From contig NC_016599.1 of NCBI RefSeq assembly GCF_000236705.1, positions 2,728,001 to 2,792,000 of the forward strand: DNA of 64,000 bases, written 5' to 3'. The position numbers and the translations under genes are program-made. Positions 1 through 64,000 of the stretch are shown in pieces. Source of the stretch: Owenweeksia hongkongensis DSM 17368 (GTDB lineage: Bacteria; Bacteroidota; Bacteroidia; Flavobacteriales; Schleiferiaceae). The notes beneath the pieces were generated by a model. It saw nothing but the letters and a program-made list of their open reading frames with translations. It was not told the origin of the DNA and made no database searches. The stretch's first letter is position 1. Each line of letters opens with the position of its first letter.

Positions 1-1445
1 TTTTCAATTTTGTCTGGATGTGAAATCTGGTAATTATATACGGGAGTCAATATTTTCGGAGATTTTCGCTTTAAAAGTGAGGTACTGTTTCGCTTATCGC
101 TGGATATAATTTTATAATCCTTAGCGGGAAACTGGCCGAGCGAATCTGAAATCAAAACTATATCTGCGGAGGTGTTGGTGATGTTCCAAGCATATTGCAA
201 ATCGTTCAGCTGAGTTCCATTTTTCATATTGAGATAATCGTACACATGCTTGTTAAAAAGTACATTGCTCTCAAGGGTTAAAAGTTGATTAGTATCCTTT
301 TGAAGTTTTACAAGGTCATCATAAAAATCATCTGAAAATTGCTGGAGAGCCCAATCGTCCAAAGAGGCGCGGTATAGGTTATAGCGTGGTACTTGGGTTA
401 TGGGTATTAGTAATAGAGGAACGCTGAATAAGTATGCCTTGTTCCAATAGGATTGGAGAAAATCTAGGCTAAAAAATAGTGAAGCTACCAATAGAAAATA
501 CCAATGGATGGTGGTGCGCTCACGTGGTAGGTTTACATCTAAAAACCAAAACTGCACTAAGGTGGCTAGTATATTTAATGTAAGAAGCGTGCCAATTATG
601 AAGTAAGGATTTTGGGCTTTTTTCGTGCCTATTTTACTTATGATTGTTCCTATTGCAGTTGCAATTATTAGAGCAATTATTAATAAGTCCCAAGCTGAAG
701 AAATATTGCCATGTAGTGCCGCTAACAGGGAGTGAAAACTGTCGCGGATGTTAGTTTGAAAGCCAAAGTATAATTGATTGTAAGCTTTTAATTGTAACCC
801 CATAAGAATTGGGATTATAAGTACACTGGCTCTAATGAGAATATTTACAAACCATTTAAATCTGGGCGTTTGCGTATAAGTAAAGTAGGCAAACAGTAGA
901 ATCCATATAAAATAACTATTCACCAAATTGAGATTGGAAAAAAGCGCTAAAGTCATAAAGAGCCAAGTTTGCCAATCAAGTAGAAGTTTTTTGCTCTCTA
1001 CAGCTTTTATAAAGTGCCAAATAGCAGCGGTAAAAAAGGCTATAGAAAGACCGTATCCACGAGTGTATCCAAATAGTTCGAGTAGGTAGGGGGTGGCAAT
1101 AAGACAGATCCAAAAGCCCCAACGAATCCAGATATTTTTCAGAAGCTTCCCTATTTTGAAACTATAGAAGGAAAATAGACCAAGGGCAAGCACATTGGGA
1201 ATCCTTAGTGCCCACTCCTCAATGCTGATCAACTTAAAGCAAATCCAGGTAAGTAGTGAGTTTACAGGGTGATTATTAGCTGACCAAAATATGGTGTCAA
1301 AAGGAAGGAACCTATCCGTATAAATGAAATATAGAAAGGTATAAGCCTCATCATTTATTAGCGGGTTGAGATACGCCCTAGCACTTACATAAATAACCGC
1401 AATCAGGGCAAAAAGGACGAAGAGGACTTTCTCGACTTTGGCCAT
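1..1445 (-). CDS. GT-C family glycosyltransferase, partial (C-terminus beyond window)
   Basis: Integral membrane protein. The frame is open from an ATG at 1445 to the window edge (about 481 codons), so the C-terminus is missing. An N-terminal hydrophobic helix is followed by INDEAYTF near residue 30 and by NNHPVNSLL; an acidic pair in the first periplasmic loop is typical of GT39/PMT-type GT-C enzymes that use polyprenyl-phosphate sugars. Many further hydrophobic segments follow, then a soluble stretch. The start lies 15 nt after the CoA-transferase gene, so the two may be cotranscribed. Family placement rests on topology and the acidic motif; the sugar and acceptor are unknown. Confidence 0.6.
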   Translation of the reverse strand, partial: MAKVEKVLFVLFALIAVIYVSARAYLNPLINDEAYTFLYFIYTDRFLPFDTIFWSANNHPVNSLLTWICFKLISIEEWALRIPNVLALGLFSFYSFKIGKLLKNIWIRWGFWICLIATPYLLELFGYTRGYGLSIAFFTAAIWHFIKAVESKKLLLDWQTWLFMTLALFSNLNLVNSYFIWILLFAYFTYTQTPRFKWFVNILIRASVLIIPILMGLQLKAYNQLYFGFQTNIRDSFHSLLAALHGNISSAWDLLIIALIIATAIGTIISKIGTKKAQNPYFIIGTLLTLNILATLVQFWFLDVNLPRERTTIHWYFLLVASLFFSLDFLQSYWNKAYLFSVPLLLIPITQVPRYNLYRASLDDWALQQFSDDFYDDLVKLQKDTNQLLTLESNVLFNKHVYDYLNMKNGTQLNDLQYAWNITNTSADIVLISDSLGQFPAKDYKIISSDKRNSTSLLKRKSPKILTPVYNYQISHPDKIE

Positions 1446-1460
1446 TGTGTAAAAAAAAGC

Positions 1461-2165
1461 TTAAACCGCCTTTTGCCTTACAGTCCTTTGTTCTATGCGT
1501 TTTTCAAACTTTTCACCTTGGTAAATGCGCTGCACAAAAATACCTGGGGTGTGAATTTCATTTGGATCAAGCTCACCAGCAGGCACTAGCTCTTCCACTT
1601 CGGCCACGGTGATTTTACCTCCCATTGCCATCAAGGGGTTAAAATTTCGTGAAGTTCCTTTAAAGATTAGGTTTCCTGCTTCGTCACCTTTCCAGGCTTT
1701 TACAAAGGCAAAATCAGCTTCAAAGGCGTGTTCTAAAATGTGTGGCTTTCCATTAAACCAGCGAACTTCTTTGCCCAAAGCTACTTCGGTACCATAGCCT
1801 GCAGGAGTAAAGAAAGCAGGAATTCCAGCTCCAGCAGCTCGGCACCTTTCTGCCAATGTTCCTTGCGGGATTAGCTCTACCTCAAGTTCACCGCTAAGCA
1901 TCTGTTTTTCAAAAAGATCATTCTCACCTACATAAGAAGAAATCATTTTTTTGATTTGACGTGTCTGGAGTAAAAGACCTAAGCCAAAATCATCAACACC
2001 GGCATTGTTACTTATACAGGTAAGGTTAGTAGCTCCGCTTTCGCGTAAAGCATTTATACTGTTTTCAGGAATTCCTGAGAGACCAAAACCACCCAGCATC
2101 AAAGTCATGTTATCCTTAATTCCGTCTATCGCTTCTTTGGCTCCAGCCACTACTTTCTTTATCAT
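1461..2165 (-). CDS. CoA transferase subunit A (3-oxoacid CoA-transferase alpha-like)
   Basis: 234 aa, the usual size for the A subunit of class I CoA transferases (ScoA/AtoD/PcaI type). It has the N-terminal [11 protein letters not shown] glycine-rich motif near residue 25 that binds the CoA moiety, and the C-terminal TPGIFVQRI segment. Such enzymes work as A2B2 heterotetramers moving CoA between succinyl-CoA and acetoacetate or related acids. The B subunit, which carries the catalytic glutamate and is normally the next gene, is absent: the downstream neighbour is a glycosyltransferase and the upstream neighbour (15 nt away) a penicillin-binding protein. The B gene is presumably elsewhere. 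Confidence 0.88.
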
Positions 2166-2180
2166 AATGTCCTGATTTTA

Positions 2181-4484
2181 TCAAAGATTAATTTCGTTGT
2201 CAATTTCATTCGGATCTACTTGCTCCATAGGCTCACCCTCCTCATCCTCATATTGCTTGCAGTTTAGCTCTACGCTAATGGGATCCAATGGTTTTTCAAA
2301 GTCCGCCTTGCTTATATTAAGGTTTTTGTCTGCATAGCACTTTTCCATAAAAAGAGCCCAAACAGGTAATGCCACTGTTGCTCCTTGCCCATAATAAATA
2401 CTTCCAAAGTGTGCGGCTCGGTCTTCACAACCTCCCCATACAGAAGTGATCAAATTAGGAACCACACCCATAAACCAACCATCAGAATTGTTCTGTGTGG
2501 TTCCGGTTTTTCCGGCAATTGGGTTTTGGAAATCCCATGGAAAGCCAGTTACAACATCATTGGTGTAGCGACCTGATCCTAAACGCAGTCGTGCTCCAGT
2601 TCCGCTTTGAGTTACACCCTTCATCAAATCTAAGATTACGTACGCATCTTCCTCACTCATTACCTCGTTGGTACGGGGTGTAAACTCCTGAAGTACTACG
2701 CCATTTTTATCCTCAATTCGGGTAATCATTATAGGCTCCGTGTAAACACCTTTATTGGCAAAAGTGGTGTATGAGCCAGCCATCTCATATACTGAAAGAT
2801 CCAAAGTTCCTAAAGCGATAGACGGTTGAATATCGATCTCGCTGGTTACGCCCATTTCTTCAATTAAGCGAACCACCGGCTGCGGACCAACTTGCTTCAT
2901 TAAATACGTGGTTACCGTATTCACACTATTCGCCAAAGCCGATTTTAATGTAAGTGAACCACCATATTTACCATCTGAATTGGAAGGACACCAATCTTGC
3001 AAAAGCCCGAACTTGCCTTGCTCTATACAGGTTTTTACGTTTGGTACAGTAAAGCAAGGGGAGTAATGCTTTTGCTTAATAGCTGTGGCATATACAAATG
3101 GCTTAAATGTAGATCCCACCTGACGCTTTCCCTGTTTTACGTGATCGTATTTAAAGTGCTTATAATCTATTCCTCCTACCCAGGCTTTTACAAAACCAGT
3201 TTGTGGTTCTACCGACATCATACCTGCCTGATAAAAATGCTTGTAGTAGCGAATGGAATCCATGGGACTCATAATCGTATCAAAATCACCATTCCAGCCA
3301 AATACGGTCATTTCCTTTGGTGTATTAAACACAATGTCAATGGAATCATTAGACATTCCTCTTCGCTTCAAGCTTTTGTAATGGTTACTTCTACGCTTCG
3401 CGTGTTCCATTATCGATTCAATCTGAGACTCTGACACATTATGGAAAGGTGCATATTTGCGGCCTTTTTCTTTCATGAAGAAAACTCGCTGCAAGTTGGA
3501 GAAATGTTCCTTTACAGCTTCTTCAGCATAGGTTTGCATGCGATAGTCTAGCGTGGTATATATTTTAAGACCATCGGTGTAAATGTTATATTCAGTGCCA
3601 TCAGGTTTTGGGTGTTCTTTTACCCAGTCTTTCATATAGGCTCTAAGGTATTCCCTGAAGTATGGGGCAAGTCCTTCCAGGTGGCTTTGGCGCGAAAATT
3701 TGATGCGAAGTGGGCGAATCTTCAGTGTGTCATATTCCTCTTTGGTAATCATGTCATTTCGCAACATTTGGCTGTACACCACATTTCTGCGATCTTTCAT
3801 GCGGACGGTATCTCGTCTGGGGTTGTACAAAGAGGGATTCTTCACCATTCCTACCAAAATAGCAGATTGCTCTATGGTTAAACTATCTGGAGTGGTGTCA
3901 AAATATATTTTGGCGGCAGAGTTTATTCCCACAGCTTGATAAATAAAGTCAAACTGATTAAAATACATAGCAATGATCTCTTGCTTGGTATACTGTCTTT
4001 CTAGCTTTGCGCTAATTACCCACTCCATAAACTTTTGCTTGATACGCTCAAGAACACTTTGGGCAGGTTCATGGAATAGCTGCTTAGCCAATTGTTGAGT
4101 TATGGTACTGCCCCCGCCATCTTTTCCCATTCGGATAACGGCTCTTGCCAAAGCCTCAAAGTCGATTCCACTGTGCTGGTAATAGCGCTCATCTTCGGTG
4201 GCTACCAAAGCATTGATAAGGTGAGGGGATAAATCTTTGTAATCGGTATGGGTGCGGTTTTCTTGATAAAATTTCCCTAGCACCTTATTATCAGATGTAA
4301 TGATTTCGCTGGCGAGGTTGCTCTTTGGATTTTCAATTTCTTCAAAAGTGGGGAGCTTGCCCAATGCGCCCACCGCCACAAGAGTGATAAAAGCAAAGGT
4401 TGCAAATAAGCCGATGCCAAAGAGTATCCACAACCATTTTACATAAGCCCTGAAATCATCCTTGGTCTTTTTCTTATTTGCCAT
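2181..4484 (-). CDS. Class A penicillin-binding protein (bifunctional transglycosylase/transpeptidase)
   Basis: 767 aa PBP1A-type enzyme that polymerises and cross-links peptidoglycan in the periplasm. There is one N-terminal membrane helix (about residues 16-40). The GT51 transglycosylase domain has EDERYY (catalytic Glu97) and GGSTITQQLAKQ (124-134). The transpeptidase domain has the SxxK motif STFK (Ser458, Lys461), SVN (520-522) and KTGTT (659-663), so all catalytic residues are present. The C-terminus is a short acidic tail. The start overlaps the end of gldH by 11 nt, so translation is probably coupled; ricT-gldH-PBP1A is an arrangement I recall from other Flavobacteriia. Confidence 0.95.
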   Translation of the reverse strand: MANKKKTKDDFRAYVKWLWILFGIGLFATFAFITLVAVGALGKLPTFEEIENPKSNLASEIITSDNKVLGKFYQENRTHTDYKDLSPHLINALVATEDERYYQHSGIDFEALARAVIRMGKDGGGSTITQQLAKQLFHEPAQSVLERIKQKFMEWVISAKLERQYTKQEIIAMYFNQFDFIYQAVGINSAAKIYFDTTPDSLTIEQSAILVGMVKNPSLYNPRRDTVRMKDRRNVVYSQMLRNDMITKEEYDTLKIRPLRIKFSRQSHLEGLAPYFREYLRAYMKDWVKEHPKPDGTEYNIYTDGLKIYTTLDYRMQTYAEEAVKEHFSNLQRVFFMKEKGRKYAPFHNVSESQIESIMEHAKRRSNHYKSLKRRGMSNDSIDIVFNTPKEMTVFGWNGDFDTIMSPMDSIRYYKHFYQAGMMSVEPQTGFVKAWVGGIDYKHFKYDHVKQGKRQVGSTFKPFVYATAIKQKHYSPCFTVPNVKTCIEQGKFGLLQDWCPSNSDGKYGGSLTLKSALANSVNTVTTYLMKQVGPQPVVRLIEEMGVTSEIDIQPSIALGTLDLSVYEMAGSYTTFANKGVYTEPIMITRIEDKNGVVLQEFTPRTNEVMSEEDAYVILDLMKGVTQSGTGARLRLGSGRYTNDVVTGFPWDFQNPIAGKTGTTQNNSDGWFMGVVPNLITSVWGGCEDRAAHFGSIYYGQGATVALPVWALFMEKCYADKNLNISKADFEKPLDPISVELNCKQYEDEEGEPMEQVDPNEIDNEINL

Positions 4485-4956
4485 CTTTTGTATTCTCGAT
4501 TTTATAAACCCCCAGACCTATATCCTCCACACCTTTCAAATAATCCACCCGCATTGCCTGCTGAAGCGTAAATGTATAATTTCCTGATCGGTTAAATTGC
4601 AAGTAGCCTTGTTTGAAAGGCCAAGTGTTGGTTTTTAATTCACCCACTCCATCACCAAGCCATTTGCCATAAGCATCAGCAAGAGTAAACTGCGCGGTGT
4701 CACTAAACTCTATTCCTCTATCAGAAGCTACTGAGCGAAACAAATAGATATTGCTGTACTCATAGTCATCATTATTGCGGAGGTGCCACACTATTTGATA
4801 GGCAGCCAGTGTATCGTCAATTTCTACATCAAAAGAAACCAAACTATCCTTGAACCATCCGTTTTTTGAAACAGGAACGTAGGCCTCATAAATAGGCGAT
4901 GGACCGCAGGAGGCCAGTAGTATGCCTGCAAATAATACCAGAAATTTACTCCTCAC
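4474..4956 (-). CDS. gldH: Gliding motility lipoprotein GldH
   Basis: 160 aa lipoprotein. The lipobox LLASCGPS follows a short hydrophobic signal. GldH belongs to the Bacteroidetes gliding machinery linked to the type IX secretion system. I place the start at a GTG (4956) overlapping the end of ricT by 11 nt, because it gives a proper signal peptide (M-RSKFLVLFAGILLASC); the frame is open upstream to 5277 but that part is the out-of-frame image of ricT's Lys/Gln-rich tail. It overlaps PBP1A by 11 nt at its 3' end. Identification rests on context, size and lipoprotein character, with recognisable GldH-like sequence (WHLRNN, YLFRSV). Confidence 0.82.
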   Translation of the reverse strand: MRSKFLVLFAGILLASCGPSPIYEAYVPVSKNGWFKDSLVSFDVEIDDTLAAYQIVWHLRNNDDYEYSNIYLFRSVASDRGIEFSDTAQFTLADAYGKWLGDGVGELKTNTWPFKQGYLQFNRSGNYTFTLQQAMRVDYLKGVEDIGLGVYKIENTKDGK

Positions 4957-6325
4957 TCTTCTTTGGGTTTTGCGGTGGACGTCTTCTGTTTCGATTATTG
5001 TTAGGCTTTGGCTTTCCTTGCTTTTGCCCTTGCCCTTGTCCCTGGCCTTGAGGTTTTCCTTGGGGCTTTGGTGCGTTTCCAGGTTTTGCATCTTTTGAAC
5101 CTTGGGGTTGCCTAGGACCTTTCGGCTTTTTCTGTCCTTTTGGTTTTTGAGCTCTAGGTTGATTTCCTTGCGCTTTTGGAGCATTAGGATTTTCACCCTG
5201 TGGACGCTTTTTGTTTCTGCGCTTTTTCGCATTACGCGATTTTGACTGATCAAAACGTGTGATACTATCTTGCTCAATTACGCTTTCATAGGTTGGTGAA
5301 GCAATTGTATCTTCTACTACCATGTAATCTTCAAGCGCAGCGGGCTTTTTGTTCTGCTTGTTTTGAGCTACTATTTCGTTCACCTTGCTCACATCCATAG
5401 CTACCCAATCCGTACCACCTTCGCGGTAAGCGTACCAAAGTCTACCCTTAAAAATGTCCATTTTTTGAAAAACGGCTTCACCCTTTTGGGTAAATAGGTT
5501 TTGCGAAGTATCTGGAAATTCTTTGAGTGCGTCCAAATAAGAATCCAACTCATAGTTGAGGCAGCACTTTAGTTTTCCACATTGGCCGGCTAGCTTTTGC
5601 GGATTTAGTGCAAGCTGCTGATAACGTGCTGCGGCAGTATTTACTGAGCGGAAATCTGTAAGCCAGGTGGAGCAACAAAGCTCACGACCACAGGAGCCAA
5701 TTCCGCCTACACGGCCAGCTTCTTGTCGCGCACCAATTTGGCGCATTTCCACACGTATTTTGAATTCAGAGGCCAAAACGCGAATCAATTCTCTAAAGTC
5801 TACGCGCTCTTCGGCAGTGTAGAAAAATGTGGCTTTGTTGCCATCACCTTGGTATTCTACATCGCTTATTTTCATTACCAAGTTAAGTTCGCGTGCCAGC
5901 ACACGACTTCTCACCATGGTTTCTTGTTCTCTTTCGCGGGCTTGTTGCCAAATTTCAATGTCGCGGGTATTGGCTTTGCGATAAAGTTTCTTAAAATCAC
6001 TGGCATCAAGTTTTACCTTTTTTTGCCTCATTTGTAAGCGTACCAGTTCTCCGGTAAGAGATACAGTACCTATATCATGTCCAGGGCTCCCTTCTACGGC
6101 TACATTATCACCAATATGGATGGGAAGATCCTGAGTATTTTTATAAAACTCCTTTCGTCCGTTTTTGAATCGTACCTCTACAAATTCAAATTTTTTGCCA
6201 GCAGGCTGCTCCATATTAGAGAGCCAATCAAAAACGGATAATTTATCACAGCTATTGGTACCACACGAGCCATTGCTCTTGCAACCTTTGGGAAGCCCGT
6301 TACTACTACAATTAGTGCATCCCAT
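4946..6325 (-). CDS. ricT: PSP1 domain protein, RicT-like
   Basis: 459 aa. The N-terminus is Cys-rich (MGCTNCSSNG...CKSNGSCG). The PSP1 core follows to about residue 270 and holds the conserved cysteine cluster RELCCSTW...GQCGKLKCCLNYEL, which in the Bacillus RicT/YaaT family binds iron-sulfur with partner proteins and affects RNA processing and phosphorelay. Beyond about residue 350 it becomes a low-complexity tail rich in K, Q, P, G and N, probably disordered and nucleic-acid or membrane associated. It is first gene of the run ricT-gldH-PBP1A. A TAAATTTG -7 element lies 12 nt before the ATG. The role in Bacteroidota is not established. Confidence 0.85.
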   Translation of the reverse strand: MGCTNCSSNGLPKGCKSNGSCGTNSCDKLSVFDWLSNMEQPAGKKFEFVEVRFKNGRKEFYKNTQDLPIHIGDNVAVEGSPGHDIGTVSLTGELVRLQMRQKKVKLDASDFKKLYRKANTRDIEIWQQAREREQETMVRSRVLARELNLVMKISDVEYQGDGNKATFFYTAEERVDFRELIRVLASEFKIRVEMRQIGARQEAGRVGGIGSCGRELCCSTWLTDFRSVNTAAARYQQLALNPQKLAGQCGKLKCCLNYELDSYLDALKEFPDTSQNLFTQKGEAVFQKMDIFKGRLWYAYREGGTDWVAMDVSKVNEIVAQNKQNKKPAALEDYMVVEDTIASPTYESVIEQDSITRFDQSKSRNAKKRRNKKRPQGENPNAPKAQGNQPRAQKPKGQKKPKGPRQPQGSKDAKPGNAPKPQGKPQGQGQGQGQKQGKPKPNNNRNRRRPPQNPKKSEE

Positions 6326-6337
6326 TTATCTGTATTT

Positions 6338-6345
6338 CAAATTTA
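6338..6345 (-). promoter_or_regulatory. Bacteroidota -7 box for the ricT operon
   Basis: TAAATTTG on the minus strand is a perfect TAnnTTTG match 12 nt upstream of the ricT ATG, predicting a 5' leader of only a few nucleotides. No convincing -33 TTTG was seen. Confidence 0.4.
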
Positions 6346-6482
6346 TTTGCTTTATGGCTTTGCAAAGCTAGGCCACAAAGTGCGCAAAGATATTAATATC
6401 CAACAACGGAGAATATGGCTGTTTCATATCATTTTTGAATAGTTTCGCGTTTACTACATCAAGCATTCACATGATACCTGAT

Positions 6483-8798
6483 ATGAGATTAACAATATTC
6501 GCTTTTTTATACTTGGCTTTCAGTACATTGGGCATAGCTCAAGCTTCTTCCACCATCGGAGTGTGGCTCGATCATCTGCCTTATGGAAATATAAAAGATA
6601 TGGTGGAGCGCGAAAAAGTGTTGTATTGCGCTACCGATCAAGGCCTTTTTGTGTACGATCATAATGAGTTAAATATAGAGCGCTATTCAAAAGTAAATGC
6701 GCTAAGTGATGTTTCTCTTACCTGTCTCGGTTGGTCTGAGCAGTATCAAACCCTTATCATCGGATATGAGAACGGGAATATTGATTTTTTTGACGGAAGC
6801 GACATTGAGAACATGCAGGACATCAAAGCCAGTCCAAGCTACACGGGTCTTAAGCAAGTAAATCACATAGAAACAAATGGAAAATACGCATACATCTGTA
6901 CCAATTTTGGTATTGTACAGTATGATATGGCTCGTGGTATTGTGGAAGAAACTTTTGTAATCGGGCCAAATGGAGTCACCTTGGGGGTGGATCAACTGGC
7001 GTTTTCAGAGGATAGCATATTTGCCGCAACATCTTTAGGTCTCTTTGCCGCCAATAGAAATGCACCCTTACTCACTTTCGAAAGTTGGAACCGGATCAAT
7101 AGTTTGGGGGATGATATTCCCTTTGTGTGTAGTATTGATGACAGGGTTTTCGTGTATCAGGATAGTAGTGATGAAATATTATACAGTGATGGGCAAGGGT
7201 GGACTGCAAGTATGCTGGATCCACTTTTTAGGGGTGACTTGAATGACATGAGAAGTGATAAAGGTTATCTACTTATCACCAATAATTTTGGCTCACAAGC
7301 CGTGGAAAAAGATGCTTTGACCATTATTCAAAATTTTCAAGCGGGGACCCAATCCCTTGATATACCAAACCTCACCTGTGCAGCCCTAAGCTCTAGTATT
7401 GGATTTTACTGGATAGGCACTAGCGGAATTGGTATGATTGCCTGGATTAAGTTTGATGGGGTGAACTCTTATGCGGAGCAGATTTTGCCCAACAGCCCCA
7501 ATCAAAAATTTGTAATACAAATGTATCATGATGACGAACGTTTGTTTGTGGCGCCTGGGGGTATCACCGGGGTCTGGAGCCCTTCATTTGTAGATTATGG
7601 TTATTATGAGCTAAGAGAATATAATTGGACAAGTCATACTTCTTCGGAGTATAATCAATACATGGATTTAGTAGCGTTTATTACAGATCCCGAGGATAAG
7701 GATCATTATTATGCCTCTTCTTACGGTAATGGTATTCTAGAGTTTAAAGATGGAGATTTTGTGAAACTGATTAATTCAGAGAATAGCGATATGGTACCAA
7801 TGTCGGGCGGAACGGAGCAGCGAATTGGCGGTTTTTCTGCTGATGAGGATGGTGGAATTTGGTTTTCAAATAGCCAAACAGAAAGGCCACTTGGGGTGCT
7901 TCGCCAGGATGGGAGCATAGAAATGTTTTCTTTAGGATCACTTACCAGCAGTTCAGATGCAATAAAGAATATAATGTATACCACCCAAGATCAGGTGTGG
8001 CTTCAGGTAAGGAATGATGGAGTAGTAGTGGCTCAAATAAACGAAGATGGTGTGGTGAGTGACAGGAAGGCTTTGGGTACAGAGGAAGGCTTTGGAAACC
8101 TGCCAAGTGGTACCGTTTTGAGCTATGCCGAAGATTTAGATGGAGAGATATGGATAGGCACAATAGAGGGCATGGCTGTATTGTATAGTCCACAAAATAT
8201 TTTTGAAGCTGAGCGCAATTATGATTTTCAAATAATAGTGATAGATGAGGATGGTGATGGAAATGGTGAGCGTGTGCTTGGAACAGAAATCATAAATGAC
8301 ATTGAGGTAGATGGAAGTAACAAAAAATGGTTTGCTACCGGAAGTAGCGGGGTGTTTTACACTTCCGAAAACGGAAAGGAACAGATCTATAATTTTACCA
8401 TAGATAACAGTCCATTGCCGAGTAATAATATTCTAGATATTGAGATTGATGACGTTACCGGAATGGTGTACTTCGCTACCGATCAAGGAATCGTGTCTTT
8501 TCAGGGGGGAGCTACTGAGGGAGTGGGCAACATGGTAGATGTATTTGCTTACCCGAATCCTGTAGAGCCTGGTTATGAGGGGCCAATTCTTATTAGAGGC
8601 TTAGTAACCAATGCTCAGGTAAAAATCACCGACATTGAAGGGAATATCGTTTATGAAACCATAGCTGAAGGTGGACAAGCACTATGGTCGGGCAAGAGTT
8701 TTAGCGGCCAGCGCGTAAAATCTGGGGTATACCTAGCTTACATTACTAATGATGATGGTTCAGCAACTGCTGTCACAAAAATTATGATCATTAACTGA
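6483..8798 (+). CDS. porZ: T9SS component PorZ (beta-propeller protein with C-terminal sorting domain)
   Basis: 771 aa. Signal peptide MRLTIFAFLYLAFSTLGIAQ, then the PorZ N-terminal propeller signature IGVWLDHLPYGNIKDM...YCATDQGLFVYD...IERYSKVNALSDV. Two propeller-like repeat blocks of two-component-regulator type follow, then a T9SS type A sorting domain from about residue 690 (VFAYPNPVEPGYEGPI...VKSGVYLAYI). In Porphyromonas PorZ sits on the cell surface, binds anionic LPS and aids the PorU sortase. I start at ATG 6483; ATG 6471 or TTG 6435 would add non-signal residues. The stop overlaps the recO start (TGATG), a linkage I recall from other Bacteroidetes. Symbol from N-terminal signature and context. 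Confidence 0.82.
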   Translation: MRLTIFAFLYLAFSTLGIAQASSTIGVWLDHLPYGNIKDMVEREKVLYCATDQGLFVYDHNELNIERYSKVNALSDVSLTCLGWSEQYQTLIIGYENGNIDFFDGSDIENMQDIKASPSYTGLKQVNHIETNGKYAYICTNFGIVQYDMARGIVEETFVIGPNGVTLGVDQLAFSEDSIFAATSLGLFAANRNAPLLTFESWNRINSLGDDIPFVCSIDDRVFVYQDSSDEILYSDGQGWTASMLDPLFRGDLNDMRSDKGYLLITNNFGSQAVEKDALTIIQNFQAGTQSLDIPNLTCAALSSSIGFYWIGTSGIGMIAWIKFDGVNSYAEQILPNSPNQKFVIQMYHDDERLFVAPGGITGVWSPSFVDYGYYELREYNWTSHTSSEYNQYMDLVAFITDPEDKDHYYASSYGNGILEFKDGDFVKLINSENSDMVPMSGGTEQRIGGFSADEDGGIWFSNSQTERPLGVLRQDGSIEMFSLGSLTSSSDAIKNIMYTTQDQVWLQVRNDGVVVAQINEDGVVSDRKALGTEEGFGNLPSGTVLSYAEDLDGEIWIGTIEGMAVLYSPQNIFEAERNYDFQIIVIDEDGDGNGERVLGTEIINDIEVDGSNKKWFATGSSGVFYTSENGKEQIYNFTIDNSPLPSNNILDIEIDDVTGMVYFATDQGIVSFQGGATEGVGNMVDVFAYPNPVEPGYEGPILIRGLVTNAQVKITDIEGNIVYETIAEGGQALWSGKSFSGQRVKSGVYLAYITNDDGSATAVTKIMIIN

Positions 8799-9520
8799 TG
8801 CTTGCCAAAACCCGTGCTTTGGTATTGGGCTCTGTAAAGTATGGCGACAATAGTTTAATTGTGAAAGCCTACACCAAAGACGAGGGAATCAAAAGTTTTA
8901 TTGTGGGGAGTATTCACTCCAAAAAAGGTGTTCTAAAACCAGCCATGGTTCAAGCATTGAGCCAGCTGGATCTGGTGTATTATTCCAAAGGAAAGGGTGA
9001 GCTGAAAAGGATAAAGGAGGCTGCCATGGCACATCATTATAATGAACTGTGGTTTGACCCTGTAAAGAGTAGCTTAGCTATGTTTCTGGCTGAAATACTG
9101 GCTCATGTTTTAAAGGAAGAAGAAACCAACCCAAACCTTTTTGATTTTATAAGTGAAGCTTTTATGGAGCTGGATGAACTGGAGGAGGGTATTGGCAATT
9201 TTCACCTTTTCTTTCTGCTTCGGCTTTCTGGCTTTTTGGGTTTCGCTCCTCAAATGCCTTTGAAGGGGCAGGAGTATTTTGATTTGCAAAGCGGTATTTA
9301 TAGCTCCAGCAATGTAGAGCATTATCATTACTTAAATAAAGAAGAAAGTAAGCTGTGGCTGCAAATGCAGGAGGCAGAAAAAGCTAATTCTTTAAAGATG
9401 GGAATTGCAAAAACAAGTCGTTCACAGCTGTTGGAATTTATGCTCAATTACTACCGATTGCATATTACCGATTTTGGGCAGCTACGCTCGTTGGAAGTGG
9501 TGAAATCACTTTTGAGTTAA
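8798..9520 (+). CDS. recO: DNA repair protein RecO
   Basis: 240 aa, normal RecO length. The N-terminal OB fold begins TRALVLGSVKYGDNSLIVKAYTKD; the helical C-terminal domain follows. RecO with RecR loads RecA onto SSB-coated DNA during gap repair. No CxxC zinc cluster is seen in the C-terminal half; the family is variable there. The ATG overlaps the porZ stop by one base, so expression is probably coupled to this secretion gene. Confidence 0.93.
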   Translation: MLAKTRALVLGSVKYGDNSLIVKAYTKDEGIKSFIVGSIHSKKGVLKPAMVQALSQLDLVYYSKGKGELKRIKEAAMAHHYNELWFDPVKSSLAMFLAEILAHVLKEEETNPNLFDFISEAFMELDELEEGIGNFHLFFLLRLSGFLGFAPQMPLKGQEYFDLQSGIYSSSNVEHYHYLNKEESKLWLQMQEAEKANSLKMGIAKTSRSQLLEFMLNYYRLHITDFGQLRSLEVVKSLLS

Positions 9521-9731
9521 GAAAGCAGACTACCTTTAGGATATAGTAGTAAGTCATTTTTGTCAATAACAACAAATGATTTGGCAAATAAATTAGCTAC
9601 AATTAGGTGCTTACAATTTGTTAAAGTTTGATATAATCGATTTTTGTTGGAGATGATTTTTTAATATTGAGGATAAGGTAACGCGCAAATTTGAAGTTTG
9701 TATGTAACCTATGTGAATTAACCCTCTCTCA

Positions 9732-11186
9732 ATGAAAAATATACTATTTGCATTTTGTCTTTTAACCCTTAGCGTAAGCCATGCTCAAGACAAAGTTGTC
9801 ACACTACTCCCGCCTTCTGGGAATATTTGGACTTGTGGTCTATTTGAAATTAACGATACAATTTATTGCCCGTATCAAGACTACTCGGCAGTAAAAGCTT
9901 CTCGATTTTTACAACTTGATTATGATCTTAATAATATTGATACATTAATCTTTGCACTTGGCCGCGATTCACTGGATTATGCCTTTAATTTGGTGATAAA
10001 TTCTGAACCTCATATTCTCTTGAGGAAAATAAAAAATGGCAGAAATGTTTTCTATGCAAGAAAGCTTCATAATGAACGCTTAAAAGACTCTTTGTTTCTT
10101 CCTATTGACACAATTGACAGGGGTGAACCATTTAGAGCCTATACGGTAGATGAGAATACTACAAGAATGATAATAGCAAAATGGGATACTAATCATAGGT
10201 TTATTCTTAATTCTACAATTGTAGATTTAGATTCAAATTTTAACATGAAGGAGTATCATACCATACAGGTTCAACCAAACGTGCTAAAATGGATATCTTT
10301 AATACTTTCTATAACCCCGGTTAATGATACACTTTGGCATATTCATACTAATGATGCATTATACTTGTATAATCCGAAAAGTAAACAGACGATTTCTGGT
10401 AAAAAACTATACGGAGAAACTCAAAGTTATTACAAAATAGATAGCACCAAGTATTTGGCTTTTGGTACCGTAGGTCAGCCCACCGTGCCAGGGCAGCCGG
10501 GTAATTATAGTGATGATTTAGGTTTTTATCGTATCAATGCAAATGGAGATGTGTTAGAGACCTTGAAGTTCAATACAGTGGTGGATTCCAGTACATACCC
10601 GCGTTTGGGGTATATTAACTATTCAATAGAAGATGCACAAGGGCCACTTGCTATTGTTTATGATACCAATAACATCTTTTTAGCCACTCATTCAAAACTT
10701 TCGAAACAAGGGCCAAATGAGTATTATTTTATGATAATAAAAACGAATAGTCGGGGCGATGAATATTAGCGTTATGTGTGGGACGGTAAAGGAGCTCTTA
10801 CAAATATGAGAAGTGTTACACCCACACCAGACGGGGGATGCATTATGGCTGGTCTACATTTTTATAATTTTCCACAGAGCAGTATTGTTCTTATAAAACT
10901 CGGTCCAGATGGTACTATCTCTAATGTGGAGTTTGATGCTCCGGAGACAGTAATAAGTTTTTACCCCAACCCGGTAAAAGACAGGCTGTATTATGATTTT
11001 TTGCCAGAGGCAAAAGGGCCATGCACAATGGAGATAATGGATATGCATGGCAAACTTGTTTTGAGTCAACTCTTAGAGCGGAATAGCAGTTCTATGAATA
11101 TAAACCTGAAGGAAGATTTTTATCTGTACAACTTAAAAACTGCGAAAGGTAAAACGGAGCAGGTGGGTAAATTGGTGGTGGAGTAA
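9732..11186 (+). pseudogene. T9SS-sorted secreted protein interrupted by an in-frame TAG
   Basis: Two consecutive open stretches in one frame, 9732-10769 and 10770-11186, are separated only by TAG at 10767-10769. Reading through gives a coherent 484-residue secreted protein: signal peptide MKNILFAFCLLTLSVSHAQ, a region resembling beta-strand repeats, and a T9SS type A sorting domain (VISFYPNPVKDRLYYDF... ending GKLVVE). The residues around the stop (GDEY*RYVWDG) suggest an original Trp codon TGG changed to TAG. The truncated product would lack the sorting domain and stay unsecreted by T9SS. It could be a real nonsense mutation, suppressed amber or a sequencing error. Function unknown. Confidence 0.75.
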
Positions 11187-11198
11187 AAAGGGTTTTAC

Positions 11199-12176
11199 TT
11201 AGTTAGTAATCTCCAGAGTTCGCAAAATCGCCTCCAACTCAAGTATCAAATTGCGCTTCTTTATTTCGGGGGCATAAATGAATGCATCAAGCATTATGCG
11301 TTGATTATTGGTTTCGTCAAACACAGTATAGTTGATAAACGAGCCGCCCATAAAATCACCTTTAGTGCGCCACAACCCACGGGTTTCTATAGCAAAGTTG
11401 CCATCTATTTTCAGGTTTTCAAACACTGGCGGAATGTAATCTTCCACCACCATGTAACTCCCTTCACGGTCACCTTTTATAAAATGGCTAGTGAGGCTAT
11501 CGCGCAAAGGAATAATGCGATCTCCGATAAGGGCGTCATCTTCCATTATTGGGTCAAAGTGGATGAGTATACCTTGATCACTTTTTAAGGACTTATTCCA
11601 AAGCACCAGAGTGTTTTCACTTTCCTGATCTATGATAAACGAGGCGGGAATTTTCATGGAAACATGATGATCCTTAAGAAGCTTAGGCACAGGTTGTGGC
11701 TTAGCTGTCACTCTTTTTTGCAGGTGCTCCATTTCACTATCATGAAGCATTTTGGTTAGATCTTTCTGATTTTGGATAATCAGCTTGGCCAGTTCAGTGC
11801 CGCTTGGAGCTGTAAATTTTATGAAAATCTGAGGGCGGGCAAATTCGTCTTTTTCAACGGTCACTTTAGCTTCAGGGCCTTCTTCCAAAACCACAATGTT
11901 GCGAGAGCGATGCAACAAACTATTGAATGATTCTGGGGGCACTTGCCTTACGGTAAAAATGGGCTCTGCTTGTGGAAGTCCATCCTGCTGAGGTGCAAAA
12001 TACTTGATAAACTTTTCCCCGGCTACTTCACTCCAAATGGACTCTTCAGTCACCACAATAATGTCTAAACGGCCGCCATTACTTGTGGGTAGGGTGTCTG
12101 CGAAAATCTGGCTTTCAGAACCATCCTGACATCCAACAAATAGAAGAAGAATAGGTAAGAGCCAGAAATTTTTCAT
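11199..12176 (-). CDS. DUF4837 family lipoprotein
   Basis: 325 aa. Lipoprotein signal with lipobox LLFVGCQD, then a DUF4837-type domain (RLDIIVVTEESIW near residue 38, repeated-fold C-terminal half with IPASFIIDQE and YMVVEDYIPPVF). The family is confined to Bacteroidetes and has no assigned function. It starts 2 nt after the downstream end of the MltD-like gene, so the two form an operon, which hints at a cell-envelope role (inference). Confidence 0.8.
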   Translation of the reverse strand: MKNFWLLPILLLFVGCQDGSESQIFADTLPTSNGGRLDIIVVTEESIWSEVAGEKFIKYFAPQQDGLPQAEPIFTVRQVPPESFNSLLHRSRNIVVLEEGPEAKVTVEKDEFARPQIFIKFTAPSGTELAKLIIQNQKDLTKMLHDSEMEHLQKRVTAKPQPVPKLLKDHHVSMKIPASFIIDQESENTLVLWNKSLKSDQGILIHFDPIMEDDALIGDRIIPLRDSLTSHFIKGDREGSYMVVEDYIPPVFENLKIDGNFAIETRGLWRTKGDFMGGSFINYTVFDETNNQRIMLDAFIYAPEIKKRNLILELEAILRTLEITN

Positions 12177-12178
12177 GT

Positions 12179-13768
12179 TTAGCTATTTGGGTAAATTTTT
12201 AATCGCATGCCTGGTTTCAGGTTTCGGGCATTACTAATGCCGTTCCATCCCATTATATTTTGAGCACTTATTCCAGGGTATTGTTTTGCAATGCTGTAAA
12301 AGGATTCTCCACTTCGCACGCTATGCATTACATACTCTCCTTTTCCATCTGTTGCTGCGGGCTTTGGAGTAGTAGATTGTGCTACATTGGATGTGGGTAA
12401 TTTTCTTGGGTAAATGGTAAGCCTTTGTCCTACTCTAATAGTGTTTCCTCTAATGCCATTCCATCTGCGAATACTACTTACGGACACTCCATATTTTTCA
12501 GCAATAGTTCCCAATACGTCACCTCTACGCACAGTGTAACGAATTCTTTCGTCCATCACTATTTCGGTTGGAACATCAGGCTTTTTTTGCTCAAAATCTT
12601 TTTGCGCTAAAGCGTAAATAGAATCTTCATTAGTAACAAACATTCCCATTTTTTGCGAAGGTAGAATCAAGGTGTAAGGCTTCTTCTCATTTTTAGGGAT
12701 CATCTTGTAGCGGTAAGCAGGGTTCAGGAAAGCCAGCTCTTCCTCAGTGATATCAATGAGTTTAGAAATTTGCTCGAAGCTAATTTGCTCTTTTATAAGA
12801 ACGGTGTCTGTAGAAAAGTAAGAAGGTTTTACATCCGTAGGGAAAATGAAGTGCTCACTAGGATAATTCATAATATAATTTACCGCTATAAAAGCCGGAA
12901 CATATCCAGCAGTTTCACGTGGTAAAAATGGGCGAATCTCCCAGTAGTTACGCTTTCCGCCAGATCGTCTTATGGCTTTGTTTACGTTTCCTGGCCCGGA
13001 GTTGTATGCTGCTAAAGCTAAATTCCAATCACCGAAAATGCCATAAAGTGTTTGCAGGTATTTACAAGCTGCTTCTGTAGATTTTAATGGGTCATTGCGA
13101 TCATCCACATAAGAGGTGGTGGAAAGTCCATTCATGCGCCCAGTGGCGTACATAAATTGCCAAAGTCCGGCTGCTCCTACTCGGCTGCGTGCAGCTGGGT
13201 TCAAAGCAGACTCTACGATTGCAAGGTATTTTAGCTCAAGCGGAAGATTGTATTTATCCAGTGCTTCCTCAAACATAGGGAAATAGTATTCGGACAAACC
13301 TAGCATACGGCTCACCTGTTCGCGTCTGCGCTGAGCATACACGTCAATGTAGCGTTTTACGTATTCGTTATAATCTAAATCAAAAGGGGTGTTGGCATTT
13401 AGAAGTGCAATACGCTCTTTATAGATGCTGTCTGAAAAGGTAGGAACCACAAAAGCGGTATCTTCAGTATTTACAAACTCTTCGGTAGAGGCAATAGCCG
13501 AATCAGTAATAAAAAAGCTGAGATTCAGAAGGCTATCGAGTTTCGCTACAAAAGGATCGTCCTCAAGCGAGATTTCACCTAAATCTAGCGGCTTTATTTT
13601 TTTGATGGTGTCGGTATCGCCTTTTTCCATTGTCTGCCATCTATTGGCAGCAGCGATTTGGCTAAAGCCACAAAAGGTGACAAAGGCTGTTAAGATTATA
13701 TTTTTCAAAGTGAGAGAGTTTATCGTTCTATGTTCCTTATCCTGTGGGTAATCCGTTTTCTTCTGCAT
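12179..13768 (-). CDS. MltD-like lytic transglycosylase with LysM repeats
   Basis: 529 aa periplasmic enzyme that would cleave glycan strands of peptidoglycan to 1,6-anhydro products. The hydrophobic segment NIILTAFVTFCGFSQIAAA is the signal. The SLT domain carries catalytic Glu in VESALNPAARS, then GAAGLWQFM, AAYNSGPGNV and ETAGYVPAFIAVNYI, all hallmarks of family 1D (MltD). Two LysM domains follow (RYTVRRGDVLGTIAEKYGVS and MHSVRSGESFYSIAKQY). The ATG at 13768 puts 22 residues before the hydrophobic segment; a TTG nearer the signal is an alternative start. Followed after 2 nt by the DUF4837 lipoprotein gene. Confidence 0.92.
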   Translation of the reverse strand: MQKKTDYPQDKEHRTINSLTLKNIILTAFVTFCGFSQIAAANRWQTMEKGDTDTIKKIKPLDLGEISLEDDPFVAKLDSLLNLSFFITDSAIASTEEFVNTEDTAFVVPTFSDSIYKERIALLNANTPFDLDYNEYVKRYIDVYAQRRREQVSRMLGLSEYYFPMFEEALDKYNLPLELKYLAIVESALNPAARSRVGAAGLWQFMYATGRMNGLSTTSYVDDRNDPLKSTEAACKYLQTLYGIFGDWNLALAAYNSGPGNVNKAIRRSGGKRNYWEIRPFLPRETAGYVPAFIAVNYIMNYPSEHFIFPTDVKPSYFSTDTVLIKEQISFEQISKLIDITEEELAFLNPAYRYKMIPKNEKKPYTLILPSQKMGMFVTNEDSIYALAQKDFEQKKPDVPTEIVMDERIRYTVRRGDVLGTIAEKYGVSVSSIRRWNGIRGNTIRVGQRLTIYPRKLPTSNVAQSTTPKPAATDGKGEYVMHSVRSGESFYSIAKQYPGISAQNIMGWNGISNARNLKPGMRLKIYPNS

Positions 13769-13884
13769 TATAAAACATTTCTCGGGTTTTCACAAAAAAG
13801 CCTATTAACACTAATAGTGCCAAGCTTTTAGTCAATTTGAAAAAATAACAGGAGCGAATAACAAAAGCACCCCGGTTTTTTCAA

Positions 13885-15306
13885 CTAGTTGCTGTTCATT
13901 AACTGGTGTGAAAACTGCAGCAATTCCTTTTCAGAAAAAGCAGGAGCCATCAATTGTATACCGTAGGGCAGCCCATTACTGTGATTTCCCATAGGTAATG
14001 AAACGGCAGGAATACCGCAAATATTGGCTTGTACCGTAAAGATGTCTTCGAGGTACATTACCGTAGGGTCGGTTTGTTTTTTGCCAATTTCAAAGGCCGT
14101 GTGTGGAGCTGTTGGCGAAAGCATCAAGTCATAATCTTCAAAAACCTTTTCGGTTTGTTGTTTGATTAGCATTCTTGCTTTTTGTGCCTGACCGTAATAT
14201 GCTTCGTAATATCCGCTGCTCAGTACAAATGTTCCTAGCAAGATTCTACGCTTTACCTCGGTGCCAAAACCTTCGGTGCGCGAAAGTTTGTAGGTAGATT
14301 CGAGATCAGTAGCATTTTCGCTGCGGTAGCCAAAATGAATTCCATCATAGCGAGCCAAATTTGAAGAAGCTTCGGCCGTGGTAAGTACGTAGTACACGGG
14401 AACCATATAATCCAAGTGTGGAGAATTTACAGGCTCTACAGTGTGACCTTCAGCTTTTAATTTTTCAATAAGATCCATCATGCCATCACGAATTTCGCCA
14501 TCAAGGCTATCATTCATAATACATTCTTTGATGTATCCTATTTTTAGTTTTTTGTCACCGCTCGCATTAAGTTCAATCGGCTCAACTTCTTTACGCGAAA
14601 GCGTGCTGTCAAAATTATCCTTACCCGCCATTACCTCATATAGCAAGGCAGCGTCTTCCACACTTTTGGTAAAAGGGCCAATCTGATCGAAAGATGATGC
14701 GTAAGCAATAAGACCGTGGCGAGAAATTCGCCCATAAGATGGTTTAAAACCAACTACACCGCAAAAGCTGGCCGGCTGACGAATACTGCCACCGGTATCG
14801 CTACCCAATGCAGCGTGACAAAGGTTGGCAGCAACAGCAGCAGCACTTCCACCTGAAGAACCTCCAGGTACTTTGGTGATATCATGTGGATTTTTTACCG
14901 GGCCATAATGCGAAAATTCATTGGCTGAGCCCATTGCGAATTCATCACAATTGAGGCGACCAATGATAATAGCATCTTCTTCCAAAAGGCGCTCAATGGC
15001 GGTTGCGTCAAAAAGAGATTCAAAACCGTCAAGAATTTTGGAAGCGGCAGTCACTTTATGACCTTTAAAGCAAAGGTTGTCTTTAATACCGATTACCATA
15101 CCCGCCAGTTTACCGGCATTGCCGCGCTGTATCTTTTGATCAATTACAGTGGCGCGGCTTCGAGCGTCATGCGCAAATACTTCTACAAAAGCATTGAGGT
15201 GCTCATGCTCAGCAATACGCTCCAAGTAAAATTCTACCAGTTGGGTACAAGAAGATTCACCATTGTGTAATTTTTCCTGTACTTCAGCTAAGGTTTTAAA
15301 ATCCAT
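13885..15306 (-). CDS. gatA: Aspartyl/glutamyl-tRNA amidotransferase subunit A
   Basis: 473 aa amidase of the GatCAB complex, which converts misacylated Glu-tRNA(Gln) or Asp-tRNA(Asn) to the amide form using ammonia from glutamine. The Ser-cisSer-Lys triad is intact: Lys75 in GIKDN, Ser150/151 in the GGSSGGS stretch and Ser174 in TGGSIRQPAS. Length is typical. gatB and gatC are not in the window, as usual in this phylum. It begins 28 nt after the end of tatA and probably shares its promoter. Confidence 0.96.
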   Translation of the reverse strand: MDFKTLAEVQEKLHNGESSCTQLVEFYLERIAEHEHLNAFVEVFAHDARSRATVIDQKIQRGNAGKLAGMVIGIKDNLCFKGHKVTAASKILDGFESLFDATAIERLLEEDAIIIGRLNCDEFAMGSANEFSHYGPVKNPHDITKVPGGSSGGSAAAVAANLCHAALGSDTGGSIRQPASFCGVVGFKPSYGRISRHGLIAYASSFDQIGPFTKSVEDAALLYEVMAGKDNFDSTLSRKEVEPIELNASGDKKLKIGYIKECIMNDSLDGEIRDGMMDLIEKLKAEGHTVEPVNSPHLDYMVPVYYVLTTAEASSNLARYDGIHFGYRSENATDLESTYKLSRTEGFGTEVKRRILLGTFVLSSGYYEAYYGQAQKARMLIKQQTEKVFEDYDLMLSPTAPHTAFEIGKKQTDPTVMYLEDIFTVQANICGIPAVSLPMGNHSNGLPYGIQLMAPAFSEKELLQFSHQLMNSN

Positions 15307-15334
15307 TAAAAGACGGGTATTTGGGAAAAGTGGG

Positions 15335-15535
15335 TTATTTTTTATCCGATGAAGAAGCCTTGGTATCGGTGTCTTCGTCTTCCTTTATTGCATTCTTAAA
15401 TTCCTTCACTCCACCACCAAGTCCGCGCATTAATTCAGGTATTTTGCGACCACCAAAAAGTAAAAGTACCGCGGCTACAATAAGAACGATTTGCCAAGGG
15501 CCAATCATACCTAACATTACAGATGCAAGATTCAT
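15335..15535 (-). CDS. tatA: Sec-independent translocase subunit TatA
   Basis: 66 aa. Short N-terminal membrane helix (IGPWQIVLIVAAVLLLF), then the FGGRKIPELMRGLGGGVKEFK amphipathic segment and an acidic, charged tail: the standard TatA/E plan. It forms the protein-conducting oligomer of the twin-arginine pathway. One probable Tat substrate, the dehalogenase at 58289-59098, is in the window. A perfect -7 box lies upstream at 15561-15568. Confidence 0.93.
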   Translation of the reverse strand: MNLASVMLGMIGPWQIVLIVAAVLLLFGGRKIPELMRGLGGGVKEFKNAIKEDEDTDTKASSSDKK

Positions 15536-15560
15536 AAAAATTCCATTTAAAAATTGGGGG

Positions 15561-15568
15561 CAAAGGTA
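15561..15568 (-). promoter_or_regulatory. Bacteroidota -7 box for tatA-gatA
   Basis: TACCTTTG on the minus strand matches TAnnTTTG exactly. It lies 25 nt before the tatA ATG and predicts a leader of about 20 nt. Confidence 0.45.
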
Positions 15569-15678
15569 TGAATTAATGAAGATTAAAGATGCTAGCCTTA
15601 GTGTTTTGTGTGACCCGCTATTTGGCTGTAGTTAAAAGGATTTCTAGGGAAATTGAACGAAGAACGTCAAAATGGCTT

Positions 15679-17157
15679 CTAGTCGTTTTGCAGCGGAACA
15701 TACTTAGGTTCATTGCCCACGTGCTTTAAACGGTAATTACCCATCCAGTTTTCCCATTCCTGCTGTAGCTTTTGTGCTTTTTTTGGTTGTTCTGATATCA
15801 GATTTTGGGTTTCGGCTCGGTCAGTTTCTAGGTCGTACAGTTCCCAAGTATTTCCGAAAGCTTTCACAAGTTTCCAGTTATTATCAATGAGGGCGGCATT
15901 GTCATACAAATGAAAATACATAGGAGGAGAAGGTGGCATCTTTTTACCCGTTAGCAGAGGGTACAAACTTCTTCCGGATAAAGGCTTATCATCAGGTGCG
16001 CTTGGATATTCAGCGCAAGCGAGTTCAAAAAAAGTAGGGGCCAGATCCAGAATCTGTGCTGGTGTATCGTTCACTTTTTCATTGGGAGGAATCACATCTG
16101 GCCAGTTTAATATGGCTGAAGTACAAGCCCCTCCATTGTGCTGATTTTGCTTATACAACCTATATGGAGTGTTGCTTGCAAACGCCCAGCCCAGACCGTA
16201 ATTGTGATTTTCACCCAATGCTCCGGGTACATCTTTTCTTCCGCGGTCAAAAGGATTGGCCCCATTATCACTAATAAAAACGATAAGAGTGTTGTCTCGA
16301 ATTCCTAGTTCTTCAAGCTTATCAATTACTCTACCTACAGAAGCATCCATTCTGTAAATCATGGCGGCATAAGTCGCCATTCTATCAGCTTCAATTTCCT
16401 GCTCCTTTGGCGATAAATCTTTCCATGCGGGGATTGTAGATGGACGATCAGGAACGGGCCATTTCGCATCAATGATCCCAAGTTTTAATTGACGTTTTAT
16501 TCGCTCTTCACGGATTTTATCCCAGCCTGCTTTATAGGTGTTTTTAAACCGCTCAATATCTTCAGGAAGTGCCATCAAAGGCGCATGCGGGGCGGTGTGC
16601 GCCAGATAAAGGAAAAAACGCTTTTCCGGGTTTGCTTTATGACCTTCTTCAATAAACTTGACTGCATAATCGCCATAGGCTGAAGTGGCATAAAAATTAT
16701 CCGGAACTTCAAACTTATCATGATCAAGCCTAAAGCTTGGATCGCCTTTAAAGTAGTTAGTAGCACCATTGAGATGTCCAAAAAAATGGTCAAAGCCACG
16801 ATTTACCGGGTTTCCCGAAAGATGCCATTTTCCCACAGCGTAGGTATTATAGTTGGCTCTTCGTATCACTTCGGCAATAGTTGGCCCATTTTCCAGATGA
16901 ATGCCGCTGTCGTGCCAATGTTGCCCACTTATAATCATGGCTCGCGAAGGTTCGCATTTGGCACTGTTATAAAACTGGCGCATCCTTATTCCTTCTTGTG
17001 CTAGCTTGTCAAGGTGGGGAGTTTGTATTTCGCTGCCAAAGCACGCCAGGTCTGAGTAGCCCATATCATCAGCTACAATGAGAATAATGTTGGGTTGAGC
17101 AAGGCTTTGGGAAGCGCAAAAAGCGAAAAATAATAGTGTATGAAAGATGTGTTTCAT
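15679..17157 (-). CDS. Secreted arylsulfatase-type sulfatase (family S1)
   Basis: 492 aa. Signal peptide ending SQSLAQ, then VADDMGYSDLACFG (metal-binding Asp pair) and the sulfatase signature C-x-P-S-R (CEPSRA, Cys68), whose Cys must be converted to formylglycine. GKWHL, HTAPHAP and SDNGANPFDRG supply further active-site residues. It would hydrolyse sulfate esters, plausibly of algal polysaccharides, in the periplasm or at the surface. No maturase (anSME or FGE) and no SusCD pair lie nearby. The gene starts 34 nt after the PPK2 gene on the same strand. Substrate cannot be predicted. Confidence 0.9.
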   Translation of the reverse strand: MKHIFHTLLFFAFCASQSLAQPNIILIVADDMGYSDLACFGSEIQTPHLDKLAQEGIRMRQFYNSAKCEPSRAMIISGQHWHDSGIHLENGPTIAEVIRRANYNTYAVGKWHLSGNPVNRGFDHFFGHLNGATNYFKGDPSFRLDHDKFEVPDNFYATSAYGDYAVKFIEEGHKANPEKRFFLYLAHTAPHAPLMALPEDIERFKNTYKAGWDKIREERIKRQLKLGIIDAKWPVPDRPSTIPAWKDLSPKEQEIEADRMATYAAMIYRMDASVGRVIDKLEELGIRDNTLIVFISDNGANPFDRGRKDVPGALGENHNYGLGWAFASNTPYRLYKQNQHNGGACTSAILNWPDVIPPNEKVNDTPAQILDLAPTFFELACAEYPSAPDDKPLSGRSLYPLLTGKKMPPSPPMYFHLYDNAALIDNNWKLVKAFGNTWELYDLETDRAETQNLISEQPKKAQKLQQEWENWMGNYRLKHVGNEPKYVPLQND

Positions 17158-17191
17158 GGAATGAATAAAGCAATGAGCATAGATAGCAATT

Positions 17192-17926
17192 TTAGCTCGG
17201 CTTCGGATAAGTCATATTTAATGTCTCCAGCTTTTCTACCACTGCTTTTGCAATAAGGTAGTTTCGGTACCACTTATCCTCAGCGGGTATTATTTGCCAT
17301 GGAATTTGAGGACTGCAGCGCTCAAATATTCTTTCATAAGTCTCTAAGTAGGCCTGTCTGTTTTTCTGTTCCTTGGTGTCGGCCTCATCGTATTTCCATT
17401 GCTTTTTAGGATCCTTTAAACGTGCCTTCAATTTGGCCTGCTGCGCTTCTTCTGATAGGTTGAGAAAGAATTTTAAAATTAGAGTGCCTTGCATTTGAAG
17501 GTGCTGCTCAAAGTCATTTATGTAATCGTATCGATGCTCGATTCTGGAGGCATCGGCCGTTTCATGCACAGTTGGCACCAATATATCTTCATAGTGCGAT
17601 CGGTTGAAAATCTGTATCATTCCCTTGGCGGGAAGGTGCTTGTAAATACGCCACAGGAATCCGTACATCAACTCTTCTTCAGTTGGTTTTTTGAATGAGG
17701 TTACATTACAACCCGTGGGGTTGAGGCAAGAAAATACGTGCCTTATTGTACTATCTTTTCCAGCAGCATCAAGCCCTTGTAAAATGATAAGCACGGAGTT
17801 TTTCTGGTTAGCGTAAAGCAAATGCTGTAAATCAAAAAGTCGATCCTGAAGCTTCTTGAATTTCTTAGTTATTTTCTTTTCGCTTAGGTCTGTGGGAGCT
17901 GTAGTTGGAAAATCTGTTATGTGCAT
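17192..17926 (-). CDS. ppk2: Polyphosphate kinase 2 family nucleotide phosphotransferase
   Basis: 244 aa single-domain PPK2 enzyme. Walker A GLDAAGKDST (51-60), the FNRSHYEDILV Walker B region and a lid with basic residues are present. PPK2 proteins transfer phosphate from polyphosphate to nucleotides; the lack of an N-terminal second domain puts it with the short classes (probably class III, AMP/ADP phosphorylating, uncertain). A near-match -7 box (TATCTTTT) lies upstream. The sulfatase gene follows at 34 nt. Confidence 0.88.
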   Translation of the reverse strand: MHITDFPTTAPTDLSEKKITKKFKKLQDRLFDLQHLLYANQKNSVLIILQGLDAAGKDSTIRHVFSCLNPTGCNVTSFKKPTEEELMYGFLWRIYKHLPAKGMIQIFNRSHYEDILVPTVHETADASRIEHRYDYINDFEQHLQMQGTLILKFFLNLSEEAQQAKLKARLKDPKKQWKYDEADTKEQKNRQAYLETYERIFERCSPQIPWQIIPAEDKWYRNYLIAKAVVEKLETLNMTYPKPS

Positions 17927-17973
17927 TTCTCAAATCATTGAAATGAAAAGATACATTGTTTTTTAATACCCTA

Positions 17974-19293
17974 TTACTCCCTTGTCATCACATAGCTGCC
18001 ACCGCCTTGATTTAAAGTCATTTGCTTTGCTTCTGGATTGAAATCTAAAACCACTCCGGCCTTATCAAAAGAAAATTGATGTTCGGCAGTAGCTTGTAAC
18101 GGAAAAGATGGCTGGCCGGTAGCTTGCGCCACTAAGGTGTTTTCGGACTTAGTGATGGTAACTTTCAAAGGTATTTGTGGACTGGAGTACACTCCTAAAT
18201 ATTTGTCCAAATCGGCAGAGGAAACCGCAATGCTTTTAAAAACCGGAATTTCGTAGGGTTCATTAAAAACAGCGCTAAGCACAGCTATGCTCACATTATT
18301 GTGATTGTAATTGTTCCCGTTAGAAGTGATTGCAAAAGCAACTTTGTCATCTTCAAAATATCCAAAAACGGAACTAAAACCATCAATGCCGCCAGTGTGA
18401 CCATAGCTTGTTTTGTCGCCAAAAGGCATGGTGAAAAGGCCCATTCCATAACCATCTTTTATGGTCGTCATGGTTTTTAAGCTTTCTTCAGAAATTATTT
18501 TTCCGCTGAAAAGCGCAAAAGCAAACTGGGTTAAATCCGAAGGTGTGGAAATAATAGCCCCAGCACCCATAGGTACAGACATATCCGTTTCAGGTTGTTT
18601 TTCCCAGCTACTTACATATTCGTATGAGTTGCACTCGTTTTTAGATAAATCAATCTTACCGCCAAACTTGGTGTTTTTCAAGTTCGCAGGTTTTATGATT
18701 TTCTCATCTAAAATGTCCGAATAAGGCTGGTCGTATACTTTTTGCAAAATGTAGGATTGCAAAACATAGTTGGAGTTGCTGTACTCGGCTTTTGAGTCTG
18801 GCTCAAAATCGCTTCCTGACTTGGCAATGATGGCAACCATGGCGGCCTCAGTTTTTGGCTCAGTATTATATTCCAAATAGATATCATCATTTGTAAAGTT
18901 GTGAATACCGCTTCGGTGATTTAGCAAATTGCTGATGGTTATTTTTTTAGCGTTGGTCACTGAAGGAAAGAACTTGTGAATCGTTTGATCCAAGCTTAGC
19001 TTATTTTCTTCTACAGCTTTTAAAACCATAGTAGCGGTGAAGGTTTTGGAGATAGAACCAATTCTGTATTTCGTGTTGGCATCTGGCTTCTTTTTGCTTT
19101 CCACATCAGCAAAGCCCGTGGCCTTGGTGTAAATCACTTCGCCATTTTTGGCAATAGCCACACTGCCCATAAACTTATCATTGGCTTCTAGAGCTTCCAG
19201 GTAATTGTCGAGCTTTTCCTTGTCAAAGGTTTGCGCAAAGCCAATGTGTAAGGTGCAAAATGAAAGTGCGGTAATTAGGATAATCCGGATCAT
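17974..19293 (-). CDS. Beta-lactamase-fold serine hydrolase
   Basis: 439 aa secreted protein of the class C beta-lactamase/DD-peptidase family. The signal peptide is MIRIILITALSFCTLHIGFAQ; I start at this ATG (19293) since the 56 upstream in-frame codons are not signal-like. Catalytic SxxK is S80-I-S-K83, the YxN motif is in EYSNSNYV, and the third motif is GHTGG. A small beta-strand domain follows after about residue 340. Many Bacteroidota relatives act on peptides or esters and the substrate is unknown. Divergent from the TspO-like gene at 19477. Confidence 0.88.
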   Translation of the reverse strand: MIRIILITALSFCTLHIGFAQTFDKEKLDNYLEALEANDKFMGSVAIAKNGEVIYTKATGFADVESKKKPDANTKYRIGSISKTFTATMVLKAVEENKLSLDQTIHKFFPSVTNAKKITISNLLNHRSGIHNFTNDDIYLEYNTEPKTEAAMVAIIAKSGSDFEPDSKAEYSNSNYVLQSYILQKVYDQPYSDILDEKIIKPANLKNTKFGGKIDLSKNECNSYEYVSSWEKQPETDMSVPMGAGAIISTPSDLTQFAFALFSGKIISEESLKTMTTIKDGYGMGLFTMPFGDKTSYGHTGGIDGFSSVFGYFEDDKVAFAITSNGNNYNHNNVSIAVLSAVFNEPYEIPVFKSIAVSSADLDKYLGVYSSPQIPLKVTITKSENTLVAQATGQPSFPLQATAEHQFSFDKAGVVLDFNPEAKQMTLNQGGGSYVMTRE

Positions 19294-19476
19294 GGTGAAG
19301 TGATTTTGTTTGGGTTCTAAAAATAGGAAATTAAGGTAAGGCGCGACATGATTGCAATGCAAGTGCGTCACTTTTACCAAAGACTGAATTTTTAGGTAAA
19401 GGTTGGAAATTGAACTGATACTGAACACAAAGCCAGGTTTTAGGTTTTTAGGATAATTCAATCAAAGACGAGCAAA

Positions 19477-20262
19477 ATGAAAAAACTATACGCAGTCCTA
19501 AATACGGTGGTGATTATTGCGCTAATAATTTGGAACTATTGGAGCAATACGGGCGGAATCAATGGAAATACGGTTGGAGACTTGAGCGACCAATATTATA
19601 ATTTGTTTACACCTGCTGGCTATGCCTTTGCTATTTGGGGCCTTATATTTTTAGCGCTTTTGGTTTTAGGTTTTAATCAAATAAAGCAAGCCTTTTTTGA
19701 TGGAAAGCACAGTGAAAGCATTTTGCAAATAGGGCCTTGGCTGATAATTGCAAACTTAGGCAATGCTGCCTGGTTGTGGTTTTGGCTCCATGAGCAAACA
19801 GGGCTAAGCGTGCTCATAATGCTGGTGATTTTATTCTCGCTAATTCAAATAATTGTGAGGCTAAACATGGAGAAATGGGACGCTCCATTGAGTTACATTG
19901 CCACAGTGTGGTGGCCCATTTGTATTTATAGCGGATGGATTGCAGTAGCCAGCATTGCCAATATTTCAGCCTATTTGGCCAAAGCCGATTGGAGTCCACT
20001 TTTTAGTGAAGTCAACTGGACGGTAATAATGATAAGCGTGGCAGGTGTATTAAACCTCTTTATGATTTACACCCGAAATATGCGCGAGTTTGCTGCTGTG
20101 GGCGTGTGGGCGATTTTAGCAATAGCGGTAAGGCACTGGGGAGAAATACCCGCAATACAGTGGACGGCCGTTTTTTGGGCAGCGGTTCTATTTTTGGCAA
20201 TAGCAATACACGGTTATAAAAACCGAGCAACTCATCCATTTAGAAATTTAGGAAAGGACTAA
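19477..20262 (+). CDS. TspO/MBR-like tryptophan-rich membrane protein
   Basis: 261 aa, seven to eight hydrophobic segments and no signal peptide. Tryptophan is frequent (WNYW, WLWFWLHEQ, VWWPICIYSGW). The opening (YAVLNTVVIIALIIWNYWSNTG...FTPAGYAFAIWG) resembles proteins annotated as tryptophan-rich sensory protein, distant relatives of TspO that bind porphyrins or sterols. No function can be assigned here. Its 3' end overlaps by 4 nt the convergent small gene on the other strand. Confidence 0.65.
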   Translation: MKKLYAVLNTVVIIALIIWNYWSNTGGINGNTVGDLSDQYYNLFTPAGYAFAIWGLIFLALLVLGFNQIKQAFFDGKHSESILQIGPWLIIANLGNAAWLWFWLHEQTGLSVLIMLVILFSLIQIIVRLNMEKWDAPLSYIATVWWPICIYSGWIAVASIANISAYLAKADWSPLFSEVNWTVIMISVAGVLNLFMIYTRNMREFAAVGVWAILAIAVRHWGEIPAIQWTAVFWAAVLFLAIAIHGYKNRATHPFRNLGKD

Positions 20263-20450
20263 GAGCGAACCTTAGACTTCTTGAGTGTTTTTCTTGGAAG
20301 AAGTGAGGTAAGCGTTAAACCTACACTGATGCCTACCAATAAACCGTGAAGCATATCTGGCAACTGAAAATAGAAATAAAGAATTTGAGTAGCGGCCAAC
20401 ATAAATAGGCCGGTGATTAAAAGTGTGCGAGACTTGGTGCTATTGATCAT
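20259..20450 (-). CDS. Small two-helix membrane protein, unknown function
   Basis: 63 aa: MINSTKSRTLLITGLFMLAATQ, two hydrophobic segments (about 9-29 and 33-50) and a basic C-terminal tail (PRKTLKKSKVRS), predicting both ends in the cytoplasm. A near-consensus -7 box (TACATTTA) is upstream. It overlaps the convergent gene by 4 nt. I do not recognise the family; being real rests on topology and charge pattern. Confidence 0.5.
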   Translation of the reverse strand: MINSTKSRTLLITGLFMLAATQILYFYFQLPDMLHGLLVGISVGLTLTSLLPRKTLKKSKVRS

Positions 20451-20537
20451 CGAATGTTTCTTTTTCTATAAGGTAGATGCTAAATGTAAAGCTTAATTTT
20501 TGAAAAGCTCATCTGTTTATCCAAAGTTGAAATACTG

Positions 20538-22118
20538 TTACTGCTTTACAATCTGTGTAGTCACCGTTTCGCGCGCAGTGCTTATCTCCACATGGTAAGT
20601 GCCGCTTCCGTAGTTTTCTAGGTTAATCTCCAGCCTCTCGCTAGCCTCAGTATTTTGTTTTGAAATCATTAGTCGACCATTGGAATCGTAAATTTTTACA
20701 TACTGTAGTTGTTTGCTTTCCACGTAAATGGTGGAGACGGCCGGATTGGGGTACACAAAAACAGTAGGCACTTTTTCAGAAGAAATTGACTGCAAGGATA
20801 AGGTGGTTCCATCTGCTGTCATTCTTTGAAACCAAATGTTCAGATCACCATTTTGAGTGTCGCCCCAGGTGGCATTCAGCGTGTCGTTTTGCAATTTGAT
20901 GCACATAAAATCATTTCCGGCAGCTTCTAAAACAGTGTCGTGTGCTGCGGCTTGGTTGGTGATTTGAAAGTTGGGGGAAAAGCTTGCAGAATCTTTGCTA
21001 CGGTATGAAGCCCAAATCTCGGTTGATGCTTGGAACGTGCTGTCTGCACCGTTTCTTCTATCTCTCCAGCTTATCACCAAATCGCCATCTGTATCAAAAT
21101 CTGCCCATAGTAAATCCTGCATTCTATTGTTTCCAATCGGGTCATCATTTACGCGGATGGGCGAGGTCCAGTTATTTCCGGCATCTACTGACTCTATAAA
21201 AAACACATCCAAATCGCCATGCGTGGCGCTTAAAAATATATAGGCCAAATGATTGGGATCTGATGGATCGCAGATTAAAAGATTGGCTTTTTTGGCTAAA
21301 GGATAATCGCCAATGTTTGTAGGCGAAACGAAGGTTATCAGATTTTTGTGCGAAATAGTTTTGCCACCATTGGTAGAAGATGCCAAAAAGGTTTGGGCAT
21401 AGGGACTTTGTGAAATCACATAAGAGGGATAGGCGCCATAAAATGTACCTGTAGAACTAATAGCGGGAGAACACAGTGGTAAAGGATTGATGCTTCCGGC
21501 AAGCCAGCCTGCCGTGTCTATATAGGTGGTGGTAAATGTGTTTCCGCCATCGGTGGATACCGATAGGTAGGGGCGGTAACTAGGATTATTACGATTTAAG
21601 GGCATCGAGCTTACATAAATGTTTCCTTGGGTAGGTGCAGCTGATTTATCAATCGCGATCCAGGGCCTGTCGATAGGCCACTTGGTGCCGTCATAATTGG
21701 TGTTTATCACTTCGGTAGGGGTGCCCCAAGACAAACCACCATCTGTAGATTTACTGATGTACACTCCACCTGTAACGGGAGGATTTGTTCCTGTAAAATC
21801 TATAAAGCAAACAAACACATCACCATTGTGATCAAAATCTAGGGAGGGGTCAACTGATGAATAGCTACTTACTGTGTGAGGTAGCTCTACAGTAGAACTC
21901 CATGTTTTTCCGCCATCAAAGCTGCTGCGTATTTTTATTTTAAAGAGATTGGAAAAATTAATCCAGCCCATCCAGGCTACCACCAAATGTTGCGAGTTAT
22001 ACGGATCAATAGCTAGGTAGGGCTCGCCATCAAACACATTTCCATTAGACAAATTTTGGTTTTGCCCAATTGAAACCGTGCTGAGTAGGATTAATAGAGA
22101 GAGAATGAATTGTTTCAT
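20538..22118 (-). CDS. Sialidase-fold (BNR repeat) T9SS-secreted protein
   Basis: 526 aa. Signal peptide MKQFILSLLILLSTVSIG, several Asp-box/BNR-like repeats (SSFDGGKTWSS, STDGGLSWGT, STDGGNTFTT, SVDAGNNWTS) forming a six-bladed propeller to about residue 440, then a T9SS type A sorting domain (VFVYPNPAVSTIYVES). The propeller is often structural rather than hydrolytic; I cannot identify the Arg triad needed for a true sialidase. It would be exported and surface-anchored or released by the type IX system. Confidence 0.85.
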   Translation of the reverse strand: MKQFILSLLILLSTVSIGQNQNLSNGNVFDGEPYLAIDPYNSQHLVVAWMGWINFSNLFKIKIRSSFDGGKTWSSTVELPHTVSSYSSVDPSLDFDHNGDVFVCFIDFTGTNPPVTGGVYISKSTDGGLSWGTPTEVINTNYDGTKWPIDRPWIAIDKSAAPTQGNIYVSSMPLNRNNPSYRPYLSVSTDGGNTFTTTYIDTAGWLAGSINPLPLCSPAISSTGTFYGAYPSYVISQSPYAQTFLASSTNGGKTISHKNLITFVSPTNIGDYPLAKKANLLICDPSDPNHLAYIFLSATHGDLDVFFIESVDAGNNWTSPIRVNDDPIGNNRMQDLLWADFDTDGDLVISWRDRRNGADSTFQASTEIWASYRSKDSASFSPNFQITNQAAAHDTVLEAAGNDFMCIKLQNDTLNATWGDTQNGDLNIWFQRMTADGTTLSLQSISSEKVPTVFVYPNPAVSTIYVESKQLQYVKIYDSNGRLMISKQNTEASERLEINLENYGSGTYHVEISTARETVTTQIVKQ

Positions 22119-22161
22119 GGTTAAGTAGTTTGTAGATAGCTGTTTGGCTATGGCAGCACTA

Positions 22162-23331
22162 TCAGTTCGTATCTTTTGTTAGCCGCATCAACTTACTATT
22201 TATTTGCTTTTTATTGAAGGTTTCAAGCTGCTTAAGCAATACTGGGATGAAATCTTGAAATGTGCCATATTTATCTCTTTTGCTTTCATAGTGCAAAACG
22301 AGTTCCTCCGCTTCGGGCAATAGAATGAAACCATTTTCTTCAATATTGTATTTTCTCATCGCATCGAGGTCTGGAATATCCATTGCTCTGGCTACTCTAA
22401 TTTCTCCTAATCTTACCAGGTGTTCATTTACAAATCCCCACCAAGTGCCATAGCCTTGTTTAGTCATTACAGAGTCAAGCTTAGGAACAAACAAAGAGTC
22501 CGTTTTGGCGATTTGCGATTTTAGCTTTTCGGACTCAATGTATGGTGTAATAAAGGGGTGGCAGAACTCGTGTACAACCAAGTCTCTATAATATTCATCT
22601 GCACCCTCTCCTGAAAAACCAAAGGTTTCATAAGTTGAACTACTATCCCATTCGACATCGTTTGCCGGGGAAATTATCTGGAAAAATATATCTCCATCTT
22701 CTGACTTTGTATTGGCACCAAAACCCATCCCGAATGGTGAATTTGGAATTAAGATCATGTGGTAAGCATGGTTTTTTATTCCAAAATAATCTTCCATTAT
22801 AGGTATTAGATTGTCATCTAAATAGGATTTTGCTTCAGCAATTGCTCCTTCATAGAAATATGAATGCTTGGAGATGAATTCCCCAACCTTGGCATCCTCA
22901 TAAAAATTTTGGAGAGTATTTATGTAGACCATCAAAGTGTCCTTGCGCTTATCCCAATATTCAGAAGATATTTCATGCTTCAAAGAATTTGAAGGTAGTT
23001 CCTCAAAATACAATAGTCCTTGCAAAATCATATCCCCTGTACTACTTGTAGCATTCAGCATATTTTGAGTTTCTAGCACTGCAGGATGATTTTTATATTC
23101 AGCAAAAAACTCCCTTGCTTCGTACATTATCGGCTTGCCCTTGTAATTTGAATCCCGATATTGAAACAAGGGATCATCCTGAGAAATAGAGCGTAAAATC
23201 ATAAATGTCTCTATGGTTTGATTTACACTTACCTCTACACGCTTTTCTTGAGCGCTATTGCTTGAGGATTTTCTCGGCTCTTTACATGAAACCAGAATTA
23301 ATATTGAAAAAAGAAAAATCAATCTGTTCAT
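22162..23331 (-). CDS. DUF4932 lipoprotein with HExxH motif
   Basis: 389 aa. Lipobox LILVSCKE, then a mostly helical domain with VVHEFCHPFITPYIES near residue 252, a zinc-metallopeptidase-type HExxH motif with a downstream Glu. DUF4932 proteins are Bacteroidetes lipoproteins of unknown substrate. It may be a cell-surface peptidase (inference from motif). Its upstream side abuts the group II intron remnant, so its original promoter region may have been replaced. Confidence 0.72.
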   Translation of the reverse strand: MNRLIFLFSILILVSCKEPRKSSSNSAQEKRVEVSVNQTIETFMILRSISQDDPLFQYRDSNYKGKPIMYEAREFFAEYKNHPAVLETQNMLNATSSTGDMILQGLLYFEELPSNSLKHEISSEYWDKRKDTLMVYINTLQNFYEDAKVGEFISKHSYFYEGAIAEAKSYLDDNLIPIMEDYFGIKNHAYHMILIPNSPFGMGFGANTKSEDGDIFFQIISPANDVEWDSSSTYETFGFSGEGADEYYRDLVVHEFCHPFITPYIESEKLKSQIAKTDSLFVPKLDSVMTKQGYGTWWGFVNEHLVRLGEIRVARAMDIPDLDAMRKYNIEENGFILLPEAEELVLHYESKRDKYGTFQDFIPVLLKQLETFNKKQINSKLMRLTKDTN

Positions 23332-23354
23332 GAGGTTTGTTTTTAGTGAAACTA

Positions 23355-23458
23355 ATAGCCCAGCAGAGCCTGCCCTGTACTTAATGCGGGGAGACTCGTA
23401 CGCTTGGTGGTGAGAGGCGCACTCCGTTCCTAATTAGGGGCGGAGTCGTTTGCTCTAT
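23355..23458 (+). mobile_element. Probable 3' remnant of a group II intron (domains V-VI), no reverse transcriptase
   Basis: A non-coding, GC-richer stretch carries the string CGTACGCTTGGTGGTGAGAG (23398-23417). A stem ACTCCG / CGGAGT (23421-23426 and 23441-23446) then encloses CCTAATTAGG, and the end is GTCGTTTGCTCTAT at 23445-23458. This resembles the domain V/VI and 3' terminus of a bacterial group II intron class common in Bacteroidetes. The 5' part and the intron-encoded protein are absent. The 5' limit is approximate. Recognition is by pattern only. Confidence 0.42.
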
Positions 23459-23470
23459 TGGCACTAGTAT

Positions 23471-24526
23471 TTAATTCCAAACATTACCCAATTTCAAACT
23501 CAAACCGTTCTCACGTACTTTTCTGCTTCCAATGTCTGTGGTAGCTCTAATACCTCTACCATATTCTTTGGTAGCTTCATTGTATTCAACTTCTGCATCT
23601 CCTTTATCAGTTTTAACGAAATAATCTATTTCACCTGCAAATTCTAGAAGTTTTTCTCTTACTTCTTGTCGTGACTCTTTTGCTAATGGAAGGCTAGCGA
23701 CTTGTTTGGCAAATAACCCAAATAATGTATAATAGTCTGCTTTTTTACTCCAACGAGTATTTGATATTTCAGGCAGTATCTTTAGCAGTTCTCCATTGAC
23801 TATATCAAAAACTTCAACAATTTCCTTTTCTCTTCCAAATTCCTCTTCATATAATTCGTAAAACTTATCTAGATTATCTTTTTTGTTTTGAAAACCATGT
23901 AGCGCAAAAATGGCAAGTTCACTTATGTATTCAACATCCAACATTCTTCTAATATCATTTGGAGTGAAAACATCAATTTTACCCCAATACTCTTTATCAG
24001 AAATTAGATTCATTGTTTTAATGAATGAGCCCCAGTATGTTGCTTGTCTTAATTCTTGTTTATTCAGGGATACGACATTTTTATTAAGTCTTTGAAAAAT
24101 CGCCCTAAGTTCAGTATCAGGTATATCAGGTAAAACTCTGATTACAAAATTGTATTGAAAGAAAACCTTCTTCTGTTCAGCTGATAAATCCTCGAAATAT
24201 AAGTCTGCTAAATCTGGACTTTCTTTTGAATCAATGCAGTATTTTCCTTCTAAAAAATCAAGTACAGCTCTTGTTCTCTGCTGTCCATCAACAATAATGT
24301 ATTTAGCTTTTCCTTTCTCATCTACAGTTTCCTGCATATATATTTCTGGAATGGGATAACCATTTAAAATTGTATCAATTAAAAAGCTTTTTTGTCTAGT
24401 AACCCAAACTGGGTTTCTTTGAAAGGGCGGCTTCATATCAAGCTCACCTCTGTCATATGCGCCCTTGAACCAAGCTACGTTTCGATTTGTGGTATTTAAG
24501 TAATTTTTCATTTTATGTTGTTTCAA
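23471..24526 (-). CDS. DUF262 protein (ParB/GmrS-like NTPase fold)
   Basis: 351 aa. The N-terminal DUF262 domain has PPFQRNPVW (33-41) and the DGQQR motif (80-84), which in GmrS/SspE/Brx relatives forms the NTP-hydrolysing pocket. The C-terminal half is helical. No DUF1524 or HNH nuclease motif is visible, so a nuclease partner would have to be separate. Start at 24526 overlaps the upstream nucleotidyltransferase by 14 nt; ATG 24511 would follow its stop by one nt. The pair forms a two-gene unit likely related to phage or plasmid defence (inference). Confidence 0.8.
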   Translation of the reverse strand: MKQHKMKNYLNTTNRNVAWFKGAYDRGELDMKPPFQRNPVWVTRQKSFLIDTILNGYPIPEIYMQETVDEKGKAKYIIVDGQQRTRAVLDFLEGKYCIDSKESPDLADLYFEDLSAEQKKVFFQYNFVIRVLPDIPDTELRAIFQRLNKNVVSLNKQELRQATYWGSFIKTMNLISDKEYWGKIDVFTPNDIRRMLDVEYISELAIFALHGFQNKKDNLDKFYELYEEEFGREKEIVEVFDIVNGELLKILPEISNTRWSKKADYYTLFGLFAKQVASLPLAKESRQEVREKLLEFAGEIDYFVKTDKGDAEVEYNEATKEYGRGIRATTDIGSRKVRENGLSLKLGNVWN

Positions 24527-25094
24527 AGAGTTTTACTCTAAGGTTTTCGAGATTGTTTATTTGATATGCTCTTAAGGATTCATAATCCTTATACAGTCGA
24601 ATATTAATTGTCCTATTATTAGCAGGTGATTTTTTTGATTGTTCCATGAGTGCTAATGACCATTCTTTGCCGAATGGAAGGAGCTCTAGTATCTTATCCG
24701 TTGCGATTGTTCCCCAATAAATATACTTTTCCCTATGGTCTCGCAGACTAGCCTTTTGTCTCGGTGTTAAGTCAAACCTTTTGGTGCCAAGGTTCCTAAG
24801 GCACTTCCATGCTATATCAAAGTATAACTCGGAAATGATTGCAATATCAATGTCAGATTCGTCATTAAAACTTTTATAATCCTTATATGGATTTAGACTA
24901 AACCCACAACTTGAGCTTCCTGTAAAAACCATTGATTTACTGTCAATTTCAAGTTTCTTAGAGAGTTCTTCTTTCCATTCGATATATGAAATTCTGTCAT
25001 CTTCAAATACAAATGGGACTCTGTCTAAAACCCATTTGGAACAAATAAATGAGCTTGAGTTGTCAATTAATTCATATTTGAAATCTTCAATCAT
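24513..25094 (-). CDS. Nucleotidyltransferase-fold protein paired with DUF262
   Basis: 193 aa. The core TGSSSCGFSLNP (58-69) followed by DESDIDIAII (78-87) is the GS...DxD signature of the DNA polymerase beta superfamily (Gly59-Ser60, Asp81, Asp83). A third acidic residue is not obvious. After a break the protein has WGTIATDKILELLPFGKEW and a basic C-terminus. Similar domains occur in toxin-antitoxin (MNT, AbiEii) and tRNA- or protein-modifying enzymes. It is first gene of the module, with the interspersed repeat directly upstream. I do not recognise the exact family. Confidence 0.68.
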   Translation of the reverse strand: MIEDFKYELIDNSSSFICSKWVLDRVPFVFEDDRISYIEWKEELSKKLEIDSKSMVFTGSSSCGFSLNPYKDYKSFNDESDIDIAIISELYFDIAWKCLRNLGTKRFDLTPRQKASLRDHREKYIYWGTIATDKILELLPFGKEWSLALMEQSKKSPANNRTINIRLYKDYESLRAYQINNLENLRVKLFETT

Positions 25095-25112
25095 TTATGG
25101 TCCTTTTCATAT

Positions 25113-25205
25113 TAGTGCCAACTAGTGTATAACGTCTATAGCGTTGTATCCACTATATAATTCCACTCCAAACTCTTTACAGAGCTTAGCATGTAAAGCT
25201 AAAAG
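25113..25205 (-). repeat. Interspersed repeat copy A, upstream of the DUF262 module
   Basis: In gene direction the core is AATTATATAGTGGATACAAC, then AACG-(7 nt)-CGTT, then CACTAGTTGGCAC. It aligns with copies at 33489 and 47158. The inverted-repeat arms (AACG 25131-25134, CGTT 25142-25145) differ in sequence from the other copies. A weaker outer part shared with copy B includes CTTAGC near 25190. It ends 18 nt before the nucleotidyltransferase ATG. Confidence 0.55.
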
Positions 25206-25231
25206 AATTATTAATTTTTTTAGGATTAGGT

Positions 25232-26800
25232 CTAGCTCGTTACCCTTTTCCAGCGCCCTAGTAGTTTTGCTTTTTCGGTAACTATATCGCCTACGGGGCG
25301 GTTTTCTATTTTGCTTTCCAGCCAAGAGATAATGTCTAAGTAAAGGAAAGCTCGCTTTTCATAAGGGTGCTCTTCATACAGTTTTAGGCGGCCATGCAGT
25401 TTTTTAAACTCCGTTTTAAGCTGGTGCGGGTACACATTTCCAAGGTCAAGGTTTCGCAAAAAGCGAATCATTTCGCGCTGCACCTCATGCAGGTCATTCA
25501 TCTTTATGAGAAACTTATACGTGCTTTTCAAGTTTCGCTCAAAGTCTTCATCCAGCCCGGCTTCATAATGCGCCACAAGATTGAGCACACGGGCAAAGCA
25601 CATCAGGTCTTCGCGCATGCTGAGGTTTTTGTTGTGTATTATTTTTTGGAGGTACACAATGCAATTTAGATTATCGCCCATCCCAAAATACAGGCAGGCA
25701 ATTTTGTAATAAAACAACATCACATGGTGGTGATCCAGCCGATCCTCGTGCTTCGCAATTTTCTTGTTAATCTCAGGCACTAGATAAACCCCTTCAGCAA
25801 ATGAGCCATCCAAAAAGTGGAGGTTTATTTTGTTGATGTACACATATAGAAATGCCAGCGACTGGGTGTTTTCATTTTTTGGAAAACTCTTTTCAGTCAC
25901 GGTTTTTTCAAGATTGTGCAGGGCCGTTTTAAACTTGGCATAATAGCGCATCAAAAAGAGCGATTCCAGCAAATAGTGATTGCCCTTCAAAAACCAAACA
26001 GGGTTTTGCGTTATCATTTTGGGTTCACTATAAAATAGCTCCACCCAGCGAGTAGCATTTTTATAGCTATTCAAAAAGTTTTGCGTCAAAAAGCTATGCC
26101 ATAGGTTGGCTTTGTAGAGCCAAAGCTTTTCACGAAAACCGAGCTGTTGCAAGTCAACTTCGGGCATGCGCGCATTAAAGTATCCGGTAACGTGCTGCAT
26201 CTCGGCATCGTTTTTCACATAGCCCGATTTTAGCATGGTGCCATACAGCTGCAGCGAAAGATTGGAAAGCTTACTGGCCACAATGTTCAGTCGGCTCAGG
26301 TCTTTGGCCTGAATGGAAAGTTCATCGGCACGGCCGCTTATACTGCGCGTTATGTATTGCGATTCTATTATTTTTTCAAACTCTACTATTTCAAAGGCTA
26401 TGGTTTTCTCCTCGTTTTCAATGGCCTGCTGTTTTGCTTTTTCCAGCAATTTCAGGCTTTGCTTATAAAGACCTTTTTGATAAAGTATGGTAGCAAAATC
26501 CAGCTGCTCGCGCAAGTGGATACGAATGTTTTGGTGCGAGGGCGAAAGCCGAAGGCTAATCAATATTTGACGATAAAGGTGAGCCTTAAGATTGGAGACT
26601 TGCTGCTTCTTTACAATTCCGGTATTCAAAATCGCTTCTTCATCATAATCATTGGCCTTATCCAAATGGTTAAACAAGGCCATAAATTTTGCTTCTGCAT
26701 TTACGTCCAGCCGATTTGCATAAAGCCGAAACTGACGCTTTTCAGATTTGGAAAGAGACTTTACTAAAATAAATAACGGATCCTTTTGTCGATTGGTCAT
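25232..26800 (-). CDS. Large helical-repeat protein, unknown function
   Basis: 522 aa, no signal peptide and no membrane helix. The sequence is almost entirely amphipathic helix (SLSKSEKRQFRLYANRL, ILYQKGLYKQSLKLLEKAKQQA), the latter resembling a TPR unit, so it is probably a cytoplasmic TPR-like scaffold. I recall proteins of this type in many Bacteroidetes, without assigned role. Divergently transcribed from leuA with 158 nt between them. Rich in Leu, Lys and Phe. Nothing catalytic is visible. Confidence 0.72.
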   Translation of the reverse strand: MTNRQKDPLFILVKSLSKSEKRQFRLYANRLDVNAEAKFMALFNHLDKANDYDEEAILNTGIVKKQQVSNLKAHLYRQILISLRLSPSHQNIRIHLREQLDFATILYQKGLYKQSLKLLEKAKQQAIENEEKTIAFEIVEFEKIIESQYITRSISGRADELSIQAKDLSRLNIVASKLSNLSLQLYGTMLKSGYVKNDAEMQHVTGYFNARMPEVDLQQLGFREKLWLYKANLWHSFLTQNFLNSYKNATRWVELFYSEPKMITQNPVWFLKGNHYLLESLFLMRYYAKFKTALHNLEKTVTEKSFPKNENTQSLAFLYVYINKINLHFLDGSFAEGVYLVPEINKKIAKHEDRLDHHHVMLFYYKIACLYFGMGDNLNCIVYLQKIIHNKNLSMREDLMCFARVLNLVAHYEAGLDEDFERNLKSTYKFLIKMNDLHEVQREMIRFLRNLDLGNVYPHQLKTEFKKLHGRLKLYEEHPYEKRAFLYLDIISWLESKIENRPVGDIVTEKAKLLGRWKRVTS

Positions 26801-26958
26801 CGTAATCTCAAAATATGTTTTTGGCTGTTTGTCAATGTGTTATAAAAAAATATAGCAGTTTAAACATTGTAATGATTGCAAAATGGGGTGAGTTTAGCAA
26901 TCAACAAGCCTCTACATTCGTGAGACACAAATCTATTATTTGGTTTTAAATATTTGAT

Positions 26959-28131
26959 ATGAATGCAGATAAAGTTCAGGTTTTTGATACCACTTTACGG
27001 GATGGTGAGCAAGTGCCGGGGTGCAAGTTAAACACTCACCAAAAGGTACTTATTGCGCAAAGGCTGGATGAACTTGGCGTAGATGTAATAGAGGCGGGGT
27101 TCCCAATTTCGAGTCCCGGAGACTTTGCCTCGGTGCAAGCTATTGCAAGAATTGTGAAAAACGCCACCGTATGTGGATTGTCGAGAGCGGTGAAGAGCGA
27201 TATAGAAGCCGCTGCCCGAGCTTTGGAACATGCGGTAAAGCCGCGTATTCATACAGGAATAGGAACGTCTGATTCGCATATAAAATACAAGTTTAACTCT
27301 ACTCGTGAAGGGGTTGTCGAACGAGCCGTGGAAGCGGTTTCGTTCGCCAAAACTTTTGTGGATGACGTAGAGTTTTATGCCGAAGATGCTGGTCGTACCG
27401 ACAATGAATTTTTGGCTTACATCTGCTCCGAAGCTATTAAAGCCGGAGCCACGGTTTTAAATATTCCGGACACTACCGGCTATTGCTTACCAGAAGCTTA
27501 TGGTGCAAAAATTAAGTACCTAAAGGAAAACGTGCAGGGAATAGAAAAGGCTATTCTTTCCTGCCATTGCCACAATGATTTGGGTTTGGCTACGGCCAAT
27601 TCTATAGCAGGGGTGATGAATGGTGCCCGTCAAATAGAATGTACCATAAATGGAGTGGGCGAGCGTGCAGGAAATACTTCTTTGGAAGAAATAGTGATGG
27701 TTCTTCGCCAGCATCCTTACCTAAACCTCGACACCAATGTAGATTCAAAACTACTGTACAGCACCAGCAGAATGGTATCGGAAAGTATGGGAATGCCCGT
27801 GCAGCCAAATAAAGCCATAGTAGGAGCGAATGCTTTTGCGCATAGCTCAGGAATTCATCAGGATGGTGTGATAAAAAACCGCGAGACCTATGAAATTATT
27901 GATCCCAAAGATGTTGGGGTAACCGAATCAGCAATTGTACTAACTGCCAGAAGTGGACGTGCAGCTTTAGCCTATCGGGCAAAGAATCTAGGTTATGAAT
28001 TGACCAAGCTTCAGCTGGATGATGTGTACAATGAATTTTTGGTTTTTGCCGACCGAAGCAAGGAAGTATGCGATGGAGATATTCATCAAATAATGGAAAA
28101 CTGTAAACTAAATGTGAGGGCTACGGCCTGA
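26959..28131 (+). CDS. leuA: 2-isopropylmalate synthase, short form without regulatory domain
   Basis: 390 aa. First committed step of leucine synthesis: acetyl-CoA plus 2-oxoisovalerate. The TIM barrel begins [13 protein letters not shown] (9-21) and has the metal ligands in [10 protein letters not shown] and the NGVGERAGN motif. Length stops just after the linker subdomain; the roughly 120-residue C-terminal leucine-sensing domain of classical LeuA is absent, so feedback inhibition should be weak or different (short LeuA and re-citramalate/homocitrate-like relatives exist). First of the cluster leuA-leuC-leuD-leuB. Confidence 0.9.
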
Positions 28132-28148
28132 TCTATTTCTGATAAAGA

Positions 28149-29534
28149 ATGATAAAGACTCTTTTTGATAAGGTTTGGGACGCTCATGTGGTGGACAATG
28201 TCCCCGCAGGGCCCCAAATTCTTTATATAGACAAGCATTTAATACATGAGGTAACTAGCCCTCAGGCCTTTACTGAGCTGGAGGAGCGTAAGATTCCAAT
28301 CTTGCGCCCCGATCAAATTGTGGCCACAGCTGATCATAATGTGCCCACAGAAGATCAGCATTTACCTATCAAAGATGAGTTGTCTAGAAATCAGGTAGAA
28401 AAGCTTACCACAAATTGTGAAAAACACGGTATTACACTGTATGGGCTTGGTGACAAATATCAAGGGATAGTGCATGTGATGGCACCGGAGCTTGGCATTA
28501 CTCAACCGGGAATGACCATGGTATGTGGAGATAGCCATACTTCTACACATGGTGCTTTTGGAGCTATCGCTTTTGGAATTGGTACCAGTCAGGTGGCACA
28601 GGTTTTTGCCAGCCAATGTCTGTTGCTGCAAAAGCCAAAAAGCCTTCGTGTAAACGTGAATGGAAAGTTGGCTAAAGGTGTGCTTCCCAAGGATGTGATT
28701 CTTTATATCATTTCAAAAATTGGCACCAATGCCGGAACAGGGTATTTCTGTGAATATGCTGGAAATGTGTTTGAAGAAATGAGCATGGAAGGCCGAATGA
28801 CGGTTTGTAATATGAGCATCGAAATGGGTGCTCGTGGCGGAATGATAGCTCCTGATGAAACCACTTTTGAATATGTAAAAGGTCGTGAGTTTGCTCCAAA
28901 AGGTGAAGAGTTTGACATGAAGGTAGCTTATTGGAAAACCTTAAAAACTGATGCGGACGCGGTGTTTGACAAGGAGTACAATTTTGACGCAGCAGACATT
29001 GCACCCATGGTAACGTATGGCACCAATCCTGGGATGGGCATCAAGTTGAATGGATTTATTCCAATGGACTTTAAAGGTGAAAGTTTCACCAAATCATTAA
29101 AATATATGGGGTTTGCTCCGGGCGAGTCATTGCTCGAAAAGGAAGTGAACTATGTATTTATAGGTAGCTGTACCAACAGCCGAATAGAGGACTTTAGGAT
29201 AGTCGCAGATTTTATAAAAGGAAAACAAAAAGCACCAAACGTAAATGCGCTGGTGGTTCCTGGCTCACAACAAGTAGCAAAGCAAATTTTTGAGGAGGGG
29301 TTATCTCAAACTTTTGAGGAGGCAGGTTTTAAGATTCGTCAGCCGGGATGCTCAGCATGTCTGGGAATGAATGAGGACAAAGTTCCGGCTGGCGAATATT
29401 GCGTTTCTACAAGCAATAGAAATTTTGAAGGTAGACAAGGGCAAGGCGCTCGCACTATTTTGGCTAGCCCTTTGGTGGCGGCAGCTACAGCTGTAGAAGG
29501 TAGAATTGTAGACATCACTAAATTTTTGAATTAG
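28149..29534 (+). CDS. leuC: 3-isopropylmalate dehydratase large subunit
   Basis: 461 aa. Aconitase-family enzyme that isomerises 2- to 3-isopropylmalate with LeuD. The [4Fe-4S] cluster ligands are Cys341 (IGSCTNSR), Cys401 and Cys404 (GCSACLG). The substrate-binding [13 protein letters not shown] motif is complete. It lies 17 nt after leuA; its stop is directly followed by the leuD ATG with no gap. Confidence 0.97.
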
Positions 29535-30131
29535 ATGGAAAAGTTTGTAAAGCTGCACAGCACTGCGGTGCCTCTGCCTATTGAAAATATAGACACCGAT
29601 CAGATTATCCCCGCCCGCTTTTTGAAAGCCACCAATAAGGTGGGTTTTGGGGCTAATCTATTTAGAGATTGGCGCTATGATGGCGAAGGAAAACCGCTTA
29701 CCAATTTTGTGTTAAACGACCTTACCTATGGCGGACATATCCTTTTGGCGGGTGATAATTTTGGTTGTGGAAGCAGCCGCGAACATGCCGCGTGGGCCTT
29801 GGCTGATTATGGTTTTAAAGTAGTGGTGAGCAGCTATTTTGCTGACATCTTCAAAGGAAATGCCTTGAATAATGGTATTCTTCCAATTCAGGTTTCCCCT
29901 GAGTTTTTAGCGGAAGCTCTGGACAGAGTTCGCAGAAACCCTTGTTTGAAAATAGTGGTGGATTTAGAAAATCAAACCATTAGCGTGGAAGAGTTGAATG
30001 AACACTTTGAGATAGACTCGTATAAAAAGCTATGCCTGATGAATGGCTATGATGATATCGACTTTTTAATTAGTAGAAAAACTAAAATTGAGGCTTTTGA
30101 AGCTTCAAAAAGCTTGAGTTATGGAGTATAA
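29535..30131 (+). CDS. leuD: 3-isopropylmalate dehydratase small subunit
   Basis: 198 aa swivel-domain partner of LeuC. It has [13 protein letters not shown] near the N-terminus and the [17 protein letters not shown] active-site loop. It starts immediately after the leuC stop and overlaps leuB by 11 nt, so all are expected to be translated from one message. Confidence 0.97.
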
Positions 30132-31245
30132 AATTGCGCTGTTGTCAGGTGATGGAATTGGGCCTGAAGTAGCAAAACAAGCCGTGAATGTGTTGGAATC
30201 GGTAGGAAAAGCATTTGGGCACACCTTCACTTTTGAAGAAGGACTTGTGGGTGCTATTGCCATTGATAAAACGGGAAATCCTTTACCGGATGAAACGATA
30301 AAAATTTGCTTGAGAGGTGATGCAGTCTTGTTCGGGGCTATTGGTGATCCGAAGTATGATACAAACCCGGATGCCAAAGTGCGCCCCGAACAGGGTCTGC
30401 TGAAACTTAGAAAGTCGCTCGGCCTATACACCAATGTGAGGCCCGTAAAGGCTTATCCAACTTTATTGGACAAATCACCATTAAAGCGCAATCGCATTGA
30501 AGGTGCAGATATGTTGATTTACCGTGAACTTACCGGTGGTATATATTTTGGCGAAAAGCACCTAAGTGAAGACGGTAAGCAAGCTTCCGATTTGTGTAGT
30601 TATTCTGAAGAGGAAATAAGCCGTATAGCCAGAATGGCTTTTGAAGCCGCTAAGCTTAGAAGAAAGAAAGTAACCTTGGTAGATAAAGCCAATGTGCTGG
30701 AAACTTCGCGCCTATGGAGACGAGTGGTTACAAAAATCGCCAAGGAAGAATATCCACAAATTGAGCTTGACTTTTTGTTTGTAGACAATGCAGCAATGCA
30801 AATGATACTTGACCCCAGACAGTTTGATGTAATCCTTACGGAGAATATGTTTGGTGATATAATTTCTGATGAAGCCAGCGTGATTGGCGGTTCAATCGGG
30901 CTTTTGGCCTCAGCCTCTGTTGGCGATGAGCATGGTTTGTTTGAGCCTATTCATGGATCATATCCGCAGGCCAAAGGGAAAAACATTGCCAATCCCATAG
31001 CGTCTATTTTGAGTGCCGCCTTATTGCTGGATTATCTCGGTCTTAATGAAGAAGGTAATGCCGTGCGAGAAGCGGTAGATATTGCCCTGGCCAACGGTGT
31101 GGTAACTTCTGATCTGGATGAGCACAGCACGTATGGAACCAAAGCTGTAGGAGACTACATTTCGGTTTTAATTCAAAGTGCAGAGGAACTGGTGGTAAAT
31201 CTCAATCATCAAAATATTTCGCTCGGGCAGTCTACTATTATTTAG
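30121..31245 (+). CDS. leuB: 3-isopropylmalate dehydrogenase
   Basis: 374 aa. NAD-dependent oxidative decarboxylation of 3-isopropylmalate to 4-methyl-2-oxopentanoate. Family motifs are GDGIGPEV, the [16 protein letters not shown] substrate loop, [23 protein letters not shown] (metal ligands) and [15 protein letters not shown]. Completes leuACDB; ilv genes and a leader peptide are not in the window. Its end overlaps the convergent methyltransferase gene by 8 nt. Confidence 0.97.
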
Positions 31246-31879
31246 CAGGCGAATCTTTTTTACATACTATTTGCCAAAACTTTTGCGAAGGCTTGCTCTC
31301 TATATTTTTGGCGGGCTCACTTATTTCAGTTGCTTCCAGCAAGCCATGGTTGCCAAACTCTTTCTCTATAGATTCAGGTTGGTAATAAAATAGTTTCACG
31401 CCATGTTTAGTCACAAACCAATCCTTTCCTAATCTTATACCCTCACCATAGGTGGGGGTATTTGTTGAAATAGCTACAAAAACCATAAGGCCACCAGGCT
31501 TTAATTGGCGGTAGCAGTCGTTAATAAGTTTGGCTCTTTCGGTTTCATTCAAAAGATGAATCAAGGCGTAGCAAAAAATACCATCATACTGATGGCTATC
31601 AAATGGCATATCACCAACACCACCATGATGAACGGTTATGCTTTCTCCAAAATGCTGCTTAGCTAAAGCTATGGCCGTTTCTGAAATTTCGATACCCGTA
31701 ACCTTTAGGCCCTTTTCGGTAAATACCCTGGCATTTCGGCCATAGCCAAAACCGGGAATGAGAATGTTTGTTAATCCTTTTTCTAAAAACAGATTGGCAG
31801 CAGTAATAGCAGAATCCGCTGGAGCAGATCCCCACATTTCTTGTTTGTCTTTAAAAGCAGATTCCCAGAATTCGGTCAT
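31238..31879 (-). CDS. Class I SAM-dependent methyltransferase
   Basis: 213 aa. Motif I is IPGFGYGRNARVFTEKGLKVTGIEIS (around 40-65) and motif IV lies around FCYALIHLL. The fold resembles methyltransferases acting on small molecules (tellurite-resistance/thiopurine type); the substrate is unknown. The gene converges on leuB with an 8-nt overlap. A short spacer separates its start from the repeat-flanked GNAT/TetR module. Confidence 0.85.
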   Translation of the reverse strand: MTEFWESAFKDKQEMWGSAPADSAITAANLFLEKGLTNILIPGFGYGRNARVFTEKGLKVTGIEISETAIALAKQHFGESITVHHGGVGDMPFDSHQYDGIFCYALIHLLNETERAKLINDCYRQLKPGGLMVFVAISTNTPTYGEGIRLGKDWFVTKHGVKLFYYQPESIEKEFGNHGLLEATEISEPAKNIESKPSQKFWQIVCKKDSPAK

Positions 31880-31965
31880 GTGTAATTGTTGGTGAAGGTC
31901 TCGTGTATGAGCAGTAGCGGATTTTATTCAACTACTTTTCAACTTAAAGATACTTTAAGTTAATA

Positions 31966-32001
31966 AAATAGCGGTTCGAGCTAGAACTCAAACCACTATT
32001 G
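31966..32001 (-). terminator. Possible terminator after the GNAT gene
   Basis: An imperfect stem, AATAG.GGTT.GAG pairing with CTC.AACC.CTATT, is followed on the minus strand by TTTTATTAAC. The T-run is weak. Confidence 0.35.
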
Positions 32002-32024
32002 CTTATACATAATTATTTTGCTAG
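31997..32024 (-). repeat. Degenerate copy D of the interspersed repeat, downstream of the GNAT/TetR module
   Basis: On the plus strand TATTGCTTATA (31997-32007) is followed by an ATAATTATTTTGCTAG segment. Copy C at 47184-47217 has the same two blocks separated by 8 extra bases. The orientation is the same as copy B on the other side of the module (TATTGCTTATA at 33512-33522), so the TetR-GNAT unit is flanked by direct copies. Confidence 0.45.
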
Positions 32025-32033
32025 TATTTTTTG

Positions 32034-32825
32034 CTAAACAATATCCTTAAAATTAATGTCAAAAATTATATTCGAGCAATAAAACCCTGATTTTTCAATT
32101 GCTTTTCTTGAAGCAATATTATCCAATGTGGTTGAGCAAATTGGTTTTCTTCCGCTTTGGAGGATTCTGTTTACTTGCATTTTCATGATTTGAGTTGCAA
32201 GTCCTCTGCCTTGAAATTTACGATTCACGATAATTCCTAGGTCTGCTATTTCAGGTTGAGAATCGCTCATTCTGCATTCACTTGTTGCTACGATTGATTC
32301 AGACTCTTTAAGCATAAAAATTTCTTTTCTTGCTACAAGATTCTCTGTATAACCAAAAGTGTCGTCCATACCAACTTGTTCCTTTAGAAATAGCTTTACT
32401 GAAGGAATATTGTCCGTATTGACCAATTCAATATTTAGGTCCGAATCAACTTTCACTTCATTGTTCACATGCTGAAAACAAAAGGTATTTTTCTTCAACG
32501 ATTTCGAATGGGACAAACATGCGTTAAATGCCACAGGTTCGTTTGAACTCAAACTTGCAGAATTTATTAATCCGTTTGAAATTAGTTCTTGAATTACGTT
32601 CTCCATCAGTGTTAGATGGTTTTTAGCAAGAAATATTTGAGTTAAAGATCCTTCTTCATTAATGCAGCAATACCCTAATGTTTCATTTTCTTCAATTAGA
32701 TAATGCTGTGATGAACCTATGTAAAGCTGTTCCCACATTGCATCAATGGGAGCTTTTAATGATTTGTATAACTGTGACCTTAAATTATTAATTGTTTCTG
32801 TAATATCTGTTTTTATGAAATGCAT
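32034..32825 (-). CDS. GNAT family N-acetyltransferase
   Basis: 263 aa. The C-terminal GNAT domain has motif A: IADLGIIVNRKFQGRGLATQIMKM (Q-x-x-G-x-G/A acetyl-CoA loop), then a CST and SRKAIEKSGF element. The N-terminal half (about 130 residues) is a diverged second GNAT-like domain, as in two-domain GNATs. Substrate unknown; neighbours suggest detoxification or antibiotic modification under TetR control. ATG overlaps the TetR stop by 1 nt. Confidence 0.85.
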   Translation of the reverse strand: MHFIKTDITETINNLRSQLYKSLKAPIDAMWEQLYIGSSQHYLIEENETLGYCCINEEGSLTQIFLAKNHLTLMENVIQELISNGLINSASLSSNEPVAFNACLSHSKSLKKNTFCFQHVNNEVKVDSDLNIELVNTDNIPSVKLFLKEQVGMDDTFGYTENLVARKEIFMLKESESIVATSECRMSDSQPEIADLGIIVNRKFQGRGLATQIMKMQVNRILQSGRKPICSTTLDNIASRKAIEKSGFYCSNIIFDINFKDIV

Positions 32826-33364
32826 TATAATGCGTATTTTTTAATTATTTCTTTTTTGACTTGTTGTAAAGGGAAGTCTTCATAAATCCCTAAATAATTT
32901 AGAGCTATCCCGTCCAATTCAGCAATGAACATATGGCTCATGACCAAGGAATTTTCAATATCAATTTTATCAAAAATCTCCTTAGTTTTTTTTAATATAA
33001 AAGATGACCTTTCTTTAATTAAGTCATCTAATACCTTTCTAGTGTTAGGTTGAACCATTACATTCATATTAAATTGGAAGAATAGCTTATCTGATGCCAG
33101 TTTCGAAAAGAATGATTCTAATAGTTCAGCGAGTTGTTTGTTAGGGGTTTGATTTTCCTTATCAACTCTGTTTATTTCAACAATCAACTGAGTTGTTTTT
33201 AGAAAAATTTCTCTTAATAATCCATCTTTCGACTTAAAATGATGGGAAATTAGTCCTTTAGAGACATTTGCCTTTTCACATACCAACGACAGTGGTGTAT
33301 TCTCGTATCCTCTCTCGGAGAATAGTTTAGTAGCTATTTCTATTAATTGTTCTCTCTTATCCAT
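32825..33364 (-). CDS. TetR/AcrR family transcriptional regulator
   Basis: 179 aa from the ATG at 33364 (MDKREQLIEIATKLF). A GTG at 33394 would add ten residues unlike other TetR N-termini. HTH: TPLSLVCEKANVSKGLISHHFKSKDGLLREIF. The C-terminal ligand domain is unique, as usual. Likely autoregulated: a TGCAC-(9 nt)-GTGCA dyad overlaps the promoter upstream. It is cotranscribed with the acetyltransferase. Confidence 0.9.
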   Translation of the reverse strand: MDKREQLIEIATKLFSERGYENTPLSLVCEKANVSKGLISHHFKSKDGLLREIFLKTTQLIVEINRVDKENQTPNKQLAELLESFFSKLASDKLFFQFNMNVMVQPNTRKVLDDLIKERSSFILKKTKEIFDKIDIENSLVMSHMFIAELDGIALNYLGIYEDFPLQQVKKEIIKKYAL

Positions 33365-33389
33365 AAAAAATCGATTAAAGCTAATTGGC

Positions 33390-33408
33390 TGCACGTACGG
33401 TCAGTGCA
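33390..33408 (-). promoter_or_regulatory. Candidate TetR operator overlapping the promoter of TetR-GNAT
   Basis: The inverted repeat TGCAC (33390-33394), 9-nt centre and GTGCA (33404-33408) overlaps the end of a perfect -7 box TACATTTG (minus strand, 33407-33414) and covers the expected transcription start. Typical size for a TetR site. Only one copy was seen, so this is weaker than the pair at 59.1-59.8 kb. Confidence 0.4.
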
Positions 33409-33488
33409 AATGTAAAAACATTTTCTTATTGGCAAGAGAATTGTTTTAAAAGAAAATTTTATCTGCTTGGAGAGTTTTTTTGTAGTAA

Positions 33489-33582
33489 GCACAACTAATG
33501 CCTAAACAACATATTGCTTATATCCACTATATAATTTAACGCTGTATCCCGCTCTAACTCTGCAATTGCTTAGCTTTTAGGG
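33489..33582 (-). repeat. Interspersed repeat copy B, upstream of the TetR-GNAT module
   Basis: Plus strand: GCACAACTAATGCCTAA, then AAACAA-CATA-TTGCTT (33504-33519, imperfect inverted repeat), then TATCCACTATATAATT. It is nearly identical to copy C (47158) over about 50 nt and also aligns with copy A, including an outer CTTAGC block near 33575. No open reading frame is inside it. Confidence 0.6.
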
Positions 33583-33683
33583 AAACATGCCCTTGCAAGA
33601 TAGATTTTAATTTCAAAGTATCGGGGTGATACAATGCGATGGTTTGGCCAGTTATGGCATTATAAAAATACAAGTGATTGCAA

Positions 33684-33723
33684 ACAAAAAAAGCGGTTTG
33701 AGTGCTTACCCAAACCGCTTTCA
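33684..33723 (-). terminator. Rho-independent terminator after the DUF3500 gene
   Basis: On the minus strand AAAGCGGTTTG, a 9-nt loop and CAAACCGCTTT run into TTTTTG. It is placed 28 nt after the stop of the DUF3500 gene. The rest of the 33.4-33.75 kb intergenic region holds repeat copy B and the TetR promoter. Confidence 0.8.
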
Positions 33724-33750
33724 CCTTTAACACAAAGTTGGTTTTAAAAC

Positions 33751-35046
33751 CTACCCTTCATGATGGTGATGGTGACCATGTGTGTGATTGTGATCCTCCA
33801 GTTTTACGGTGTAGTCAAATTTAAATGAGCTCAATTCATGGTGATTTGCCATGGCGTAGTGCTCATATAATGTTTTGGGGCCATTGCCATTAATCATACT
33901 GGCAAAAATGCCATAGTCGCCACCATTGTCTGTAGTCGGGTTGTTGGGAATACGGGTAATGGTATGCACATGATTATAATCAGCTATGCTACCTGAGTTG
34001 GCCCCGGTAGAACCTTCGGTATTAAATTCTGCCCATAGGTAAGGGTTGTAAATTCTGTAATAAAACTCAGAAGTGGCCGTGGGTGTGGTGCCAGCATCAT
34101 TTATCCACACAAAGTATGTGTCATTTATGTTGGTCATAATATCAGCCCACCATACATCTGCAAAATTGGTGGTCATATTATATACATATTCCTTCATTAC
34201 CAATATAAGATTGGCTTGAGCTGTGGCCGACATTTCTGAATATTTCAGACCAGTTTCAAAACCTGAATAATCATAGTTTCCTTTATATGGATCAGGGTCT
34301 CCGTTCATATCGGCCGGTCCTACCTGTAAGGAATGAGATGTAGAAGTGGATGATGCCTGTGAAAGTTCAGTTGCATCCAGGCTGTTGTATAAAGTTAAGG
34401 CCAAATCTCTTTCATCAGAAAAGATATCAAACGATTCACCATTCCATGTGTCGACAGCAGGCTCGCCACCCAAAAAAGCAGGAACAATAGATACATTATC
34501 TCCATGCACCAAAAAGTTGACTACACAGTGATGGCCATCTAATTGAAATCCCCATGAGCCACTGGTTTCAGGGTCACCAAACATATCTATAGAATAGAAA
34601 TCGGGGTTCCATACCGCACTCATTACATTGTTCAACCAGCCTTCTGATAACTCTGTGATTTCATATACTTTTTGATATCCATCAGCGCTCAAAAACAGCT
34701 GGAGAATTTCTTTGAAAGCTGTAAGCTGAGAGGCGCTTAAATCTCCGTAGGTAATTCCATCCCTGTTATTATTGTTCGCAGGGGTGTTGTGCCATAAATA
34801 AAAGCGCTCATTGTCAAGACAAGTAGACCCTTCATTCAGGAGCTCAGTAGATAGTGAGTTTCTAAATGCTACCATGGCTTGTCTCATGGTTTCAATCTCT
34901 GTATTGGAAGATTGGTCTACCGTACCAGAAGTATTGCAAGCGTCTACCGTGGTATCTGTATCAGTACTATCCTCATCTTTTTTGCAGGAAGAAAAAGCCA
35001 GCAAGCATAGGCTTAAAGCCAAAAGCGGGAATTTTATTTGTGTCAT
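33751..35046 (-). CDS. DUF3500 lipoprotein with His-rich tail
   Basis: 431 aa. Lipobox LAFSSCKKD followed by an Asp/Thr-rich linker, then a DUF3500 domain including WGFQLDGHHCVVNF and VPAFLGGEPA. The C-terminus ends in a histidine string (HNHTHGHHHHHEG) that could bind a transition metal. DUF3500 function is unknown. Surface-exposed or periplasmic by lipoprotein sorting. Transcribed alone, with a clear terminator downstream. Confidence 0.82.
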   Translation of the reverse strand: MTQIKFPLLALSLCLLAFSSCKKDEDSTDTDTTVDACNTSGTVDQSSNTEIETMRQAMVAFRNSLSTELLNEGSTCLDNERFYLWHNTPANNNNRDGITYGDLSASQLTAFKEILQLFLSADGYQKVYEITELSEGWLNNVMSAVWNPDFYSIDMFGDPETSGSWGFQLDGHHCVVNFLVHGDNVSIVPAFLGGEPAVDTWNGESFDIFSDERDLALTLYNSLDATELSQASSTSTSHSLQVGPADMNGDPDPYKGNYDYSGFETGLKYSEMSATAQANLILVMKEYVYNMTTNFADVWWADIMTNINDTYFVWINDAGTTPTATSEFYYRIYNPYLWAEFNTEGSTGANSGSIADYNHVHTITRIPNNPTTDNGGDYGIFASMINGNGPKTLYEHYAMANHHELSSFKFDYTVKLEDHNHTHGHHHHHEG

Positions 35047-35207
35047 TGTTTATGGTTTTGTCCTTTAGACAATGAAAAGAGAGAAATCCTTCGCTTTTAA
35101 TTTTTAATAAAATGTTATAAGTCTCCTGTTTGTGGTAAAATATGTGAACCATTGGATTTAATATTCATTAAACCCCTTCCCTGAAAAGATTTTGGGCAGG
35201 CATTTTT

Positions 35208-35777
35208 CTACCCGGTTTCGCGGGTTTTGGCTTGCTTGGCTTGTGAAATGTGAAGGATGTAACTACGCTGTCTTCCTGGGGTTAAAGAATAAAATGCTGA
35301 TTGAAGATTTGGGTCTTCGTCTAATCTGTTTTGTAGCTCCTCAGGGATTGGCTCAAGGTCTTTTTTAAACTCTACTTTAAGGCCAGCTTTTTCTACTTCT
35401 ACAGCTTCAAAAATGTAGGCTTTTATAAGGTCTTCGATTTCTATAATTTGCTGCGGCTTGGTAAACTTAAATAGTCGGGCAGCTTGTGAGTTTTCACCGG
35501 GTTTATCCAGCAAATTGTTTTCATCACTAAGCAAGGCACCCTTAAAGAAGCTGAGGGCCGCGTAATCTTTAAAAGCACTTACTATGGCCACATTTGCACC
35601 TTTGTAAGTATAGCAGGGCACGCCCCATTTGCTTTCTTCGGTCAGGCCGCAATCGAGTACAATTTTACGCAGTAGCTTTAGCTCTTCGGGCCAATTGTAA
35701 ACTTTACATTGTGGGGTTCCGCCTAGGGGACAGCGTCCGCAGCCTTCCGTAAAATATAAATCAACATTCGTATTCAT
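35208..35777 (-). CDS. YdeI/DUF1801-type protein, paralogue 2
   Basis: 189 aa cytoplasmic protein. The DUF1801 fold part has LRKIVLDCGLTEESKWGVPCYTY...FFKGALL and a YdeI/OmpD-like C-terminal part has SLTPGRQRSYILHISQAKQAKTR. Its N-terminus carries an extra Cys cluster (CGRCPLGGTPQC) not in its neighbour, a possible metal site. It follows the paralogue by 3 nt in tandem. Function unknown; some family members confer bacteriocin tolerance. Confidence 0.8.
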   Translation of the reverse strand: MNTNVDLYFTEGCGRCPLGGTPQCKVYNWPEELKLLRKIVLDCGLTEESKWGVPCYTYKGANVAIVSAFKDYAALSFFKGALLSDENNLLDKPGENSQAARLFKFTKPQQIIEIEDLIKAYIFEAVEVEKAGLKVEFKKDLEPIPEELQNRLDEDPNLQSAFYSLTPGRQRSYILHISQAKQAKTRETG

Positions 35778-35780
35778 GCG

Positions 35781-36359
35781 TTAATCATTTAAGCCCTTTC
35801 CGGCTAAAATATCGGGGGTGGCTTTTTCAATTCTCGACACACGGGTTTTGGATTGTTTCGCCCCAGAGAAATGTAAAAGATAGCCTCTTTGTCGGCCTGG
35901 CGTTAAAGCTTTAAAAGCATCTTTCAATTCGGGGTCTTCCTCCAAGGCGGTTTTAAATTCTTCAGGCATGTCAAATTCCTTGGTCTTCTTCAATTCCACT
36001 TTTAGCCCAGCTTTTTCTACTTCTACAGCTTCGTGTATATATGCTTTGATGGTAGGTTCTGTCTCCAAAATCTCTTCCAGCGTAGTAAAGCGAATTTGGC
36101 GGGCAGCCTGTACATTTTCAGTTTGCTGAATAAGAATATCCTCGCTGTCTTTTAGTAAAGCTCCTTTGTGAAAAAGCAGTGCACAGTATTCTTTAAAACC
36201 ATGAATCAAAACTACGTTGCTACCATTGAGTGTGTAGCAAGGTACTCCCCATTTCAGCTCTTCGGTGAGCCCACAATCCAGAACAATGGTTCTTAGTTTC
36301 TGATATTCTTCCTGCCACTTACTGGCTTTATTGAAGTAGAAATCGACTTTTGGGTTCAT
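35781..36359 (-). CDS. YdeI/DUF1801-type protein, paralogue 1
   Basis: 192 aa from ATG 36359 (MNPKVDFYF); an upstream TTG would add three residues. It shares with the next gene LRTIVLDCGLTEELKWGVPCYT, HKGALL, IKAYIHEAVEVEKAGLKVE and LTPGRQRGYLLHFSGAKQSKTR, so the pair arose by tandem duplication. Its own C-terminus adds about 15 residues (RIEKATPDILAGKGLND). A perfect -7 box TAGATTTG lies 29 nt before the ATG. Confidence 0.82.
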   Translation of the reverse strand: MNPKVDFYFNKASKWQEEYQKLRTIVLDCGLTEELKWGVPCYTLNGSNVVLIHGFKEYCALLFHKGALLKDSEDILIQQTENVQAARQIRFTTLEEILETEPTIKAYIHEAVEVEKAGLKVELKKTKEFDMPEEFKTALEEDPELKDAFKALTPGRQRGYLLHFSGAKQSKTRVSRIEKATPDILAGKGLND

Positions 36360-36388
36360 AGTAATCAAATGAGGTGCATTTAGTATTT

Positions 36389-36396
36389 CAAATCTA
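36389..36396 (-). promoter_or_regulatory. -7 box for the YdeI-like gene pair
   Basis: TAGATTTG on the minus strand matches TAnnTTTG exactly, 29 nt before the ATG at 36359. Confidence 0.4.
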
Positions 36397-36505
36397 TTTA
36401 TTTTTTCAAGTATCTACCGACCTTGCTTTAGCTAGGGGGCTTATTAAGAAGTGTAAATTAATGTAAAAGCAGAAGCAAAACATTTCAATTGGACCTATTA
36501 TCCGG

Positions 36506-36513
36506 TAGATTTG
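36506..36513 (+). promoter_or_regulatory. -7 box placing the start codon at the transcription start
   Basis: TAGATTTG followed after exactly 4 nt by the ATG (36518) of the membrane-bound regulator. This would make a leaderless or nearly leaderless mRNA. A -33 TTTG is not evident. Confidence 0.45.
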
Positions 36514-36517
36514 TAAC

Positions 36518-37411
36518 ATGGGTTTTATAAAAGTTAAAATCGGACTTCTTGTTTTGTGGAGCTTCATGATTGACATCTCAGGAGCGTACGCTCAGCTGAG
36601 GCTGGATGACAAACATGTAAATGTGGCTTTACGCATGGTGGGGCATCAGATGCTCCTCAATGCTGGCGATAGCACTTCACGCGTGTTGCCTGTTGGCAGA
36701 AATGGGGATAGCTATGAGTTAAAGTTTGAAGCGCCTATTAAAATAGAGCCAAATGAATTGGTGCAGGTGATGGATAGCGTGGTGAAAAAAGCCAGTATTG
36801 CCAAGAGCTATTTGGTAGAAATACAAAACTGCGAGAGTAAAGAAGTACTGTATAGCTATGAAATTGGGGGTCCTGAAAAGATGGATATTATTCCTTGCAG
36901 AGGGAGGGAGTTGCCAGTTGGTTGCTATTTGTTGTCATTCACTATTTTAGAGCTGCCATTGTCTCTGCAGTCTTCAAGAGCAGAATCGAATGTAGCCTCT
37001 ACTCAGCCTCAAGGTCATTTGCCAATGGCGGTATCAGCGGCCTTGCTTATCATTATTACAGTTTTGTGGTTTTACTTCCGTAAAAATCCCACTAGTAATA
37101 GAGAGAATCCTAACATGATTTCTCTTGGAGCTTTTGATTTTGACACCCTAAATATGGTGCTTTTGCATCAAGGGAAAAAAACAGATTTAACATCCAAAGA
37201 GTCTGATTTATTGTTGCTGTTGTATAACTCTGCCAACTCCACTTTAGACCGTGATACCATATTAAATAAAGTATGGGGCGATGAAGGCGATTATGTGGGC
37301 CGCACATTGGATGTGTTTATTTCTAAGCTTCGCAAAAAACTGGAAGGAGATACGAACCTGAAAATAGTGAATGTGCGAGGGGTAGGGTACAAGCTTATTT
37401 TGAATGAGTAA
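36518..37411 (+). CDS. Membrane-anchored winged-helix transcriptional regulator
   Basis: 297 aa. Order of parts: signal peptide (ending AYAQ, about residue 25), periplasmic domain to about 165, one membrane helix (AVSAALLIIITVLWFYF), and a cytoplasmic OmpR-type winged helix (DLTSKESDLLLLLYNSANSTLDRDTILNKVWGDEGDYVGRTLDVFISKLRKKL...VRGVGYKL). The DNA-binding domain is thus C-terminal, the reverse of ToxR/CadC. No receiver domain or Asp phosphorylation site. It would sense a periplasmic signal and act at membrane-proximal DNA. Target unknown; it converges on the redoxin gene. Confidence 0.85.
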   Translation: MGFIKVKIGLLVLWSFMIDISGAYAQLRLDDKHVNVALRMVGHQMLLNAGDSTSRVLPVGRNGDSYELKFEAPIKIEPNELVQVMDSVVKKASIAKSYLVEIQNCESKEVLYSYEIGGPEKMDIIPCRGRELPVGCYLLSFTILELPLSLQSSRAESNVASTQPQGHLPMAVSAALLIIITVLWFYFRKNPTSNRENPNMISLGAFDFDTLNMVLLHQGKKTDLTSKESDLLLLLYNSANSTLDRDTILNKVWGDEGDYVGRTLDVFISKLRKKLEGDTNLKIVNVRGVGYKLILNE

Positions 37412-37445
37412 CTGTTTGGGTTTTCTCAATCTATAATACAGTAAA

Positions 37446-37467
37446 AAAGGCCGCAATTGCGGCCTTT
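37446..37467. terminator. Bidirectional terminator between convergent genes
   Basis: A perfect 22-bp palindrome with arms AAAGGCCGCAA and TTGCGGCCTTT, placed between the regulator (plus) and redoxin (minus) stops, serves either strand. Confidence 0.75.
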
Positions 37468-37500
37468 AATGAATCAGTACTTTAACCTAAATATTAATCA

Positions 37501-38292
37501 CTATGCTTTGCTGGCCTTTACCGGGCAGCCAATAGCTTTTGTGAAATTGGGGTTTGGTTTTTCTCCTTTTTGCAATGCGGCAATAGCATCCTCCACATAT
37601 TTTACGGTTACATCTTCTGGAGATTTCGCATTATTGTCAATGGTGCCAATGTATTGTACGGTGCGATTTGCATCTAGCAAAAATACGTGAGGCGTTCTCA
37701 CCGCTCCATATTGTGGATATATTTTTTGCCCTTCATCTACCAAGTAGGGAAATGGGAAACCTTTTTCCTTTGCGCGATTTTGCATTACTTTATAGCCTTC
37801 CATTTCGTTTTCCGGACTATTTGGGTTGATAGCAATTACCGGATAACCTTGTGGTGCATAGGTGTTGTGCAACTCGATTAAACGGTCTTCATACATTTTT
37901 GCAAATGGACATTCGTTGCAGGTAAAAGTTACAATGTAGCCTTTGGCATCTTTAAAGTCAGCCAGCGAAACCATTTTGCCATCCACGTTTTTAAGAGAAA
38001 AATCGGTGGCAACCTCGCCCATTTTATAGCCGCCTATTTCTTCCAGAGTTTTGGTTTGCTCCGGGCTTCCTCCTCTTGGTGGTCCTTTTCTTTCACCATG
38101 CGGTGGGTGCCCTTTTTCACCTCCATGTCCATGAGGGCCTTTATGGTCTCCATCTTTTGGTGGGTGTCCTTCGTGATGGCGGCCTTCAGCAGGCTTATTC
38201 TTTTCTTGACTTGCAGTATTTTGTTCTGCTTGATTGTTGCAAGATGCAAGGCCAAATGCCAATGCCGCAACGAGTACGCTCAATCTCTTCAT
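37501..38292 (-). CDS. Thioredoxin-fold (AhpC/TSA-type) lipoprotein with His/Pro/Gly-rich linker
   Basis: 263 aa from ATG 38292. Lipobox GLASCNN, then a linker rich in His, Pro, Gly, Lys (GHPPKDGDHKGPHGHGG) of about 50 residues that could bind metal, then a redoxin domain with TFTCNECPFAKMYEDRL. CxxC is CNEC; the fold resembles thiol-disulfide oxidoreductases and peroxiredoxins. The C-terminus has a Cys-Pro (IGCPVKA). It lies 8 nt downstream of another thioredoxin-fold lipoprotein, suggesting a redox pair at the membrane (inference). Confidence 0.8.
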   Translation of the reverse strand: MKRLSVLVAALAFGLASCNNQAEQNTASQEKNKPAEGRHHEGHPPKDGDHKGPHGHGGEKGHPPHGERKGPPRGGSPEQTKTLEEIGGYKMGEVATDFSLKNVDGKMVSLADFKDAKGYIVTFTCNECPFAKMYEDRLIELHNTYAPQGYPVIAINPNSPENEMEGYKVMQNRAKEKGFPFPYLVDEGQKIYPQYGAVRTPHVFLLDANRTVQYIGTIDNNAKSPEDVTVKYVEDAIAALQKGEKPNPNFTKAIGCPVKASKA

Positions 38293-38300
38293 TTTTAAAT

Positions 38301-38831
38301 TCAATTGGTATTAAAGTGTTTATGTATGGTGTTTTCCAAGTCTTGTAGACTTTCAAAAGAGCGCTCAAAATATTCACGCTTTTCTTTATTAAAAACAATG
38401 GTAAAAGGAATGGCTCCTGACCAGTTTGGGTCTATTTCATCAATCCAGTAATTGGAATCCGGGTCATCTAGCAAAATAACTTTTGAGGTGATATTTTTCC
38501 TCTTTAAGAAAGGCTTGATTTTGCTATCAATGTCTTTTGGAAAATCGAGACTGATATAAATAACCTTAGTTTTTTGATTTCGATTGCTTTTGGCATACTC
38601 CACAAAGTAGGGAAGCTCTTTTACACAAGGAGCGCACCACATAGCCCAAAAGTTTACCATGTAGGTTGTGTCTGAATTTGTGTAAAGCAGGGGTTCTAAA
38701 TCCTCAAAATCATAAATAGGAATTGTATCCGTAATCGGGTAATTCTTCACAGAAATGTTTTCGGGTGCTTGGTTGGTGCAAGCCAGGCAAACCGAAATAA
38801 GAATTAGGTAAATATGAAACCCTTTCATCAT
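38301..38831 (-). CDS. TlpA-like thioredoxin-fold lipoprotein
   Basis: 176 aa. Lipobox VCLACTNQ, active site WAMWCAPCVKELP (CxxC), cis-Pro in AIPFTIVF. TlpA/ResA-type periplasmic thiol oxidoreductase. Followed after 8 nt by the redoxin lipoprotein. Residues IYISLDFPKD are typical of the family. Specific partner unknown. Confidence 0.85.
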   Translation of the reverse strand: MMKGFHIYLILISVCLACTNQAPENISVKNYPITDTIPIYDFEDLEPLLYTNSDTTYMVNFWAMWCAPCVKELPYFVEYAKSNRNQKTKVIYISLDFPKDIDSKIKPFLKRKNITSKVILLDDPDSNYWIDEIDPNWSGAIPFTIVFNKEKREYFERSFESLQDLENTIHKHFNTN

Positions 38832-38918
38832 AGTGTAAGTTCTATTTCTGATAGACCAATTTTTTATGAAGAGGTTTAATATAGATTCTGATTTTGAGGG
38901 AACTTTAAATGGGTATCC

Positions 38919-40181
38919 TTATCGTTTTACAATCCTGCTAAAGCGGAACGAAGCGAAAAATCCCGCTAGTGCGAAAATGGCTAACATCACAAATACCTGC
39001 TGATGTCCAATAATTCCAGGCGAACGGTCTAAAAAATAACCCATCACGGGGCCAACAAAAATATCTGGTGTAAAGCCTATAACAGAAACTACTCCAACAG
39101 CTGTTCCTGTCAAAGCCAAAGGTATTTTAGCTTCATGCAAAACTGCAAAGTACAAAGTGCGCGCAGCATAAGTTCCGGTGGCGGTAATGATGAGTGACAA
39201 GAAAAATAGAAAGTTGAGATTGGCAGAAATGCCACCCGATGCAAAAGCAATAGCACCAATAAGCATGGTTGCAAAACCAACCTTCAGCCAAAGCGAACTT
39301 TTGGTTTTATCGGCTAGTAGACCAATAGTGATACATACAATTGGTCGAAGGTACAATTGAAAAGTTCCGACTTGAGCTGCTTGCACTTCATCAAACAGCA
39401 TGATTTCGCTGGCATAAAGTGAGAAAATATCGGTGAGCTTGTAGCCTACATAGGCGCATAACACTATAATCATCAAAAGCCAAACGGCTGGGAGTCGCAT
39501 CACCATTTTGATATTGGCAAAAGAATGTCTTTTGGATTGGGTTGTGGTGTCGACTTCCTCGTCATCTTTAAGAAAAATGAAAACCAACAGACCAATAAAA
39601 GCGACCAGAAAGGAAGAGAATAACACAACAAATCGAAAGGCTTTCTGGCGCTCGGGTAAGCTGGCCGATTGAATATCTGCAGGTAAAAAGAGTGCGAAAA
39701 TGAAAACCCCAATGGCACCTATAGAGGCGGCTACAAAACCTCTACCTCCTTCCAAAAAGCCAAAAGCGCGCCCTTGATTTGCGGAGCCGCCCCATACGCG
39801 GGTAGCTTTTATCATGGCACCCCAAAATAAAAATATGGTGGTGAAACCCCAGTAGCCGAAAAGCCATTTTAAAATTAGATAAGAGGGAAATGTAGCCATG
39901 AGTAAACCGCCAATGGCTGTGAGAAACAAAGCTGTGGCTATTAATTTTCTAGGGGAAAACTTATCCGCAATAGCGCCACCATATAAATAGGAGAGAAGTG
40001 CCACCACACCATATATGGAAAAGCAGGTGCCCAACTGAAAATTGTTGACCTGAAAAACATCCAGAAATGTAGGCCGGAAAATTCGAGCTAGCACAAAGGG
40101 TAAAATGAAAATGGATTCACCAGCCAGAATGAGCAACACAATGCGGTAAAAAGAAGAAGCCTTGGTTTTTGGTGAGTTCAT
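38919..40181 (-). CDS. MFS transporter
   Basis: 420 aa with about twelve hydrophobic helices and a central cytoplasmic loop (FLKDDEEVDTTTQSKRHS). The loop-2 motif is GGAIADKFSPRKLI, the classical MFS G-x-x-x-D-x-x-G-x-R-x-x equivalent; a second copy is in GLLADKTKSSLW. I start at ATG 40181; a TTG would add three residues. Substrate unknown (some relatives are nitrate- or sugar-phosphate-type). No adjacent regulator. Confidence 0.85.
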   Translation of the reverse strand: MNSPKTKASSFYRIVLLILAGESIFILPFVLARIFRPTFLDVFQVNNFQLGTCFSIYGVVALLSYLYGGAIADKFSPRKLIATALFLTAIGGLLMATFPSYLILKWLFGYWGFTTIFLFWGAMIKATRVWGGSANQGRAFGFLEGGRGFVAASIGAIGVFIFALFLPADIQSASLPERQKAFRFVVLFSSFLVAFIGLLVFIFLKDDEEVDTTTQSKRHSFANIKMVMRLPAVWLLMIIVLCAYVGYKLTDIFSLYASEIMLFDEVQAAQVGTFQLYLRPIVCITIGLLADKTKSSLWLKVGFATMLIGAIAFASGGISANLNFLFFLSLIITATGTYAARTLYFAVLHEAKIPLALTGTAVGVVSVIGFTPDIFVGPVMGYFLDRSPGIIGHQQVFVMLAIFALAGFFASFRFSRIVKR

Positions 40182-40222
40182 TTTTATCAAGGTTATTGAG
40201 AGGGAAGTGCAAATAGAATGGA

Positions 40223-40783
40223 CTAATTTTTTAAACCTCCTATTTCAATGAGTTGTTTTTGAATTCTGATAGCCCATTTTTCCTGATTGATGTAATTGGT
40301 TCCTAGCTCAGTGTCCTCTTCATACTGCACTTGATAATCATAGTACTCTTTATATATTTGGTCATATAGCTCGGAAGCTTTTGCTGCTGTAATAAATGAT
40401 TCTTCAAAGAGTATCAGATTCAGTTTTCGGGCATATAACTCAGCAATATCGAAGTGTAGTTGCTCATGAGCCAAAACATCGTCATCTACTTTTTCGGGGA
40501 AGTAAAATGAGGAATCACACTGAAACTCAGCAAAAGCCTTATAGGTGGATTTCCCATTCCAAATATGTGTCTTAACAGAACTCATTGAAATTCCGCAATA
40601 TGTTACAGCAGCAACGTCCCAATTTTTAGTAGGTGCTTTAAAATCAGTCCACGTGAGTTTTTTATTGGCATCCCAGTTTAATGATTGGGAGTGTCCAATG
40701 TTTGAAAGGAAAGCAAAGATGATAAGGGAAACCATCTTAAGGTAAGAAGTCCAGAATAAACTACGGAGTGGATGAAAGGTCAT
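40223..40783 (-). CDS. DUF922-like secreted protein with HExxH
   Basis: 186 aa. Hydrophobic N-terminal segment (MVSLIIFAFLSNIGHSQ, an alternative closer start), then the DUF922 signature AVTYCGISM...AEFQCDSSFYFPEKVDDDVLAHEQLHFDIAELYARKL, with the HExxH zinc motif HEQLH. The family is predicted to be secreted Zn-dependent protease. Single gene, its product probably periplasmic. Confidence 0.78.
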   Translation of the reverse strand: MTFHPLRSLFWTSYLKMVSLIIFAFLSNIGHSQSLNWDANKKLTWTDFKAPTKNWDVAAVTYCGISMSSVKTHIWNGKSTYKAFAEFQCDSSFYFPEKVDDDVLAHEQLHFDIAELYARKLNLILFEESFITAAKASELYDQIYKEYYDYQVQYEEDTELGTNYINQEKWAIRIQKQLIEIGGLKN

Positions 40784-40859
40784 TGCTATCGGGTTATTTA
40801 CTCACTTCTGAAATTCCAAAGCAAACAATACGCTGGCAATATACAATGGTCGAATTTTA

Positions 40860-41357
40860 TTAAATACTTAATAATTGTTGCACATGCATTAAGTTAGGAT
40901 TACTAGTAATTTCCACAAAATACTCGATTTGCCATTTTTGGGTTTTTTCGGCTTGTTTGCTGGTAGGGGCGTCCCAAGGTGGGTACACCCGGAAACCTCT
41001 TTTGCCATCTTTGGCGTGCGTTGCCACTATTCCTTTTTCAATGAGAATTGATTTTGGGACTATAAATTGACCACGCTTGGTTTCGCTGGTTACGCTTATA
41101 ATGTAAAAATCAAAAGGGTCATTTTCATGCAAAGGCTCAGTAATACCTTCAATATTTCGTTTCCAAAAGGTAACAAATTGCCCGGCTTTCTTTGGGGTTA
41201 CTTTAGCACTTCGGTAAACTATGCTTTGCCCATTGAGCTTAAATCTGCAAGCATCATATTCCTTGCTTTCGGGTTCGTTTGCAAACGCAGAAACCTCAAA
41301 TGAACTCTTGTCGAAGAGTACATTTAAGATTTCTGGTAAGGGAGTATTTGTATTTAG
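40860..41357 (-). pseudogene. MepB family gene lacking a recognisable start codon
   Basis: The frame reads as a full MepB-like protein of about 165 residues: CTA AAT ACA ... LPEILNVLFDKSSFEV...ESKEYDACRFKLNGQSIVYRSAKVTPKKAGQFVTFWKR...GITEPLHENDPFDFYIISV. MepB is a partner of the staphylococcal MepA efflux region, of unknown role; homologues are common in Bacteroidota. A TAA lies 33 nt upstream and no ATG, GTG or TTG lies between it and residue 75; the first is a TTG at 41132. CTA occupies the likely start position, so a lost start or rare initiation is implied. Sequence error is possible. Confidence 0.6.
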
Positions 41358-41482
41358 AGAGGGGATTGGTATCGTGGTTTATATCGCGTGCTGGCGGTTT
41401 GTAATTCTATATACAACATGTTCCTAATTGGAGGGACATTTACGGGCAAGGTACAAATATGAACCTCTAAGCCATTCTTATT

Positions 41483-42256
41483 CTAATACCCGTTCCTTAG
41501 GTTTTCGGCAAAGCTGTTGGGCAGAATACTGTTTTCTACCGCCTTGGCAGCTTTCTCAATGTCGTATATAAATTTTACTATTTCTACCGAAACGCTATTC
41601 TTACTTGTGATGGAAGCGTTTTCGTCAATCTCCAAAATGACATAGCTGCCCCGAGTATCATTGTCCTTGGGTTTACCCACTGAGCCCAGATTTACAGCAT
41701 GCCTGAAATATGGATTTTCCTCATCCCCGGAATTCAAAATTCTATGATAGGGCTTGTGGGTATGTCCAAAACAAAGAATGTCTGCATCGGCATCTTCCAT
41801 CATCCGGATCATGCTTTGCTCGTCTTTGTCCTCCAGTAGATATTCACTTATATCTATGGGACTACCGTGTACCAACAGCAAATTCAAGCGATCATCATTA
41901 AGCTGAAACTCAACTTTTATGTGAGCTGGAAGTGTACGCAGATACGTGCGGTTTTTATCGGAAAGTGCATCCACAGTAAAAGCTGCTGAAATGGCGCCAT
42001 TGGTCATCTGGCCATCGGCATTTAGTACAGGGCTAGAATCTTTGCTTTTTCTACTAATGTAAAAATCATGATTGCCGGCAATAGTGGGTATTCTCCTTTT
42101 GCGGATTTCGTCAATTACCTCGTTTGGCCAAATGTTGTAGCTCACCAAGTCGCCAAGGCAATAAATAGCATCGTATTCCCTTTTGTCGATATCTTCAAAA
42201 AAAGCCTCCAATCCCGGTAGGTTGGCGTGAATGTCACTAAACAAAACGATTTTCAT
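41483..42256 (-). CDS. Calcineurin-like metallophosphoesterase
   Basis: 257 aa. All metallophosphatase motifs: DIHANL (metal site 1), GDLVSYN, GNHDF, HGSP and GHTHKPY. Cytoplasmic. Likely a YfcE/MJ0936-type phosphodiesterase or related nucleotide phosphatase; substrate unknown. It starts 18 nt after the stop of the DUF6428 gene and may be in the ArsR unit. Confidence 0.88.
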   Translation of the reverse strand: MKIVLFSDIHANLPGLEAFFEDIDKREYDAIYCLGDLVSYNIWPNEVIDEIRKRRIPTIAGNHDFYISRKSKDSSPVLNADGQMTNGAISAAFTVDALSDKNRTYLRTLPAHIKVEFQLNDDRLNLLLVHGSPIDISEYLLEDKDEQSMIRMMEDADADILCFGHTHKPYHRILNSGDEENPYFRHAVNLGSVGKPKDNDTRGSYVILEIDENASITSKNSVSVEIVKFIYDIEKAAKAVENSILPNSFAENLRNGY

Positions 42257-42274
42257 AACCCTGTACTTTTGAGA

Positions 42275-42742
42275 TTAGCAGCAACCACCTCCAGGTGTGC
42301 AGCTATTGGCAGCTTGTATTTCTGAAAGTTGCTTTTTTGGTTTCTCAGCAGGAATACCACATTGGTCTTTTGCTAGGCAATCCGTTTGTTTGGTGGTCAA
42401 TAAGAAGTGGGTTCCGTCAAAGTCGAGACCGAATTTGCCGATGGTGTCACCTTGGTATTCTACTTCAATTTCTAAATCACCAATTCCAAGTGCTTTTTCC
42501 GAAAGCTCAATAATGCTCACAAGCTTCTCTGGGTGCAATCTGTGGTCATAGTCATTTGCGTTCCAAAGCTGAAAGTTCACCACTTCTTCATTGCGAACGG
42601 TTCCGCCACAATCAATAAAGTGCTTAGTGATTTTCCCCACTTCCGTTACGTGAAAATGGCTTGGTACCAACTCTCCATTTGGCAATTGAAAAGAGATGGT
42701 TTCTAATTGATTAAGCTTGTTTTTTACCTCTGATAACTTCAT
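42275..42742 (-). CDS. DUF6428-type Cys-tailed protein
   Basis: 155 aa cytoplasmic protein. Body: KLSEVKNKLNQL...GELVPSHFHVTEVGKITKHFIDCGG...VNFQLW, DLEIEVEYQGDTIGKFGLDF. The C-terminus ends NSCTPGGGCC, a Cys cluster that matches the terminal CC of the upstream ArsR protein. It resembles proteins I know as DUF6428 placed beside arsR genes. Thiol binding of arsenite or another metal is inferred. A candidate ArsR site lies 15 nt upstream. Confidence 0.65.
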   Translation of the reverse strand: MKLSEVKNKLNQLETISFQLPNGELVPSHFHVTEVGKITKHFIDCGGTVRNEEVVNFQLWNANDYDHRLHPEKLVSIIELSEKALGIGDLEIEVEYQGDTIGKFGLDFDGTHFLLTTKQTDCLAKDQCGIPAEKPKKQLSEIQAANSCTPGGGCC

Positions 42743-42756
42743 CTTATTATTTGTTT

Positions 42757-42777
42757 ATTGCGATTATACGATTATTG
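42757..42777. promoter_or_regulatory. Candidate ArsR operator upstream of the DUF6428 gene
   Basis: Plus strand begins ATTGCGATTATACGATTA and ends TTG. 17 of 21 positions match the site at 43138, beside the arsR gene. The shared pattern is ATTGCRATWTWACGATTA. Confidence 0.5.
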
Positions 42778-42790
42778 AATTCAAATTTTT

Positions 42791-43120
42791 TTAGCAGCAA
42801 CTTGTTTTAGAAACGTCTTGATCTAAAAACTGGGACATAACACTTTTCATGGCTGTCCAATTTTCAGAATCTATACAATAGCAAACGCTCGTTCCTTCTA
42901 CATTTCCCTTTATCAGACCTAAGTTTTTTAGTTCCTTAAGGTGTTGCGAAATAGTGGGCTGTGCTAGCCCGATTTCGTTTACCAAATCACCACATACGCA
43001 GCTGTTTATTTTAAACAAGTGCTGCAAGATGGCTACTCTGGCCGGATGCCCGAATACCTTGGCGAACAAAGAAACTTTGTTTTGCTCATCTGTAAACATC
43101 TCCGTTTTAGCTAATCCCAT
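42791..43120 (-). CDS. ArsR/SmtB family metalloregulator
   Basis: 109 aa winged-helix repressor. Segment NSCVCGDLVNEIGLAQPTISQHLKELKNLGLI contains the metal-binding CxC of the ArsR/As(III) type in helix 4 and the HTH. C-terminus ends KTSCC, another thiol pair. It begins the unit arsR-DUF6428-phosphoesterase. No arsB or arsC in the window, so the metal may be arsenite, but this is inferred. Confidence 0.9.
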   Translation of the reverse strand: MGLAKTEMFTDEQNKVSLFAKVFGHPARVAILQHLFKINSCVCGDLVNEIGLAQPTISQHLKELKNLGLIKGNVEGTSVCYCIDSENWTAMKSVMSQFLDQDVSKTSCC

Positions 43121-43137
43121 TTTTGATTCATTAATTC

Positions 43138-43158
43138 ATTGCAATATTACGATTAATG
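43138..43158. promoter_or_regulatory. Candidate ArsR operator at the arsR promoter
   Basis: The plus strand reads ATTGCAATATTACGATTA then ATG. An imperfect 16-bp dyad (ATTGCAAT ATTACGAT) is included. It lies 18 nt before the arsR ATG at 43120. Confidence 0.5.
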
Positions 43159-43284
43159 TTTTAGCTAGCAAGATTATTTGTCAAAAAGAAAGAGTGCATT
43201 TTGATTTCCATTCCAATCAAAGAGTGCCCCAAACGAAAGTAACTATTCCAACAACTGAAGGACTGGTGCCTAATTAAAATCCGC

Positions 43285-44025
43285 TTACATAAACCTATTT
43301 AAGAATGATGTGAATTTAGCCGAGCCAGGATAGCACACTTTCTTACCTCTTTTAATACTCTTCTCTACTGCGTTTACTACATCTTCGGGCGAAGAGGTTA
43401 GATATTTTTTAAAGAAAGCCGTGTTAAATATATCGGGCTGATCTGTTTCTTCAGCTTGTTTTAATAGCGGTGTGTTTACAGCCGGTGGGCAAACAAGTAG
43501 GATTCTGACTTTGGACTTTTTGTTTTCCTCTATTAGCACTTTAGTGTAAAAGTTATTGGCACTTTTAGTAGCTCCGTAAGCACCAAACTTTGGTGTAACC
43601 AGCATGCCTGCAGTAGAACCATAAATAATTACATCACCACTATTCCTTTTTAGCATAGCAGGCACTACCGTTTGGCAGATATTCACCATTCCGGTATAGT
43701 TGATAAGCATCAGCCTATTAATATGCTCTGCACTTAAATCTTTCAATAATCCAGCTGGCATTATTGCAGCGCAATTAAATAAACGATCAATAGGGCCTAA
43801 ATCAGCAATGACTTTGCGAATGACTTCTCTTACCAAATCAATATTGGTTACATCACAATAATAGGTGTGAATGTTTTTTGATCGAGCAGCAGTTTCTTCC
43901 AAACCTTCTTTGTTTACATCTAAGATGGCAACTCGGGCACCTTGCTGAGCCATTTGAGTGGCGTGTAGTTGACCCATACCGCTTGCTCCACCAGAGATAA
44001 GGACTACTTTGTCTTTAAAATCCAT
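43285..44025 (-). CDS. SDR family oxidoreductase
   Basis: 246 aa. Rossmann motif GGASGMGQ, NAG-equivalent NCAAIM, active site Ser/Tyr-Lys in YGSTAGML...YGATKSANN. Substrate unknown. It follows the DUF4334 gene by 10 nt and forms a two-gene unit with it, served by the promoter and candidate Crp/Fnr-type site near 44.7 kb. Lys-rich C-terminus (KRGKKVCYPGSAKF). Confidence 0.88.
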   Translation of the reverse strand: MDFKDKVVLISGGASGMGQLHATQMAQQGARVAILDVNKEGLEETAARSKNIHTYYCDVTNIDLVREVIRKVIADLGPIDRLFNCAAIMPAGLLKDLSAEHINRLMLINYTGMVNICQTVVPAMLKRNSGDVIIYGSTAGMLVTPKFGAYGATKSANNFYTKVLIEENKKSKVRILLVCPPAVNTPLLKQAEETDQPDIFNTAFFKKYLTSSPEDVVNAVEKSIKRGKKVCYPGSAKFTSFLNRFM

Positions 44026-44035
44026 ACTAAATACG

Positions 44036-44620
44036 TTAAAAGTTTAGGTTAAAGTTGGTTTGATCGTCTCGCTCCAAAACAAAGGCATAAGGGAAATTGG
44101 GAGAATCACCTTTTTTATCCATCAGTCCTAAAACCGTATTCTCATCAATTTTCACAAAATGGTCATTTATTGGTTTTGCATCATATGCCATTGTTGCTGT
44201 TGCTTTTCCTCTGTATTCAATCATTCTTAGTCTGGCGCCAGATTTTTTTGTTTGCACAAATGGTCTGGCCAATGACATTAAGATTCCTAAAACTTTATTT
44301 TTCGGAACAGCAATGTCCATCGGAAGATTCTTCGGGTTTACAGCGTATAATTGAGTCTTGTTTTTGGCAAAGAAAACTAAAGGGTGTACCTCTTCAGGAG
44401 AAACAAATACTTTTCCGTACCAGCCAGAAGGAACCAACATTCCGTCTAGAGAATGGCCTGTTTCAATTTCATAACCTTTCCAGCGCCCTTTCATAAAATC
44501 CAAACTTACAGGCTCTAGTTGATCATAAATTCTAATGACATCTGAAACGTCTCCTTTTTTATTAGAAAGCAACTCGTTTAAAAGCTCTTTATTGACTTTC
44601 TTTTCAATATCTATATTCAT
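44036..44620 (-). CDS. GXWXG/DUF4334 domain protein
   Basis: 194 aa. GXWXG motif is present as GRWKGYEIETGHSLDGML (around 45-62), and the C-terminal DUF4334 block is ARLRMIEYRGKATATMAYDAKPINDHFVKIDENTVLGLMDKK. Such proteins sit beside SDR or lipid-related genes and their function is unknown. First gene of the pair with the SDR; activated, by inference, by the neighbouring Crp/Fnr regulator. Confidence 0.75.
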   Translation of the reverse strand: MNIDIEKKVNKELLNELLSNKKGDVSDVIRIYDQLEPVSLDFMKGRWKGYEIETGHSLDGMLVPSGWYGKVFVSPEEVHPLVFFAKNKTQLYAVNPKNLPMDIAVPKNKVLGILMSLARPFVQTKKSGARLRMIEYRGKATATMAYDAKPINDHFVKIDENTVLGLMDKKGDSPNFPYAFVLERDDQTNFNLNF

Positions 44621-44669
44621 CGCATGCTATTTTAATTATTCATATTTTATTGAGTAATTAACTCTAATA

Positions 44670-44677
44670 CAAAGGTA
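44670..44677 (-). promoter_or_regulatory. -7 box of the DUF4334-SDR unit
   Basis: TACCTTTG on the minus strand is a perfect TAnnTTTG match, about 50 nt before the ATG. Confidence 0.5.
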
Positions 44678-44700
44678 TAGTGTCATAAGGCTTGGCTAGC

Positions 44701-44714
44701 GCACCATTTAGTGC
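44701..44714 (-). promoter_or_regulatory. Candidate Crp/Fnr operator at the DUF4334-SDR promoter
   Basis: GCACCATTTAGTGC, flanked in gene direction by CTTTTGCAC. Its centre is 37.5 nt from the downstream edge of the -7 box, so near -41.5 from the likely transcription start (class II activator position). Confidence 0.55.
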
Positions 44715-44779
44715 AAAAGTCTATTTGCGCTTTGGGAAAAACTTGGATGGATGTTTTTGCAGCCACTGCCAAAGGCTAA

Positions 44780-44830
44780 AAAGAAAAAAGAGCGATCAAA
44801 AACTCACTTCTGATCGCTCCTTTATTTTTT
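44780..44830 (-). terminator. Terminator after the SDR gene at 44888
   Basis: Stem GAGCGATCA / TGATCGCTC around a 12-nt loop; T-rich on both sides, and on the minus strand followed by CTTTTTTCTTTTT. Separates the upstream SDR from the DUF4334 unit. Confidence 0.75.
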
Positions 44831-44887
44831 AATGAATTACCGAAGGTTATTGTCTCGAAAAGTTAACCTTGATACGAATGCATTTTA

Positions 44888-45637
44888 TTAAACAGCTGTA
44901 TATCCACCATCAATAAGATAATAGCCACCTGTTATAAAAGACGATTTTTCAGAACTTAAGAATAAAACAAGTTCTGCTACTTCCTCAGCTTTACCTAATC
45001 TATTCATGGGGTGTTTCGCTTTTAGGGCTTCCAGCATTTCAGGGCTGGCCATACTTAATAGAGGAGTATCAATGTATCCTGGTCCTACAGCATTACAACG
45101 AATGTTTTTTTGTGCATATTCTACACCTATGTTTTTTGTTAAACCCACCACTGCATGTTTGGTAGTGGTATATGCAGACGACATTGGTGCAGCAGCCATT
45201 CCGTGGATAGAAGCCATATTAACAATAACACCTCCGCCATTTTTCTCCATCTGTTCCAGCTGATACTTGCAGTTTAAAAACACGCCATTCAAATTAATAG
45301 CGACTACTTTATTCCAAGAATCTACTGAATATTGACCGGTTAAATTCTGTTCTCCCCCAATTCCAGCATTGTTACAAGCAATATCTAATTGGCCATATTT
45401 CGCTACTGTGTTTTTAATCAAATTTTGAACATCTTCCTCTTTAGAAACATCGCCTCCAATAAAAAAAGCTTCTCCTCCTTCAGATTTTATTTGATCAACA
45501 ACGAGTTGTCCGTTTTCTGGGTTAATGTCATTTACAATTACTTTGGCGCCTTCTTTAGCATACAAAGTTGCTACAGCTTTTCCTATTCCAGATCCAGCTC
45601 CTGTTACCAATGCTACTTTATTTTCTAACTGACTCAT
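44888..45637 (-). CDS. SDR family oxidoreductase (classical, FabG-like)
   Basis: 249 aa. TGAGSGIGKAVA cofactor motif, NNAGIGG, MASIHGM (Ser) and YTTTKHAV (Tyr-x-x-x-Lys), C-terminal GGYYLIDGGYTAV. All catalytic residues present. Could be a 3-oxoacyl or alcohol dehydrogenase. Own promoter with a palindromic site (45745-45758) and own terminator, so it forms a separate unit from the DUF4334-SDR pair although both seem to answer to the same regulator. Confidence 0.9.
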   Translation of the reverse strand: MSQLENKVALVTGAGSGIGKAVATLYAKEGAKVIVNDINPENGQLVVDQIKSEGGEAFFIGGDVSKEEDVQNLIKNTVAKYGQLDIACNNAGIGGEQNLTGQYSVDSWNKVVAINLNGVFLNCKYQLEQMEKNGGGVIVNMASIHGMAAAPMSSAYTTTKHAVVGLTKNIGVEYAQKNIRCNAVGPGYIDTPLLSMASPEMLEALKAKHPMNRLGKAEEVAELVLFLSSEKSSFITGGYYLIDGGYTAV

Positions 45638-45714
45638 ACTATATAATTTTATGGGTTAAATTTTATTTAGAAGAAATCTCACTGTAAAACCAGTTACAGC
45701 AGGAATTTCTGATA

Positions 45715-45722
45715 TAAAGGTA
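45715..45722 (-). promoter_or_regulatory. -7 box of the SDR gene
   Basis: TACCTTTA on the minus strand, one mismatch from TAnnTTTG. It sits at the same distance from the palindrome as in the paired promoter at 44.7 kb. Confidence 0.45.
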
Positions 45723-45744
45723 GGATGACTTAATCAAGAAAAAC

Positions 45745-45758
45745 GCACCATATGGTGC
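45745..45758 (-). promoter_or_regulatory. Candidate Crp/Fnr operator (perfect palindrome) at the SDR promoter
   Basis: GCACCATATGGTGC is self-complementary and is followed on the plus strand by AAAAGACC; the 44701 site has AAAAGTC in the same place. Centre lies 36.5 nt from the -7 box edge. Confidence 0.6.
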
Positions 45759-45767
45759 AAAAGACCA

Positions 45768-46346
45768 CTAGTGTTTTGAGAAAACGCGCCTGAAGGTATT
45801 CCTATGTATGCCTAAATAGGATGCGATTTGAACATAAGGAAACAATTCAAAAACTTTGGGCATCTGTTCCTGGAGTAGTTTTATTTTTTCTTCAGCAGTG
45901 TTTGCATGCAGTATTTCATTTCTATGTATGGCATATAGAAACTCTTGTTGAATGATTAATAATTCAAACTGTAAAAAACGAGGGAAGTCATCATACAGGG
46001 TTTTGATATCCTGAATATAGAAGAAAGACACTACAGCTTCTTCTTGAAATTTAATGTTGAGATTTGAGCTCGTACCTTTAAAATAGCTTTTGTAGTCAAA
46101 TAGGATTTCTTGTTGATCTGGATAAAAAAAGCTGTCAACCACTTCCTCTCCGTTGTCATTCATTTTGTATGAATAGGCGGTTCCGGAAATTAATAAGCCC
46201 ATTTTAAGACTGGCATTATCTTCTCTTAAAAAGAAATCATTTCGCTTATAATGGGTAACTGTAATGTGCTTACCTAAAGTTGATAGTTCATGTTCTGTAA
46301 GGTTGAAGTGACTGTACTGTTTCTTTATGTATTGTAATACATCCAT
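45768..46346 (-). CDS. Crp/Fnr family transcriptional regulator
   Basis: 192 aa. Cyclic nucleotide-binding-like beta-barrel N-terminal (KRNDFFLREDNASLKMGLLISGTAYSY), long C helix, and a C-terminal HTH: VQIASYLGIHRNTFRRVFSKH. Ligand residues for cAMP are not evident, so the signal is unknown. Two palindromic sites with a common layout lie before the next two downstream units. The stop is only 10 nt from the palindrome, so the gene stands as the local regulator. Confidence 0.85.
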   Translation of the reverse strand: MDVLQYIKKQYSHFNLTEHELSTLGKHITVTHYKRNDFFLREDNASLKMGLLISGTAYSYKMNDNGEEVVDSFFYPDQQEILFDYKSYFKGTSSNLNIKFQEEAVVSFFYIQDIKTLYDDFPRFLQFELLIIQQEFLYAIHRNEILHANTAEEKIKLLQEQMPKVFELFPYVQIASYLGIHRNTFRRVFSKH

Positions 46347-46505
46347 TCTTTAAACTAGGTATGCTGGTGCTTGAACTAACGGTTTGAATATGGGGTTGTG
46401 GTAGTTTTGAAACACTTTTCTGTCCACCGACAGCAAAGCTGGCTAAGGAGTGAAAACCTTGCTGGCAGCCATTCACCCCGCCATAAGTTATATGTGTGGT
46501 TGTGG

Positions 46506-47147
46506 TTAGTTTTTATTTTTTTCTTCAATTATTTTCTCTGTCAAATCACGGAATGTCTTGATGTCGCCAGTCAGTGTTTCGTATCTGTTAGAGTCGAAAA
46601 TATTAATCGCATTCCAAAATCCTCTTTTCTTCCTTCGAGTTTCGATTTTGTCAATGGGTTTTGTTCCTGTCAGCGTGATTTCTTCTATTACAGACGAGAA
46701 ATAATTGTCCATATACGCTGTCAATGAAGAAGAAGGTCGAAGTTCAGATACATCTACTCCTTTGTCCTTAAGATTCTTTTTGATTGTTAGGAATACTCCT
46801 GCCTTTATGCACGGTTTACCAAATAGAGTCTTTGGTTCGTAGGTGTCTTTCTCAGCGTATTCTGTAAGAAGTCGGCAAACTTCACTAAGTTTTCTTGTCC
46901 TTGCAGGTTCTAAAACGTTTTGCCATTCTTCTTGACTTATCTGAACTCTAAATTCTTGATTCAAAAATTCGCTCAACTTTTTCCATCCCAGTAAGTCGTT
47001 GGCAGATCTCCACTCACGAACTGTCATTTCACCCGTAATTTCCGCCCAGAGATCAGCTTCTGGATCAAGTGGGCTACAAAGTCGGTGTTGTTCCTTGAAG
47101 ATTTCAAGAATTTCTTCTTCCGTATATTTAACTTTAGATTCGGTCAT
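46506..47147 (-). CDS. Unknown protein next to repeat copy C
   Basis: 213 aa from ATG 47147; an in-frame TTG adds six residues. Charged and helical, no signal peptide or membrane helix: TEEEILEIFKEQHRLCSPLDPEADL, WRSANDLLGWKKLSEFLNQEF, IDKIETRRKKRGFWNAINIF. No motif that I recognise. It lies alone between two intergenic regions and directly after the repeat, hence likely accessory. Function unknown. Confidence 0.6.
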   Translation of the reverse strand: MTESKVKYTEEEILEIFKEQHRLCSPLDPEADLWAEITGEMTVREWRSANDLLGWKKLSEFLNQEFRVQISQEEWQNVLEPARTRKLSEVCRLLTEYAEKDTYEPKTLFGKPCIKAGVFLTIKKNLKDKGVDVSELRPSSSLTAYMDNYFSSVIEEITLTGTKPIDKIETRRKKRGFWNAINIFDSNRYETLTGDIKTFRDLTEKIIEEKNKN

Positions 47148-47157
47148 TTTACAAACT

Positions 47158-47217
47158 GGGCACAACTAATGGCTAAGCAACATATTGCTTATATCCACGA
47201 TATAATTATTTGTCTAG
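47158..47217 (-). repeat. Interspersed repeat copy C, upstream of the unknown gene
   Basis: Plus strand: GGGCACAACTAATGGCT, then a perfect inverted repeat AAGCAA-CATA-TTGCTT (47175-47190), then TATCCACGATATAATT and TATTTGTCTAG. Near-identical to copy B in the first 50 nt; the last block matches copy D. Ends 10 nt from the ATG at 47147. Confidence 0.6.
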
Positions 47218-47266
47218 GCTTATCTATAAAGCCTTTCGCAATATACAATTTGAAGAAACCGAAATG

Positions 47267-48049
47267 TTATTTCCCGAACGGGTTTTTGATGGTGATATCA
47301 AAAGCGAAGTAGTGGCCATCATTGGTGATGGGAGAGCCGACCATATCGTTCATGTAGCCAATATTTAGTACCACTTTTTGCTTGGGTAAAGCAACAGAAA
47401 AGTACATGCAAAAGCGGGTTTCCTTATATCGCCATTGGCTCCAGTCATCGGTTTTGGTAGATGAAACGAGGTGCTCCATGCTCGCAATTATTTTTTGCGT
47501 TTTAGCTGAGTTTAGTATAAAGCTCAATTTCGCTTTTAGTCTGGAGCGAAGCTGGGTTGTTTCTTCATGAGGGCTAAAGTCAGGGTTGAAGAATAAGCGT
47601 AATTCCGGACGATAGGTTATTGATAAGTCTATTTTTTCGAAGTCAAGCAAGTAGGATATTTTTCCATAGGTGCGCACTTCCTGGCGGCCACCGGGGGAGT
47701 CAAGCACATAAGGATCTTTGGCGGTGTATTGATTTTGCCAGCGATAGCTGAGCGCGCCTGCGTATACCCAGTTTTTGGCAAAGCGGTGTTTTATTTCCTG
47801 ATTTACCACATAGATGGCCGCTCTGTCCCAAGGGTTATAATCATAAGGTGTGCTGCTTCGGCCTAAACCGAAAAATGTGGCAGAGTTTACCATTTTCTTA
47901 GCATTTAGATTTTGTTTTAGGCCTATGGCAAACCATTCAGCGGTATTTACCTTGCCCAATCCCGGTGGGGAAAATTGGGCAAGGCATGTGTTATGGGTGA
48001 TTCCTATACATAGGGCGAACAGCAAAAATTTTGTTATTCTTCCCATCAT
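47267..48049 (-). CDS. DUF2490 outer-membrane beta-barrel-like protein
   Basis: 260 aa. Signal peptide ending CLAQ, DUF2490-type alternating beta pattern with aromatic residues (EIKHRFAKNWVYAGALSYRWQ, LSITYRPELRLFF, MYFSVALPKQKVVLNIGYM) and closing with an aromatic-rich strand (HYFAFDITIKNPFGK). Probably an outer-membrane barrel. Gene follows PepSY-like by 2 nt, part of the two-component operon. Confidence 0.72.
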   Translation of the reverse strand: MMGRITKFLLFALCIGITHNTCLAQFSPPGLGKVNTAEWFAIGLKQNLNAKKMVNSATFFGLGRSSTPYDYNPWDRAAIYVVNQEIKHRFAKNWVYAGALSYRWQNQYTAKDPYVLDSPGGRQEVRTYGKISYLLDFEKIDLSITYRPELRLFFNPDFSPHEETTQLRSRLKAKLSFILNSAKTQKIIASMEHLVSSTKTDDWSQWRYKETRFCMYFSVALPKQKVVLNIGYMNDMVGSPITNDGHYFAFDITIKNPFGK

Positions 48050-48051
48050 TT

Positions 48052-48495
48052 TTAGTCAGCTATTTGGCTAAGCACTTTTCCATTGGCGTCCATCACCACT
48101 TTCCAATCCTGGCCCATCAGCGATTCAAACTCCATTTTGTACACCACATCCTTTCCTTCGGTAATGCGCTCCAAATCATCAATAGAATAATCGCCAAATT
48201 GATCTTTGATGGTTTTGCTAACACTGGCCGGTAAGTCTTTTGGGGAAACATCTTCTTTATGTTTTACCATCTCTCCGGTGGCATTGTACCACACATCATG
48301 ATCTACATTCCAGCCCATTTCAAAGTCTACATTGTAAAGTCCGTTTTCCATTTCCCATTCTACATCCTGAGCTTTAGGAAAACTGGTGTTGAAACTGCTA
48401 AGAACCACGGATGGTACTTGGCTTTGAGGAATGTCCTGAGCTTGTGTGTAGCCAAAAGTGGCGAGTGCTGCGATTAAAAAGATTTGCTTTTTCAT
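48052..48495 (-). CDS. PepSY-like secreted protein
   Basis: 147 aa. Signal peptide ending TQAQ, then two PepSY-like (DUF2874-type) units: VVLSSFNTSFPKAQDVEWEMENGLYNVDFE and the second SVSKTIKDQFGDYSIDDLERITEGKDVVYKMEFE. Periplasmic. Lies 63 nt after the histidine kinase gene, hence likely cotranscribed. Such proteins can modulate sensors or proteases. Confidence 0.85.
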   Translation of the reverse strand: MKKQIFLIAALATFGYTQAQDIPQSQVPSVVLSSFNTSFPKAQDVEWEMENGLYNVDFEMGWNVDHDVWYNATGEMVKHKEDVSPKDLPASVSKTIKDQFGDYSIDDLERITEGKDVVYKMEFESLMGQDWKVVMDANGKVLSQIAD

Positions 48496-48558
48496 TTGAT
48501 ATAATTTTTAATTTATACCACAAAGCAAAGGAGTGAATTGGGAAAGAATTGGGAATGG

Positions 48559-49845
48559 TTAGGGCTTCCTGAAATTTATTTCAAAGCAATGGAGATTATT
48601 TTCAAAACTGTACTGCAGCGTAAAATCTTGCAAATCCAGAATTGCCTTTACAATGGCCAATCCCAAACCTGTTCCTGTGGTTTCTGAATCTGATTTCTGA
48701 AAGCGGTTAAAAATGGTTTTGGCATCCAGCGATTGTGCTTTACCTGTATTGCTGATTTTTAGCAAATGCTCCAATAAATCTATCTGTACAGATCCTCCTT
48801 CCATATTATGAAAGAGCGCGTTTTTCAGCAAATTAGAAACTACAATATTGGCAAGAGAAGCATCCATATGGACCGTAAGCTGATGCTTTTCAGAAACGGA
48901 AATGTCAATATTTTTATAGTCTGCAAACTCTCCTAAATCAGAAACATTTTGCTGTACTAATTCATTGATGGAAATACTTTGATTGTCAAAAAACTGCTTG
49001 TTGTCTATTTTAGAAAGCAGCAGCAGCGATTTGTTTAGTCTGATCAGGCGCTCAATGATTTGGAAAACTTCAGCCACACTTTCAGCCTGGCTGTCTTGCA
49101 AATCTCCTTTTTCGAGCAAGAGCTCCAACTTATTTATGGCAATGGCCAAAGGCGTTTGCAGCTCGTGAGAGGCGTTTCCTATAAATTCCTTTTGCTGCTC
49201 ATAGGTGGCAATTGTTCTTTCTAAAAGTGTGTTTACTGCTTCCTGCAAATCTGTAAACTCTTTGGTTTTAGTTTGTACATGCGGCAAATTTGGGGTATTG
49301 CCCAATCGGTAATTTTTTAGCTGTTGCAAAAAGTTGTAGAAGGGCTTCCAGAGTTTTTTGAGCACTATATTATTGATGAGAATAATGCTGGCGATGAGGA
49401 TGATGTATAGCCATACAATATCCCAAAGGAGCGTTTTAATGAGGTCATCTTCCTCTACCATGGAGTTGGCAATCTTTAATTCATAAAAGCGGCCATTGTT
49501 TTCAAAAGCCGTGCTAAGCATGCGAACAGGCTCGGCTTCCAGTTCTTCGTCATCGGCATCCTGCATGTATATCAGCGTATCGATGTATCTGTCTTTTATC
49601 GAGAGTGCGTGCTCTTTTTCAATTTCCTTTATGGTAAAAAAGCTTTCGTCAAAATAGGTTTTGGTGAGAATAGTAGAATCCTTTTGAGTATTAAGAATGA
49701 TCAGCCGCTTGTAGTTTTCCAAGCCTTCATCAATGCTTCCCTTTATTTCATGAAGCATATTGATGTAAAAAACCGAAGCCCACACCGCCACAATCAGCAG
49801 TATAGAAATGGATAGATACTTTAAAGATTGATTGACTAGCTTCAT
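48559..49845 (-). CDS. Sensor histidine kinase (OmpR-type partner)
   Basis: 428 aa. Two membrane helices (about 10-30 and 143-163) enclose a ~110-residue periplasmic domain. Dimerisation domain has HELQTPLAIAINKLE (His227), and the ATPase has N box NLLKNALFHN and G box GTGLGLAIVKAI. Start overlaps the regulator's end by 4 nt (ATGA). With the PepSY-like and DUF2490 proteins it suggests an envelope-sensing system (inference). Confidence 0.92.
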   Translation of the reverse strand: MKLVNQSLKYLSISILLIVAVWASVFYINMLHEIKGSIDEGLENYKRLIILNTQKDSTILTKTYFDESFFTIKEIEKEHALSIKDRYIDTLIYMQDADDEELEAEPVRMLSTAFENNGRFYELKIANSMVEEDDLIKTLLWDIVWLYIILIASIILINNIVLKKLWKPFYNFLQQLKNYRLGNTPNLPHVQTKTKEFTDLQEAVNTLLERTIATYEQQKEFIGNASHELQTPLAIAINKLELLLEKGDLQDSQAESVAEVFQIIERLIRLNKSLLLLSKIDNKQFFDNQSISINELVQQNVSDLGEFADYKNIDISVSEKHQLTVHMDASLANIVVSNLLKNALFHNMEGGSVQIDLLEHLLKISNTGKAQSLDAKTIFNRFQKSDSETTGTGLGLAIVKAILDLQDFTLQYSFENNLHCFEINFRKP

Positions 49846-50519
49846 TTTTCCACCAATTTATAGCCCACTCCATATACAGACTCAATCTCAATTTCGGCCG
49901 CTGCTTCCTGTAGCTTTTTCCTCAGGTTCTTGATTTGATAATACACAAAGTCCAGATTGTCAGCTTGATCGGTATTGTCGCCCCACACGTGCTCAGCCAG
50001 AGCTACTTTGGTTACCAGCCTATTTTTATTGAGCAAAAAGTAGTTGAGTGTGTCAAACTCCTTTCGGTTTAATGTTACCTCTTTTCCGTTTACCACAAAC
50101 TGGCGTTCTGTTAAGTCAAGCTCCACATTTGCCAATTCGATTGTGTTTTTTCCACTGAGGTTTTTTCTGCGGAGAATAGCCTTTACTCTAGCATTTAGTT
50201 CGGCCAGGTGAAAAGGTTTGGTGAGGTAGTCATCTGCTCCAAGCTCTAGCCCGGCAAGTTTGTCATCCAATGAGTCTTTTGCAGAAATGATAATCACATT
50301 TCCACTTTTATCTTGCTTTTTTAGTTCTTTTAGAATGTTGAGCCCGCTGCCATTGGGAAGCATAATGTCAAGCAGAATGCAGTCGTAATCATACAAGAAA
50401 ACTTTTTCGATAGCGCTGTCATAATCTGAAGCGGTTTCTATCAAAAAGTTCTCCTTTTCCAGCGAAAGCTTGATGTTTTGCAAAAGCTGCTGCTCGTCTT
50501 CTATTACTAAAATTTTCAC
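49842..50519 (-). CDS. OmpR family response regulator
   Basis: 225 aa, GTG start. Receiver with IEDE, phospho-Asp51 (LLDIMLPNGSG), and Lys in the TKPF motif; C-terminal winged helix (LNRKEFDTLNYFLLNKNRLVTKVALAEHVWG...YGVGYKLVEK). First gene of the operon with the kinase. Cognate target probably includes the downstream pair. Confidence 0.94.
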   Translation of the reverse strand: MKILVIEDEQQLLQNIKLSLEKENFLIETASDYDSAIEKVFLYDYDCILLDIMLPNGSGLNILKELKKQDKSGNVIIISAKDSLDDKLAGLELGADDYLTKPFHLAELNARVKAILRRKNLSGKNTIELANVELDLTERQFVVNGKEVTLNRKEFDTLNYFLLNKNRLVTKVALAEHVWGDNTDQADNLDFVYYQIKNLRKKLQEAAAEIEIESVYGVGYKLVEK

Positions 50520-50689
50520 GCGCTCAAGTTGCTATTAAATTATGGAAAGAAATGGGAATTTAGAAAAGTTAAAGCATAGCGATCAGAATTGCTGGGTTGC
50601 TGGGTAATGGGAAAACAGTCTTGAGCGCAAGTCAGCATAGCGCAATCTCAGGTTAACTAAAAAATAGCAAGGAAAGGTATAGGCACTAT

Positions 50690-50735
50690 ATCATAAAAAA
50701 AGACCCGAAGCCTTTTTAGGTTTTCGGGTCTTAAG
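50690..50735 (-). terminator. Terminator of the efflux operon
   Basis: Stem AAGACCCGAA / TTCGGGTCTT followed on the minus strand by a run of T. Lies 20-60 nt after the TolC-like stop. Confidence 0.8.
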
Positions 50736-50754
50736 TTTTATATGGATTGTGAAT

Positions 50755-52107
50755 TTAGTCGTCCAGGAGAATTCCAGCCAACTGTTTTAGCTTAAGCTCT
50801 TCAAACTTGGCGTTGTATTTTGCAATGCTGTAATTGTTTTGAGCGTTACGCAAATTGAGCTGTGCTTGTCTAAACTCTATCGAGGTGATTTGCCCTTGCT
50901 TGTACAAATCATCACTGCGGTCGAAGTTTTTCTGTGAGGTTTTTAAATTGGCTTTTTCGGCATTAAACACAAACAATGCATTTTGGTAAGAGGCGTATGC
51001 ATTTAGCACATCTCGCTTTATCGAGAGTTCGGTTTGCTCTTTTAAAATCTCCTGGCGTTCTATTTCGATGCGTGCATTTTGGCTATTTACACGAGTGGTT
51101 CCTCCATCAAAAAGGTTCCAGGTTAATGATAAACCTGCTTGTGGACCGTAGTTATAGTTTCCGGTAACGAAGGCTCCTGCCGGGTTTTGACTGCCAGCAT
51201 AATCATACCCTGCATTTAGCGAAAGCGCAGGAAACCACCCTGATTGGCTGGCTTTTAGTGCAAACTCGCTGTTGCGCAACTGGCTGTTGGTTTGCTCAAT
51301 TTGAACGTTGCGTTCATAAGAGAGAGCAATCAAATCTTCCTTATTTATAGGCAGGGCAAAGGTTACGTTGGTATCTACTGCAAAATCTGTTTCAATATCA
51401 CGACCCATAATCAGGTTTAAATTGCGCTGTGCATTTTCTAATTGCTGGGTGGTATTTAGCAGGCTTATGCTATCATTATTCACATCCACCTGTGCATTTA
51501 GCAAATCTATTTGGGTGGATTGACCATACTCAAAGCTGTATTCCGCACGCTTCAAACGTGTACTTGAAATGTCCAAAGCATTGCGCAAAATATTAACACT
51601 CTCTGTTAGCTGTGCTAATTCAAAATATGAAGTAGCTAATTCTAAAACGGTATTTTCAATAATTTGCCGGGCTTGTAGCTCGGTGATGTTATAGTTTTCT
51701 TTGAGTTGCTGGTAGTTGTACCTGCGCCCAAATCCATTAAACAACACATAGTTAAGTCCCACAGAAGCATTATAATTGTAGGCTTCAGTAGGGTCAAAAT
51801 TAATGTCGCCATTTACAGTTTGGTTTTGCCCTTGATAGCCTGAAATGCCTGCGTTTCCGTTGGCAACAACTGATGGTAGATATCCGCTGTTTAAAAGGCT
51901 TTGGCTATTGTCGGCTGCTTCTACATTTTTTTCAGCAACGCGTATGTCGTAATTGTGTTCTAAAGTTAACCCCAGAGCTGCTTCGCGGGTCAGCATTTCT
52001 TGCGCGCTAAGCGCTGTGCCAACTGTTATGAATGCAGCCACAGCCCATATTTTCACACCCAAGTTGGGGCCTTGTTTTATTATGCTAATTTCTTTTTTCA
52101 TGCTCAT
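50755..52107 (-). CDS. TolC family outer-membrane efflux protein
   Basis: 450 aa from ATG 52107 (MSMKKEISII), avoiding a 32-nt overlap with the RND gene that the upstream ATG 52143 would impose. Signal region WAVAAFITVGTALSAQ, then two OEP repeats each with coiled-coil helices (LTEREAALGL-type; LNLRNAQNNYSIAKYNAKFEELKLKQLAG). Forms the outer-membrane channel of a tripartite pump with the two genes upstream. Confidence 0.9.
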   Translation of the reverse strand: MSMKKEISIIKQGPNLGVKIWAVAAFITVGTALSAQEMLTREAALGLTLEHNYDIRVAEKNVEAADNSQSLLNSGYLPSVVANGNAGISGYQGQNQTVNGDINFDPTEAYNYNASVGLNYVLFNGFGRRYNYQQLKENYNITELQARQIIENTVLELATSYFELAQLTESVNILRNALDISSTRLKRAEYSFEYGQSTQIDLLNAQVDVNNDSISLLNTTQQLENAQRNLNLIMGRDIETDFAVDTNVTFALPINKEDLIALSYERNVQIEQTNSQLRNSEFALKASQSGWFPALSLNAGYDYAGSQNPAGAFVTGNYNYGPQAGLSLTWNLFDGGTTRVNSQNARIEIERQEILKEQTELSIKRDVLNAYASYQNALFVFNAEKANLKTSQKNFDRSDDLYKQGQITSIEFRQAQLNLRNAQNNYSIAKYNAKFEELKLKQLAGILLDD

Positions 52108-52111
52108 GATT

Positions 52112-55100
52112 TTAGGCAGGGTGAGTTGATTCTTCATTTTCAAGCATTTCTTCTACGGCTGGCTCTACCGATTCTTGACTCGGTTTTTTGCCTTCCCAAA
52201 GCCAGAGGGTGTACACTTTTAGTGCGTTGCCCACCGATAAAAGCATCGGCAACATAATTAGCGTCAGCACCGTAGCAATGGCAATTCCATAGGCAATGGC
52301 GATGGCCATCGGAATTAAAAACTGCGCTTGTCTACTCTTTTCTAAAATAAGTGGCGATAGTCCGGCAATGGTGGTGACCGAAGTCAAGAAGATGGCACGG
52401 AACCTTGATTTTCCCGCTTCCAGTAGGGCATTGTCAAAAGACAAACCTTCCTGCAGGTAGCTGTTGAATTTACTGATGAGTACCAATCCATCATTTACCA
52501 CGATTCCGATAAGGGCAATGATGCCCAGTAGCGAAAGCATGTTGATAGGAAAATCGTGAAACCAGTGACCCCAGGCTACGCCAATCAGGGTAAATGGAAT
52601 CATAACCAGTAGTATAATGGGCTGTAAGTACGAGCGGAAAGTGAAGGCGATAATTATCAAAATCAAAAAGATGATAATAGGGAAAACCTTGCTGGCAGAG
52701 GCCGTTGTTTTGGCAGCTTCGCGATTTTGTCCCTCGTACGAAGTAGAAACCGATGGATACTTTGAAAGGATTTCTGGCATAATGTTTTGCTGAATATCTG
52801 TGATGATATCCGTTGAGCTCTCCTTCGGATCTTTTAAATCGGCCTCCACTTTTATCTCGCGTTTTCCGTCCAAGTGGTTGATGGTGATTTCGCCACGCGC
52901 AATGTGATAAGTGGCAATTTCGTTAAGCGGCACACGGTCTCCTTTGGCATTTACAATGCGCATGTTGTCCAAATTCAAAATGGATGAACGGCCTTCTACA
53001 TCGTAGCGCACCCACACAATGATCTCATCTTGGCCACGCTGAAAACGCTGCACTTGCAAACCGTTGAAACCAGCACGCACTTGGCTAATTACATCGTTTA
53101 GGGTAAAACCTAGCAAGTAAGCTTTGTCCTTTAACTCTACGTTAATTTCATTAATTCCTGCAGGGTCGTTGTCGCTGATGTCACGCAGCAACACGTTTTC
53201 TTTCAATTTTTCTTTTAGCTCTATTTTGGCGGCTTTCAGCTCTTCGATATTGTAACCGAGTAAAGAAACCGAAACCGGTTTTCCTCCAAAGCCAGAACCT
53301 GCATCAAACACCAAACTTTCGGCCGATGGATATTCCCCTGCAGCTAAAGCCAAAGAGTTGGCAATTTCGGCAGCGGTAAAGTTGCGTTCTTCACCCGGAA
53401 GCAAGTTTATTTTTAATGAGGCGTTAGCCGTACCGGGCCCAATACGCTTGATGATGCTCTGAATCACTTGTTTGTTCCCTTCTTGCTTGGCGGTGTATTC
53501 TTCGTTTACCACCATGGCCACTTTTTCTATTTCTGTAATAATAGAATCTGTTACCACCGGATTGATTCCCTGCGGCATTTGCAAGGTTACATTTACTTGG
53601 TCGGAGGCAATTACTGGGAAAAATGTGGTACGAATTATTCCGCCACCAATGGCACCTGTGGTCATTACAAACAAGGCGATGAGAATGGAAAACCCAAGAA
53701 TTTTGTATTCCATAAAGAAATGCAATACTGGGCTGTATAATTTATCGCGCAGGAAATTTAAAAAGTTAGTCGCTTTTTCGTTGAACCAATACGTTTTTTG
53801 GTCGTGCGAAAGCGCCTTTGAATGCGCTACGTGAGCGGGTAAAATAACCAAGGCTTCGAAGAGCGAAAACGATAAGGTAAGAATTACCACAATGGCTACT
53901 TCACCAAAGAATTCGCCTAAGCGTCCGTCTAAATAAAAGAAGGTAGAAAACGCAACCAAGGTGGTTAAAATAGCCGAAACAATGGCAGGCAAAACCTCCA
54001 TGGTTCCATCAATGGCTGCTTGTACACGGCTTTTTCCCTTTTCGTAATGGTGAAAAATATTCTCGGCAATTACAATTCCGTCATCTACCAAAATACCAAT
54101 CACGATAATCATTCCGAACAATGAAAGCACGTTGATGGTAATGTCGAAATACGAAGCCACCATAAACATTCCTAAAAAGGAAATCGGGATACCGAAAGCC
54201 ACCCAAGCAGCCAATCGCGGACGTAAAAACAAGGACAAGAAAAACAGTACTAAGGCAATTCCCTGCACACCATTTTCAAGCAAAAGCGCGGTGCGCTCTA
54301 CAATTACTTGCGAACGGTCGTTGGTTACATCCAGCTGAATGTTGTTGTACTTCTCGTTAAAACTTTCGGCATAAAGCGTGGCATTTTCTGCGGCTTCAAT
54401 TAAATCTTCGTTGTTAGTGGTGCTTATGGTAAAAGATATGGCCGACTTGCTGTTGTAATAACCACGGTCAGGCGTTTCAGACCATGTATCTTCGGTTAAG
54501 GCTACATCTTGCAAGCGTATGATGGCGCCATTTTCTTCTGTTTTTAAAATAATATTGTTGAGCTCCTTGCCGTAATAGGCGCGGTTGCTTACGCGAATCA
54601 GGTATTCTTCATCTTCGGTTTTAATGGCTCCACCGGTTACTAGAATATTGTTACTCGCAACCGCAGCAGCCACATCGTTAAAGGTTAAGTTGTAGGTGCG
54701 TAAAATCTCCTCGTTTACCGAGACAATAATTTCTTCGTCAGGGTAACCCGTAATGGTTAATTGCGAAATTCCTTCTATGCTGCGCAAATCGTTTTCTACC
54801 TCACGACTAATGGTTTTTAGCGTTTGAAGTGGCACGTCCTTCCCGCTCAGTTGTAGCTCAATGGCCACATTTAGGTTTTCGTTTTTGGCCACTACAGGCG
54901 GCTCCATTTCTGCCGGAAATGAAGGCACTTTGTCTACCGCGTTTTTTACATCGGCCAACAAAATATCAATATCGTAACCTTTTACAGCTTCCACAGAAAT
55001 GCTGGCTGTGTTTTCTGAAGATGCCGAAGTAAAGCGGTCAATCCCCACAATACCGCGGAGATTGTCTTCAATTTTTAGCACCACGCCTTCTTCCATCTCT

Positions 55101-55273
55101 TGTGGCGAAGCACCGGGATACGAAATGGTTATATCTATAAACTTCGAATCTTGTAATGGAAAGAAGCTAGAGCGCAACGACAGCATACCGAAGGCGCCAA
55201 GTATCACTACCCCAAGGATAATGACATTTACAGCCACCGGAAATTTTATAAAATGTGATATAATCGACTTCAT
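52112..55273 (-). CDS. RND efflux transporter permease (HAE1/AcrB-type)
   Basis: 1053 aa. Twelve membrane helices with a cluster of proton-relay acids (GILVDDGIVIAENI), large periplasmic loops including GFGG, and a second RND half with LGIIALIGIVVNDGLVLI. Motif YPGASPQEMEEGVVLKIEDNL at N-terminus is typical. Inner-membrane proton-driven pump for drugs, solvents or metabolites. Same operon with adaptor and TolC. Confidence 0.94.
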   Translation of the reverse strand: MKSIISHFIKFPVAVNVIILGVVILGAFGMLSLRSSFFPLQDSKFIDITISYPGASPQEMEEGVVLKIEDNLRGIVGIDRFTSASSENTASISVEAVKGYDIDILLADVKNAVDKVPSFPAEMEPPVVAKNENLNVAIELQLSGKDVPLQTLKTISREVENDLRSIEGISQLTITGYPDEEIIVSVNEEILRTYNLTFNDVAAAVASNNILVTGGAIKTEDEEYLIRVSNRAYYGKELNNIILKTEENGAIIRLQDVALTEDTWSETPDRGYYNSKSAISFTISTTNNEDLIEAAENATLYAESFNEKYNNIQLDVTNDRSQVIVERTALLLENGVQGIALVLFFLSLFLRPRLAAWVAFGIPISFLGMFMVASYFDITINVLSLFGMIIVIGILVDDGIVIAENIFHHYEKGKSRVQAAIDGTMEVLPAIVSAILTTLVAFSTFFYLDGRLGEFFGEVAIVVILTLSFSLFEALVILPAHVAHSKALSHDQKTYWFNEKATNFLNFLRDKLYSPVLHFFMEYKILGFSILIALFVMTTGAIGGGIIRTTFFPVIASDQVNVTLQMPQGINPVVTDSIITEIEKVAMVVNEEYTAKQEGNKQVIQSIIKRIGPGTANASLKINLLPGEERNFTAAEIANSLALAAGEYPSAESLVFDAGSGFGGKPVSVSLLGYNIEELKAAKIELKEKLKENVLLRDISDNDPAGINEINVELKDKAYLLGFTLNDVISQVRAGFNGLQVQRFQRGQDEIIVWVRYDVEGRSSILNLDNMRIVNAKGDRVPLNEIATYHIARGEITINHLDGKREIKVEADLKDPKESSTDIITDIQQNIMPEILSKYPSVSTSYEGQNREAAKTTASASKVFPIIIFLILIIIAFTFRSYLQPIILLVMIPFTLIGVAWGHWFHDFPINMLSLLGIIALIGIVVNDGLVLISKFNSYLQEGLSFDNALLEAGKSRFRAIFLTSVTTIAGLSPLILEKSRQAQFLIPMAIAIAYGIAIATVLTLIMLPMLLSVGNALKVYTLWLWEGKKPSQESVEPAVEEMLENEESTHPA

Positions 55274-55329
55274 TGTATAACTAGTGATTTATGAAAAATT
55301 GGACGAATTGGGCAACACAGAAATCACCG

Positions 55330-56448
55330 TTATTGTGGCGTGTAAATACCTACTTTCATTCCTGAATAGGCACCTGATGGCAATTTAGTAAGGGTCTGTT
55401 CGCCATCTTCTAAACCTCTAACCACCACTGTTTTTTCGTTGTAGTAAATGGGTTCTATCGTTTTTTGCGCTAAAAGAGAATCTTGCACCACAAACACTTG
55501 GTCGGTATCAAAAATTACACTGCGGCTAAGCTCGTAGGCATTTTCCATTTCGGTAGCCATGATGTTTGTTTTCACAAACATGCCTTCTTCCAGGCCTTCG
55601 CCTTTTAGCTGAATAAATACGTTTGTAGTTTGGGTTTCGCTGTTCACCAATCGGTTGATGCGCGTAATCTCGCCCTCCCACTCCTGGTTGTTTTTGGAGG
55701 TGGGCGTTACAGCTACTTTCTGACCAATTTTCAAAAAGCTTATCATGCTCGAGCTCACAGGAGCTTCAATCTCATAAATGGTGGGCTGTATAAACGTGCC
55801 GAGTTTTTGTCCGGTGCGGATAAGCGATCCGGGCGTAACCAAAGCTTCTACCAATACGCCATCAAAAGGTGCAGCAATGTTATACTTGGCCAAGGTCAAC
55901 TCCATGTTGCGCACATTGTAATAGGTAGAGTAAATGTTGCGGCCTGTGATAAACATTTTTTCTTTGTCCGACTCTGCTTCTGGCAATTGTGGCAAAGGTT
56001 TAGTAATGTCTATTTGCGAAAGAAAGTCATTCCATTTTTTAAACGCTTTTGGATAATCCAATCGAATATCGGCCAATGCAGAAGTTACCAAGTTTTGAAG
56101 GCTACTTTTTTGAGACATCAAGCCAGCGCTGTACACATCAGATTCTATAGAAACCAGCGTGCTGCCTTTTTTGTAGCTCGAACCTTCTTTAAAACTTCCT
56201 ACAGGCGAAGTCATCACACCTTGAACTTCGGCATAAATCTCTACCCTGTTTTTTGCTTCTAAGCTTCCGGTGGTGGTTAGCTGTATGGGCAATGTTGTAT
56301 TTTTTACCGTTTCTACAAACACAGTTGTGGTGTTGTTGGTCTTCTTTTTTACAGGCGCCTTTTTACTTTCTTTAAGAATGTTGGAAACGGTAAACCCACC
56401 AAAGAGGATTAATGCACTAGCGGCAATGATGATGATTTTTCTTTTCAT
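55330..56448 (-). CDS. Periplasmic adaptor (HlyD/AcrA type) of the efflux pump
   Basis: 372 aa. N-terminal hydrophobic anchor (IIIIAASALILFGGFTV), lipoyl-like halves (VEIYAEVQGVMTSPVGSFKEGSSYKKGSTLVSIES), alpha hairpin from about residue 110, beta-barrel with QKVAVTPTSKNNQEWEGEITRINRLV and C-terminal membrane-proximal domain. Connects RND permease to TolC. Starts 7 nt after the MarR gene. Confidence 0.92.
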   Translation of the reverse strand: MKRKIIIIAASALILFGGFTVSNILKESKKAPVKKKTNNTTTVFVETVKNTTLPIQLTTTGSLEAKNRVEIYAEVQGVMTSPVGSFKEGSSYKKGSTLVSIESDVYSAGLMSQKSSLQNLVTSALADIRLDYPKAFKKWNDFLSQIDITKPLPQLPEAESDKEKMFITGRNIYSTYYNVRNMELTLAKYNIAAPFDGVLVEALVTPGSLIRTGQKLGTFIQPTIYEIEAPVSSSMISFLKIGQKVAVTPTSKNNQEWEGEITRINRLVNSETQTTNVFIQLKGEGLEEGMFVKTNIMATEMENAYELSRSVIFDTDQVFVVQDSLLAQKTIEPIYYNEKTVVVRGLEDGEQTLTKLPSGAYSGMKVGIYTPQ

Positions 56449-56455
56449 ATTCGAG

Positions 56456-56929
56456 TTAGTTGCCAGTGCAACTGTTTTTTAGGTTTTCTATGTTTTGCTT
56501 GATTTTGGACAATGTGTTCGCAGCTTGTGCTAATTCAGACTCTGAGATGTTTTGCTGCACTTGCAACACTAGCTTTTTAAAGAAAGGTTCCGTATTCTGA
56601 AATAGCTTTTTTCCTTGCTTTGTAAGGTGTACTATGTTTATTCTTTTATCACTTGGTGAAGGAATTCTTGCTACCAAATTTTTCTTTTCCAAGGTATTGA
56701 CAAATCGTGCTAAAGAAGCTTTATCACGCTCCGTGATAAAGGCCAGATCGTTTTGTGGTAAAGGACCTCTTCGTGTGAGTGCCTTAAGCACAAGTAGTTG
56801 CTTTTTGGTTAAGTCAATACCAGCTTTTTTCAGTTGTGCATTGATGTAGATATCTACATGCTTTAGGGTTTTACCTAAAGTGGGCATAATACCATACTCA
56901 CCAATATCTGATGTACATTCATTTTCCAT
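56456..56929 (-). CDS. MarR family transcriptional regulator
   Basis: 157 aa. Winged helix: LTKKQLLVLKALTRRGPLPQNDLAFITERDKASLARFVNTLEKKNLVARIPSPSDKRINIVHLTKQGKKLF. First gene of the efflux operon; likely autorepresses and so controls the pump. A 14-bp palindrome sits between -33 and -7 regions upstream. Confidence 0.93.
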   Translation of the reverse strand: MENECTSDIGEYGIMPTLGKTLKHVDIYINAQLKKAGIDLTKKQLLVLKALTRRGPLPQNDLAFITERDKASLARFVNTLEKKNLVARIPSPSDKRINIVHLTKQGKKLFQNTEPFFKKLVLQVQQNISESELAQAANTLSKIKQNIENLKNSCTGN

Positions 56930-56945
56930 TCAGTTCGAATTTGCG

Positions 56946-56953
56946 GCAAAACT
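56946..56953 (-). promoter_or_regulatory. -7 box of the MarR-efflux operon
   Basis: TAGTTTTG on the minus strand is an exact TAnnTTTG match about 16 nt before the ATG. Confidence 0.5.
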
Positions 56954-56962
56954 AAAGCCTTT

Positions 56963-56976
56963 GGTTGCATATGCAA
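56963..56976. promoter_or_regulatory. Candidate MarR operator
   Basis: GTTGCATATGCAAC is a perfect palindrome placed 9 nt upstream of the -7 box, overlapping the expected -33 region, so a bound repressor would block the promoter. Confidence 0.6.
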
Positions 56977-57151
56977 CTAAGGATTTGCTATGAGAGATAA
57001 AAAAAGTTTATAAGTATCCCTGCATCTAGAATATTGCCCTGTGGATGTTTTTGACGAACACTTTTAGCAAAGGTTTAAGTGTATGTCCAATTTTTTAAGA
57101 AAAGGCTGGATGTATCGAATAATGTGAGGCTGTTGAGGATATGAAGGCTAA

Positions 57152-57886
57152 CTAAACTAATGCTCCATTTGCACCAACCACTTGCCCCGAAATCCATTTT
57201 GATTCATCGCTTGCCAAAAAGACAACCACGTTTGCAATATCGATGGGTTGGGCTAGTCTGTTGAAAGCATTCATAGAACTTAATTTCGCAATGGTTTCTT
57301 CAGATTTTCCTTCCATAAATAATTCGGTCTCGGTGGCGCCAGGGGCAATGGCATTAACTGAAATACCACGACCTACTTCTTTAGAAAACACCCGAGTTAT
57401 TTGTTCTACTGCTGCCTTGGTGGCTGAGTATAATGAGTAAGTTGGAAACATCAACTTAGCGGTGCTGGATGAAAAGTTGATGATGTTTCCATTGTCAGAC
57501 AGTTTACTGTGTGCTTCTTGTAAAGTGTTAAACGTTCCTCTCACATTCACATCAAATTGGCGACTGAAGTCGTCTTGCGTATTGTCTTTTAGCTCTTTGG
57601 AAATCATTATTCCGGCATTGTTTACCAATACATCAACTTTACCAAAGTGCTCCAGAGCTTTGTCAAATAGTTGGCTCACTTCATCTCTTTTGCTCACATC
57701 AGCCTTTACGGCAATGGCAGTTCCGCCATAGCTCTTGATTGTGTCAAGAGTTTCCTTAGCTTCTGCTTCGCTATTAGAATGGTTTACCACTACCGATACT
57801 CCTTTTTTGGCTAACTGTATGGCCACTTCTCTTCCTATTCCTTTTGACGATCCTGTTACGATGGCTACTTTTTTATCGAGTGTCAT
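57152..57886 (-). CDS. SDR family oxidoreductase
   Basis: 244 aa. TGSSKGIGREVA cofactor motif, NNAGIM, FSSSTAKL with Ser, YSATKAAVE with Tyr-Lys, all intact. C-terminus is VGANGALV. Last gene of the TetR-controlled operon: HAD dehalogenase, DoxX-like, SDR with 1-nt overlap and 1-nt gap. Substrate unknown. Confidence 0.9.
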   Translation of the reverse strand: MTLDKKVAIVTGSSKGIGREVAIQLAKKGVSVVVNHSNSEAEAKETLDTIKSYGGTAIAVKADVSKRDEVSQLFDKALEHFGKVDVLVNNAGIMISKELKDNTQDDFSRQFDVNVRGTFNTLQEAHSKLSDNGNIINFSSSTAKLMFPTYSLYSATKAAVEQITRVFSKEVGRGISVNAIAPGATETELFMEGKSEETIAKLSSMNAFNRLAQPIDIANVVVFLASDESKWISGQVVGANGALV

Positions 57887-57887
57887 A

Positions 57888-58289
57888 TTATGATGTTTGG
57901 GTGTTGATAATTGTTTTTAATCTATAAACCGAGGCAAGAGCTAAAAAAATAGCTATTAGCACTAAAAGCATCTTTGGTTCAGGTCGCGCAAAAAACTCCA
58001 AACCTAGAGCTGTCACCATGGTGATTAGTAAAAAAGAGTAGCCAAGTTTACCAAAAGTGTTGTTTTTAGTAAAGGTGAAAGCAAGTAGTAAAATAGCCAG
58101 AGCCAGCTCTGACACACCCGTGAAAATCCTGAAGAAATCAGCGTTGAGGTAAATTGCTTTTTCAAATTGCTCAAACCCTGCAACACTTTGCGGCTTGGCC
58201 AATAATTTGGGGACTGCAAAAAATATCATTAATCCACTGGCTATGATATTAATAGTGGTATTCAAGATGTTTCGCATAGGCGCAGACAT
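57888..58289 (-). CDS. DoxX-like membrane protein
   Basis: 133 aa with four hydrophobic helices (IIASGLMIFFAVPKLL, FRIFTGVSELALAILLLAF, YSFLLITMVTALGLEF, LLVLIAIFLALASVYRL). The pattern PKLLAKPQSVAGFEQF resembles DoxX/SURF-type quinone-associated proteins. Overlaps the dehalogenase by 1 nt and is 1 nt from the SDR. Confidence 0.75.
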   Translation of the reverse strand: MSAPMRNILNTTINIIASGLMIFFAVPKLLAKPQSVAGFEQFEKAIYLNADFFRIFTGVSELALAILLLAFTFTKNNTFGKLGYSFLLITMVTALGLEFFARPEPKMLLVLIAIFLALASVYRLKTIINTQTS

Positions 58290-59098
58290 TATTTGAGAGC
58301 TATTAATTTATCGGCTATTAACTTCAGATTGGGTTCAGATATTTCTGGATTTGGTGCCAAGGGATATAGCTGAGCTCCAGGTCGACTTACAAAAGCCCCT
58401 CGCCAATTGGCCCAAAGTGCTCCGGCAATATCCCAACCGTGCGCGGCTATCAACAGGCATTCATTTGGATTAACATCCATTTTTCGTGCTGCCCAATCGT
58501 AGGCATCGGTGTGTGGTTTAAACTTCCCTATGTCTTCAATACTCAATCGTTCATCAAAAAACTCAATCAAGCCTGCATTTTCAAATTGAGTTTGAACGCC
58601 CTTGTTGGAAGAGTTGGTAAAAGATACCAGCTTATATCCCGCATTTTTTAATCGGGTCAATGATTCTTTTACTTCTGGATGGGCAGGTAGAGATCGAATG
58701 GGACCGAGAATGGCTTCGCGAGCTTGAGTTTCGGTAAGCGTAATGTCATGGTTTTTAGCCACCATTTGTAAGGCTGCAGCTCCAATAATTCCAAAATCCT
58801 GGTACTGTCTGCCGACTGTACTTACCAATGAGTACTGAAGCATTGTAGTAAACCATAATGGTAAAAGGTCGCTCCTGTTTCCTAAAACATCTCCTACGCT
58901 TTGCTTCATAGCAGTAAGGTCAAGCAATGTTTCATTCACATCAAAGAATAAAACCTTTGGCCGAACGGATGTGTCCAATCCGTTTGCTCGAGTTTCGCTA
59001 TCAGCTGAAAAACCTAAGTGTGGCATTGCTACTCCGGCAAGTCCTGCAAGGGCGGTTTTTTTAATAAAAGACCGTCTGTTATTTGTGTTTTCTTCCAT
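58289..59098 (-). CDS. Tat-exported haloacid dehalogenase-like (HAD type II) hydrolase
   Basis: 269 aa from ATG 59098. The tandem Arg motif NRRSFIKKTALAGLAGVAMP is a twin-arginine signal. HAD core follows: motif I FFDVNETLLDL (nucleophile Asp), Thr/Ser SFTNSSNKG, Lys KFKPHTDAYDWAARKM, and the acidic region. Type II haloacid dehalogenases hydrolyse 2-haloacids. The operator at 59116-59139 supports this start; ATG 59122 would lie inside it. Export by Tat suggests a periplasmic enzyme. Confidence 0.82.
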   Translation of the reverse strand: MEENTNNRRSFIKKTALAGLAGVAMPHLGFSADSETRANGLDTSVRPKVLFFDVNETLLDLTAMKQSVGDVLGNRSDLLPLWFTTMLQYSLVSTVGRQYQDFGIIGAAALQMVAKNHDITLTETQAREAILGPIRSLPAHPEVKESLTRLKNAGYKLVSFTNSSNKGVQTQFENAGLIEFFDERLSIEDIGKFKPHTDAYDWAARKMDVNPNECLLIAAHGWDIAGALWANWRGAFVSRPGAQLYPLAPNPEISEPNLKLIADKLIALK

Positions 59099-59115
59099 AA
59101 TTATTGGCATTGCAT

Positions 59116-59139
59116 AAAACATACCAAGTAGTATGTTTT
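59116..59139. promoter_or_regulatory. TetR operator 1, upstream of the dehalogenase operon
   Basis: Arms AAAACATAC and GTATGTTTT around centre CAAGTA form a perfect 9-bp dyad, 17 nt before the ATG at 59098. It matches the second site at 59769-59792. Confidence 0.7.
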
Positions 59140-59152
59140 GGGTTAAAAAAAA

Positions 59153-59755
59153 TTATTTTTTTATTTGATCAAGGTATAATGAGAGGCCAGAAATATATTC
59201 GTCAAGAATCAAATCGTCATCGTAAAGCTTGCGTATTCCACGTATTCCTTCAAAAGCGCTGATGAGGTATACTGCAGCAGCTTGGCTATGTACATTAGAT
59301 TTTATTGAGCCCTCAGACTTTCCCCTTTCTATCAATTGAATTAGTGCTGCTTTCCATTCTTCAATGATTTTTTTCAGCGCTGCTTGATAGGCAATTTCCA
59401 TGTCGCCAATCTCATTTATAAAATTATTCATGGGGCAACCATGCTGTTTATCATAAATAGGGAAGGACTTTAGGCGATCTAAAAAAGTGCTTTTCAAAAT
59501 GTCAACCGCATCACCTGATTTGTACAAAGGAGTAATCATTCCATCAAAAACCCTCTTTTGCACCTTTAGGCTTATTACGGCAAGGCCAAGCTCCCGCTTA
59601 TTTTTATAATGATGATAAAAAGCTCCCTTAGAAAGATTGGTAGCCTTCATTATCTTATCCACACTGGTGGTTTTAAAACCTTTTTCATAGAACAGTTTAA
59701 ACGACTCATTGAGAATAGTTTGCCTGGTAAGTTCAGATTTTTGCTCCTGTTGCAT
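59153..59755 (-). CDS. TetR family regulator of the dehalogenase operon
   Basis: 200 aa. HTH: TSVDKIMKATNLSKGAFYHHYKNKRELGLAVI; the C-terminal ligand domain includes FPIYDKQHGCPMNNFINEIGDME, a Cys-containing segment seen in some ligand-sensing TetRs (AcrR/QacR-like). It is flanked by two near-identical operators, one at its own promoter and one at the operon downstream. A perfect -7 box ends 4 nt before the ATG. Confidence 0.92.
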   Translation of the reverse strand: MQQEQKSELTRQTILNESFKLFYEKGFKTTSVDKIMKATNLSKGAFYHHYKNKRELGLAVISLKVQKRVFDGMITPLYKSGDAVDILKSTFLDRLKSFPIYDKQHGCPMNNFINEIGDMEIAYQAALKKIIEEWKAALIQLIERGKSEGSIKSNVHSQAAAVYLISAFEGIRGIRKLYDDDLILDEYISGLSLYLDQIKK

Positions 59756-59759
59756 TCAG

Positions 59760-59767
59760 CAAAGATA
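59760..59767 (-). promoter_or_regulatory. -7 box of the TetR gene
   Basis: TATCTTTG on the minus strand is an exact TAnnTTTG match and lies 4 nt before the ATG at 59755. Confidence 0.5.
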
Positions 59768-59768
59768 T

Positions 59769-59792
59769 AAAAAATACCAAGTAGTATGTTTT
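59769..59792. promoter_or_regulatory. TetR operator 2, at the tetR promoter
   Basis: ATAC-CAAGTA-GTAT core with A-rich and T-rich flanks, directly upstream of the -7 box, overlapping the -33/-7 spacer. Nearly identical to operator 1. Confidence 0.7.
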
Positions 59793-59844
59793 TGTGCTCT
59801 GAAGGATAAAACTGGGTAACTAAGGATTTTACTTTTTGGTGTAA

Positions 59845-59876
59845 ACAAAAAAAGCATATCCGTTAAGATATGCTCC
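59845..59876 (-). terminator. Terminator after the cold-shock gene
   Basis: Stem AGCATATC / GATATGCT, followed on the minus strand by TTTTTTTG. Lies 30 nt after the csp stop. Confidence 0.8.
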
Positions 59877-59904
59877 TTGTAATGCTAATAAGCTAAAGTG
59901 CCAA

Positions 59905-60096
59905 TTAAGAAACGCTAACGTTTACTGCATTTAGTCCTTTTTGACTTTCTTCAACTTCGTAGGATACTTTATCTCCTTCTCTAATTTCTTCTGTCAAATT
60001 GTTTGCGTGTACAAATACATCTTTGCCTCCGTCATCTGGTGTAATAAACCCGAAGCCTTTGGCATCATTGAAAAACTTTACTGTCCCGTTACTCAT
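59905..60096 (-). CDS. Cold-shock domain protein
   Basis: 63 aa. [37 protein letters not shown] with RNP1 (KGFGFI) and RNP2 (VFVHA). RNA chaperone. Start at ATG 60096, since upstream codons run into the receptor gene 3' end. Preceding sequence has a near-consensus -7 box TACCTTTA. Own transcript with terminator. Confidence 0.93.
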
Positions 60097-60154
60097 AATA
60101 ATTTTTATATCTGGTAAAGGTAATGATTTAGAATTGGTGGGTGTTAGTTGAATA

Positions 60155-62533
60155 TTAACGTCTTCTGCCACCTGAGTAACTCATAGCCTCACCTTTGCCA
60201 AAGCTGTAGCTAAAACCAAGGGTTACAAAACGACCTCTCTTGCCAAAATCATATACGTAGTAAGTTGGCTGATCTACTATACTTTCGCGGATGCGCGAGG
60301 CAAAAATGTCGCGAACAGCAAGATTGATCACGGCTTTACCTTTCCATAGCTTTTTGCGAATGCCTGCATCTGCAAATGCAAATCCTGAAACCTCGCCCTG
60401 CACCGTTTTATACCTTGATCGGTAATTTGGTGAAATCTCTAAATCAAAACCTGCGGGAAGCTTAAACTTTGTGGTAAACTTAACCGACCACTGGTCTCCA
60501 TTAAAGTCGAAGTTTTGGTTTTCAAACTCGCCTTGGCGCACAAAAAAACCGTAATTAAAATCCCCGTTAATGCTAAGCCAATCTAAAGGAGTGTACTTTC
60601 CGGTTAGTTCAACCCCAGTTTTATTATTAGTACCCACATTTACTGGGGTGGTTACATTTACATTATTGGCAAAAAATGAAACACGTTCTACCACATCAGT
60701 GGTGTAAAGGTGATAAACGCTACTGGTAAGTGAGGCTTTTTCAAATATGAAAACTCCCGTTAGCTCATAGCTGTCTGCATATTCTGGTAGCAAATCAGGG
60801 TTACCTGTGCGTACATTAAAGTTGTTCTGAATATTGAAGAATGGATTCAAATCCCATAATCTTGGTCTAAAAATTCGTCTGGAATATCCTGCCTGCAGGG
60901 AAAATCGTTGAGATATTTTATACGAGGTATGCAGGGTGGGGAAGAAGTCCGTATAGTTCTGGGTATTGGATTCATTAGTGTTGGTGAGCAAGGTATTTAG
61001 ATCAGTATTCTCCACTCGAAGACCAACTTTCACACCCCACTTTTTACCTTCGTAAGATCCTGTACCATATACTCCAAGTACTTTTTGGTTGTATTCAAAA
61101 TTATTGGTAAGATTTGAGTCTAAAACCCATGCTGTACCTACCTGGTCGTAAACAGCATAATCATTCCCTACGTCATTTATTTGATATTGAGAACCTACTT
61201 CAAGCGTAATAGCATCCGTAATTGGGTTAGTGTAATCTAGCTTAAATGTGTAATCGGCTTGATAAAAATCAGTTTCCGTTTGTTGATTGGCGGTGTACTC
61301 TGGTCCAAAACTATATTCGTTTATAAATTCAGAGGATTGATCCTTTCCAAAAAACCTTCCCAATGTGCTGAATAGTAGGGTGTGATCTTCATCATTTTTA
61401 AACTGCTTCTTGTATTGCAAGTCGTATTGGTACTTTGGATTGGTAGCCTCAGTGGTCTCTATTCTGTCATAGCTTGAATATAATTGACCAATGCTGTCAT
61501 AAAGATCAAAGTGAGTTTCACCATCCGGAGTTTCTATTTCGTAGGCAAAATTTCCCGACAAGGTGATAGTGTTCAAATCATTTATGTAATAGTCAGCACC
61601 CAGAGTAATGTTGTAAAAGTTTTCATTGCGATAGCTCACACCGTCACTTTCCACCATGGTGCTATCTACAAGGTTTCGGTTTATGCTTTCGCTATAGCGT
61701 GGAAGGGAGCGGTATCCTGCGCCAAATTGTGTGAAAAAATTAAAATTCTCGGTACGCTGATTTAGGCTCACTCCAACACTGTGATTATGTGGTACACCGG
61801 TGTTTATGCTGGCCGATCCGTTGAAGCCTTTTTTCTCTTCCTTTTTCAGGATAATGTTGATGATTCCCGATGTTCCTTCAGCTTCGTATTTTGCTGATGG
61901 GTTGGTGATTACCTCAATGCTTTCAATCATATCAGCGGTAAGCGTACCTAGGGCATTGCTTTGCTCATCAGCCAATACTGAGGGTTTGCCATTTATCAAA
62001 ATTTGCACGCCCGTGTTTCCGCGCAAGCTTATGGCTCCTTCAATATCTACATTTACTGAGGGTACGTTATTTAATACATCCAGTGCGCCCATACCAGAGG
62101 AGCTGATGTCCTGACCAACATTAAAAACCCTTTTGTCAAGCTTAAATTCCATGCTTGATTTTTCGGCTGTAACCGATACTTCATCCAAGCTTTCTGAGTT
62201 TTGAGAAAGTTTGATTTTTCCTAAGATTACAGAGCCATTTCTTATTGTAAAGTCCTTAATAGTCTTTTTTGTATAACCAATAAAGCTGATTTCAATGCTA
62301 ATGTCTGTAGAGGTGCTATTCAAGCTAAACTCTCCATCATCATCGGTGGTAGAGCCATTGATTACTTTTTGATCTGAATTAGAAATTGCCACAGCAGTGG
62401 CATAGGGAATTGGAGATCCATCAGTAGCATCCACCACGGTACCCGTGATGCTGATATTGTTTTGAGCAGGTAAAACAAAAACACTGAAAATCAATAGTGT
62501 TGCAGCTAATGTGTATTTCTGTAACAGAGGCAT
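60155..62533 (-). CDS. TonB-dependent receptor-like outer-membrane beta-barrel protein
   Basis: 792 aa. Signal peptide ending LPAQ, CarboxypepD-like domain ([24 protein letters not shown]), plug domain with [29 protein letters not shown], and C-terminal beta-barrel of the outer-membrane beta-barrel family (aromatic strands such as [13 protein letters not shown]). Transport substrate unknown. No SusD-like partner is adjacent. Divergent from the histidine kinase, which could regulate it (inference). Confidence 0.88.
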
Positions 62534-62743
62534 TGGTTGTTAATTTTTAAAAACAGTGCAAAGGAGTAAAGAATATATAGAGGCCCAAAATTTTTTAGGG
62601 CCAACGGCATATTCACCACCTTAAACAACAGTAAGAATTTATTTACGCGTCCCTTATCAATAAGCTGGCCATTTATGGTAAGCATAATCAGATGCGTTTA
62701 CTTGCCGAATGAAGGTTTAAAACTGTCGTTCGCCAGATCGTTT

Positions 62744-62773
62744 TTTGCAGCCACACCTTTGTAGCTACATTTG
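62744..62773 (+). promoter_or_regulatory. Full -33/-7 promoter of the LytS-like kinase
   Basis: TTTG at 62744-62747 and TACATTTG at 62766-62773, spaced 18 nt. The -7 box ends 4 nt before the ATG at 62778, predicting a leaderless message. Confidence 0.55.
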
Positions 62774-62777
62774 TTGA

Positions 62778-63815
62778 ATGACGAAAAAGCAAATTTTATC
62801 AAAACCTAACCGGTGGGAGCTGATTTTCCAGATTCTGCTGCTTGTGATGACGTTTGTTTTTTACGCTTCAGAGCGCAGCAAAGGGCAGGTGTCAATTCAA
62901 ATTGATGAGCCAAAAGTGATGTTCTTTTTGAATTATGCATTGGCGGCATATGTTATTAATTATTGGCTCTTGCCTAAATTTCTATACCTAAAAAAATATT
63001 TGCTTTTTACTCTTTTGGTGGCTGCATTGATCGGTGTGGTTATCTTTATTGAAGAAGGAATTATAGAACAGATATATTACCCTGAAACTAGGGGTAGTCG
63101 CTTTCCGGGCTTTGCATTTACATTACTTACGGTAATGCCAATTATCACAATTTTAACGGGTTTTAAGTTTGCCTGGGATGCCCTTACAAAACAGCGACAA
63201 GTGGAGCAGCTTCAAAGTGCTGTAAAGGAAAGTGAGCTTCAGTATTTGAAGTCGCAAATTAACCCACACTTTCTGTTTAACAACCTGAACAATCTTTACT
63301 CTTACGCACTGGAAAGCTCACCCAAAACACCTGATATCATTCTGGAGCTTTCGGGCTTGCTGCGATACATGCTTTACGAATGCAAGGCGAAGTTTGTTCC
63401 TCTACAAAAGGAAGTAGAGCAGCTTGGAAATTTTGTAAACCTAAGCAGGCTTCAACTAGAGGAGCGAGGGGAGGTAGAGTTCAGCGCGAATCTTAAAGCT
63501 GATGGATTTCAGGTAGCACCGCTTATTCTTTCGGTGTTTGTTGAAAATGCTTTTAAACACAGCCTTTCCAGTGTAAGTGATGATATCAAAATAAAAATTG
63601 CTCTTGAGGTTGATGAAAATGGGAAGTTGATTTTTACATGCGTAAACAGCTTTTCAGAGGAATCCAATACAGAAGACCTTTCAAAGGGCATTGGACTCGA
63701 AAACGTAAGGAAACGTTTGAATATTTTGTATCCTGATGCATATCAATTGGATATAAACACTGACGGAGAATTGTATACCGTGAAGTTGATTATGGATTTA
63801 AAAAGACCGGTTTAG
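62778..63815 (+). CDS. LytS/YehU-type sensor histidine kinase
   Basis: 345 aa. About four hydrophobic helices in the first 130 residues, a short coiled segment and the His_kinase domain with QINPHFLFNNLNNLYSYAL (His164) and an ATPase domain with N box ENAFKH and GIGLENVRKRLNILY. Partner of the LytTR regulator whose start follows after 1 nt. Such pairs are frequent in Bacteroidota and control envelope or virulence genes. Confidence 0.92.
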   Translation: MTKKQILSKPNRWELIFQILLLVMTFVFYASERSKGQVSIQIDEPKVMFFLNYALAAYVINYWLLPKFLYLKKYLLFTLLVAALIGVVIFIEEGIIEQIYYPETRGSRFPGFAFTLLTVMPIITILTGFKFAWDALTKQRQVEQLQSAVKESELQYLKSQINPHFLFNNLNNLYSYALESSPKTPDIILELSGLLRYMLYECKAKFVPLQKEVEQLGNFVNLSRLQLEERGEVEFSANLKADGFQVAPLILSVFVENAFKHSLSSVSDDIKIKIALEVDENGKLIFTCVNSFSEESNTEDLSKGIGLENVRKRLNILYPDAYQLDINTDGELYTVKLIMDLKRPV

Positions 63816-63816
63816 C

Positions 63817-64000
63817 ATGGATTGTATCATCATAGAAGATCAAGCTCCAGCCCAGCGCGTACTCAAAAAATACATTGCTGATATTGGGACGCTTTCGCTA
63901 AAAGGCACCTTCAATAGCGCGATTCCGGCCGTTGAGTTTTTGGCCAAAGAAAAAGTGGATTTGATCTTCCTTGACATTCACTTGCCCAAGATTTCGGGTA
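63817..64000 (+). CDS. LytTR-type response regulator, partial (cut by window end)
   Basis: First 61 codons: MDCIIIEDQAPAQRVLKKYI ... DLIFLDIHLPKISG. Receiver domain start with acidic pair (IIEDQ) and phospho-Asp in FLDIHLPK. The output domain is outside the window, so LytTR assignment rests on the kinase partner. The gene follows the kinase stop by one nt. Confidence 0.8.
   Translation, partial: MDCIIIEDQAPAQRVLKKYIADIGTLSLKGTFNSAIPAVEFLAKEKVDLIFLDIHLPKISG

Follow-up and report, generated by a model that had tools for sequence, protein, structure and literature searches.

A conserved nucleotidyltransferase–DUF262 gene pair on an integron-type cassette of Owenweeksia hongkongensis, a candidate module for phage defence

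A predicted nucleotidyltransferase (NTase) gene and a DUF262 gene on the chromosome of Owenweeksia hongkongensis DSM 17368 form one functional module, as is evident from their pairing, gene order, correlated divergence, conserved motifs, and mobility. The module is conserved and unnamed, and probably protects against phage by an undescribed route. Both genes lie on the minus strand of a 64,000-nucleotide stretch (positions 2,728,001 to 2,792,000 of NC_016599.1), hereafter the window: the NTase gene is first in the operon (24513..25094; 193 aa) and the DUF262/GmrSD_N gene second (23471..24511; 346 aa). In the open reading frames of the window, the NTase stop codon is followed after one base by the DUF262 start, an ATG at 24511 (a TTG at 24526 is the alternative), which bears out the linkage of the two genes put forward in a preliminary description of this DNA. 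The neighbours of the pair are a DUF4932 ORF and a TPR-like ORF; no defence island surrounds it within the window.

The DUF262 protein had been described as bearing DGQQR and lacking a nuclease domain. Both points held: Pfam matched it to GmrSD_N (E=1.7e-21) and returned neither DUF1524 nor any other nuclease domain, and DGQQR occupies residues 75-79 (24289-24275). Two further DUF262 motifs, FQR..VW and FxRxN, were present, and the structure model matched BrxU and ParB-type CTPases. In GmrSD, BrxU, and SspE, DUF262 acts as a switch that binds NTP, and in the solved cases its partner is a defence protein (PMC10952713). The best PADLOC matches were NsnA of Menshen (2.7e-37) and PD-T4-2_A (9e-22); PADLOC would name the DUF262 part NsnA or PD-T4-2 A and overlook its real partner.

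That partner is likely a divergent NTase of the Pol-beta type, a call that draws on an invariant GS...SDxD motif together with weak fold matches. The motif (24920-24846, minus strand, within 24513..25094) places GS at residues 59-60 and SDID at residues 80-83, as the preliminary description had recognised in outline. Residues G59, S60, G64, S80, D81, and D83 were invariant across an alignment of 19 relatives with 17-30% identity. The hG[GS]...[DE]h[DE] motif of Pol-beta-type nucleotidyltransferases is therefore present (G59 S60, D81 D83); the third catalytic acid varies in part of the alignment and is not fully conserved. The window NTase found no match in Pfam, its MNT families included, in NCBIfam, or in PADLOC, and matched phrog_32008, a phage family without an assigned function (E=4.8e-55). 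Four of 11 members of the NTase family touched Pfam NTP_transf_2, at best with 0.0034. Relatives could be reached by profiles only; tblastn against phage and plasmid records gave no match, and the NTase profile, run against PDB sequences, had a single match, judged to be chance. In the AF2 model (pLDDT 90), the order of elements (a helix, a strand ending at GS, a strand bearing DxD) agrees with the Pol-beta-type pattern. Nearly all top rows of a VIA comparison with solved structures were Pol-beta-type NTases, among them CutA, CdnD, poly(A) polymerase, Tam41, Rel, and DNA polymerase lambda, yet the best Z was only 2.9; DwCdnB was also among the weak matches. Foldseek searches of solved structures with the model, and a fold search of BFVD, yielded no match under E 0.001. 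Structure prediction, proposed earlier as a check on both proteins, thus favoured the expected fold for DUF262 and gave weak matches (Z <3) for the NTase. A second, different NTase pairing was noted in Bacteroidota, where an NTase relative lies directly 3' of a GT51 transglycosylase-domain gene (L003/L049 in G376, L004 in G198; PF00912 match of 6.7e-28 in L003).

Counted as distinct sequences, at least 28 NTase–DUF262 pairs were found in Bacteroidota, Gammaproteobacteria, and prophages. The NTase gene was 5' in every pair found, and the gap between the two genes, taken from mechanical ORF calls, ranged from -104 to +11 nt. The question of co-occurrence raised in the preliminary description can thus be answered: the families adjoin in every close relative found. 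Relatives of both genes adjoin in Cellulophaga (72% and 81% identity), and close relatives of both also adjoin in a Bacteroidetes MAG. The NTase profile matched 10 of 395 genomes from the order to which Owenweeksia belongs, the window's own included, and in eight of these a DUF262 gene follows directly; an NTase whose pair is present in only 8 of 395 genomes is not a housekeeping protein. The pair is also present on a Pseudoalteromonas plasmid, on a small Cronobacter plasmid, in three porcine E. coli genomes, within prophage regions, and, among 56 viral contigs with a related DUF262, in 18. When the search was started from the NTase, all four viral contigs with an NTase match had an adjoining DUF262 match. 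With pairs on cassettes, prophages, and plasmids, the earlier suggestion of a mobile accessory module stands.

The distance matrices of the two proteins were strongly correlated (r=0.927), and none of 5000 permutations was comparable. Among the window, L016, and L017, dN was 0.14-0.23, while synonymous sites were saturated or nearly so; because of this saturation, dN/dS could mostly not be calculated, and for the NTase of L069/L074 it was 0.06-0.10. Together, the pairing, the correlated distances, and the low non-synonymous change at saturated synonymous sites indicate that both genes have been kept together. The pair adjoins the portal gene of P2-type prophages in L066 and L067, integrase genes in L071, L094, and L101, and a C5-methyltransferase gene in L089, and in L045 a gene bearing an Mrr-like restriction domain lies downstream of it; these settings agree with a function in defence. 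In the prophage of E. coli ETEC1738 (L132), the pair (7993-9638) is located between the replication and antitermination Q genes, and the tree shows no difference between its DUF262 and that of viral contig L074.

The short inverted repeat that brackets the window pair (TTGGCACTA at 23458-23466, TAGTGCCAA at 25113-25121) represents R' and R'' of an integron-type gene cassette. On the minus strand, an R'-type core, G^TTGGCACTA (25113..25122), forms the 5' boundary directly 5' of the NTase gene, and an R''-type core, TAGTGCCAA (23458..23466), lies 4 nt past the DUF262 stop codon. In integron recombination, the first bases of a cassette are the R' half from its own attC site, and they are complementary to the terminal R''; we read the unit as a cassette because its ends match what such recombination leaves. 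TTGGCACTA occurs only once in the window, and a lone 9-mer repeat could be chance, but the same geometry at seven unrelated loci is not. With different letters, it recurs in L016 (TTAGCACCA), L006 (TTGTAAAAC), L011 (TTATGGC), L020 (TTGTGCATA), L022 (TTAGCTGC), and L023 (TTAGCAA). When G^TT was required and the stop-codon region was included (R'' may overlap the stop), cassette-type ends were found in seven of the 10 chromosomal or plasmid pairs, window included, and in none of the 17 other pairs (15 viral contigs, the E. coli prophage, and the Cronobacter plasmid). None of the 90 combinations of a 5' end with the 3' end of another member of the set had them, nor did any of 2000 derangements. 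The repeat noted in the preliminary description is exact; a transposon with these 9 bp as its ends was considered and dropped, as the R'/R'' geometry at seven loci favours cassette ends.

Full attC anatomy could be recognised by inspection in L011 and L020 and in a second cassette at 276 kb of this genome (GCGCCTAAC...GTGCATACCC-TTC-GGGATACGCAC...CCGTTGGCGG); the attC of the window (R''-L''-L'-R') is interrupted by an intron tail. In their G^TTRRRY-type start complementary to the 3' R'', in an R'' that overlaps or closely follows the stop, and in the complete attC-like sites at these three loci, the units resemble integron cassettes and CALIN. Unlike in integrons, the cassettes of this genome are scattered singly and it has no integrase over the TIGR02249 cut-off, nor has any other of the 12 genomes or records searched. 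Profile matches below that cut-off lack the part near profile positions 180-237. For this reason, and because their neighbours associate them with XerC/D, phage, or IS91, the candidates were not accepted as IntI. Upstream of its array, the Pseudoalteromonas plasmid (L054) has only an N-terminal piece of an integrase, interrupted by a stop. At L044 (G235), the pair is flanked by two copies of a unit of tyrosine recombinase and IS91-type transposase; the integron-integrase profile matched 39 times in the G235 genome, each time below the cut-off. Integrons are seldom reported in Bacteroidetes (PMC9024848), and hardly at all in Flavobacteriia, where the module is seen to move on integron-type cassettes.

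Related DUF262 genes that lack the NTase adjoin genes for other enzymes: HEPN-like proteins with an R-N-x-x-x-H motif (firm Pfam support in L131 only; PF18735, 5e-18), a RelA/SpoT-type synthetase, which follows DUF262 in L076 (3962-6051; 3e-12), and a protein kinase in L010 (7e-31). Partner labels mapped on the tree of DUF262 need five changes, as compared with 16.4 for shuffled labels; partners have therefore rarely been exchanged. In L009 and L010, an FtsK/SpoIIIE-like gene accompanies DUF262, with a Ser/Thr kinase gene next in L010; these combinations, like that of L076, are on mobile DNA.

The known systems closest to the pair, PD-T4-2 and Menshen, have its DUF262 part in common and not its partner. 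PD-T4-2, a proven anti-T4 system, likewise consists of two genes with a stand-alone DUF262 of similar size (Vassallo et al. 2022, PMC9519451), and its partner is a HEPN protein (PMC10952713). At the PD-T4-2-type loci found in this analysis the HEPN gene is downstream of DUF262, whereas in the window the NTase gene is upstream and neither the ORF list nor domain searches revealed an adjoining HEPN ORF; HEPN was also not recognised as a consistent neighbour of other NTase–DUF262 pairs. The DUF262 best matched in PADLOC, NsnA of Menshen, is 629 aa long in L128 and is followed there by NsnB (ATPase-type profile) and NsnC, neither of which adjoins the window pair. A truncated Menshen was considered and dropped; the ATPase-type NsnB profile matches every genome. 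GmrSD, BrxU, SspE, TgvAB, and GrwAB share a DUF262 with DGQQR, and BrxU the fold; in place of a DUF1524 nuclease, the window has an NTase. As the preliminary description had supposed, no system consisting of this pair alone has been described, either in PADLOC 2.0.0, which has no such NTase, or in the literature searched, mostly that outside subscription journals and preprints; a prior name is possible.

Our favoured interpretation, to which we give even odds, is that the pair is a mobile conflict module, directed against phage or other mobile elements, with DUF262 as an NTP-gated sensor and the NTase as effector. We infer its defensive role, the division into sensor and effector, the chemistry, and the target as follows. 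DUF262 would be an NTP-binding protein of the ParB/Srx fold, like those of GmrSD, BrxU, Menshen, and PD-T4-2, and would sense an invader through modified DNA or some cue of infection, with NTP binding or hydrolysis as its switch. The NTase would be restrained by DUF262 until released, whereupon it would place one or more nucleotides on an essential RNA (perhaps tRNA 3' ends) or on a protein, halting growth so that the phage fails. A sensor with exchangeable effectors is the simplest reading because related DUF262s adjoin other enzymes and DUF262 is an NTP-binding switch. By analogy, the plan of the NTase pair is best read as parallel to that of PD-T4-2, in which the effector would be the HEPN protein.

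The main competing explanation, possible though a good deal less probable, is a toxin-antitoxin pair similar to type VII, in which the NTase would be an antitoxin that nucleotidylates and silences DUF262, the toxic or DNA-acting part. The NTase gene is first and translationally coupled, as is usual for an antitoxin, and as is the small NTase of HEPN/MNT systems; according to PMC3710099, the MNT gene of MNT-HEPN pairs is almost always 5' and its product probably modifies the partner, a parallel to the NTase-first order. Maintenance value would also suit cassettes and prophages. However, the partner in the window is DUF262 and not HEPN, it has no nuclease or known toxic domain, and the NTase is unmatched to Pfam MNT families; moreover, the HEPN, RelA/SpoT, and kinase partners of related DUF262s are themselves plausible toxins. 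Signalling akin to CBASS, with a nucleotide product of the NTase bound or answered by DUF262, would accord with the GS...SDxD motif, with the CdnD and DwCdnB fold matches, and with a weak match of the L006 NTase to the PADLOC oligonucleotide-cyclase model (E=0.0018), but we consider it unlikely: the window NTase has no match to a cyclase model, is about 100 residues shorter than the listed CD-NTase chains, and has no Cap effector gene beside it by domain searches of the neighbours. Integron cassettes have many functions, and small NTases include antibiotic nucleotidyltransferases. A non-defence role, be it in host regulation or, with the help of an accessory NTPase, in the modification of antibiotics or metabolites, is slightly more doubtful still, given the defence partners of DUF262 in solved cases (PMC10952713) and the frequency of the pair on prophages (the 18 of 56 viral contigs).

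The pair brings a further partner enzyme to the DUF262 family, the members of which act against phage in several ways, and it points to a common plan, one sensor with exchangeable effectors, that is directly testable. More tentatively, stand-alone DUF262 may be a general NTP-gated sensor chassis for HEPN, NTase, RelA/SpoT, and kinase effectors, the NTase version being an undescribed nucleotidylation immunity that circulates as integron-type cassettes among Flavobacteriia and other bacteria without a recognisable integrase.

Because the bracket is that of a cassette, both flanking elements become explicable, the one as an intron inserted into attC and the other as a cassette recombination site. 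A group II intron-like 3' tail (23370..23457) lies on the plus strand, in the reverse sense to the cassette genes, with its end precisely at R''. Introns of the group IIC-attC type enter the R'' of the attC bottom strand in that orientation (PMC7923331), and the window tail would be such an insertion. The intron remnant of the preliminary description is upheld by its 3'-tail appearance and by two further genomic copies of the DNA left of 23458 (86-89% over 44-51 nt), and Rfam reported nothing on it. Near-identical IS110-family transposase genes (388 aa) are located near those two copies (L040, L041 with L050, L051).

The interspersed repeat noted to the right of the pair is real. It is a hairpin recombination site, AATTATATAGTGGATACAACGCTATAGACGTTATACACTA (25123..25162, minus strand), directly 5' of the cassette, with five copies in the 4.0-Mb chromosome, three of them within the window (the others there at 33470-33540 and 47145-47215) and two at 276 and 574 kb of the genome (L052, L053). 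The copies have the form AATTATATAGTGGATATAA...CACTA-GTT, and each leads into a G^TT core; no R'' partner was found at three of the five sites. One side of the hairpin is conserved, and compensatory changes occur in both stems, with a covariation score, from five sequences only, of 0.369 as compared to 0.156 when shuffled (0 of 500 shuffles). One copy precedes a cassette with a complete attC, the product of which is a 2TM/SLATT-like protein; behind others lie a TIR-domain protein and a 219-aa protein without a Pfam match (one each). TIR-domain and 2TM/SLATT-like genes are both common in bacterial immunity.
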